From Candidatus Bathyarchaeota archaeon (lineage in GTDB: Archaea; Thermoproteota; Bathyarchaeia; TCS64): a DNA stretch of 36,667 nt. The first letter of the stretch is position 1, and each line of letters opens with the position of its first letter. Positions 1-36,667 of this stretch are shown here, piece after piece. The translations under genes were made by a program, and so were the position numbers. The notes beneath the pieces were generated by a model, which saw only the letters and a program-made list of their open reading frames with translations, did no database searches and was not told where the DNA came from. Where the stretch lies: positions 1-36,667 of the forward strand of contig JAFGHP010000063.1 in NCBI GenBank assembly GCA_016930055.1, written 5' to 3'.

Positions 1-1
1 A

Positions 2-74
2 TGGACTGGGAGGGATTTGAACCCCCGACTTCCGCCATGCCAAGGCGGCGATCATACCACTGATCTACCAGCCC
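2..74 (-). tRNA. tRNA-Ala (anticodon GGC)
   Basis: Reading the minus strand from 74 to 2 gives a 73-nt cloverleaf. The acceptor stem GGGCTGG pairs with CCAGTCC and includes a G3:U70 wobble, the classic alanine identity element. The anticodon arm is CCGCC-TTGGCAT-GGCGG, with anticodon GGC reading GCC codons. The T arm carries GGTTCAAATCC and the discriminator is A. The CCA tail is not encoded, because the next base is T. No intron is visible. Confidence 0.96.
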
Positions 75-102
75 AGCCAACACCAGATACAAAGCAGCAA
101 TC

Positions 103-110
103 GTTTAAAC
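103..110 (-). promoter_or_regulatory. TATA box of the tRNA-Ala gene
   Basis: GTTTAAAC lies 29 bases upstream of the mature tRNA 5' end on the minus strand, the spacing expected for an archaeal TATA element with a very short leader. It is its own reverse complement, so orientation is inferred only from the tRNA. Confidence 0.45.
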
Positions 111-185
111 CTTGCTCTCTTTGTCTAATAGATCTTCTAAATTAATAAGCTCATATATCTATGGATTTATTATTAGGGGAATCTG

Positions 186-1181
186 TTGTTTCCTAAAAAT
201 ATACGTGTAAGTATCGGTACAGTTGCTGCATTAGGTTTAAAAAATATTCTTACAGATGTTGAATCAACAACAGCATATTTTATGACTTTTACTAATTCTC
301 GATGTATAGCTAACTGTTCTTTTTGTTCTCAAGCGAGAGATAGCGCAGCTGAAAAAGATAATCTTTCAAGAGTAATGTGGCCAAAATATGCTTTGGATGA
401 TGTTTTAAATATTTTTAGATTAGGTCATGGTAAATCAATTCAAAGAATATGTATTCAAGTAATCAATTATCCAGGATTCATAAATGATGTGGAATATCTT
501 GTTAGAAACTTTAAGGATAATACTTCGATTCCGATATCTGTTGATTCATGTCCTTTGAAAAAAGCTGATTATAAAAGACTTAAAGAGGCAGGTGTCGAAA
601 TGGTTGGTATCCCTTTAGATGCTGCAACTCCGGAAATTTTTGAGAAAGTGAAAGGAAAAATGGTAGCAGGACCCTACAGGTGGGAAGGGCATATGCAAGC
701 AATTGAAGATGCTTTAAAAATTTTTGGTTCAGAAAACATTTTAACGAATCTAATAGTTGGTTTAGGTGAAACTGAAGAAGAAGCAAGTCAATTAATGCAA
801 TCCTTGAATAATAAAGGAGTAAAAATTGCTTTATTCGCTTTTACACCGTTACCTAATACTCCTTTACAAAACGAAAATCCACCAATATTAATTTCTTACA
901 GGCGAGTTCAACTTGCTAGATATTTAATTACGAATAATATTCTAAATATTTCCGACATGATTTTTAATGGTAAAGGTATCTTAAAACATTTAAATACAAA
1001 TAAATCACTAAAACTCCTAATTGGTGATGGAGAAGCTTTCATGACAACTGGATGTCCTGGTTGTAATAGGCCATATTATAATGAAAGACCAAGAGGTCCT
1101 TTGTATAATTATCCTAGAAGGTTAACTTCCGAAGAATTATTCATGGAGATTAAGAATTTGGAGCGAGTATTAAATGACTGA
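186..1181 (+). CDS. Radical SAM protein, LipS-type lipoyl synthase component
   Basis: A 331-aa radical SAM enzyme. Cys40, Cys44 and Cys47 (CIANCSFC) form the CxxxCxxC site for the SAM-binding [4Fe-4S] cluster. A second pair, Cys290 and Cys293 (TTGCPGC), near the C-terminus may bind an auxiliary cluster. The gene begins with TTG, preceded by the purine-rich GGGGA, and overlaps the next gene (lipoate ligase) by 8 nt, so the two are translationally coupled. In archaea, lipoyl synthase can consist of two radical SAM proteins, LipS1 and LipS2, encoded near a split lipoate ligase. A second radical SAM gene lies at 2209-3105. The role, sulfur insertion into octanoyl groups on lipoyl-domain proteins, is inferred from this context. 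I cannot tell which subunit this is. Confidence 0.8.
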   Translation: MFPKNIRVSIGTVAALGLKNILTDVESTTAYFMTFTNSRCIANCSFCSQARDSAAEKDNLSRVMWPKYALDDVLNIFRLGHGKSIQRICIQVINYPGFINDVEYLVRNFKDNTSIPISVDSCPLKKADYKRLKEAGVEMVGIPLDAATPEIFEKVKGKMVAGPYRWEGHMQAIEDALKIFGSENILTNLIVGLGETEEEASQLMQSLNNKGVKIALFAFTPLPNTPLQNENPPILISYRRVQLARYLITNNILNISDMIFNGKGILKHLNTNKSLKLLIGDGEAFMTTGCPGCNRPYYNERPRGPLYNYPRRLTSEELFMEIKNLERVLND

Positions 1182-1941
1182 TAAATGGCGTTTAATTGAT
1201 ATGAGAATTGAAAATGCAGCCACTCAGATGGCAATAGATGAAGCAATAGCTGCTGCACGGACTACTGAAAATAACCCTAACACATTGAGATTATATAGGT
1301 GGAATCCTTCAGCAGTATCAGTTGGTTATTTTCAGAGTATAATGAATGAGGTTGATACAGAAGCTTGTAAAAAATATGGTGTTGATGTTGTTAGAAGAAT
1401 AACTGGTGGGGGCGCCGTATTTCATGATTATAATGGAGAAATAACTTATAGCTTAGTTGCTCCAGATGATGATCCTAAGATTCCTGAAGATATCATTTCT
1501 TCATATAGGTTAATCTGTGATTGTATCATTCAGGGACTTAAGGATCTAGGCATAGATTCAGAATTTAAACCAATAAATGATATTATAGCTGGTGGGAAAA
1601 AAATTTCAGGAAACGCTCAAACTAGGAGGTATGGAGTAATTCTTCAACATGGTACAATTCTTGTTGATTGTGATGTTAAGAAAATTTTTTCAGTATTAAA
1701 AGTATCTGGTGTAAAAATAAGTGATAAAGCAATTAAATCTGCGGAAGAACGTGTTACAAGCCTTAAAAAAATAATTGGAAGTGATTTAACTTTTGATGAA
1801 GTTAAGTATGCTTTAATCAAAGGTTTCGAAAATGTCCTTAATATGAAATTACTAAATGGGGATTTAACAAACTATGAAAACGAACTTAAAGAAAAATATT
1901 TGGAAAAATACAGATCACCAGAATGGGTTTATCAGAGATGA
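1174..1941 (+). CDS. lplA: Lipoate-protein ligase A, catalytic large subunit
   Basis: A 255-aa protein of the biotin/lipoate A/B ligase family. It would activate lipoate or octanoate with ATP and transfer it to a lysine of lipoyl-domain proteins such as glycine cleavage H protein or 2-oxoacid dehydrogenase E2. RRITGGGAVFHD (residues 74-85) is the family's nucleotide/lipoyl-binding loop, and GKKISGNAQ (141-149) contains the catalytic lysine, by alignment Lys143. The protein ends before the C-terminal domain of bacterial LplA; that domain is encoded separately 6 nt downstream (lplB). The ATG overlaps the end of the upstream radical SAM gene by 8 nt. An octanoyltransferase role in a LipS-dependent pathway is an alternative to free lipoate salvage. 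Confidence 0.9.
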   Translation: MTDKWRLIDMRIENAATQMAIDEAIAAARTTENNPNTLRLYRWNPSAVSVGYFQSIMNEVDTEACKKYGVDVVRRITGGGAVFHDYNGEITYSLVAPDDDPKIPEDIISSYRLICDCIIQGLKDLGIDSEFKPINDIIAGGKKISGNAQTRRYGVILQHGTILVDCDVKKIFSVLKVSGVKISDKAIKSAEERVTSLKKIIGSDLTFDEVKYALIKGFENVLNMKLLNGDLTNYENELKEKYLEKYRSPEWVYQR

Positions 1942-1947
1942 CTAAAA

Positions 1948-2220
1948 ATGAAACGTGTCGAATTTAAAATCCCAGAAGGAAAACTAATTGCAGCAGAAGT
2001 TATTGAAGTAGATGGAACCTTAATTTCTGTAAAAATAACGGGAGACTTCTTTATGCATCCTGAATCTTCAATAAATGATTTAGAAAATACTTTAAAAGGA
2101 CAAAAAATTACAGATTTGGATGAAACCATAAATACCTTTTTTAAAAATTCCAAAATTCAACTCATCGGATTATCTCCTAAAGATATAATTCATGTTATAA
2201 AATTGAGTTTAAGTAACTGA
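1948..2220 (+). CDS. lplB: Lipoate-protein ligase C-terminal domain subunit (LplB)
   Basis: A 90-aa protein matching the accessory C-terminal domain of lipoate-protein ligase. It opens with KRVEFKIPEGKLIAAEVIEV and contains the typical GDFFMHPE segment. In archaea with split ligases this small subunit is required for activation of the lipoyl group by LplA. It starts 6 nt after the lplA stop, so it is co-transcribed. Its stop overlaps the 3' end of the convergent radical SAM gene by 12 nt. Confidence 0.87.
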   Translation: MKRVEFKIPEGKLIAAEVIEVDGTLISVKITGDFFMHPESSINDLENTLKGQKITDLDETINTFFKNSKIQLIGLSPKDIIHVIKLSLSN

Positions 2221-3105
2221 TTTTATAAGATTTTTTTCAAGGCTTGCTGGTGTAGCACAGCATCCTTCCAAATGAAGGATTTTGTATCCCTTATCTTTAA
2301 CATATTCAACAGTGCTTTTGGATGGCATTGTCATTCTAGTTATGCCCTGATTTATGGTTTCTTTCTCAAAGATTGATTTTCCTTTTTTAGTTCTCATGCA
2401 ACCAATTGAAAGTTCTATGTTTGGATCTATTTTTTTTGTAAAACTGATTATTTTTAGTATGTCTTCCTTTAAAGGTGGGGTAACGTTTTGCATTTCTGTT
2501 CCTTCAGTGGGAATTAGGCTAATGAATACTATGGTTTCAGGATTAATTGATGTAGCAATTTTTACTGCTTCATATTCACCTAGTATTTTACCGTAATCTA
2601 AACCAATACAGATATGCGGAATTACATTTTTTGCACCAGAATCTCTTAAATTTTGAAGTGTATTCAAATAATCTTTTACTGAATTTTTTAATCCATATAC
2701 ATTTAAAATAGTTTTATTGTCGCCTACAACATCAACAGAAATGTAATCGACTTTAGAGTTTACTATTTTTTCTGCTTCTACTTGATTAATTAAGCCAGTG
2801 TGTAGATTTAGTAACAAGTTTGTGTTTTCTTTAATCCATAATATTGAGGGAAAAAATTTTTCTAAAGGCACTTTCCCTTGAGGAGTACATCCTCCACTTA
2901 TGAGCATACCAAGACCCCCTTTTTTTTCTAAATTCAAAGCAAAGGCCTTTAATTTTTCAGGTGTATCAACATTAGGCATTTGTTTAAGATAATGTCCCAT
3001 ACAATGTCTACAATTAAGCATACATTTGTCTCCCGTGATTGAAACGCTGGGAAATTTTGGTAAAGGATAATAAAAACGAATAATAGAGTTTTTAGTAATT
3101 GACAG
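2209..3105 (-). CDS. Second radical SAM protein, LipS-type lipoyl synthase component (non-AUG start)
   Basis: A radical SAM protein whose cluster site reads KCMLNCRHC. The only in-frame ATG near the start (3021) falls inside this CxxxCxxC motif and would remove its first cysteine, so translation must begin upstream. The frame stays open to a TAA at 3109-3111 and reads SIIRFYYPLPKFPSVSITG before the motif. No ATG, GTG or TTG occurs in that stretch. I place the start at CTG 3105, preceded by GGGTGGGAT; an ATT at 3099 is an alternative. This gives about 298 aa. It is convergent with lplA-lplB, which supports a role with the radical SAM protein at 186-1181 as a two-protein lipoyl synthase. The role is inferred; the family assignment is secure. 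Confidence 0.75.
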   Translation of the reverse strand: MSITKNSIIRFYYPLPKFPSVSITGDKCMLNCRHCMGHYLKQMPNVDTPEKLKAFALNLEKKGGLGMLISGGCTPQGKVPLEKFFPSILWIKENTNLLLNLHTGLINQVEAEKIVNSKVDYISVDVVGDNKTILNVYGLKNSVKDYLNTLQNLRDSGAKNVIPHICIGLDYGKILGEYEAVKIATSINPETIVFISLIPTEGTEMQNVTPPLKEDILKIISFTKKIDPNIELSIGCMRTKKGKSIFEKETINQGITRMTMPSKSTVEYVKDKGYKILHLEGCCATPASLEKNLIKSVT

Positions 3106-3188
3106 ATTTTATCCCACCCTAAATAATATACCTATGTTAATAACTTCTTTAAATCATCCTTATAAAGAAGAGAACAAGTTTTAAAATA

Positions 3189-3623
3189 ATGCTAATAGAA
3201 GACTTTTTTTCTGCTCAAGGTCATCCAAACATTCAAGGTACTCATAAAACAACTATTATGACCACTAAGGAACAAAAATTAACTTTAAAAGGAGACTGTA
3301 TAATAGCTGTTAAAGCTAACAAAGGGCTTGTGGATCTAAAAAAAGAAGTAAAATTGGCTGCAAAAAATAGCGATTCAATTATTAAAGTAATTTTAAGCAT
3401 AGAAGATGAAGTAGTTGAAATTTCTGGTCACGGAGACCCTAATTTAACTTACGAACATCCACATGATATAGTTATTAGAAAAAGCTCATTTATTTGTCCA
3501 CGAACTTTAATGATTAAAGCAGATAAAGCTTCTATTGATCTACCTAGAAAATTTGTTTCTAAAATGAAGAATCCTGAATCATTAATGAAAATCCTTATCA
3601 GAGTAACTGTTAATACATACTAA
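3189..3623 (+). CDS. DUF371 family protein
   Basis: A 144-aa protein with the features of the archaeal DUF371 family: an N-terminal GHPNIQGTHKTTIMTTKE segment, LTLKGDCIIAVKA in the middle, and HPHDIVIRKSSFICPRTLMI followed by a C-terminal LPRKFVSKMKNP. There is no signal peptide or membrane segment. The family is widespread in archaea but has no established function. It is transcribed away from the divergent radical SAM gene; about 230 nt separate it from transketolase. Confidence 0.85.
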   Translation: MLIEDFFSAQGHPNIQGTHKTTIMTTKEQKLTLKGDCIIAVKANKGLVDLKKEVKLAAKNSDSIIKVILSIEDEVVEISGHGDPNLTYEHPHDIVIRKSSFICPRTLMIKADKASIDLPRKFVSKMKNPESLMKILIRVTVNTY

Positions 3624-3716
3624 AAATGTTAAAAAAAGCCTTTTATTCTATATTACTAGATTTAAATCTGTTTATTTTTTAGCACAAATATTTTAATTAG
3701 GAATCCACCACCTAAT

Positions 3717-3733
3717 CGAAGACGGTTGATAGG
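3717..3733 (+). other. Short 23S-rRNA-tail-like motif in an intergenic gap
   Basis: Inside the 231-nt gap between the DUF371 gene and transketolase, CGAAGACGGTTGATAGG resembles a conserved segment near the 3' end of large-subunit rRNA (GAAGAC...GTTGATRGG). It is flanked by a small possible stem (ACCT...AGGT) and followed by a G-run. The rest of the gap does not obviously fit an rRNA tail, so this may be coincidence or a remnant. The gap shows no other recognisable feature apart from presumably the transketolase promoter. Confidence 0.2.
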
Positions 3734-3854
3734 TTTAAGGGGGGAATGAAGAAGATGATGACATTCATAATTGTAAGGAGTCTTTTATGGATGTTTTTTT
3801 ATAATTCTATTCATTCTATCTTAGAACCCGTTAATAATCGTGTGGTGTTCCTGA

Positions 3855-4679
3855 ATGATAAAAAACCTTAGCTCAAATGATTTAAATGAACTATCAAAAA
3901 AAATTCGATGTGACATTTTACGAATGATATGTGAAGCTGGTTCAGGCCATCCTGGTGGATCCTTATCCGCAATCGATATTTTACTTGTTCTATATTTCAA
4001 TGTAATGAATCACGACCCCAAAAACCCTGAATGGGTTGATAGAGACAGATTTATACTCAGTAAAGGTCATGCAGCACCAGCATTATATACAGTATTAGCA
4101 GAATGTGGATATTTTTCGAAAAACCATCTATTAACTTTAAGAAAAATAGGAACTATTCTTCAAGGGCACCCTGATAAAAGAGTAACTCCCGGAATTGAAG
4201 TATCTTCAGGAAGTCTAGGCAATGGGTTATCAATCTCAGCTGGTCTAGCATTAGCTGCAAAAATTGATAAAAAGAAGCACCACATTTTCTGCCTTTTAGG
4301 CGATGGTGAATGCGATGAAGGAACAGTCTGGGAAGGCGCGATGCTTGCTCCCCATTATAAATTAAATAATCTTACAGCAATAATTGATAGAAATGGCTTA
4401 CAGATTGACGGTAGAACTGAAACAGTTATGAGGCTTGAACCTTTAGCTGATAAATGGAAGGCTTTTAACTGGAATGTAATAAAAGTTGATGGACACAATT
4501 ACGATGCTTTGTATAACGCTTTCGAAGAAAGTAGAAATGAAAAAGATAAACCTAGTGTAATCATAGCTTCTACAATTAAGGGTAGAGGGGTGTCCTTCAT
4601 GGAAGGTGTAAAAGAATTCCATGGTAAACCTCCAAATAAATTGGAACTTGAACAAGCTCTAAAGGAGTTGGAGGCTTAA
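3855..4679 (+). CDS. tktA: Transketolase, N-terminal (TPP-binding) subunit
   Basis: A 274-aa protein carrying the thiamine-pyrophosphate pyrimidine/pyrophosphate domain of transketolase. Visible landmarks are GSGHPGGSLSA (residues 29-39), SKGHAAPALY (69-78), QGHPDK (103-108) and the TPP/Mg motif starting GDGE at 149 and ending at Asn180. It covers only half of a bacterial transketolase; the other half follows after a 2-nt gap. This split is normal in archaea and many thermophiles. With the downstream transaldolase it would run the non-oxidative pentose phosphate interconversions that supply ribose and erythrose phosphates. Confidence 0.93.
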   Translation: MIKNLSSNDLNELSKKIRCDILRMICEAGSGHPGGSLSAIDILLVLYFNVMNHDPKNPEWVDRDRFILSKGHAAPALYTVLAECGYFSKNHLLTLRKIGTILQGHPDKRVTPGIEVSSGSLGNGLSISAGLALAAKIDKKKHHIFCLLGDGECDEGTVWEGAMLAPHYKLNNLTAIIDRNGLQIDGRTETVMRLEPLADKWKAFNWNVIKVDGHNYDALYNAFEESRNEKDKPSVIIASTIKGRGVSFMEGVKEFHGKPPNKLELEQALKELEA

Positions 4680-4681
4680 TT

Positions 4682-5623
4682 ATGAGTTTGAAAGCAACCC
4701 GTGATGCTTATGGTGAATGGTTAAAAGATGCAGGTAAAATAAATAAAGATCTTGTAGTTATTGATGCTGATCTCTCCGAATCAACAAAGACGAATGTTTT
4801 TGCTAAAGAATTTCCTGAACGTTTTTTTGATGTTGGTAGTGCAGAACAAAATTTAATCAATTTATCCTCTGGACTAGCTCTAGGTGGAAAAAAAGTATTT
4901 GCCAGCTCTTTCGCTATATTCGAGACTGGAAGAGCTTGGGATCAGATACGTAATATTGTTGCTCATGATGAGTTAAATGTTATTCTAGTTGCTACACATG
5001 CGGGATTATCTTGTGCTGCTGATGGGGCTTCGCATCAAGCATTAGAAGATATAGCTTTAATGAGGGTTATACCTAACATGAGGGTAATTGTACCCTGCGA
5101 CGCTGAAGAAACAAAAAACGCTTTAGATGCTCTCTTATCCCTTAAAGGACCTGCTTATATGCGATTGAGAAGAGAAAAAGAGCCAATAATAGATAAAAAA
5201 TATAAATTTCAAATTGGCAATGCAGAGATTCTAAGTGATGGTAGTGATATAGCATTAATAGCTACAGGTATGATGGTTAGTTATTCATTATTAGCTGCTG
5301 ATATCTTGAAAAAGAAAGGAGTTGACGCATCCGTTATTAATGTTCATACAATTAAACCGCTTGATTCTCAAATGCTATGCCGTGTTGCTAAGAATACTGG
5401 TATGTTAGTGACAGTTGAGGAGCATTCAATTTATGGAGGATTAGGTAGTGCAGTAAGTGAAGCCCTATCAGAATGTTATCCTGTACCAATCCATAAAATC
5501 GGATTAAAAGATACATATGGCCAATCAGCACGTTCTTTTGAACCACTTTTAAAAGAATATGGTTTAACTCCTAACCAAATTGCTGAATCATCCGAAAAAT
5601 ATATCAAAAAAATGAAGAGATAA
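4682..5623 (+). CDS. tktB: Transketolase, C-terminal subunit
   Basis: A 313-aa protein holding the transketolase pyrimidine-binding and C-terminal domains. Glu55 in VGSAEQN is the glutamate that activates the TPP cofactor in this family, and a Rossmann-like C-terminal domain begins near residue 185. It starts 2 nt after the N-terminal subunit stop and needs that subunit for a complete active site, which forms at the interface. The deoxyxylulose-phosphate synthase family is similar, but the split form and the adjacent transaldolase point to transketolase. Confidence 0.93.
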   Translation: MSLKATRDAYGEWLKDAGKINKDLVVIDADLSESTKTNVFAKEFPERFFDVGSAEQNLINLSSGLALGGKKVFASSFAIFETGRAWDQIRNIVAHDELNVILVATHAGLSCAADGASHQALEDIALMRVIPNMRVIVPCDAEETKNALDALLSLKGPAYMRLRREKEPIIDKKYKFQIGNAEILSDGSDIALIATGMMVSYSLLAADILKKKGVDASVINVHTIKPLDSQMLCRVAKNTGMLVTVEEHSIYGGLGSAVSEALSECYPVPIHKIGLKDTYGQSARSFEPLLKEYGLTPNQIAESSEKYIKKMKR

Positions 5624-5641
5624 GATACTAAGTGATGTTGT

Positions 5642-6289
5642 ATGGAGTTTTTTATAGATACTGCTGAGATAACTCAGATAAGAAAATATTGGAATATGGG
5701 AATTATTGATGGCGTTACAACTAATCCTACTTTAATCGCTAGATCTGGTAGAGATTTTAAGCAAGTTGTTGCAGAGATTGCAGAAGTAGTGAAAGGACCT
5801 ATAAGTGTTGAAGCTGTAAGTAGTGAAGCCTCTGAATTAATATCTGAAGCTAAAGAGATTGTAAAATTTAGTGAACATATTGTAGTAAAAATTCCTATGA
5901 CCGCTGAAGGACTAAAAGCTGTAAAAGAACTAAGTAAAATTGGTATAAAAACTAATGTTACTCTAGTTTTTTCCTCCAGTCAGGCTTTACTCGCTGCAAA
6001 AGCTGGAGCAACATATGTAAGTATATTTGTAGGAAGATTAGATGACAGAGGTCATGAGGGGATGGAAACAGTATATGAAATCAAGCAAATCTACGAAAAC
6101 TATGATTTTCCTTCAAAATTGATTGTCGCTAGTATAAGGCATCCCCGTCACGTTATAGAAGCAGCAGTAGCAGGTGCGGATGTTGCTACTATTCCCCCGG
6201 ATACACTCGAAAAAATGTTAAGTCACCCCCTGACTGATGACGGCTTAAGGCTTTTTGCTAATGATTGGGAGAAAGTTAAAAAAAGGTAA
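5642..6289 (+). CDS. tal: Transaldolase / fructose-6-phosphate aldolase-like (short TalC type)
   Basis: A 215-aa TIM-barrel aldolase of the short transaldolase/FSA group. The start FFIDTAEI with Asp6, the TTNPTLIA motif (residues 26-33) and the Schiff-base lysine Lys83 in VVKIPMT are all present. The length matches the 215-220 aa class rather than the 320-aa classical transaldolases. The gene sits 18 nt after the transketolase pair, so an operon and a sugar-phosphate transaldolase role are likely; this subgroup cannot be separated from fructose-6-phosphate aldolase by inspection. Confidence 0.9.
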
Positions 6290-6346
6290 ATTTTTCTCTA
6301 TTTTTAGGAAGGTAGATTAACTACTTTTAATAATTTAAAATTAGTA

Positions 6347-7447
6347 TTGATCTCCAAAAAAATCATGACAATTTTATTCATAACATTACTAATTATACCT
6401 AATGTTTCAGCTTCTTCAAAACTACATTATAAATATACTATGAGTTATATCTTTGAAAATAAAGGCTCTAAGCCTTTAAATTTAACAAAAGAAGACGTTT
6501 CAGTTCCTATCTTTCATCAGAATGAAAACCAGTTATCTAAAATTACTTCTTCAACTAATAAATTAACTGAAGAATATACTGATGCTGATAACAATCGTTG
6601 GCTTATTGTAGATGTACCCTTTCTTTTAAATCCTGGGCAGAAAATTAGTTTTTCAGTTACTTATGAAATAGAATCCTTTGATAAAATTAAACCAAATTTC
6701 AATTTAACTAATGCTGAAGGTGTTGAAGAGGTACCTCTTTCTCTTATTAATGAGTTTTGTATACCTACATCAAGTTTTATGTCAAATGATAGTAAAATTC
6801 TATCGAAAGCTCTGAGTATTACACAAAATTATCCAACAGTATTAGGTAAAGTAATGAGTCTAATTGAGTGGTTTAATTCTAATATAAAATATGAAACAAA
6901 TGAAGTTCCAAGATATGCTTCTGATACCTTCAAATATCTTAAAGGAGATTGTGATGATCAAGCAATATTATTAATCAGCATGTTGAGAGGACTCGGCATT
7001 CCTTCTTACATGGAAGTTGGAATATATTTTAATCCTGGATATTATCAAACCGAAAAAAGTTGGGAAGCCCACCTCACTTTAGAGGCTAGTGGTTTAGGAT
7101 GGCATGGTTGGGCTATGGTCTATATTCCTCCATGGGGATGGGTCCCAGTAGATCTTACCTTAATAAAAAACTCTGATCCATTAATTATGTTGAATGAAGC
7201 ACCTGAATATTCTAATAAAATATTCACATGTTTTAATGTATCAAAACAAGAATATGTAAAAGAAAGTTGGGAAACTCGTGAACGCGTGATAAAATCAACT
7301 TTATATGTGAGTGCTAAAGATGAAGCAACTCAAATCTGGACACTACCAATATATAATCCAAATATACAATTCCTTGGAATAAGCATCAGTGTTTTAATTC
7401 TTATCATGTTTTTAATTGAAAGAAAAAGACAACAATACCCTCTATGA
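6347..7447 (+). CDS. Secreted membrane-anchored transglutaminase-like protein
   Basis: A 366-aa protein with an N-terminal signal peptide (hydrophobic stretch to about residue 22, ending VSASS), an extracytoplasmic region and a C-terminal membrane anchor (about 342-357) followed by the positive tail ERKRQQ. The core is a transglutaminase-like domain with a Cys-His-Asp triad: Cys202 in LKGDCDDQA, His253 in GWHGWA, Asp269 in VPVDLT. Residues 30-120 look like a beta-rich domain. Archaeal members are thought to act as cysteine proteases or cross-linkers on the cell surface; the substrate is unknown. It starts with TTG, 57 nt after transaldolase. Confidence 0.78.
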   Translation: MISKKIMTILFITLLIIPNVSASSKLHYKYTMSYIFENKGSKPLNLTKEDVSVPIFHQNENQLSKITSSTNKLTEEYTDADNNRWLIVDVPFLLNPGQKISFSVTYEIESFDKIKPNFNLTNAEGVEEVPLSLINEFCIPTSSFMSNDSKILSKALSITQNYPTVLGKVMSLIEWFNSNIKYETNEVPRYASDTFKYLKGDCDDQAILLISMLRGLGIPSYMEVGIYFNPGYYQTEKSWEAHLTLEASGLGWHGWAMVYIPPWGWVPVDLTLIKNSDPLIMLNEAPEYSNKIFTCFNVSKQEYVKESWETRERVIKSTLYVSAKDEATQIWTLPIYNPNIQFLGISISVLILIMFLIERKRQQYPL

Positions 7448-7513
7448 TTTATTTAAACTATGGTTTAGAGACTATTTAATAATAAAATATATTTCACTTT
7501 TTTAATATTTTAC

Positions 7514-8632
7514 TTATTTTCGTCTTGATAATGGAATAGTTGGAACACAGCTTCTTAATCTTTCAAGAGCTTTTCTTTTTTCTTCATTTTTAATATCTGC
7601 TGATGTTAACCCTGTTTTTAATATATCAAAAGCTTCATCCATGGCTTTTCTGTTAACAGGATATGGAACGCCATCTTTTCCACCAAATGCGAAATTAAAG
7701 CGTACTGGGTCCTCCCAACTAGCTTTTTCACCGTATATTAATTCAGCAATTAGACTTAATCCACGTATAGTAGACGGACCTACACCCTTGAAAGCTACTA
7801 GTTCTTCATAATTATTTGGTTGAAACTCGTATAGAGCTCTCAAAGTATCCCAATTAACCGTCCTTGGCATTATGAGAGTTTGATTATTTCTAGATTTTAT
7901 CCAACTATCTAACCTAAATTGACCTAGAGGCGCAGGTTTAATTATGTTTTTTCGGATTTTATTTGGGTTTTCTCTAATAATATCTACGCAAGCTTTTCTA
8001 TTCTCATCACTTATTTTGTCAGTCATATCTAAAACATTATCAAGATGAGTGTTACAAAGTATTTCACTATGAGGTTCATTAACAAATTCCTTATGTTCTA
8101 AAGACCAATGATATCTACGTGCATCTGCTTTTTCAGTGTTTATTCCTTGTTGTACAACTATCCAATTTCCTTTCTCATCAAAAATAAATGAATGATGATA
8201 TAACTTATATCCATCTTGAATTAAATTATTATCAACTTTAGCTGACATTTTGCTCGCATAAATTAAATTATCAATCTTCGATGTAGTCAAACCAAAAATA
8301 TCACTGATCTCTCTAATTTCAGCAGGTGCTTTTTTAGATGTTTTTCCTTTTCCACCTGCAATACCTAATCCCAATTCATTTGGGTTAACTGCTTCTTTAA
8401 GAGCACCGCAAGTCACTGTAGTAGTACCACTGCTGTGCCAATCATATCCAATAACACAACTTAATGACTGGAAAAACCAAGGATCAGATAACCTTTCCAT
8501 TAAACCAAAAACCCCATATTCACTAATTATTATTTTAATAATGCATTCCGATAATTTCACCATCCTTTTAAAAAGCCATTTAGGTGCTTTACCGGAGTGT
8601 AATGGTAGAATTGCAGAGGCTCTTTTATTCAT
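7514..8632 (-). CDS. DUF763 family protein
   Basis: A 372-aa protein matching DUF763. It starts with KRASAILPLHSGKAPKWLF and contains the family's DPWFFQSLSCVIGYDWHSSG and LGLGIAGGKGKTSKKAP segments. A helix-hairpin-helix-like stretch (AFKGVGPSTIRGLSLIAELI, around residue 285-305) suggests nucleic-acid contact. There is no signal peptide. The function is not established; some members have been linked to DNA metabolism by their HhH segment only. It is monocistronic, converging on the transglutaminase-like gene. Confidence 0.85.
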   Translation of the reverse strand: MNKRASAILPLHSGKAPKWLFKRMVKLSECIIKIIISEYGVFGLMERLSDPWFFQSLSCVIGYDWHSSGTTTVTCGALKEAVNPNELGLGIAGGKGKTSKKAPAEIREISDIFGLTTSKIDNLIYASKMSAKVDNNLIQDGYKLYHHSFIFDEKGNWIVVQQGINTEKADARRYHWSLEHKEFVNEPHSEILCNTHLDNVLDMTDKISDENRKACVDIIRENPNKIRKNIIKPAPLGQFRLDSWIKSRNNQTLIMPRTVNWDTLRALYEFQPNNYEELVAFKGVGPSTIRGLSLIAELIYGEKASWEDPVRFNFAFGGKDGVPYPVNRKAMDEAFDILKTGLTSADIKNEEKRKALERLRSCVPTIPLSRRK

Positions 8633-8721
8633 TAATTTTTTAGTAAGTTAGTTAAAAATAATAATGAATTGGAATTATTTTATAGGTGAGTTAAATAAAA
8701 GTGGCATCATTTTTAAAATGA

Positions 8722-9336
8722 CTAAATTCTTTTAACAAGTTCTTCAGCAACCACTTCTAATCCTTTCGCAGTAAGATCTAGTGACATTGATGCGGTTCGT
8801 TTATCAAATGCCTGCTCTGGTAATAATGGTACATGAATAAATCCTGCTTGTATTCCTAATTTTTTGCGTTCAACTAAACTCATTAGGTGATAAAATAATT
8901 GGTTACACCCAAATGTACCTGCACTATGTGAAAGTTCTGCAGGAATCTTTTCTTCTCTTAGCCGTGCATGAATAGCTTTAACAGGTAAAGTCGTAAAGAA
9001 TGCTGTTGGGCCATCTTCAAGTTTTTCATCAGTTGGTTTTGTTCCACAATTATAGGCTGCTCTAGCATCTGCAAGATTTAATGCCACACGTTCAAGGTTA
9101 AGATGTGGTCCTCCTCCTTGACCTGTACATACAACTGCTGTTGGTTTATGTTTATCAACAAATTGTTCAATTAAACCCTTAATCTCTTTATATCTTAAGG
9201 GCATTTCTTCAACAACTATTTTATAACCATTAACTTCTTTGCCTTCAAGCTTTCTACATGCTAAAATTGAAGGATTTACTGTACTGCCTCCAAAAGGTTC
9301 AAAACCAGTGTATAAAATTTGCTTATATGCTTGCAT
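8722..9336 (-). CDS. pcp: Pyrrolidone-carboxylate peptidase (pyroglutamyl peptidase I)
   Basis: A 204-aa C15 family cysteine peptidase that removes N-terminal pyroglutamate. The start ILYTGFEPFGG is the family signature, and the catalytic triad is visible as Glu82 (LNLERVA), Cys144 (SAGTFGCNQ) and His168 (GFIHVPLLPEQ), close to the numbering in characterised enzymes. It is cytoplasmic, with the usual length. Its 3' side is separated from DUF763 by about 90 nt and its 5' side from the PPAT gene by 40 nt, so it is probably in one transcript with PPAT. Confidence 0.95.
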   Translation of the reverse strand: MQAYKQILYTGFEPFGGSTVNPSILACRKLEGKEVNGYKIVVEEMPLRYKEIKGLIEQFVDKHKPTAVVCTGQGGGPHLNLERVALNLADARAAYNCGTKPTDEKLEDGPTAFFTTLPVKAIHARLREEKIPAELSHSAGTFGCNQLFYHLMSLVERKKLGIQAGFIHVPLLPEQAFDKRTASMSLDLTAKGLEVVAEELVKRI

Positions 9337-9376
9337 ATATTTCTCTAAAAAGAAGATACTGATTTAGTATATTTAT

Positions 9377-9853
9377 CTAACCAATTAATCTACCATAACG
9401 GTCGACTTCTTGGCGTCTAACTCTTGTACTTGAGATAGGTTTTCCATCATCAGCTAAAACCATTTTCATTACGAATATTAGAAGAGGTTTTTTACCTTTA
9501 TTAACTCTTATTTGGTTTATTTCTTCTGCTCTTGGTTCTGTTTCTTCGCTTACTAATATTCCTTCTAAATTTGAGTTATTAATTGCTATACCATAAGGAT
9601 CATCGAGGGGGAAAAAAGTAGTACGCTGAAGTAAATTTCTATTTTTTAAATATTTTTGGACATCATTAAGTCTGACATGATATGGATCAATTACATGAGG
9701 TTTTTTGAGTGAAGCTGCAAATCTGTCTGTTGTTATTCCTACTAAGACCTGTTCAGCTATTCTAAATGCTTCGTCAAGAAGATACCAGTGTCCTTTATGC
9801 ATTACATCGAAGGTTCCTGCAACTGTGATTGTTTTAAGACGTTGCTCCGCCAT
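9377..9853 (-). CDS. coaD: Phosphopantetheine adenylyltransferase (archaeal type)
   Basis: A 158-aa nucleotidyltransferase of the archaeal CoaD/PPAT family, which makes dephospho-CoA from 4'-phosphopantetheine and ATP. The HxGH-type motif TFDVMHKGH lies at residues 14-22 and the ISSTRVRR motif at 140-147. The sequence is of the archaeal/eukaryotic-like kind with a short C-terminus. Purine-rich sequence (GAGG) precedes the ATG. Confidence 0.92.
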   Translation of the reverse strand: MAEQRLKTITVAGTFDVMHKGHWYLLDEAFRIAEQVLVGITTDRFAASLKKPHVIDPYHVRLNDVQKYLKNRNLLQRTTFFPLDDPYGIAINNSNLEGILVSEETEPRAEEINQIRVNKGKKPLLIFVMKMVLADDGKPISSTRVRRQEVDRYGRLIG

Positions 9854-9928
9854 AGTTTTACCTCTGGAACTCCTTTAACGCACTCCTAGTATAAAATAAG
9901 CTTTTAGTATATTATTGTATATAAAAGA

Positions 9929-11452
9929 TTAGATTAGCCCTCTAAGTGATAAAAACCAATTCACTAAAGTTGGTCCCACGATAATTAAAACGATAAATCT
10001 AATAATATCTGCAACTAAACCAACTTTAACCATATCTTTAATTTTAATATAACCTGAGCTATAAGCTATTGCCATTGCTGGGGTCGTACTAGGTAATGTA
10101 CTTGGAATAGTTGTTGCTATTGCAGTACCAAGTATTGGACCTATTGGGTTAATTCCCGCAGCAATGGATAACGAAGCAGCAAGAGGGCACGCTACAGAAG
10201 CAGCACCTGTATTTGAAGCAGGATAACTTAGTAAGAAACCAATTAAACTACTGACTGCAAAAATCATGTACTCATTCGGAGTTGGACCTATTACATTTCT
10301 AAATAAAATTCCAATCCATTGGCTGAAACCACTTCTCATTAACCCTGTTCCAAGTGTTATTCCTCCTCCAACAAGGAACACAATATCCCAATTGATTGAG
10401 TTATATAACATTTCATCCCATTTTAGAAGAACATCATCTTCATTTTTTATTAATGGGAAAATGAATAAAACTAAAGTAGCTGGTGCAGCTTCAGGAACGA
10501 TTTTTATTAAAATTAAACTTAAAGATTCAAGATCTGGTATAACCAAAGCTAAATTTGTTACTATTCCTGGTATTAACCATAAAAGTAATGTTAAAAATAG
10601 TATTGATATGGTAAGTTTTTCTCCTCTATTCATAGGTCCAAGTTCTGCAAGTTCTTTCTTCAGCGTTGATGGTTCGAAAGGGAGAGACGAGGTTTCCGGT
10701 TTAATTATTTTATAAACTAAATACCAGGTAAGAAACAAACCAAATACTGCATGGAATGTACCTACATAAAACCAATCAAAGAAGGTAAGTTCGAAGCCTG
10801 TTGTCTCTGAAATTACTTTTTTTGCTATCAAATTAGTTGTTGTGCTAGTTAAAAACAGTAAACTACCTGAAGTTGCTGCCTGTCCGAGAGCAAGAAGCGA
10901 ACCTGTACCATATTTACTGCCTTTATGGAAACCTTGTCTAGTTAAAAAAGCAATGACAAAGCCATATACTATGCTTGTTGCTGCTGTCATTGAACCTGTT
11001 AGAGTCAATAAAAATACAGGAAGACTGGCGACAAAAAATCCTGCGATAGCTGGGTTTCTTGTCCTACTTATACTAGATAATGTTAATGCAACACGTTTAT
11101 CAAGACCCCATTTCTGGAATGCTTTAGCGAAAACAAATCCACTAATTATTACTATTATTAATGGATCCATGATTGGAGCAATTGATTCTTTCCATGGCAT
11201 GATTCCTGAAATACTAAATAATATTATTGGTACAAGGGCTGCAAGTCCCAATGATGTTGTTTCAAAAATCCACCATACTGCTGTCCATAAAAGTACTCCT
11301 AAACCATATTTTGGTCCTAAAAATGGTGAAACACCAACAGCGTTGGCTGCTTCATTGAGAGTAGTGTTACTTGGGAGAATTAAACAGATTAAGAAAAGTA
11401 GAGGACCTAAGTAAAAACTTAGCTTCTTAATTGACAATCCCGTATTTTCCAT
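9929..11452 (-). CDS. DASS (SLC13) family anion:sodium symporter
   Basis: A 507-aa polytopic membrane protein with roughly 11-12 hydrophobic segments. It has the two-repeat layout of the divalent anion/sodium symporters: a TSTTTN loop near residue 202 and SNTGAAS near 411, followed by GTAIATTIPSTLPSTTP. Such loops hold substrate and sodium in structurally known members. Likely substrates are dicarboxylates such as succinate or malate, or sulfate; specificity cannot be read from sequence. It is transcribed alone; the 179-nt divergent gap to lysA holds AT-rich promoter-like sequence. Confidence 0.88.
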   Translation of the reverse strand: MENTGLSIKKLSFYLGPLLFLICLILPSNTTLNEAANAVGVSPFLGPKYGLGVLLWTAVWWIFETTSLGLAALVPIILFSISGIMPWKESIAPIMDPLIIVIISGFVFAKAFQKWGLDKRVALTLSSISRTRNPAIAGFFVASLPVFLLTLTGSMTAATSIVYGFVIAFLTRQGFHKGSKYGTGSLLALGQAATSGSLLFLTSTTTNLIAKKVISETTGFELTFFDWFYVGTFHAVFGLFLTWYLVYKIIKPETSSLPFEPSTLKKELAELGPMNRGEKLTISILFLTLLLWLIPGIVTNLALVIPDLESLSLILIKIVPEAAPATLVLFIFPLIKNEDDVLLKWDEMLYNSINWDIVFLVGGGITLGTGLMRSGFSQWIGILFRNVIGPTPNEYMIFAVSSLIGFLLSYPASNTGAASVACPLAASLSIAAGINPIGPILGTAIATTIPSTLPSTTPAMAIAYSSGYIKIKDMVKVGLVADIIRFIVLIIVGPTLVNWFLSLRGLI

Positions 11453-11631
11453 AACTCCTATACTCCATAAATTAGTATAGAATTGAACCTAGGATGGGTA
11501 CTCAAAAATGTTATCCTTATTGTATTTTTATTATAAATACTAATCTTGTTTTTTAAAAATTATTATAAAATATATTCACAATTTGTTAAATAGAAACCAT
11601 CTTTAATAGATATAACATAGAATAATCTCTT

Positions 11632-12900
11632 ATGGTTCTATCGTGGCCTTATGAAAACGTTGATGACAGGTTATTCATAGATGGAGTTTCTTCTATGGAT
11701 ATTGCTAGAAGGTATGGAACACCAGTTTATGTTTATTCAGAGAATTTAATAAGAAAACAATTTAAAAAATTAAATGAGAAAGTGAGAAAGTACTATCCTA
11801 AAACGCGTTTACTTTACGCAGCGAAAGCTAATACTAATATCAATATACTAAATATTTTGAGAGAAGAAGGTGCAGAAATAGATGCAGTAAGTCCTGGGGA
11901 AGTTTTCTTATCATTAGCTGCTGGTTATAAGCCTTCTCAAATTTTGTTTACTGGTACAAGTGTTAGTTATAATGAATTAATTTATCTATTAGATTCTAAA
12001 GTTAGAATTAACGTTGATTCCCATTCACAATTAGAGAGAATATTGGATATTGAAGTCCCAGAACTTATTTCTATACGTATAAATCCAGAATTTGGGGCAG
12101 GTCATCATGAACATGCAATAACTGCGGGCCCCAATGTAAAATTTGGAATTTGGGACCAAGATTCGGTTGATGTTTATAATAGGGCTTTAAAAGCAGGAGT
12201 TAAAAATTTTGGTATTCAAATGCATATTGGTTCAGGCATATTTGATGTTGGCAGTTATTTGAAAGCCTCCACAAGACTACTTGAGATAGCTAAAAAAATT
12301 CATGATAAAACAGGGATATCTTTTGATTTTATTGATTTAGGAGGAGGAATAGGTGTCCCCTACAAACTTGAAGATGACCAAATAAATTTAGATGATTTTA
12401 TGGAGCGCCTTTTTGGGCATATTAAAAATAAATTAAATGAATATAATTTGGGTTCACCTGAGATTTGGTTTGAGCCTGGAAGGTTTTTTGTCGCTGAAGC
12501 TGGAATAATATTAACTCGAGTTACTACTGTTAAAATGACTCCTTACAAAACATGGGTTGGGGTTGATGCTGGCTTTAATACTCTAATTAGACCTGCACTT
12601 TACGGTTCATATCATGAAATTATTACTGCGAGTAAGTTGGGAGGCAAACTCAAAAAATATGATGTTTATGGCCCATTATGTGAATCTGGAGATGTTTTTG
12701 CCCATGACAGAGATATTCCCGAAGTAAGTGAGGGATCTTTATTAGCCATTATGAATTCAGGAGCATACGGTTATAGTATGAGTAGTCAATATAATTCACG
12801 TCCAAGGGCTTCTGAAGTGGTTGTTAAAGACGGAAAAGACTATTTAATTAGGGAAAGAGAAAATTTTGAAGATCTACTTAAAGGACAAATAATGATTTAA
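11632..12900 (+). CDS. lysA: Diaminopimelate decarboxylase
   Basis: A 422-aa fold-III PLP enzyme converting meso-diaminopimelate to lysine. The PLP lysine is Lys65 in LYAAKANTN. Other family motifs are HIGSGI, DLGGGIGVPY, EPGRFFVAEAG and the substrate-binding CESGDVFA, which favours diaminopimelate over ornithine or arginine. The usual length is present. No other lysine genes are in the window. An ornithine/arginine decarboxylase role is less likely. Confidence 0.92.
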   Translation: MVLSWPYENVDDRLFIDGVSSMDIARRYGTPVYVYSENLIRKQFKKLNEKVRKYYPKTRLLYAAKANTNINILNILREEGAEIDAVSPGEVFLSLAAGYKPSQILFTGTSVSYNELIYLLDSKVRINVDSHSQLERILDIEVPELISIRINPEFGAGHHEHAITAGPNVKFGIWDQDSVDVYNRALKAGVKNFGIQMHIGSGIFDVGSYLKASTRLLEIAKKIHDKTGISFDFIDLGGGIGVPYKLEDDQINLDDFMERLFGHIKNKLNEYNLGSPEIWFEPGRFFVAEAGIILTRVTTVKMTPYKTWVGVDAGFNTLIRPALYGSYHEIITASKLGGKLKKYDVYGPLCESGDVFAHDRDIPEVSEGSLLAIMNSGAYGYSMSSQYNSRPRASEVVVKDGKDYLIRERENFEDLLKGQIMI

Positions 12901-12905
12901 TTTTT

Positions 12906-13409
12906 TTATTCAATTTTTATAAACTGTGTTTGGGGAGCTCCGCATATTGCACATTTTTTGGGGGTACTATTTTCAACAGTGTTTCCACAAACTTTACAAA
13001 CATAATATTCTATTTCAGGTAAAACTTGATTTGCTTGTAAACCAGTTAAAAGTTTTTTATACAGATTAGCATGGACTTCTTCGACTTTATTAGCTATGTT
13101 AAAACTCCATTCTGCTGCTCTATTTTTTTCTTTTTCAGCAATTACAATAAATTCAGGATACATAGTTTTGAATTCATAAGTTTCTCCATTAATTGCTTCA
13201 TCTAAATTACTTAGAGTTGTACCTATTTTACCAGCTATTCGTAAATGATTTAATGCGTGAATGGTTTCTGCTTCTGCTGCTGCTCTAAATAATTTTGCTG
13301 CTTGGGGGATGCCTTCTTCATCAGCTTTTTTAGCGAAAGCAAGATATTTTCTGTTTGCTTGTGACTCTCCAGCAAACGCTTCCAATAATTTTTCTATTGT
13401 CTCAGACAT
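12906..13409 (-). CDS. rbr: Rubrerythrin
   Basis: A 167-aa rubrerythrin: a ferritin-like diiron four-helix domain with Glu15 (GESQANRKY) and the EAETIH motif near residues 46-51, followed by a C-terminal rubredoxin-like domain with Cys138, Cys141, Cys153 and Cys156. Rubrerythrins reduce hydrogen peroxide in the cytoplasm of anaerobes using rubredoxin or NADH-linked electrons. Its stop lies 5 nt from the convergent lysA stop. It fits an anaerobe with other thiol/iron redox proteins nearby. Confidence 0.95.
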   Translation of the reverse strand: MSETIEKLLEAFAGESQANRKYLAFAKKADEEGIPQAAKLFRAAAEAETIHALNHLRIAGKIGTTLSNLDEAINGETYEFKTMYPEFIVIAEKEKNRAAEWSFNIANKVEEVHANLYKKLLTGLQANQVLPEIEYYVCKVCGNTVENSTPKKCAICGAPQTQFIKIE

Positions 13410-13450
13410 TAAATTAATCTATTTTATCTTCAAAGATAAACCTTCATTTC

Positions 13451-14380
13451 TTAGATTCTTAAAATTGGGCATGTCATGCAGTGTACCCCACCATTTCCTT
13501 TCCTAAATTCCTCACCAGGAATTTGTATTACTTCTATTCCTCGTTCTCTAATTTCATCAACAATGTGATCATTGCTTGTTGAATGTAGAATTAATGCTTC
13601 ATCAATTGTCAGTAGATCACACGCCATTTCTTTACTTTCTTCCTTAGTTATTTCAATAACATCATACTCGTTGTCACGTAACCATTCTTTAAAACTTGCA
13701 GTCCATGTTTCAGAACGTGTATAAACAGTAGCTGGATTTACTTCAAGTGTATCTGAATTAAAGAGAGCAATTTTTCCTGGAAGTTCAGCGAACTCTGTAT
13801 CTATATGATTTATTCCTTTGGGAAGATTAATTTGAATAAATTGATCAATGAGTTGTTCACTTAATAAAAAATCTTGGAGATCCTCAATCCCTCCATTAGT
13901 TGTTCGTGAGGTTAACGCAGCTAATGCAGTTCTACCTTCTATAAGTACAAAACTGCCCCCTTCAAGAGTTTCACCTTCTGGAGTATAATGGGCTATAGGT
14001 GTACCTGCTGCAATGTGAGCGGTTTTAATGATTGGCGTCTCATATCTTCTGGTCTCAAGTCCCATTCTAAATAGTATTACACCAGCATCAGTTATTGTAC
14101 TTGTATCTCTAGTATATACTAAATTTGGTGATTTTTGGATCATATCGACGATTTGAGGATCATCTCCCAGAAGAGAACTTATATCAATAACCTCAACACC
14201 CGAATCCGAGAGGGCTTCAGTCATCATTTTATGATGTAATTGAAATTTTGCTATATCCACTTTACTAACAAAATGATGTAGAGAAGGATTTTGATTAGCT
14301 AATTGTAATTCTTTTCCTGGGAAGTGAACTAGAACTCGTCGTAAATCACCAACCTCATTTGGAACCCCGAATTCAGGCAT
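13451..14380 (-). CDS. Arginine deiminase superfamily (guanidino-modifying) enzyme
   Basis: A 309-aa protein of the amidinotransferase/arginine deiminase fold, much shorter than the roughly 400-aa bacterial ADIs. Most active-site residues align: Asp92 in YTRD, Glu140 in EGGS, His192 and Asp194 in HIDTE, and Cys301 in GGVHCMTCP. The EGGD motif of characterised ADIs reads EGGS here, so Asp is replaced by Ser143, which may alter substrate choice. It should hydrolyse or transfer an amidino group of arginine or a related guanidino compound. It is divergent from a creatinase-like M24 gene. Citrulline ureohydrolase or dimethylarginine-type activities are alternatives. Confidence 0.78.
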   Translation of the reverse strand: MPEFGVPNEVGDLRRVLVHFPGKELQLANQNPSLHHFVSKVDIAKFQLHHKMMTEALSDSGVEVIDISSLLGDDPQIVDMIQKSPNLVYTRDTSTITDAGVILFRMGLETRRYETPIIKTAHIAAGTPIAHYTPEGETLEGGSFVLIEGRTALAALTSRTTNGGIEDLQDFLLSEQLIDQFIQINLPKGINHIDTEFAELPGKIALFNSDTLEVNPATVYTRSETWTASFKEWLRDNEYDVIEITKEESKEMACDLLTIDEALILHSTSNDHIVDEIRERGIEVIQIPGEEFRKGNGGVHCMTCPILRI

Positions 14381-14458
14381 AGCAAACTCAATCGCTTTTC
14401 TATAATTAAAACATAATGAAAATGTATTACAAATACAAATTATGATTACTATTTACTA

Positions 14459-14466
14459 TTTATATA
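14459..14466 (+). promoter_or_regulatory. Candidate TATA box upstream of a structured RNA
   Basis: TTTATATA sits about 25-30 bases upstream of an abruptly GC-richer stretch that folds into a hairpin (14502-14547). The spacing fits an archaeal promoter with transcription beginning near 14488. It could equally serve the minus-strand ADI-like gene or be background AT sequence. Confidence 0.3.
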
Positions 14467-14481
14467 GGTTTATATTTAACT

Positions 14482-14550
14482 GTTACCGAAAGCAAAGCGG
14501 TGTCCTCCAAGCAAAATTAAGCGACCATTTTCAATTGCTAGGAGGACATA
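14482..14550 (+). ncRNA. Candidate structured RNA / long hairpin
   Basis: This GC-richer stretch in an otherwise very AT-rich 296-nt gap forms a long hairpin. GTCCTCC (14502-14508) pairs with GGAGGAC (14541-14547). After one A-A mismatch AGCAA (14510-14514) pairs with TTGCT (14535-14539), leaving a 20-nt loop. Just upstream ACCG...CGGT (14485-14501) can form a second small stem. A TATA-like element precedes it at suitable distance. It is not a tRNA, and I cannot match it to a known RNA family. It might be a small RNA, an H/ACA-like guide or a bidirectional regulatory hairpin; the strand is a guess. The rest of the gap (14381-14676) shows only AT-rich sequence and presumably the divergent promoters. 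Confidence 0.4.
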
Positions 14551-14676
14551 ACTTTAGCTTATTTTAATACTTATTTAATCAAACAACGAATATTGTTCTA
14601 ATTTTTTATTCATTTCTGCATAGTTGTGATCGATAATTCTATATCATCTCTAAGATTTTTAATTCATGTGGTTTAA

Positions 14677-15873
14677 TTGCCAAAACTGTATATTAGTTGG
14701 GATGAATATAAGAAGAGACTTGAAAGGCTACGAAATTATCTAGCAGAAAAAAAGATGGAAGCTGCTTTAATTACTAATGGTACAAGCATTTTTTATTTAA
14801 CTGGTTTTAATCATATAGTTACTGAACGTCCAGCTGCATTACTGGTACCTCAAGATGGTGAATTAGTTTTTTTTGGACCTTTATTAGAGATTGATCACAT
14901 AAAGTTGAAAACACCCTTAATAAAAATTTCAAAAACCTATCTTGATTATCCAGGTATAAAACATCCAATGGAACTTTTCGTTGAATGGATAAAAGAACTT
15001 GGTTTAAGCAACTCTCATTTAGGAACTGATAATCCTGCTGGTGCAGCTGGTACAAGTGGTTATACTGGTCCATCTTTAGCAGACAAAATGAAGGAAACAA
15101 AATTCACTAACATTGGTTCACTTTTCTGGTCATGGAGATTAGTTAAATCGGAGGAAGAAGTGAATTTAATTAGAGAATCCGCTAAATGGGGCAATCTAGC
15201 ACACCAATTTTTACAAGATTATACTGAACCTGGGTTATGGGATGTTGAAATAAGTCAGATGGCCACTATCGAAGCAACAAGAATTATGAAAAAGACCCTA
15301 GGTCTTGAATGGGAAGCTACTAAAGGAGGTTCACCGTGTAGCGCAGGATTCAGGGGTCAAGTTGGTAAAAAATCAGCTATACCTCACGCTATTGGTACTA
15401 ATACAGTTATCAAAGAGGGAGATGTTCTAGTTACAGGAGCAGGAGCTGATATTGGGGGATATGGCTCAGAATTAGAAAGAACAATGATCGTTGGTAAACC
15501 AAGTAACAAACAGAAAAAACTATTTGATATCATGTGTAAAGCTCAGGAAGCTGCAATTACTGCTTTAAAACCAGGAAATACTTGTGCTGATGTTGATAAA
15601 GCTGCTAACGAAGTTTTCCATAAAGCTGGGGTAGAGTCTTTGGTACGTCATCATACTGGTCATGGAATAGGATTAGGAGGTCATGAACCGCCCTATCTGG
15701 ATCAAGGCAACTCTCAAAAACTGGTTCCTGGTATGGTTGTAAGCATTGAGCCAGGAATCTATGAAATCGGATATGCGGGATTTAGACACAGTGATACTTT
15801 GGTTGTCACTGAAGATGGATGCGAAATTTTAACTTATTACCCACGAGACATAGAATATCTTACAATTCTTTAA
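14677..15873 (+). CDS. M24 family creatinase-like hydrolase (metal ligands mostly lost)
   Basis: A 398-aa protein with the two-domain layout of M24B: a creatinase N-terminal domain (about 1-150) and a pita-bread catalytic domain. It would usually be called Xaa-Pro aminopeptidase/dipeptidase. However, of the five metal ligands only His329 (TGHGIG) and Glu358 (SIEPG) remain. The two aspartates are Gly254 and Glu265 (GSELERT), and the last glutamate is Ser372 (FRHSDT). The residues used by metal-free creatinase, a histidine (His237, IPHA) and glutamates (Glu267 in LERT, Glu358), are present. I infer a metal-independent C-N hydrolase of the creatinase/ectoine-hydrolase type rather than a dipeptidase. 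The start is TTG. Confidence 0.72.
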   Translation: MPKLYISWDEYKKRLERLRNYLAEKKMEAALITNGTSIFYLTGFNHIVTERPAALLVPQDGELVFFGPLLEIDHIKLKTPLIKISKTYLDYPGIKHPMELFVEWIKELGLSNSHLGTDNPAGAAGTSGYTGPSLADKMKETKFTNIGSLFWSWRLVKSEEEVNLIRESAKWGNLAHQFLQDYTEPGLWDVEISQMATIEATRIMKKTLGLEWEATKGGSPCSAGFRGQVGKKSAIPHAIGTNTVIKEGDVLVTGAGADIGGYGSELERTMIVGKPSNKQKKLFDIMCKAQEAAITALKPGNTCADVDKAANEVFHKAGVESLVRHHTGHGIGLGGHEPPYLDQGNSQKLVPGMVVSIEPGIYEIGYAGFRHSDTLVVTEDGCEILTYYPRDIEYLTIL

Positions 15874-15949
15874 CCATTTTTTCTTGATTTTTATAATTCT
15901 TTATAATCTTGGAATTAGTAAGTCTAATTTAATTAATGGTGAAAATCTA

Positions 15950-16234
15950 ATGGTTATAGTAAAAGTCGAAGGTGAAAGAAAAAGTCATAAAGTCTTCCTT
16001 TATACTTTGAGTACATGTGGTTGGTGTAAAAAAACAAAGGAACTATTGAATCAGAGTAGAGTAGAATATGAATACATTGATGTTGATCTTCTTAAAGCAG
16101 ATGAAAGAAAAGCTGCTTTAGATGAAATTCATAATAGAAAAGCTCCTTTAGGTTTTCCAGTAATTATTATTGATGACACGGTAGTAATTACTGGGTATGT
16201 ACCTGAAAAAATTAAGGAGGCTATTGGGCTATAG
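15950..16234 (+). CDS. Glutaredoxin-like protein
   Basis: A 94-aa thioredoxin-fold protein. The active site is CGWC after FLYTLST, and GFPVIIID supplies the cis-proline. The frame is open further upstream, but residues before the ATG at 15950 look non-coding and contain TATA-like sequence; MVIVKVEGERK is the natural N-terminus. It is followed directly by an FTR-rubredoxin gene whose likely start overlaps this stop (ATAG). That organisation suggests the FTR-like protein reduces this glutaredoxin, delivering electrons to protein disulfides in the cytoplasm. Confidence 0.88.
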   Translation: MVIVKVEGERKSHKVFLYTLSTCGWCKKTKELLNQSRVEYEYIDVDLLKADERKAALDEIHNRKAPLGFPVIIIDDTVVITGYVPEKIKEAIGL

Positions 16235-16746
16235 TAACTTTAGAGCAAGTTAAACAGCGCGCAGAAATTGATGCAAAAACTCACGGATATTTTTTGAATC
16301 CAGATAAAAAATTCTTGAATGATCTATTTGAAGGACTAAAAACAAATGAAGACCGTTTCGGTTATCCGTCTTGTCCTTGTAGACCAGCAACAGGTATATT
16401 TGAAGAAGACCGCGATATAATTTGCCCATGCGATTATAGAGATCAAGATATTATTGATTTTGGTGCTTGCTACTGTAGTTTATATGTTGATAAAAAAACA
16501 TACGATTCAGGAAAAACGAAGCCTATTCCCGAAAGAAGACCACCAGAAAAAATATTTCAGGAATCAACAACAAAAATAATGGATGTAAACAAAAGTGATG
16601 TTAAAGAAACTAGAAAATTATGGTATTGTAAACAATGTGGTTACACTGTTTTTAGAGAAGATCCCCCTTATGTTTGTCCAATATGTAGAGCTAAAAAAGA
16701 ATTCTTTGCTAATGTAGTGATTTCTACTCAAGTGGAATCTAATTAA
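16231..16746 (+). CDS. Ferredoxin:thioredoxin reductase catalytic domain fused to rubredoxin
   Basis: FTR catalytic-chain cysteines appear as PSCPCR, IICPCDYRD and CYCSLYV, binding a [4Fe-4S] cluster next to a redox disulfide. KPIPERRPPE follows, then a rubredoxin-like domain with YCKQCGY and VCPICRAKKEFF. The first TTG (16294) would delete the conserved N-terminal helix (TLEQVKQRAEIDAKTHGYF). The frame continues upstream without ATG, GTG or TTG to ATA at 16231, which overlaps the glutaredoxin stop as ATAG and lies 10 nt after AAGGAGG (16214-16220). I take AUA as the likely start (171 aa). The protein probably passes electrons from ferredoxin or rubredoxin partners to the adjacent glutaredoxin. 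Confidence 0.82.
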   Translation: MVTLEQVKQRAEIDAKTHGYFLNPDKKFLNDLFEGLKTNEDRFGYPSCPCRPATGIFEEDRDIICPCDYRDQDIIDFGACYCSLYVDKKTYDSGKTKPIPERRPPEKIFQESTTKIMDVNKSDVKETRKLWYCKQCGYTVFREDPPYVCPICRAKKEFFANVVISTQVESN

Positions 16747-16779
16747 TTATTTTTATAAATAAGTAAAAAATATTATGGT

Positions 16780-19329
16780 TTAACCAACTAAAGCATTAAA
16801 GAATAGTTTGAATGTTGCATCAGTTAAAGCTCTTGACTGTGGAGCAAAAGCGTATAATATTACTCGTCCTTGTTTTATTTTTGCTTCTACCATAGCTGCT
16901 TTTCTAGCTAAATGTTCTTCACCTATTAACCATCCACTTTGCATTAAACGTTCTTCAGGATATGTTAATAATGCTTTAATTTTGTCACCATCTGTACCAG
17001 ATTTTACTGCTAATGCTAAGTTTCCCCTCACCAAAATAAGTCCCTTATCTGGCATTCCATAAGCTAATGGGTTTTTATTATCAATGTTTACCCATAGTGT
17101 GCTTCCGGGGCAGTGGAATTTATCAGATTTTAATTCTTTTACAGGGTTGCTTGTCGGTACTTTTAATTGATCCATTCCAAAATCAATTGCTTCGTTTAAA
17201 CATAGAACCGTACCACCAGCCTCTACGAATTCTTTTACTTTACCAACGCCTTCATTTTTTATTCCAGTGATGTATTCTGGTGGATAAACAGGCATAACTG
17301 ATGTTCCTCGGGAACGTTTCTCATAATATTCCTCAAGTTTTTCTCCAGTAATCATTGCTGTAGAGTCGCTTGGGAAAATTAAAACGTCATATTTGTCTTT
17401 TAAACCAGCTTTTACATCTGCATCATGAACTGAAGTATATTCAAAATTATATTGTTCAAGTAACCAACGGTTCCAACCTTCATCCATATTTCCTCCCATA
17501 TAACGTTGATAAATGCCAATCCTCAGTTTCTTTGCTTCATGACTTTTAAATTCTAGAGCTGAAGTTAGACTATAAGTATTAACATTAGATGCTGATGCAG
17601 CTTCTTTAAGTGCTTTTTCAACATTTTTACCATTTGGTATATACCATGATCCAGCAGGGACCATTTCATCTGCAATTTTTATTGGTTCATCTATGCGATG
17701 TACTTTTACTCCTTTAGATAAAAGTATGTTTACTGTTTTGAAACTATTATTTAATCGTCCATCAATTAGCCATCCATTTTTAGAAGGTTCAACTTCACCA
17801 ACTGGAAGAGAAACTTCATTTAGGAGTTTAAACTTCCCAGTTATTGGAACATCGACTTTAATTACATTAACTCCCTTAAACTCAGCCATTGTTTGAGTAG
17901 CAAAATCATAGTTCATCATTGGGATTCCATCTTGGTTCCTAACCCAAACACAATCTCTGTAAAAGGTCCTGTCTAATAAACTAATTATGAAGGATCGTGC
18001 TGTCTGACTTGTGAAAATTACATAACTTCCAGATGGGTAAATTGCATCACCTATTTTGAATTGTTTTTCTGCTATATGTATTTCCACGCTTAATTCTCTA
18101 AGGGTTCGAAGTAATTTATGAGTGGTTACATTATCCCATTGCCCTGGAGGAATTACGAAAGCAAATGGTAATTCGGTTGACCCCTTCCCCATTGCTGAAA
18201 CTGCTTTCTTATACATGTTGGAAAGAATTAATTCACGGTTATTGGCAGCAACTTCAAGAGTTGCTAAACAGGCAGTTTTCTGTCCATCAATTATATTTTT
18301 GAGATGCCACCAACCCCCTTTCCAAGGATGTATGAAGTTTGTTTGTGCTCTATATTCGGGTCGTCCTCGTTGGCTTCCTGTTAATTGGTGATAATGGACG
18401 TAAACTGGAGTAGCCCCTTTCACACTAGCTGTTTCTGTGAACATGCCACATATTCCAAACCAAGGAAAGACTAAGCTGAATCCTGGCATGAAATCTGCTG
18501 GATATGATGAAGCTGATTCAACCCCCGTTATTCCTGATGATTCCATTCTTATAAGCATCTGAGAACCGTAATGTCTTTGCTCTGTCCAGACCAGAGGATC
18601 AACTACCTCGTTTAAGGGATTTGAGTTAGGTGGAACATAAAACCTTGCACCTGTACTTCCCATTTGATGAGTATCTAAAAATGCTTGTGGGAACCACTCT
18701 TTCAGAAAAGTTTTATTCATAATTTTTGTCTCAATCTGAGTTAAAGTTAATGCGTCTCTGTTATTATCGTGACCCACATATTTGTGGTAAAGGTACGGTA
18801 GACTACTTCCTTCATATTCTGTTCCTAAATATTTGTTATACCAGTCAACTGTCATTATTTGTCCATCAGGATTTGCACAAGGATAAAGAAGTAGAACTAC
18901 TTCGTCTCTAATTTTTTTTGTCAAATCATCCTCTTTAGTAATTAATTCATATGCCAACTCAGGACTGACTTGAGTTCCTCCAACTTCTGAAGCGTGGATG
19001 CTCATAGTCATACCGACAACAGCTTTTCCTTTCTCAATAATTTTATCTACATCTTTTTGTTTAAGGGTTTTTGGATGGCTAATACTCCAGCTTTCTTGTT
19101 TTATTTTATCTAGTTTTTGAATATTTTGAGATGAACTAATGAATACTAGAAGCATAGAATTTCCTTCAGTAGTTTTTCCAACTTCTTCCACTTTGATTCT
19201 GTCTGAGTTTTCATTTAAATCCCAGAAATAGTCAACAATTTTATCCCACCTAATAAGAATTTTATCTGTTCCAGGTTTAACACCAAAAAACTCTTCGGGT
19301 GATTTTATCTTCCCAACCAATTCATTCAC
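16780..19329 (-). CDS. M14 family zinc carboxypeptidase-like protein with C-terminal GATase-like domain
   Basis: An 849-aa protein. The N-terminal third is an M14 metallopeptidase: zinc ligands His112 and Glu115 (IHASEVGG), His221 (LDTHQMG), substrate-binding Asn190/Arg191 (NNRD) and general base Glu299 (MFTETAS). The middle is of unknown fold. From about residue 600 a class I glutamine-amidotransferase-like segment follows (KYDVLIFPSD, FVEAGGTVLCLNE). There is no signal peptide, unlike many bacterial relatives, so it appears cytoplasmic. It probably trims C-terminal residues or peptide-like amides from short peptides. It is transcribed alone, convergent with the FTR gene. Confidence 0.85.
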   Translation of the reverse strand: MNELVGKIKSPEEFFGVKPGTDKILIRWDKIVDYFWDLNENSDRIKVEEVGKTTEGNSMLLVFISSSQNIQKLDKIKQESWSISHPKTLKQKDVDKIIEKGKAVVGMTMSIHASEVGGTQVSPELAYELITKEDDLTKKIRDEVVLLLYPCANPDGQIMTVDWYNKYLGTEYEGSSLPYLYHKYVGHDNNRDALTLTQIETKIMNKTFLKEWFPQAFLDTHQMGSTGARFYVPPNSNPLNEVVDPLVWTEQRHYGSQMLIRMESSGITGVESASSYPADFMPGFSLVFPWFGICGMFTETASVKGATPVYVHYHQLTGSQRGRPEYRAQTNFIHPWKGGWWHLKNIIDGQKTACLATLEVAANNRELILSNMYKKAVSAMGKGSTELPFAFVIPPGQWDNVTTHKLLRTLRELSVEIHIAEKQFKIGDAIYPSGSYVIFTSQTARSFIISLLDRTFYRDCVWVRNQDGIPMMNYDFATQTMAEFKGVNVIKVDVPITGKFKLLNEVSLPVGEVEPSKNGWLIDGRLNNSFKTVNILLSKGVKVHRIDEPIKIADEMVPAGSWYIPNGKNVEKALKEAASASNVNTYSLTSALEFKSHEAKKLRIGIYQRYMGGNMDEGWNRWLLEQYNFEYTSVHDADVKAGLKDKYDVLIFPSDSTAMITGEKLEEYYEKRSRGTSVMPVYPPEYITGIKNEGVGKVKEFVEAGGTVLCLNEAIDFGMDQLKVPTSNPVKELKSDKFHCPGSTLWVNIDNKNPLAYGMPDKGLILVRGNLALAVKSGTDGDKIKALLTYPEERLMQSGWLIGEEHLARKAAMVEAKIKQGRVILYAFAPQSRALTDATFKLFFNALVG

Positions 19330-19499
19330 AAAGCGTACTAGTTGCTTTCATTTTATATAAAACCGTTGGATAGGTAATCATAACTTATAAAAATAATAAT
19401 AATTTTAATGACTTTTTTATAATTTTTTTGATAATCAAATTAATATTTAAAATAAACTTTTAAAAAAATTATTAAAAACCTCGGTATTTTACACTATAA

Positions 19500-20009
19500 T
19501 TACCATTTATCCATATGAATCCTGCTTTCATTGAATCTATTTGATGGGGGCTTCTCTTCTGCTGGATAACCCAGTGATACAATACAAAACGGAATAATGT
19601 TATTAGGTAGACTTAACATATTTCTTAATCCGTCAACAAGCTCTTTTTGTGGATAAACCCCTAACCATACCGCTCCTAATCCTATTGCTTTTGCAGACAG
19701 TAAGATGTTTTGAGTTGCAGCTGAACAATCCTGAACCCAAAAACCTGTTTCCCCATCAAGTTCAAGATCACAACAAACAACTATTGCATGAGATGCCGTC
19801 AAAAGCATTTTTGAAAATGGATGAAACTCAGTGATTTTTACAAACAACTCTTTCTGATTAATAACTATGAAATGCCATGGTTGATTATTATGTCCTGAAG
19901 GAGCTGCCATAGCTGATTCCAACAGTACCTTAATTTCATCATTTACTATTTTCTTGTCAAGATATTTCCTTATGCTTCTCCTACTCTGAATTACTTTCAA
20001 GACTTCCAT
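19500..20009 (-). CDS. Nitroreductase family protein
   Basis: A flavin-dependent nitroreductase-fold protein of 169 aa. SRRSIRKY near the start binds FMN phosphate, AAPSGHNNQPWHFIVI is the classic second motif, and GLGAVWLGVYP is the third. I start at the ATG at 20009 (MEVLKVIQSRRS); an in-frame GTG 12 nt upstream is possible. NAD(P)H-dependent reduction of quinones, nitro groups or other substrates is typical; the physiological substrate is not evident. The 170-nt gap towards the M14 gene is AT-rich without features. Confidence 0.92.
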   Translation of the reverse strand: MEVLKVIQSRRSIRKYLDKKIVNDEIKVLLESAMAAPSGHNNQPWHFIVINQKELFVKITEFHPFSKMLLTASHAIVVCCDLELDGETGFWVQDCSAATQNILLSAKAIGLGAVWLGVYPQKELVDGLRNMLSLPNNIIPFCIVSLGYPAEEKPPSNRFNESRIHMDKW

Positions 20010-20080
20010 AATTAAATCCACGATTAATAGATGACAAAAATTTGATAAATCTTTTTAGGTTTAATCTAAATATTTTAAAA

Positions 20081-20569
20081 TTATTCTCTGCTGGTAAAAT
20101 TATATAGATATAATGTATGTATTTGATGGTCTTCTATAATTTTCATTACATCACTTTGAATCCATTTGATCATTGGAAAATTATGGGTTACAACTCTCGC
20201 TCCGTTATGAAGTTCTTTTTCTAATTTATGTCTGATTCTTTCATTCGATTTTATTGTAAGATACAAAGTAACAACATTAGCTGTTTTTAAATTTACATTA
20301 AAAATGTTATCATGAAGAAAAAGTGTAGAATTTGTTATATCTAATTCAATTGCTTTTTCTCTAGCTTCCTCTACTAAACTTAATCTATGTTCTACCCCTA
20401 TGCTTTTTGCACCAAAATCTTTTGCAGCCATCAATACAATTCTTCCGTCACCACTACCTAAATCGAATAAAACCTCACTTTTTTTTAATTGAGCAAATTC
20501 AAGCATTTTCCTAACAATATTATATGGTGTTGGTATGAATGGTGCAAGCGAGTTAGAGTTTTGACGCAT
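20081..20569 (-). CDS. Small class I SAM-dependent methyltransferase (aKMT-like)
   Basis: A 162-aa Rossmann-fold methyltransferase. Motif I is FDLGSGDGRIV (residues 35-45) and an acidic residue follows strand 2 (GVEHRLS). The N-terminal APFIPTPYNIVRKMLEFA and the small size resemble the archaeal protein lysine methyltransferase aKMT group, known from Crenarchaeota to methylate chromatin and other proteins. That assignment is by resemblance only. It is upstream of and co-oriented with the nitroreductase (about 70 nt apart). Confidence 0.72.
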   Translation of the reverse strand: MRQNSNSLAPFIPTPYNIVRKMLEFAQLKKSEVLFDLGSGDGRIVLMAAKDFGAKSIGVEHRLSLVEEAREKAIELDITNSTLFLHDNIFNVNLKTANVVTLYLTIKSNERIRHKLEKELHNGARVVTHNFPMIKWIQSDVMKIIEDHQIHTLYLYNFTSRE

Positions 20570-20874
20570 AATAAATAACCCTTCAAAATAAAAATACTGC
20601 TGAGAGATTAAATTTATCGAATAAAAAAATGAAAAACTTTATTAAAAAAGTTTCGAAATTATAATGTAACATTAACAAAAATAATCTTTTAACTAAAAAC
20701 GTCTTTTTATTTAATTAAATTTTTTAAATTTACCAAATTTTTAATATATATTATTAAATAAATTTATGGATTTATTTAATTTTAATATATTATTATTTTG
20801 ATATAAATAAAATTATAAATATACTTATTATATTTACGTAATCTTTAAAAATTACCATCTATGATTGTGTTAAA
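20570..20874. other. Very AT-rich intergenic region between divergent genes
   Basis: This 305-nt gap separates the methyltransferase (minus) from the ParB-like gene (plus). It is almost entirely A and T, with long runs such as repeated TTTAATTT/AAATTT around 20700-20830. No ORF or RNA gene is evident. It must hold both divergent promoters; its composition and position next to a ParB-like gene would also fit a DNA-unwinding or segregation locus, but I see no repeated iteron or origin box. Confidence 0.4.
20843..20851 (+). promoter_or_regulatory. TATA box of the parB-like gene
   Basis: CTTTAAAAA is centred about 28 bases before the ATG at 20875, so transcription would begin almost at the start codon and the mRNA would be leaderless or nearly so. 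The weak ribosome binding sequence before the ATG agrees with that. Confidence 0.4.
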
Positions 20875-21639
20875 ATGAAAATCGAAGAAATACCTGTATC
20901 AGAATTAAGAATAAGTGAGTTTAACATACGGAATACTGTAGAGTTTGGTGACGATGTTGATAATGAATTTGTTAATAATATTGAGACGCAAGGACTGCTT
21001 CAACCACTTGTAGTAAGGAAAAAAGATAATTTTTATGAAATTTTAATTGGTATGCGGAGGTTTTTAAGTCTAAAACAAAAAGGTGCATCTCACATAACTT
21101 GTATAATTAAAGATTTTAATGATGAAGAAGCAATTGATGCAAGTATTAGTGAAAATGTTTTCAGAAAAAATGTTGATCCAGTTACATTGGGTAAATGGAT
21201 TAAAAAAAGGCTTGAGGTAGGCGATATTACATTAAATGAATATTCTAAGATGATTGGTAAATCAAAATCAACTTTAAGTGAATGGTTACGAATGAATGAT
21301 TTAACTAATGATATACAATTAGAAGTTCAAGAAGGCAGAATTCCTTTTATATATGCTTTAAAGATAGCACGAATGGGTTTAACTTCAAATGAAGAAAAAA
21401 TTTTAGCAACTATCTCAAGTGAAGAAGGATTTAACGCTTTTAAGAAAGCAGTTGACAAATTATCTAATGATCATGAAAAGAGAGGTTCTCCTAAAGGTCT
21501 AAAGATTGTTCGTGTGAATTTTGGTTCAGAATCTTCTGAACATGAAAAATTAAAAACTTTAGCTTCCACTAAAGGTTTATCGGTAAGTAAATATTGTTTA
21601 GAAGTTTTAAGGGAACATGTTCGATCATCGAACATTTAA
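20875..21639 (+). CDS. ParB/Spo0J-like DNA-binding protein
   Basis: A 254-aa protein. Residues 1-85 form a ParB N-terminal domain with PLVVRK, IGMRRF (the GERR nucleotide/CTP box, with Met for Glu) and, at 93-102, ENVFRKNVDP (the ENxxR box). Residues about 115-145 form a helix-turn-helix (EYSKMIGKSKSTLSEWLRM). The C-terminal 45 residues (VNFGS...SVSKYCLEVLREHV) look like a ribbon-helix-helix rather than the usual leucine-zipper dimeriser. It has no ParA neighbour here. Roles could be chromosome or plasmid-derived segregation, or transcriptional control. Its last codons contain a 19-bp palindrome (21617-21635) found again at 29571. Confidence 0.85.
   Translation: MKIEEIPVSELRISEFNIRNTVEFGDDVDNEFVNNIETQGLLQPLVVRKKDNFYEILIGMRRFLSLKQKGASHITCIIKDFNDEEAIDASISENVFRKNVDPVTLGKWIKKRLEVGDITLNEYSKMIGKSKSTLSEWLRMNDLTNDIQLEVQEGRIPFIYALKIARMGLTSNEEKILATISSEEGFNAFKKAVDKLSNDHEKRGSPKGLKIVRVNFGSESSEHEKLKTLASTKGLSVSKYCLEVLREHVRSSNI
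21617..21635. repeat. 19-bp palindrome, copy 1 (possible ParB-type site)
   Basis: ATGTTCGATCATCGAACAT is a perfect inverted repeat with 9-bp arms around a single central C, overlapping the last codons of the ParB-like gene. Its 15-bp core (21619-21633) reappears in reverse complement at 29571-29585, which is the same site because the motif is palindromic. The high-symmetry CG-containing core stands out in AT-rich DNA. Confidence 0.75.
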
Positions 21640-21645
21640 TTTTTT

Positions 21646-21870
21646 TTATTCTACATAGTCTGTTGCATAAACCAGTTCAGTTAATGAGTTAACTATTAAT
21701 GAATTTATAAACTCAGATTGAGTGATGTTAGCTAATTCACAAAAACTATTAATAATATTATAAAATGACTCTGGTAAATCTATATTAACTTGTAATTTGA
21801 TTCTGTTCTTTGATTGCGATGTTAAAATTTGTTTTTCTTTAAGATGTTTTTTAACATCAACCTCTGTCAT
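21646..21870 (-). CDS. Small ribbon-helix-helix-like protein
   Basis: A 74-aa protein with a short charged N-terminus, then a beta strand (RIKLQVNIDLP) followed by two helices (SFYNIINSFCELANI and TQSEFINSLIVNSLTELV). This is the ribbon-helix-helix DNA-binding pattern, so it is probably a dimeric regulator. It converges on the ParB-like gene, whose stop is only 6 nt away, and the palindrome lies between the two coding ends. No toxin partner is adjacent on the same strand. Confidence 0.65.
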   Translation of the reverse strand: MTEVDVKKHLKEKQILTSQSKNRIKLQVNIDLPESFYNIINSFCELANITQSEFINSLIVNSLTELVYATDYVE

Positions 21871-22023
21871 GAATTGATAATGTTTTTAGAGGTTAAATAA
21901 TTTTTGATGTTTTATTGATTTTATTGTTAATATTTCTAGATTAATATAAAACATGATAAATTGCCTCATATATATAACAATTTTAAATATTAGAATGATA
22001 TTATTGAAAATGAGTGTATCTTA

Positions 22024-22401
22024 ATGAAAAGCTATGTTAAAATTTATGGGCCACCGCTTCTTAAAGCTATAAAAGCATTGGAAAAAATAGCTATTGATAT
22101 GCCTCAAGTTTGTATTATGGATCCATTGATTATGCGGGAAAATTTATTTGCATCAGATGTTATAGCTACTCAATCAACACGCATGGAAAATGTTCTAACC
22201 TATTTTGAAATTGAACCTGAAAGAATGGATTCAATACGATGTGACAACATTATAAGTAAATCTGGTGATACTCTTGGAGATTATGATTTCTTCTTTGAAT
22301 GGTTTAAACAACCAGATAAAGATCAAGTACAGATGCTTATAGAAAAAATAGATGAAGCTTTAGCAGATTTAGGTGTAAAATATACGTTAACAACAAAGTA
22401 A
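22024..22401 (+). CDS. Unknown 125-aa protein preceding the MutL-like gene
   Basis: I do not recognise this protein. It is 125 aa, soluble, with no signal or membrane segment; it begins MKSYVKIYGPPLLKAIKALE and ends in a likely helix (QVQMLIEKIDEALADLGV). It contains two scattered cysteines, without a CxxC. It has its own TATA-like element (ATATATATAA near 21970) and a T-tract after the stop, so it is probably its own transcript. Its position just ahead of the MutL/DUF6754 module suggests, but does not prove, a link. Confidence 0.7.
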   Translation: MKSYVKIYGPPLLKAIKALEKIAIDMPQVCIMDPLIMRENLFASDVIATQSTRMENVLTYFEIEPERMDSIRCDNIISKSGDTLGDYDFFFEWFKQPDKDQVQMLIEKIDEALADLGVKYTLTTK

Positions 22402-22408
22402 AATCTTC

Positions 22409-22416
22409 TTTTTTTT
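22409..22416 (+). terminator. T-tract terminator after the 125-aa gene
   Basis: Eight consecutive T residues begin 8 nt after the stop codon of the unknown 125-aa gene. Archaeal RNA polymerase terminates at such U-runs without a required hairpin. Confidence 0.4.
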
Positions 22417-22623
22417 ATTATTTTAAATGCTTATTACGTTATTTTTTAGTTTAATATTTAAAAACTCCTGTAAAATTTTTCATATGATTAAAATATGTTT
22501 CCTTATTTAACATCTAAACCAACGATCTTGATTAGTCTTGTTAATTTGTAGTATAATTAGCTTTTTTTGATAAAGTAAAGCACAAGATTTTATTATTACA
22601 ATTGATAATTAGAAGAGAATCTC

Positions 22624-24456
22624 ATGTCACAAAACAAACCTCAAAAGGATTTATTATATGCTTTAGTAACCGATGTTGGTAGTACAACAACTAAAGCAAG
22701 ATTATTCCATAAAACTAAGGATGAATGGCGTTTTTTAGTTGCTGGAGAAGCACCAACTACAGTAGAAACTCCTTATGAAGATGTAACATTGGGTGTAATA
22801 AATGCAGTAAAAGAAGTTGAGGAATTAACTGGAAAAAAAATTTTAAAACCCGATGGTTCAGGCATTGAAACTCCCTTCAATGGTAAAAGTGGTGTAGATA
22901 TTTACTGTACAACAAGCAGTGCTGGAGGAGGTCTTCAAATGATGGTTGCAGGCTTAATATCTTCAATGACGGCTGAAAGTGCAAACCGTGCTGCATTAGG
23001 TGCTGGAGCTATTGTAATGGATGTGATGGCAGAGGATGATGGAAGAGAGCCTTTCGAGAAAATTAAACAAATTAGAAGTTTACGTCCTGATATGATTTTA
23101 TTAGCAGGGGGGACAGATGGAGGAGCAATTGAACAAGTAATATCGATTGCTGAATTGATTAAAGCGTCAGAGCCAAAAGCGAGACTTGGTGCATCTTATG
23201 CTCTTCCTTTTGTTTATGCAGGTAACAAAGATCTTCATAATACAATCCAAAACATGATGGAAAAATCTTTTGCATTAATTATTGTTGACAATATAAGACC
23301 TGTACTTGAAATGGAGAACACTGAACCAGCAAGAAGAGCAATCCACGAATTATTTATGGAACATGTTATGAGCCACGCACCAGGATATAAAAAATTGATG
23401 CAATGGACAGACATTGATATTATGCCAACCCCCGCTGGAGAAGGTTTAGCTATGCAATTAATAGCTAACACTTATAAACAGAATAGCCTAGGCGTAGGTT
23501 TAGGTGGAGCAACTACAAATGTATATTCTATCGTAGATGGCAGATTTGTTCGAAGCGTAAGTGCTAACCTTGGAATGAGTTATAGTATCTGTAACGTCCT
23601 TAAAGAGGCAACAATTGAGAATATTATGAGATGGTTGCCTTTCGATATTGATCCTGATTATTTAGGAAGCCAATTATCTAATAAAATGATTAGACCAACT
23701 ACTATTCCTCAAACCTTAAAAGATCTTATGACTGAACATTCTGTAGCCAGAGAAGCTTTACGCTTAGGTTTTAACCATCATAAAAGTATTGCAACAAGAT
23801 TAAAGGGTGTTTCGGTATTGAGAACCGTATCAGATATGTTTACTCAAGAACTGGCTGAAACATATATTGATATGATGAAAATGGATATTTTAGCTGGTAC
23901 TGGGGGGCTTTTAAGCCATGCTCCAAGAAGAATTCAATCAATGTTAATATTAACAGATGCATTTCAACCTGAAGGTATAACGAAACTTTATCAAGATAGT
24001 GTATTTATGATGCCCCATCTTGGTGTTTTTAGTACTGTACATCAACAAGCTGCTTGGGAAATTTTTGATAAAGATTGTCTGTTAAGATTAGGAACAGTAA
24101 TTGCCCCTAAAGGAACCGCTCAAGAAGGCAATGAAGTCATGTCAGTTGATTTAGAAATGCCTGATGGTACAGAAATTGAGGAAACAGTGAAATTTGGAGA
24201 TTTAAAACTCATTCCTTTAGCTACAGGATCAGAAGCAAGAGTAACTGTTACTCCTGGTAAAGGTTTTAATATGGGTGCTGAAAAACCGGAAGCACCTGTT
24301 AGAGGTAGGGTTATGGGAGGAGAAGCTGGAATAATTTTGGATGGTAGAGGCAGACCTCTTTGGATTCCAAGTGATAATAATAAGAGGAAAGAGTTACTAT
24401 TAAAGTGGTTCAAAACTTTAGAATTATATTCTAAAGACGTATTGGAGACTTTCTAA
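22624..24456 (+). CDS. MutL-family ASKHA ATPase (glutamate mutase L-like)
   Basis: A 610-aa protein of the MutL/GlmL family, related to actin/hexokinase/Hsp70-fold ATPases. The phosphate-1 loop DVGSTTTK is at residues 17-24, LLAGGTDGG follows mid-protein, and the phosphate-2 loop GVGLGGATTN is at 290-299. In clostridia MutL is encoded between the glutamate mutase subunits and is thought to be a chaperone or reactivator, but no mutase subunit or B12-binding DxHxxG sequence occurs here. Instead it heads a cluster of membrane proteins, so I infer it powers or controls that complex. It ends 12 nt before the next gene. Strong coding, with the typical length. Confidence 0.85.
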   Translation: MSQNKPQKDLLYALVTDVGSTTTKARLFHKTKDEWRFLVAGEAPTTVETPYEDVTLGVINAVKEVEELTGKKILKPDGSGIETPFNGKSGVDIYCTTSSAGGGLQMMVAGLISSMTAESANRAALGAGAIVMDVMAEDDGREPFEKIKQIRSLRPDMILLAGGTDGGAIEQVISIAELIKASEPKARLGASYALPFVYAGNKDLHNTIQNMMEKSFALIIVDNIRPVLEMENTEPARRAIHELFMEHVMSHAPGYKKLMQWTDIDIMPTPAGEGLAMQLIANTYKQNSLGVGLGGATTNVYSIVDGRFVRSVSANLGMSYSICNVLKEATIENIMRWLPFDIDPDYLGSQLSNKMIRPTTIPQTLKDLMTEHSVAREALRLGFNHHKSIATRLKGVSVLRTVSDMFTQELAETYIDMMKMDILAGTGGLLSHAPRRIQSMLILTDAFQPEGITKLYQDSVFMMPHLGVFSTVHQQAAWEIFDKDCLLRLGTVIAPKGTAQEGNEVMSVDLEMPDGTEIEETVKFGDLKLIPLATGSEARVTVTPGKGFNMGAEKPEAPVRGRVMGGEAGIILDGRGRPLWIPSDNNKRKELLLKWFKTLELYSKDVLETF

Positions 24457-24468
24457 GGAGGATTTTAG

Positions 24469-25581
24469 ATGGCATACACACCTGGTTTAAAAGTTAAACG
24501 AATAGATATCTTATCAAAAGAAAGAAGGTTACCTGTAAAAGGAGAAGTTCTTGTTAACCTCGGAGACAAAGTAAATCATCAAACCCTAGTTGCTAGAGCA
24601 TACATTTCTGGAGACCCTACAATAGTAAAAGTAGCAATACATCTCCAAATTGAACCAAACGACATATTTGATTACATGGTTAAAAAAGAAGGAGACAGTG
24701 TAAATAAAGGTGAACCTATAGCAAAATATAGTGGTTTCTTTGGATTAGTAAAGAAAAACATAAATTCACCAGTTAAAGGCAAAATAGAGTCAATATCTCC
24801 CGCAACAGGACAAGTAATTGTTAGAGGAGACCCAATTCCAATAAACTTAAATGCATATATTCCAGGAGAAATTGTACATATTTTAGAAGATGAAGGAGTA
24901 GTTATACAAACTAAAGGAGCAATGATTCAAGGAATTTTCGGTATTGGCGGCGAAACTCATGGAACTCTTAAATTTAAAGTAAATTCACCTGAAGAAACAC
25001 TAGAAGCAAACATGATTACATCTGACGATAAAGACTGTGTTCTAGTTGGTGGTTCTTTCGTAACCCTTGAAGCTCTTAAAAAATCAGTTGAAAATAAAGT
25101 ATCTGGAATCATTGTTGGTGGAATAGGACATCTTGATTTAAAAGAATTTATGGGAAGGGATCTTGGAGTAGCAATTACTGGACAAGAAAACTTGGGAATC
25201 ACTTTAATCGTAACAGAAGGTTTTGGAAAGATGACTATGTCGCATCTGACTTTTGCATTATTGAAAGATTTTGAAGGAAAATTAACCCACATTAATGGAA
25301 CAACACAGATTAGGGCTGGTGTAATGAGACCAGAAATAATAATCCCTCATGAACAAGACATTAAGGAATCTGAGGACATACTTTCAGGAGGTATGATAAT
25401 CGGTACACCTATAAGAATTATCAGAGAACCCTATTTTGGGGTAATTGGAAAAGTCTCAAGTCTACCTGTAAATCTTGTTCAGTTAGAATCTGAATCATAT
25501 GTAAGAATCTTAGAAGCAGAGTTAAACGATGGTAGCATAGTAATGGTTCCTAGAGCTAATGTTGAGATTATTGAAGAATAA
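24469..25581 (+). CDS. Conserved protein with barrel-sandwich and KOW-like segments, paired with MutL
   Basis: A 370-aa soluble protein, starting after a strong AAGGAGG ribosome site. Residues about 10-120 show the alternating glycine-rich beta pattern of barrel-sandwich hybrid (lipoyl/RnfC-like) domains (VNLGDKVNHQTLVARA, GDSVNKGEPIAKYSG, SPVKGKIESISPATGQVI) but lack the DKA/MKM lysine, so modification is not expected. The middle has a GIIVGGIGHLDLKEFMG segment. The last 60 residues resemble a KOW/SH3-like barrel (GVIGKVSSLPVNLVQLESES). It is co-transcribed with the MutL-like ATPase and could link ATPase action to the membrane proteins downstream. The function is unknown. Confidence 0.7.
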   Translation: MAYTPGLKVKRIDILSKERRLPVKGEVLVNLGDKVNHQTLVARAYISGDPTIVKVAIHLQIEPNDIFDYMVKKEGDSVNKGEPIAKYSGFFGLVKKNINSPVKGKIESISPATGQVIVRGDPIPINLNAYIPGEIVHILEDEGVVIQTKGAMIQGIFGIGGETHGTLKFKVNSPEETLEANMITSDDKDCVLVGGSFVTLEALKKSVENKVSGIIVGGIGHLDLKEFMGRDLGVAITGQENLGITLIVTEGFGKMTMSHLTFALLKDFEGKLTHINGTTQIRAGVMRPEIIIPHEQDIKESEDILSGGMIIGTPIRIIREPYFGVIGKVSSLPVNLVQLESESYVRILEAELNDGSIVMVPRANVEIIEE

Positions 25582-25606
25582 TTCTATTTTTTATTTTTTG
25601 ATTTTT
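25582..25606. terminator. T-rich tract between convergent genes
   Basis: Three successive T-runs follow the stop of the barrel/KOW-like gene and overlap the 3' end of the minus-strand membrane gene. This would end the MutL transcript on the plus strand. Confidence 0.35.
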
Positions 25607-25968
25607 AAATAACATCTTGCTCCTAATGCTGCACCTATTACAAAACAAAATAAGGACAATAATGATTCAAACTCTAACATTTCAATTCTAAGCAAAAATA
25701 CGAGTAAAACATAAACTATATACGAAAGGAGACCTGTAGTAATTCCCGCTTTTTGATAAACTTCACCAGTTTTTCTTGATATTAAATATCCTGCAACAAA
25801 ACTTCCTAATAAAATAATAATACTTAATAAAAAAATATAAGGGAAAAGTATTTGATTTAAAACTTCTTGACGATAAGAATTGAGAATAAATGAAGGTACA
25901 TTAGACAGGATAATTCCAGCAATATAATAGCTAAATTTTATTTTATTAACTTCATTTTTTGTATTCAT
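25591..25968 (-). CDS. Small four-helix membrane protein
   Basis: A 125-aa protein with four predicted membrane segments: about 12-30, 38-62, 74-93 and 100-118. GSFVAGYLISRKTGEV and GAALGARCYLKIKK show glycine-rich turns with positive cytoplasmic ends. No known family is apparent. It is inserted in the opposite orientation inside the MutL/DUF6754 cluster, so it is probably not part of that operon. Confidence 0.6.
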   Translation of the reverse strand: MNTKNEVNKIKFSYYIAGIILSNVPSFILNSYRQEVLNQILFPYIFLLSIIILLGSFVAGYLISRKTGEVYQKAGITTGLLSYIVYVLLVFLLRIEMLEFESLLSLFCFVIGAALGARCYLKIKK

Positions 25969-26063
25969 TTTGCATCATTAATTAAACTAATCTAGGTTAA
26001 TTAACCTTATAATAAGTTTTTTAAGATTAATTATTTACAATATATATTAGTGAGGTGTTATCA

Positions 26064-26345
26064 ATGGAGGGTTTTGTCTGGAAACATTCTTCAGAAGAGG
26101 AGATGGATGAAACAATTAAAAAAATTGCTGATTATATTAAAAAGTATAAATTAGAAACTGCTGCAATGCTTGTTTTTGGTACTGTAAAACCTTTAACACC
26201 AATGGGGGGTCCTCTTTCAAGAATTTTTTTAGCACCTTGGTTTCATTTAGCAGGAATAGATACCCATCATATTATTAATACTCTTGAAGAACCCAAAAAC
26301 ATAGAAAAACTTTTAGATATTTTAGAAAAAAATGCAAATTCATGA
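26064..26345 (+). CDS. Unknown 93-aa protein within the MutL/DUF6754 region
   Basis: Unrecognised. GAGGTG (26052-26057) lies six bases before the ATG at 26064, so I prefer that over the in-frame GTG at 26055. The protein begins MEGFVWKHSSEEEMDETIKK; a helical first half leads to ETAAMLVFGTVKPLTPMGGP, which could be a membrane-associated hairpin, and then a short charged helix. It is co-oriented with the DUF6754 gene 100 nt downstream and may be a small accessory subunit. Confidence 0.6.
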   Translation: MEGFVWKHSSEEEMDETIKKIADYIKKYKLETAAMLVFGTVKPLTPMGGPLSRIFLAPWFHLAGIDTHHIINTLEEPKNIEKLLDILEKNANS

Positions 26346-26444
26346 AATGTTATTCAAATAACCTAAATTTATGTATATCTTATTAATAATTACTGCCAAA
26401 TTTTAAATATTAAAAAAGTGTTATTCAAATGGTAGATTGTAAAA

Positions 26445-27239
26445 ATGATAGCCTTAAAAACAGGAAGGTTATGGGATCTACTAATCTTTGCATCCTTTTT
26501 AATACTAATATTATATTACATGGATAAAGCTAGTAAAGGCAAACCCTTACCCAAAATTAGGACTATTGCTGCTCTTGAAGCTATAAAAGAAGGAATTGGT
26601 CGTGCTGTTGAAATCAGGAAACCAGTTCACTTCTCTTTTGGTGCTTACGGGGCATATTTAACTGGTGATGCTGTTAGTGAAACGGTTGCGGCTGTAGGTG
26701 TTTTAGGATATACTGCAGGACAAGTAGCTAAACTTGGTGCACGTTTAATCTTCCATCTGCCTCAACAACCTTATGCAATTCCCTTACTTGAGGGAGCAGT
26801 CGACGAAGCTTACATGAAAGAAGGTAAAGCTGGTGAATGGAATAAAGCAGCTGACATGCGTTTCTATGGTTACGGAACAATGGTACACACTTCAGCTATG
26901 GCTTCAAGTATGACAGCAGATGGTGTAGCAATGAATGTAATGGTTGGTAGACAAACTACAATTGTATATCCTGCAATGGAAGCTGCAAAGCTACAAGGTG
27001 CAATTAATATTGGCGGAACAACAAGATGGACTGCGATGTATATCTTTGCCCTAACATGCGATTATCTCTTCATAGGTGAAGAAATATACGCAGCAGGCGC
27101 AAAGGTAACAGAAAATCCCTACATGATTGCTAGTATTGCAGTTGAAGAAATAATGAAATATGCAGCTATGGGAGTAGTTGCTCTTGCACTTGTACTTGGA
27201 CTTGCGGGATTTGATATAGTGAGTTTCTTTAAAATGTGA
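26445..27239 (+). CDS. DUF6754 membrane protein
   Basis: A 264-aa protein matching DUF6754. One membrane segment at about 9-25 (LLIFASFLILILYYM) is followed by a large conserved glycine- and alanine-rich region (HFSFGAYGAYLTGD, MVHTSAMASSMTADGVAM, AINIGGTTRWTAMYIFA) and a C-terminal membrane segment (about 237-256). The middle region has short hydrophobic stretches that may re-enter the membrane. The family has no known function and in other genomes is, to my knowledge, found near MutL-like genes. Here it heads a tight four-gene run of membrane proteins. Confidence 0.78.
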   Translation: MIALKTGRLWDLLIFASFLILILYYMDKASKGKPLPKIRTIAALEAIKEGIGRAVEIRKPVHFSFGAYGAYLTGDAVSETVAAVGVLGYTAGQVAKLGARLIFHLPQQPYAIPLLEGAVDEAYMKEGKAGEWNKAADMRFYGYGTMVHTSAMASSMTADGVAMNVMVGRQTTIVYPAMEAAKLQGAINIGGTTRWTAMYIFALTCDYLFIGEEIYAAGAKVTENPYMIASIAVEEIMKYAAMGVVALALVLGLAGFDIVSFFKM

Positions 27240-27251
27240 GGTGAAAAATGA

Positions 27252-27908
27252 ATGTCAACTTTTTTTAAAAAGGATTTACCAACCCTTATTATAGCTGTCT
27301 TAGGTTTTTCAGTGTTAGCAGAATGGTTTTTACCAATTCAACAATTAACAGATTTGAAATCTTTTTTAAGCTTAACAACAACTTTAATCACCTATGGTTC
27401 TTTTGGAATAGGTACAGTATATGCTTTAACAGCTGAATATACTGCAGTAAAGCGTAATAGAAATATCCAGCAATACTTGATTTCCGGAAGTTTCTTTGCA
27501 ATAATAATTATAATGACAGCTATTTGTGTAATGTACGGTGGTTTAAGAGCCTTCTATAATCCAGAATACAGATGGTATCAATACAATCTCTACTCCCCTC
27601 AATCACAAGCAATGTATGCTGTAATGTTTCTATTCCAATGCGGTTCATTATATAGAGTTCTAAGATTACGTAATATGGAATCCACAGTTCTAATAATTGC
27701 GGGTGTAACCTTTATTTTAAGTCAAATACCTTTATTCGCTTCATTCGTTCCAGGCGTAGATTTCCTTGGTGGATGGATGGCTGACGCACCTTCTCTAGGT
27801 GGTACAAGACCAGCAAACATTACCGCAGCTATAGGCGCAATAGTCGTTGCTATAAGAGCATTGATTGGTAGAGAACAAACAACAATGGAGACTGTAGGTG
27901 GTGGTTAA
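27252..27908 (+). CDS. Multi-spanning membrane protein of the DUF6754 cluster
   Basis: A 218-aa protein with about six hydrophobic segments: near 12-28, 38-58, 80-98, 122-138, 145-165 and 188-205. Between segments 3 and 4 lies an aromatic loop (YNPEYRWYQYNLYSPQ). No enzymatic motif or known transporter signature is visible. It starts 12 nt after the DUF6754 stop with GAGGTG upstream, and its stop is 1 nt before the next ATG, so the genes are translationally coupled. Confidence 0.7.
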   Translation: MSTFFKKDLPTLIIAVLGFSVLAEWFLPIQQLTDLKSFLSLTTTLITYGSFGIGTVYALTAEYTAVKRNRNIQQYLISGSFFAIIIIMTAICVMYGGLRAFYNPEYRWYQYNLYSPQSQAMYAVMFLFQCGSLYRVLRLRNMESTVLIIAGVTFILSQIPLFASFVPGVDFLGGWMADAPSLGGTRPANITAAIGAIVVAIRALIGREQTTMETVGGG

Positions 27909-27909
27909 A

Positions 27910-28857
27910 ATGACAGAAAAAAAAGAAAACAGTATATGGGATAAACTAGGTCTAATAGATTACAGAATTATCTATGCGACCTTCATTATCTTGTTAGCAA
28001 CTCCAGTCATCTACCCTCTTGGTTTACCAATGACTGTTAGTCAACCCGTAAGATCTTATTATGATGCAATAGTGAACCTACCACCAAATAGCGTGATATT
28101 AATGCACAGTTTTGTTGACTTGAGCGTGTGGGCAGACACAGGACCAATCCTTATAGCTACCTGGAAAATCATATGGGACATACCTCAATCAAAAAATATC
28201 TCAATAATTGCTTATACTTCGGTAAATGATGGTGCAATAAAAATGGATGATCTCTTAAAGGGAGAATTAAAACCTCCCCAATGGAGAATTGATTCCTATG
28301 GGTATACTTGGATGGACATTGGATATATAAGTTTACCAAATGAACCCATGTTAGCAGCATTCGCAGCTGACTTCACAGCTGTTTCTCGTGATGACCATCA
28401 CATATATGATATAGGTTCAGAATTTGCAGGCAGTCCACTTTTAGATGTTCCATTAGCTAAATGGGTTGCTTCAAGACGTGGAGATCCGAATGTACTTAAC
28501 GCATACGACTTCGATTTATATATCTATGGTTCATGGGGGTGTACCACTCCTGATATGTATGTAAGACAATGGTGGACTACTGGTAGCCCCTCTTATGAGT
28601 TAAAAGCATTGTTTATGACAATAGGTAACTGCATACCAAATACAGTACCATATTATGGCCCTAATAACGCAATTTTAGGTTATGTTCCAGGATCAGCTGG
28701 AGCTGCTGCATTAGAAATTTTATCAGGTCATTTAGGTAAGGGCGCTGTTATGGCAGACATGGCGAACCTTGCAGGAATTGGTACAGTATTCTTCTTAGTA
28801 CTTGGCAATCTATCTTATCTTGGTAAAAAATACTTTGAAAAGAAAGAGGAGGAATGA
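27910..28857 (+). CDS. Membrane-anchored protein with large extracytoplasmic domain (DUF6754 cluster)
   Basis: About 315 aa. I start at ATG 27910, six bases after GGTGGTGG; an in-frame GTG lies 12 nt earlier. A membrane segment (about 16-36) and a C-terminal one (about 280-300) bracket some 230 residues with no long hydrophobic stretch. That domain has mixed alpha/beta character (SVILMHSFVDLSVW, NISIIAYTSVNDGAI, FDLYIYGSWGCTTPDMY) with two cysteines and many aromatics. Positive C-terminal KKYFEKKEEE suggests the ends are cytoplasmic and the domain is outside. No known family is recognised; it may bind a ligand or assemble the complex. Confidence 0.7.
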   Translation: MTEKKENSIWDKLGLIDYRIIYATFIILLATPVIYPLGLPMTVSQPVRSYYDAIVNLPPNSVILMHSFVDLSVWADTGPILIATWKIIWDIPQSKNISIIAYTSVNDGAIKMDDLLKGELKPPQWRIDSYGYTWMDIGYISLPNEPMLAAFAADFTAVSRDDHHIYDIGSEFAGSPLLDVPLAKWVASRRGDPNVLNAYDFDLYIYGSWGCTTPDMYVRQWWTTGSPSYELKALFMTIGNCIPNTVPYYGPNNAILGYVPGSAGAAALEILSGHLGKGAVMADMANLAGIGTVFFLVLGNLSYLGKKYFEKKEEE

Positions 28858-28862
28858 TGTAA

Positions 28863-29498
28863 ATGGATTTTTATGCACAAGCTGGTTTAATTGCATCAGC
28901 AATAATGACCCTATGTCAACTATCATTGATATTCGGTGATAACTTTTTCTTTAAATGGAGCACAAGAGTTGTTATTGGATTTAGTGTAGTTCATGCAGCT
29001 GTACAATATGCATATTGGACCGACTATTATGGAGTACAACCTCTATTAAAAGGAGATATTAAGTGGATTATTGGATTAGTGCTTTGTGTAATGATGTATG
29101 GAAGACTTACTTCTAGATATGCATGGATCTCTAAATATCCTATGGGATTACAACTTGGAGTTGGTTTTGGTACAGTAATAATATCAATAGCTAGAACACA
29201 GATATTAGATCAAATTAGAGTAACGATCTCAGAGATACTTGCTGCAGATTCAGCATTTGCACTTTTCAATAGATTATTAATATTACTAGGTGTTATCAGT
29301 GTAATATCTTACTTCTTCTTTACTAGAGAACAAACTGGAGTATTAGGAAGATTATCCTATGTTGGTAGAGCTTTTATCATGTCTTCTATTGCAGTAATTT
29401 GGGCAGGAGACTATATCTGGGCAATGAGTATGATGGCAGGACGTCTACAGTTTCTTATAAAAGACTTCTTCTTTGGATTGTTGCTTGGTGGATCATAA
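28863..29498 (+). CDS. Multi-spanning membrane protein closing the DUF6754 cluster
   Basis: A 211-aa protein with about six hydrophobic segments, for example 6-25, 34-50, 66-82, 95-112, 130-150 and 165-185. Two short polar loops carry RLTSRYAWISKYP and FTREQTGVLGRLS. GAGGAGG precedes the start by about 10 bases and the gene begins 5 nt after the previous stop. It ends the cluster and is followed by a T-tract. No family is recognised; it shares the hydrophobic pattern and size of the 218-aa protein but no clear sequence similarity. Confidence 0.7.
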   Translation: MDFYAQAGLIASAIMTLCQLSLIFGDNFFFKWSTRVVIGFSVVHAAVQYAYWTDYYGVQPLLKGDIKWIIGLVLCVMMYGRLTSRYAWISKYPMGLQLGVGFGTVIISIARTQILDQIRVTISEILAADSAFALFNRLLILLGVISVISYFFFTREQTGVLGRLSYVGRAFIMSSIAVIWAGDYIWAMSMMAGRLQFLIKDFFFGLLLGGS

Positions 29499-29507
29499 TC
29501 TATCCCC

Positions 29508-29541
29508 TTTTTTATTATTTTATTAGAATGATTTTATTTTA
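29508..29541 (+). terminator. T-rich terminator after the membrane cluster
   Basis: TTTTTT at 29508-29513 followed by further T-runs to 29541 begins 10 nt after the last gene of the DUF6754 cluster and ends that transcript before the palindrome at 29571. Confidence 0.45.
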
Positions 29542-29570
29542 TTCTTGATATTCTAGTGTTTATGAATTTA

Positions 29571-29585
29571 GTTCGATGATCGAAC
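29571..29585. repeat. 15-bp palindrome, copy 2 (possible ParB-type site)
   Basis: GTTCGATGATCGAAC is a perfect inverted repeat with 7-bp arms and is identical, as its reverse complement, to the core of the palindrome at 21617-21635. It lies in the intergenic region between the membrane cluster terminator and the convergent thioredoxin-CcdA gene, so here it is not explained by coding constraint. Confidence 0.75.
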
Positions 29586-29635
29586 AAGTATAATTTATTA
29601 ATAATATTTAATTAATAACTTATTTGATATATATT

Positions 29636-30751
29636 TTAACTAAATATTGAATATAAACTTAATAATATTAATCCAATACCAACTATTAGATTTATCCACC
29701 TCCTATTTTCTGAGACCCATAACCTCATATCAATTGTTTGTAATCTGAGTGTATGAATTCCTAAAGTTATTATTATGAAAGGAGTAACTATAATCAGGTT
29801 ATATATTGCTAATAGAATAAATCCTGAAATTTTCGTTGATGTTTCTGATAGAAGATTTAATACTAAAAAATAGGGAGCAGAACTACAAGGAAGTACTAAA
29901 ATTGCAGTTACCATACCAGCAATAAAACCTGTTGAGGGATTAGAGACTTTTTCTATATATTTATTAATTATTTTACTAAATGACTCAGGCACATGCTTTC
30001 TTTCACCTGCAAAAAAATCATAAATATTTAATATTCCAAAAAAAATAGGGATCAAAAATAAAACATATCTTAAGATTGTGATATTACTAAAAATTTGTAG
30101 AAAACCTAATCCCATCAAAAGATAAGTTAAAAATACAGCACTACTATATGCTGCTCCTGTTTTTAGAATAAATTTTCTTTCGGGGCTATGATATAATAAA
30201 GAAAGTATTACTAATAAAATACTAATAGCACATGGGTTTACAGCATCCATGATTGCAGCAATTGAAACTGGGATCAGTAATGAACTAAGGTCTCTATATA
30301 TTATTGAAATAACATTTCCTCTAAAAATATCTTCAAGCATCTTAATTTTATTTATATCAGTAATTATAGTTTTTAATTCAGCAATCTGATATGCTCCACC
30401 AACATAAACCTGAATACCTTCTTCATCGAACTTAAAAATATTATTCCATGATTCTTCATTAATTTCTCCAGCTACAATTATTTGTAACTTATCGTCATTA
30501 AATATCCCGTATATTGGAACCGATAATAGAACATCATCTAGTATATTCAATAAATTATTGAAGTTGTCCAAGTTCTCTTTATTTGATAAATCATATTTTA
30601 CAAAATTAAAATCAGAGTAAAGATTTTTTACAAAATCATATCTATCAACACAGGGTAAGCAAGCATCATTCGTATATACATAAAACTCAATATTACTACT
30701 AAAAATTAATGAAAATATTAATAAAAACTTAATTTTTAGCAGGTTATTCAT
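29636..30751 (-). CDS. Thioredoxin-like domain fused to CcdA/DsbD-type membrane domain
   Basis: A 371-aa protein. An N-terminal hydrophobic signal (about 5-20) leads to a thioredoxin-like domain with CLPC (Cys31, Cys34) outside the membrane. From about residue 155 a CcdA/DsbD-like membrane domain of six helices carries the paired cysteines Cys174 (DAVNPCA) and Cys289 (VLPCS), the residues that carry electrons across the membrane in this family. It probably moves reducing power from cytoplasmic thioredoxin or glutaredoxin to extracytoplasmic disulfides. The fusion places donor and acceptor in one chain. It is monocistronic. Confidence 0.85.
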   Translation of the reverse strand: MNNLLKIKFLLIFSLIFSSNIEFYVYTNDACLPCVDRYDFVKNLYSDFNFVKYDLSNKENLDNFNNLLNILDDVLLSVPIYGIFNDDKLQIIVAGEINEESWNNIFKFDEEGIQVYVGGAYQIAELKTIITDINKIKMLEDIFRGNVISIIYRDLSSLLIPVSIAAIMDAVNPCAISILLVILSLLYHSPERKFILKTGAAYSSAVFLTYLLMGLGFLQIFSNITILRYVLFLIPIFFGILNIYDFFAGERKHVPESFSKIINKYIEKVSNPSTGFIAGMVTAILVLPCSSAPYFLVLNLLSETSTKISGFILLAIYNLIIVTPFIIITLGIHTLRLQTIDMRLWVSENRRWINLIVGIGLILLSLYSIFS

Positions 30752-30848
30752 CGATAAATTTCTCTATCATCTTATATTAGAATATAACTATAATCGTAAT
30801 TCTTTTCTAATATATTAAATCTTAGTAATATTAAAAAAATTTTAAATT

Positions 30849-32096
30849 TTAATATTGACTTTCTTTTTTAGGTTCTTTAACGAAGAATAGTATAATAGGT
30901 ACTACTAAAAACTGTACAGCAGTAAGACCTACAAGCATATCAGGATTCAAATTATAAATATAACCTCCTATATATGATGCAGGAAATGTTAGTAAACCTG
31001 TACCACTTGCCATGAACCCTGTTACTCTGCCTCTAAATTTTGGTAAAACTAATTCTGCCATTAATGCTTCCCATGCTGGTCCACCCATAAATCCTCCACC
31101 ACGTATACTTCCTCCACCAAGGCCTTCAATTAATCCATATGTAGCCCATACCCCCAGTAACTGTGTGTAGTCTTTAAAAAATAATAAACTTAGACTACCT
31201 AATGGGCTAAATCCGCGTGCAACTAAAATCGGTGGCACACGTCCAATTTTATCTGAAATCATTCCACCAACCATGTATAAAGGAGTAGAAAGACCCATTG
31301 CTGTAGATTGTAATAAACCATATTGCGTTGTTGAAAGACCAACAACATTATATGCATAAATAGGAATAAATGAAGCCGTCATTCTACCAATGAAACCTGT
31401 GATTACAGATACTGAAAACATTGCCCAGATGGTTCTTGGCTGTTTTTTCATAACCTCTAATAATGCTATATCTTTTTCTTGTGTTTCTTTTGTATCTGTT
31501 TTGCTTGCACTGATGGTCTCTTGAAGATATCTTGCTCTCACTAATGTAGCAATTGCTGCAGCAACAGAAAACATTAGTAAACCAAGTTTAACCCCCTGTT
31601 TAATGCCTAAAACTTCTAAATAATATCCACTCACATATGGCATAAAAACTCCAGGTAAAGAAGTAAACATTCTATAAGCACCGAATGCGGATCCTCTGCT
31701 CTGACGTGGCATTGAATCAGCAATAATTGCACTAAAAGCAGGATTATATACAGCAGTAAGAGCATTGATAATTAAACCTGGAATAATCCATTCCCAGGTT
31801 GGAGCTGCATATAATAATAATGCTCCAATTACTCGAAGAGATGTTCCATAAACAATTACCTTTTTTCTACCATATTTATCAGCAAGCATTCCTCCCGGAA
31901 GTTGAAAGAGAATACTACCTGTCATCTGAATCATTGAAAGAAGACCTATTACTGTTACTGGCGTATTCATTTCCTCAACTAGATAAAGAGACCACCAAAG
32001 CATCCATAGATTGTTAAACACATTATACAACATATTCGTTAAAGATATTGTCATAACATTTCTATTTGATAAAACTCCACGTAATGCCGATGCCAT
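30849..32096 (-). CDS. Major facilitator superfamily transporter
   Basis: A 415-aa protein with about 12 membrane segments. MFS motif A is at residues 68-80 (GGMLADKYGRKKV), and its second-half echo GGMISDKIGRVPP follows the central loop, which is charged (SASKTDTKETQEKD). The substrate is not readable; drug/proton antiporter-like or sugar transporters share these motifs. It is transcribed alone, with AT-rich DNA upstream. Confidence 0.88.
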   Translation of the reverse strand: MASALRGVLSNRNVMTISLTNMLYNVFNNLWMLWWSLYLVEEMNTPVTVIGLLSMIQMTGSILFQLPGGMLADKYGRKKVIVYGTSLRVIGALLLYAAPTWEWIIPGLIINALTAVYNPAFSAIIADSMPRQSRGSAFGAYRMFTSLPGVFMPYVSGYYLEVLGIKQGVKLGLLMFSVAAAIATLVRARYLQETISASKTDTKETQEKDIALLEVMKKQPRTIWAMFSVSVITGFIGRMTASFIPIYAYNVVGLSTTQYGLLQSTAMGLSTPLYMVGGMISDKIGRVPPILVARGFSPLGSLSLLFFKDYTQLLGVWATYGLIEGLGGGSIRGGGFMGGPAWEALMAELVLPKFRGRVTGFMASGTGLLTFPASYIGGYIYNLNPDMLVGLTAVQFLVVPIILFFVKEPKKESQY

Positions 32097-32448
32097 AAAT
32101 TAACCTCAAGAATCTTCATATTCCTATTTTTGGTGATATTTAAAAATTATTATTAATTAATTTTAATATACTATTATAATAAAATCTAATAATAATTTTA
32201 ATTATTTATTCTTAAAAATAAAAAAATATTATAAGTTATTATCTTATTAAAATTAGTTTTTTAATAGTTTAAATAAAAATTTGGTTTTATCATTAAATTT
32301 TTAATGAATAATAAAAAATAAAAATAATAAACACTAAACTAAAACGATTAAAAAATTTCTGCTTATCATAAGTAGCCAGTGATAAGATGTCTAATAAACC
32401 GAAAACTTATTCTAATATTTAATTAAAAAATATTGAAAATATGATTAA
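32097..32448. other. AT-rich intergenic region with an inverted repeat
   Basis: This 352-nt divergent gap between the MFS and glycosyltransferase genes is nearly all A and T. I see no ORF or RNA gene. Its one distinct element is a 7-bp perfect inverted repeat at 32362-32386; both promoters must lie in this gap. Confidence 0.4.
32362..32386. repeat. Inverted repeat upstream of the glycosyltransferase gene
   Basis: CTTATCA (32362-32368) and TGATAAG (32380-32386) pair perfectly around an 11-nt loop that is GC-richer than its surroundings (AGTAGCC). It lies 63 nt before the TTG start and could be an operator or leader hairpin. Confidence 0.35.
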
Positions 32449-33789
32449 TTGAAAATATTACCAAATATTAAACTAATACGCTATATAATAAACTTAGATA
32501 AAAATATGAAACCGGGGTATAATACCGAGTTATTCTTAATTACTAATAGTTATCCATTTGGAGCTATCGCAGAATCTTTTTTAGACAAAGAACTTCCTTA
32601 TTTGAGCCAATTTTTCGAAAATGTAACAATTGTACCTTTATCTTATCCTTTAGAGGTTGAATATATAAACCGAGAACTACCAAATAATGTTTTTTGCGAT
32701 ACCTCATTCGTAGAACAAGGAAGAATTGCGAAAAAGAACCGATCCCAAAAAAAATTTAAAGAGAAAATAAAATTATTCTCAGTAAAACCTCTTTACAAAG
32801 AAGTGTACTATAATCCAAGAATTTTCTATGACAGAAACATTAGTGGAAAAATGATTAATTACTTGAACCTAGCGCTTCGCATGGAAAACTGGTTAAAAAA
32901 ATACATAAAAAAAAATAATGTTAACCTGAAAAGTACCATCTTTTATACATATTGGATGACATGGGCTACTTTGGGTATTGGATTAACAAAGTCTGTGATT
33001 AAAGATATTAAACTTGTATCAAGAGCACATGGATATGACCTATATGAAGAACGCCATTCACCACCCTACATCCCCTTTCGTACCGCTACTTTATCCAAAA
33101 TAGACAAACTATACTTAGTATCCGAACATGGAAAAAACTATATCATAAAAAAATATCCTCTATTAAAGAATAAAGTAAAAGTATCCCGTTTAGGTGTAAC
33201 CCCCCAAAAAACCCTTTCAGAGTCCTCCTCCGACGGTGCATTCCGGTTGCTATCCTGCTCTTACATTGTCCCAGTAAAGCGTATAGAACTGATTATACGA
33301 GGCCTTAATCTTATAGGGCGAAAAAGACCATACCTCAAAATAATATGGACCCATATAGGATATGGTTTATTAATGGAGGAGATAGCAAAACTTGCTTCAG
33401 ATACTTTGCCCAACAATGTTAAAGTTAAATTTTTAGGGTTCCTAAAAAATCCTGAAGTTTTAGAATATTATCGTGAGAACCCCATTGATGTCTTCATCAA
33501 TACAAGCTCTTCAGAAGGTGTCCCTGTGTCAATCATGGAGGCACAGAGCTTTGGGGTTCCAGCGATAGCTCCTCGAGTAGGTGGAGTTCCCGAGATTGTA
33601 TCGGATAATTGTGGAATCTTATTAAATGAAAATCCGTCACCACTTGAAATATCAGATGCGATAGAGTTTTTTATAAATAATAAAGATCTAGCTAGAAAAA
33701 AGAGGGTTAACAGTTACATGAACTGGGATGCCAAATTTAATGCTGAAAAAAATTTTTGTGAGTTTGTTAAACAGTTAATAAATTTATGA
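32449..33789 (+). CDS. GT4-family glycosyltransferase
   Basis: A 446-aa GT-B fold glycosyltransferase of the GT4 group. The C-terminal half holds SYIVPVKRIELIIRGL, WTHIGYGLLMEEI and the donor-binding E-x7-E motif with Glu356 and Glu364 (EGVPVSIMEAQSFG), followed by VGGVPEIV. It has no membrane segment. It would transfer a sugar from a nucleotide-sugar donor to a lipid, polysaccharide or protein glycan in the cytoplasm. I use TTG 32449; ATG 32506 (MKPGYNTELFLITN) is a plausible alternative closer to the first beta strand. It is isolated, with AT-rich flanks and slightly different codon choice from its neighbours, which may point to transfer. Confidence 0.88.
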   Translation: MKILPNIKLIRYIINLDKNMKPGYNTELFLITNSYPFGAIAESFLDKELPYLSQFFENVTIVPLSYPLEVEYINRELPNNVFCDTSFVEQGRIAKKNRSQKKFKEKIKLFSVKPLYKEVYYNPRIFYDRNISGKMINYLNLALRMENWLKKYIKKNNVNLKSTIFYTYWMTWATLGIGLTKSVIKDIKLVSRAHGYDLYEERHSPPYIPFRTATLSKIDKLYLVSEHGKNYIIKKYPLLKNKVKVSRLGVTPQKTLSESSSDGAFRLLSCSYIVPVKRIELIIRGLNLIGRKRPYLKIIWTHIGYGLLMEEIAKLASDTLPNNVKVKFLGFLKNPEVLEYYRENPIDVFINTSSSEGVPVSIMEAQSFGVPAIAPRVGGVPEIVSDNCGILLNENPSPLEISDAIEFFINNKDLARKKRVNSYMNWDAKFNAEKNFCEFVKQLINL

Positions 33790-33988
33790 TCTTTCTCAAT
33801 TCTAAATAATTAAAACAACTTTTTGGTTATTTTATATAAATTGAACATAAATTTAATTATAAATTGTCTAGTATTTATTTGAGTAATTGTATGGTTCTGT
33901 CAATAAATGGTTATTCTCATTTGCTGAGATTAATTAAACAACATAATTTGTTTATAAATGACGTAATTATGTGTTTATATTTAAATGA

Positions 33989-33996
33989 TTTATATA
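33989..33996 (+). promoter_or_regulatory. TATA box of the TBP gene run
   Basis: TTTATATA is centred about 30 bases before the ATG at 34022, so transcription would start close to the first codon and the mRNA would be nearly leaderless. No other promoter-like sequence separates this gene from TBP (11 nt), so it probably drives both. Confidence 0.45.
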
Positions 33997-34021
33997 CTGG
34001 TGGTTCTATATTTATAAAATC

Positions 34022-34348
34022 ATGAGATACGTCCAGCTTAAAACTGTTAGAGATCTCCTTATGCTTGTGGCATCAGCTCCGAATGTTAATGTTATTCAAC
34101 ATTTAGAATATAATAATTCTCATCTTTACTTTATAGTAGGAGGTACTCTTAATGAAATATTTTTATATTTTGTTAAGGAACAGAAACCGCTGGGTGGAAA
34201 CTTTATTACATATAACAGTTACTCAAGTCAAATAGGTTCTAGTGAAAAAGTCGTACATGAACCTAATGTGAGTAGTTTTCCCGTTGTGGAGATTAAAAGT
34301 CAAGATCTTTTACCTGAGGAACTGTTAGGTAGATTAAACGATTTATAG
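34022..34348 (+). CDS. Unknown 108-aa protein upstream of TBP
   Basis: I do not recognise this protein. It is a small soluble alpha/beta protein: a helix (TVRDLLMLVASAPNV), two strands (NVIQHLEY, HLYFIVGG), an EIFLYFVKEQKPLGG segment and an acidic helical end (LLPEELLGRLNDL). It starts 30 nt after a TATA box and ends 11 nt before TBP, so it is probably in one transcript with TBP and TFE-beta. Its position suggests, without proof, a link to transcription. Confidence 0.72.
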   Translation: MRYVQLKTVRDLLMLVASAPNVNVIQHLEYNNSHLYFIVGGTLNEIFLYFVKEQKPLGGNFITYNSYSSQIGSSEKVVHEPNVSSFPVVEIKSQDLLPEELLGRLNDL

Positions 34349-34359
34349 AAAGAGGACTG

Positions 34360-34932
34360 ATGAATATGGATGCTAAAAAAGATTTGCATATAAGCATTGA
34401 AAATGTTGTCGCTTCTGCGACTCTTGACCAGAAAATTGATCTACTCGCAATAATGAAAGTTTTTAGGAACGTTGAATATCGTCCTAAACAATTTCCTGGA
34501 CTTGTCTTCCGTTTAAAACGCCCAAAAACCGCTACTTTGATTTTTGGCAGCGGAAAAATGGTTTGCACTGGAGCAAAATCTGAGAAACAAGCTCGTAGTG
34601 CAGTAAAGAAAGTTGTACGAGAATTAAAAACGAATGGAATAATTATTTTGGGTAAACCTAAAATTGTTATCCAAAATATTGTTGCTTCTGCAAACTTGCA
34701 TGGAAAAATTGATCTAGAAACCGCTGCTGATATAATGGATAATGTAATGTATGAACCAGAACAATTTCCTGGGCTCATTTTTAGAATGGGTGAGCCAAAA
34801 GTAGTGATGCTACTTTTTGCTAGCGGTAAACTAGTCTGTACAGGTGCAAAGCATGAGGATATGGTTAGGGAAGCAGTAGAGAAACTTCATGATATATTAG
34901 AAGACTATGATCTAATTTATTATGATGAATAG
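34360..34932 (+). CDS. tbp: TATA-box-binding protein
   Basis: A 190-aa TBP with the two direct repeats that form the saddle. Repeat 1 (about 8-92) runs from IENVVASATLDQKIDL through RPKQFPGLVFRL to GSGKMVCTGAKSE. Repeat 2 (about 98-182) runs from IQNIVASANLHGKIDL through EPEQFPGLIFRM to ASGKLVCTGAKHE. The C-terminus carries the acidic tail (EDYDLIYYDE) common in archaea. It binds the TATA box and recruits TFB and RNA polymerase. The start ATGAATATG offers two methionines two codons apart. Confidence 0.97.
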   Translation: MNMDAKKDLHISIENVVASATLDQKIDLLAIMKVFRNVEYRPKQFPGLVFRLKRPKTATLIFGSGKMVCTGAKSEKQARSAVKKVVRELKTNGIIILGKPKIVIQNIVASANLHGKIDLETAADIMDNVMYEPEQFPGLIFRMGEPKVVMLLFASGKLVCTGAKHEDMVREAVEKLHDILEDYDLIYYDE

Positions 34933-34943
34933 GGGGCACAAAA

Positions 34944-35291
34944 GTGTCCAATAAAAATAACCTCGAGCAAAAAGCTCAGAGATTAATCTTTGAATCTGGC
35001 GACGAAGGTATAATGCAGAGTGAACTCTGGAAAAAACTTGGTGTAAGTAGCAGAGAAGGTAGTAGGTTAGCATTAAAATTTGAGCAAAAGGGAACAATAG
35101 AAAGAAGAAAGATACTACATAATGGTAGGTGGAGTTACAAACTGTATAGTAAAAAAGAATATGTTACTTTAGATGTAATAAATGGCTGCCCCTGTATGAT
35201 TTGCGATGAGATCGATAAATGTTTTGAAGGTGGATCAAAAAATCCATTAAGTTGTTATGAATTATCTCAATGGATTTCGCCGAAAAGCTGA
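34944..35291 (+). CDS. TFE-beta-like transcription factor (winged helix plus FeS cluster, hRPC39 relative)
   Basis: A 115-aa protein. Residues 8-70 form a winged-helix domain (GIMQSELWKKLGVSSREGSR, ERRKILHNGRWSYKLY). The C-terminus has a cysteine cluster, Cys82, Cys84, Cys87, Cys93 and Cys104 (GCPCMICDE...KCF...LSC), like the [4Fe-4S] module of archaeal TFE-beta and eukaryotic RPC39. TFE-beta pairs with TFE-alpha to help RNA polymerase melt promoter DNA. The GTG start follows TBP by 11 nt. TFE-alpha is not in the window. A different iron-sulfur wHTH regulator is possible but the domain order and TBP linkage favour TFE-beta. Confidence 0.82.
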   Translation: MSNKNNLEQKAQRLIFESGDEGIMQSELWKKLGVSSREGSRLALKFEQKGTIERRKILHNGRWSYKLYSKKEYVTLDVINGCPCMICDEIDKCFEGGSKNPLSCYELSQWISPKS

Positions 35292-35320
35292 ATAGCTAAT
35301 TCACATTATAGTGCGAAGAC

Positions 35321-36367
35321 ATGGACAAAAGGATCATAGAAATTATAAAATATGGTGCTACTTTCGGGATTCTTTTACTCCTATTCTTTGGTGGAGGAAT
35401 CCTCCTAAAAGGAATTCTAGGTGTAGACTATCCTATGATGGTTGTAGTCTCGGATAGCATGGTACCAACACTTGGCGTAGGGGATTATATTTTTGTAACC
35501 AGTATTCCTGATTTATATAATATAGAAGCTGAACCACAACCTGATGGTGAAATAATTGTATTTTTAAAACCAAATTCTGTTGATGAATATATTGTCCATA
35601 GGGTTATTGATAAAGTAACTAAGAATGGTCAAACATTTTACATTACTAAGGGGGACCACAACTTAGGTGCTGATGCATGGTTTCTATCTCCTGAAAATAT
35701 TATAGGAAGAGTAATAAATCGAGCTCCTCTTCTTGGATATTTTAGTTTATTTATTAAAACTTTTCAAGGATTTGCTTTTGTGGTAATATTGATGGCGTTA
35801 TCCTTTTTTATTGATTATTTAATGCCAAAGAAAAAATATCCTTCAATGGGTAAATTTAATGTTTTTACTTTGATCCCTATTCTTGTTGGCCCAATTGTTT
35901 TAGCAGTATTATGGTTTGTAAGAGACGGGCATATAGGTTATGAATTTTTAGCTGTTGGTAGCTGGTATTTAGCTTCTTTTCTGATGCCTCTTGCTTTTTA
36001 TGATGATGATATGGCTATAATGGTGTGGCTTTATGATTTAGTTTTAGTAATGATTCCCATTTCATGTGATATTGTATATTTAACAACTGGAATAATGCCA
36101 AGCATGTGGTGGTATGTTCAAGGTAGTGTTGTCCCAATAAATTGGTTATTCATGAAGGTTACACCACAGTTCGAGCAAACCTTCTATTTAATTCTACGAA
36201 CGACACTTCCAGGTGTAATTATTTATATTTTAACCCTATTAGCAAAAAGAAAAGGATGGAAACCATTCGTTTCTTTTCATAGATTATTAAGAGGAATATC
36301 AAAAGAAGACATCACTCCACCAGTATCTGATCCCTCAACAACAGATGTAAATCAGCAACAGCTTTAA
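35321..36367 (+). CDS. Archaeal signal peptidase I with long membrane C-terminus
   Basis: A 348-aa membrane protein. After an N-terminal anchor (about 12-34) comes a type I signal peptidase (S26B) catalytic region: Ser46 (VVSDSMVPT), His93 (EYIVHRV, His where bacteria have Lys) and Asp112 (TKGDHN). This Ser/His/Asp arrangement is that of archaea and the ER Sec11 subunit. From about residue 145 the protein adds some 180 residues with about five further membrane segments and a polar tail, unlike the short archaeal enzymes. It removes signal peptides outside the membrane. Its gene follows TFE-beta by 29 nt. Confidence 0.9.
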   Translation: MDKRIIEIIKYGATFGILLLLFFGGGILLKGILGVDYPMMVVVSDSMVPTLGVGDYIFVTSIPDLYNIEAEPQPDGEIIVFLKPNSVDEYIVHRVIDKVTKNGQTFYITKGDHNLGADAWFLSPENIIGRVINRAPLLGYFSLFIKTFQGFAFVVILMALSFFIDYLMPKKKYPSMGKFNVFTLIPILVGPIVLAVLWFVRDGHIGYEFLAVGSWYLASFLMPLAFYDDDMAIMVWLYDLVLVMIPISCDIVYLTTGIMPSMWWYVQGSVVPINWLFMKVTPQFEQTFYLILRTTLPGVIIYILTLLAKRKGWKPFVSFHRLLRGISKEDITPPVSDPSTTDVNQQQL

Positions 36368-36398
36368 CTAAGTTAAATCAATTCGTAGATGATACGGT

Positions 36399-36667
36399 TT
36401 GGATAATGTTAAAGTCGTTTCATATGGTATAGGTGTCATAGGTCAAAAACTTGCTACCCATCTTATTGAAAAAGAGGGTGTAGAAATAGTTGGAGCTGTT
36501 GACATAAATCCTAAACTTGTTGGAAAGGATCTTGGTGAGATCCTAGGAACTAAAAAGTTAGGTGTTAAAATAAGTAATAACGCTGATACGGTTCTTGAAA
36601 AAACAAAACCTGATATCGTAACACATACAACGATGAGTTACCTTAGACAAACTTTTGATCAATTTGA
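36399..36667 (+). CDS. 2,4-diaminopentanoate dehydrogenase / dihydrodipicolinate reductase-like (partial)
   Basis: Cut by the window end after 89 codons. The N-terminus shows a Rossmann fold with the dinucleotide loop YGIGVIGQKLATHL, then VEIVGAVDINPKLVGKDLGE and PDIVTHTTMSYLRQTF. This resembles the dihydrodipicolinate reductase N-terminal family, and especially the 2,4-diaminopentanoate dehydrogenase of ornithine degradation. The start is TTG 36399. An in-frame upstream ATG is absent. It starts 32 nt after the signal peptidase stop. Confidence 0.75.
   Translation, partial: MDNVKVVSYGIGVIGQKLATHLIEKEGVEIVGAVDINPKLVGKDLGEILGTKKLGVKISNNADTVLEKTKPDIVTHTTMSYLRQTFDQF

Follow-up and report, generated by a model that had tools for sequence, protein, structure and literature searches.

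The window analysed, a contig of 36,667 nucleotides (JAFGHP010000063.1) from a Candidatus Bathyarchaeota archaeon, carries a cluster of genes for a MutL-type ASKHA protein, a soluble barrel protein and several membrane proteins (Table 1). The genes named in a preliminary description of the locus were all found at the positions given there; however, that list was incomplete, as it had overlooked a conserved small gene, sm93. The barrel gene follows the MutL gene after 12 nt, and the spacings within the membrane block DUF6754-M6a-OUT230-M6b are 12, 1 and 5 nt, the second being counted from an alternative ATG of OUT230 at 27910. Shine-Dalgarno-like sites precede the barrel gene, M6a, OUT230 and M6b, and sm93 has a good ribosome site as well (gaggtg). 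Between the barrel gene and DUF6754 there is a gap of 863 nt, containing a reverse-strand membrane ORF and sm93. Because no clear ribosome site is present upstream of the DUF6754 gene in the window sequence, this gene probably begins a separate transcript in its own genome, and the two halves of the cluster would be two transcripts. The tight run proposed initially is thus interrupted in the window, and co-transcription of DUF6754 with MutL is not supported there, although in other genomes the six genes are contiguous. The reverse-strand protein has relatives near modules in several Bathyarchaeota loci and is at most an optional accessory.

Table 1. Genes of the cluster and features of the encoded proteins (positions in the window)
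Protein	Position	Strand	Features
MutL-type ASKHA protein	22624..24456	+	610 aa; Pfam MutL, E 5.8e-115
Barrel protein	24469..25581	+	370 aa; soluble; N-terminal half, RnfC_N/NQRA_N-type barrel-sandwich hybrid; C terminus KOW-like
Small membrane protein	25591..25968	-	weakly DUF3792/TIGR04086-like
sm93	26064..26345	+	93 aa; short helical N-terminal part, invariant Pro, hydrophobic middle
DUF6754 protein	26445..27239	+	Pfam E 8.1e-34; TM 9-30, alpha/beta ~42-225, TM 225-253
M6a	27252..27908	+	polytopic membrane protein; ~six hydrophobic segments; invariant Glu208; conserved Arg135 and Arg202
OUT230	27898..28857 (alternative start 27910)	+	TM 22-38, Rossmann-like alpha/beta ~49-276, TM 281-318
M6b	28863..29498	+	polytopic membrane protein; ~six hydrophobic segments

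The MutL protein matches the Pfam family PF13941 with 385 bits (gathering score 27) over positions 2-450 and thus belongs to this superfamily. Its phosphate-1 motif, TDVGSTTTK, is intact and retains the Asp. However, the phosphate-2 motif in the window, GVGLGGATTNVYS, lacks the Asp kept by bacterial members (DIGGATTD). A comparison of 84 MutLs revealed GLGGATTN throughout the thermoproteotal clade, including the window protein, and DIGGATTD in the bacterial partners; eight further thermoproteotal MutLs that were checked have the same phosphate-2 motif as the window. The loss of the Asp maps to one change on the MutL tree, from which the motif columns had not been removed. Of the two Asp residues of an intact ASKHA active site (DxGST and DxGG), the window MutL therefore has one, whereas the bacterial members retain both catalytic acidic residues. 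Judged from these motifs, the MutL of this lineage is likely to bind ATP, but the ATP-driven action assumed for the system at the outset is uncertain in the thermoproteotal lineage because of the replaced Asp.

The soluble protein had been described as consisting of barrel-sandwich and KOW-like segments, and its family is in line with this: 16 of the 53 members match RnfC_N (best 5e-8), four match NQRA_N and one matches KOW. A longer bacterial barrel paralogue matches RnfC_N at 1e-9. The RnfC-type barrel-sandwich is thus detected in homologues, while the window protein itself scores below the Pfam cut-off. RnfC and NqrA of the Rnf and Nqr ion pumps contain the same type of barrel-sandwich hybrid and are likewise soluble partners of a membrane complex. 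However, the barrel protein does not have a Pfam-matched iron-sulfur or flavin domain, Pfam and NCBIfam models detected neither redox domains of RnfC/NqrA nor Rnf/Nqr membrane subunits among the cluster genes, and the membrane subunits present match no Rnf/Nqr family. As both the redox domains and the membrane relatives are missing, an Rnf-like redox pump was rejected.

MutL, the barrel protein, sm93 and the four-gene module DUF6754-M6a-OUT230-M6b are co-inherited in archaea and bacteria. Three separate searches of 398 genomes across the phylum returned full-length MutL, the barrel protein and DUF6754 in an identical set of nine genomes spanning six families (G000, G010, G028, G114, G184, G207, G264, G293 and G397); the remaining MutL and DUF6754 matches among the 398 are short fragments. 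With kinship ignored, the chance of an identical nine-genome set is ~1.6e-18 for one pair, and that of three such sets is negligible. Among 61 relatives, 28 possess both the barrel and DUF6754 genes and 27 neither, with two and four genomes having a single one (Fisher p 7e-11, kinship ignored); several of these exceptions are incomplete bins. Furthermore, DUF6754 was found in all 50 barrel-bearing archaeal and bacterial genomes tested. A scan of named genomes detected more than 530 stretches encoding the barrel protein, in Bathyarchaeota, other archaea and bacteria (Bacillota, Fermentibacteria, WOR-3, Cloacimonadota, Zixibacteria, Eisenbacteria, Latescibacterota and Hydrothermae, among others), and the archaeal and bacterial proteins are ~50% identical. 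Note that most genomes are metagenome bins, and individual cases may be misbinned, but not the overall pattern.

Gene order points in the same direction. Of 81 distinct MutL genes, 69 are directly followed by the barrel gene. A contiguous same-strand run of the six genes is present in 12 loci (two archaeal and ten bacterial; counted as a barrel gene followed by DUF6754 within 400 nt on the same strand), with Aegiribacteria and Latescibacterota among the bacterial examples. For 27 of these 81 genes, an sm93 homologue lies directly upstream, less than 250 nt away, and for 51 one is located within 5.5 kb; relatives of sm93, which can be aligned with one another, adjoin the system in Bathyarchaeota, Bacillota, Fermentibacteria and Latescibacterota. 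The protein sm93 is a seventh component of the system. The MutL-DUF6754 pairing that had been suggested for other genomes is therefore real, seen in the shared nine of 398 genomes, in all 50 barrel genomes and in the 12 contiguous loci, and MutL, barrel and membrane genes behave as one machine linked across archaea and bacteria.

Could the MutL gene nevertheless be explained by a B12-dependent glutamate mutase, either as a leftover or as an active accessory, with its linkage to membrane genes being incidental? The protein shares the ASKHA fold family over 450 positions and the phosphate-1 motif with the MutL/GlmL family, and its Pfam membership and sub-threshold matches to the GlmL model fit this reading. 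However, it reaches only 211.8 bits with the NCBIfam GlmL equivalog, far below the cut-off of 475, and differs from the MutL/GlmL family in a ~120-aa C-terminal extension, a constant barrel partner and, in the thermoproteotal clade, the lost phosphate-2 Asp. In the 398 genomes, full-length MutL occurs only alongside the barrel protein and DUF6754. Glutamate mutase E (PF06368) had no match over the cut-off in any of 61 genomes, namely 60 relatives and the genome of the window, the latter having no match at all, which implies that MutL has another job; no Rfam match, and hence no cobalamin riboswitch, was detected within 19-31 kb. As far as sequence tells, the mutase accessory role is thus rejected for this genome set, and we consider it extremely improbable. 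The preliminary description would have been undermined by a lack of repeated linkage or by a mutase in the same genome; both were looked for, and neither was found.

The membrane genes form a unit of their own. We found 82 complete four-gene modules in which the gene order is conserved, with median gaps of 9.5, 2 and -1 nt. After removal of redundancy, 64 complete modules remained, and the distance matrices of their subunits correlate with r 0.78-0.87, a correlation reached in 0 of 500 permutations; therefore, the four subunits travel as a unit. The module is often multicopy and MutL-barrel pairs are few, resulting in a many-to-one pattern. DUF6754 is present in up to 15 copies in relatives and in 27 copies in one Bacillota bin. 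A single barrel gene is accompanied by six DUF6754 genes in G480 and G487, by five in G482 and by at least six in G114, G184 and G207, and G449 has 27 DUF6754 against ten barrel matches, some of them fragments. As genomes with one barrel gene hold at least five DUF6754 modules, the fixed stoichiometric complex of six proteins suggested before is unlikely as a general rule. In two rumen loci (L138 and L140), four OUT230 genes surround a single set of M6a, M6b and DUF6754, as expected if OUT230 were a variable recognition part.

AlphaFold2 models of DUF6754 (mean pLDDT 94.9) and OUT230 (mean pLDDT 90.5) both consist of an anchor, an alpha/beta domain and a second anchor. For OUT230 this agrees with the outside domain between two anchors described previously, and the DUF6754 model is likewise not that of a polytopic membrane protein. 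The DUF6754 domain has its best Foldseek matches in MurQ/GmhA (probability ~1.0, E 8e-4, TM-score 0.35-0.45), and its predicted fold resembles that of SIS-domain proteins (MurQ, GmhA, RpiR); however, the TM-scores are low, the identity is only 9-14%, and DUF6754 is anchored in the membrane on both sides. For the OUT230 model, Foldseek gave no significant PDB match. A Lys/Arg-rich stretch directly after the first anchor of DUF6754, together with a signal-peptide-like start and a ~110-residue extension ahead of this anchor in bacterial homologues, suggests that the alpha/beta domain of DUF6754 faces the cytosol. Both ends of OUT230 are Lys-rich, and from this charge distribution its domain would be extracytoplasmic. 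A comparison of the OUT230 and DUF6754 domains with hhalign gave a probability of 36%, and no homology was found between M6a and M6b. M6a, M6b and OUT230 belong to no Pfam family, OUT230 has no catalytic motif invariant among its homologues, and sequence profiles detected no PDB relatives for any subunit.

The explanation that we tentatively prefer, giving it just short of an even chance, is a transporter-like complex of a new kind with a shared cytosolic energizer or gate, for which the movement of a solute would be the most likely job. The co-inheritance, the many-to-one copy number, the rumen loci with several OUT230 genes and the models of the two anchored domains speak for it; the failure to recognize a transporter relative for any subunit and the lost phosphate-2 Asp of the thermoproteotal MutL clade speak against it. 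In such a complex, M6a and M6b would form the membrane path, OUT230 would display its Rossmann-like domain outside and DUF6754 its SIS-like domain inside. The MutL-barrel-sm93 set would dock on the inner face and energize, gate or reset several modules in turn. The module copies would serve different substrates, by analogy with group II ECF transporters, where one energizing module serves many S components of differing specificity. The likeness is one of organization: no cluster gene matches an ABC ATPase or the cognate ECF/ABC transmembrane families, and the system is devoid of EcfT and an S component, has an ATPase of the ASKHA type and carries a large extracytoplasmic alpha/beta domain. ABC oligopeptide transporters resemble it in the proposed job and in the multicopy pattern in fermenters, but share no homologous part with it. 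The stricter version, i.e., primary transport of a new class, with an ASKHA ATPase of the actin/Hsp70 fold and its barrel-sandwich partner energizing many interchangeable membrane modules (in Bathyarchaeota as well as at least ten lineages of bacteria, with up to 27 copies per genome), is unlikely, about half as probable as the transporter-like complex in general.

As for the substrate, our leading guess, made from lifestyle alone, is that fermentative anaerobes would move small organic solutes related to peptides or amino acids. Fermentithermobacillaceae are predicted to be fermenters of peptides and amino acids (PMC10215811), and the expansion of module copies in anaerobes of this predicted lifestyle is suggestive only. 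Among the top 25 families flanking the archaeal modules there are amidohydrolases, M20, S58, M81 and M28 peptidases, aminotransferases and 2-oxoacid oxidoreductases, but the same-genome control, likewise limited to the top 25 families and thus a coarse test, was only modestly lower. An equally coarse census of the bacterial flanks (top 25 families) did not discriminate them from same-genome controls. As the flanks are not clearly above the controls, the neighbouring genes do not reveal the substrate, and no enrichment of peptidases or enzymes of amino acid metabolism is claimed. ABC peptide-binding proteins are retained in module-bearing genomes (PMC10215811). The module-bearing genomes that we examined keep them too, which counts against the transporter-like complex; the most module-rich genomes G010, G015 and G019 have zero or one SBP_bac_5 gene, while other genomes hold both.

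Two further readings have to be weighed against the transporter-like complex. MutL and the barrel protein could be an assembly or reactivation factor rather than a motor, with the membrane complex running on an ion gradient or alone. Such a role towards their enzymes is assumed for GlmL-type proteins and other activators of the ASKHA group, and the characterized members of the MutL family are activators. A few MutL-barrel pairs for many modules would suit this role, and the thermoproteotal clade has lost the phosphate-2 Asp yet kept the system, which is easier to reconcile with a nucleotide switch than with a motor. However, strict co-inheritance and contiguity on a single transcript in some lineages are also compatible with an integral subunit, and the bacterial members retain both catalytic acidic residues; we regard this possibility as rather doubtful. 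Alternatively, the system might be a membrane-bound enzyme or sensor in which the DUF6754 and OUT230 domains bind or convert a ligand, and which signals or modifies the envelope without any transport. The predicted folds, SIS-like in DUF6754 and Rossmann-like and faintly GT-B-like in OUT230, are near to ligand- or nucleotide-binding ones, the multicopy pattern suits receptors too, and there is no match to transporter families. Against this, the fold matches, with TM-scores that stay below 0.5, are weak, OUT230 has no invariant catalytic motif, and a pure sensor would not require two polytopic subunits and an ATPase, so that this role appears improbable.

In the open literature that we searched, DUF6754 is not mentioned, and our searches found no description of a MutL- or ASKHA-linked membrane system. 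A well-conserved multicopy membrane system thus occurs undescribed in the dominant lineages of anoxic sediments and digesters, and its ATPase, which matches models of a glutamate mutase accessory protein, would mislead annotation. The definition of the system by seven genes makes the question of its function testable under either reading. Should it be a transporter, it would be, to our knowledge, the first one energized by an ASKHA ATPase, and it would help to explain the nutrition of Bathyarchaeota and of further uncultured fermenters.

The system has a seventh conserved component, the small gene sm93, which had been overlooked in the preliminary description. Close to MutL lies the gene for a 125-aa protein; relatives of this protein are found near modules in loci L037 and L060 as well.

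Positions of the features discussed (window coordinates unless a locus or genome is named)
Feature	Position	Strand	Remarks
Pyroglutamyl peptidase C15	8722-9336
M24 peptidase	14677-15873
M14 protein	16780-19329		849 aa
ParB-type protein	20875-21639		domains ParB_N, HTH_ParB
125-aa protein	22024-22401		immediately upstream of MutL; without Pfam family
sm93	26064-26345	forward
TBP gene, then small winged-helix protein and membrane protein	34360-36367
Barrel gene fragment	G000:C103:4331-4572		two internal stop codons
MutL paralogue, highly divergent	L038:5578-7362	(-)
Four OUT230 genes	L138:13055-18092; L140:13055-18096

The MutL-barrel pair occurs twice, in tandem, in Fermentithermobacillaceae (L095, L096, L097, L099, L101, L112, L116), where the two MutLs fall in separate clades and the barrel protein of one pair is longer (about 450-510 aa). 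These tandem pairs are adjoined by an S58 peptidase; the window itself contains three peptidase genes. The fragment in genome G000 is a decayed third barrel copy in that genome. The divergent MutL of L038 has DINSHQTK as its phosphate-1 motif, and retains the phosphate-2 Asp; after it comes a barrel-like reading frame that is shortened and contains a stop. Many members of the family have similarly shortened barrels.

Further genes of the window include one for a ParB-type protein, whose tail weakly resembles NikA/ribbon-helix-helix proteins; no accompanying ParA was noticed among the ORFs of the window. In the TBP gene group, the order of which is repeated in L041, the membrane protein looks like a signal peptidase.

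In other loci, glycine cleavage genes lie directly upstream of the six-gene run in L122, L125, L131, L137 and L144 (Fermentibacteria/Aegiribacteria and one other bin), and two rumen/gut bins carry four copies of OUT230, the membrane-anchored protein proposed as the variable recognition part, around a single copy of the remaining membrane subunits.
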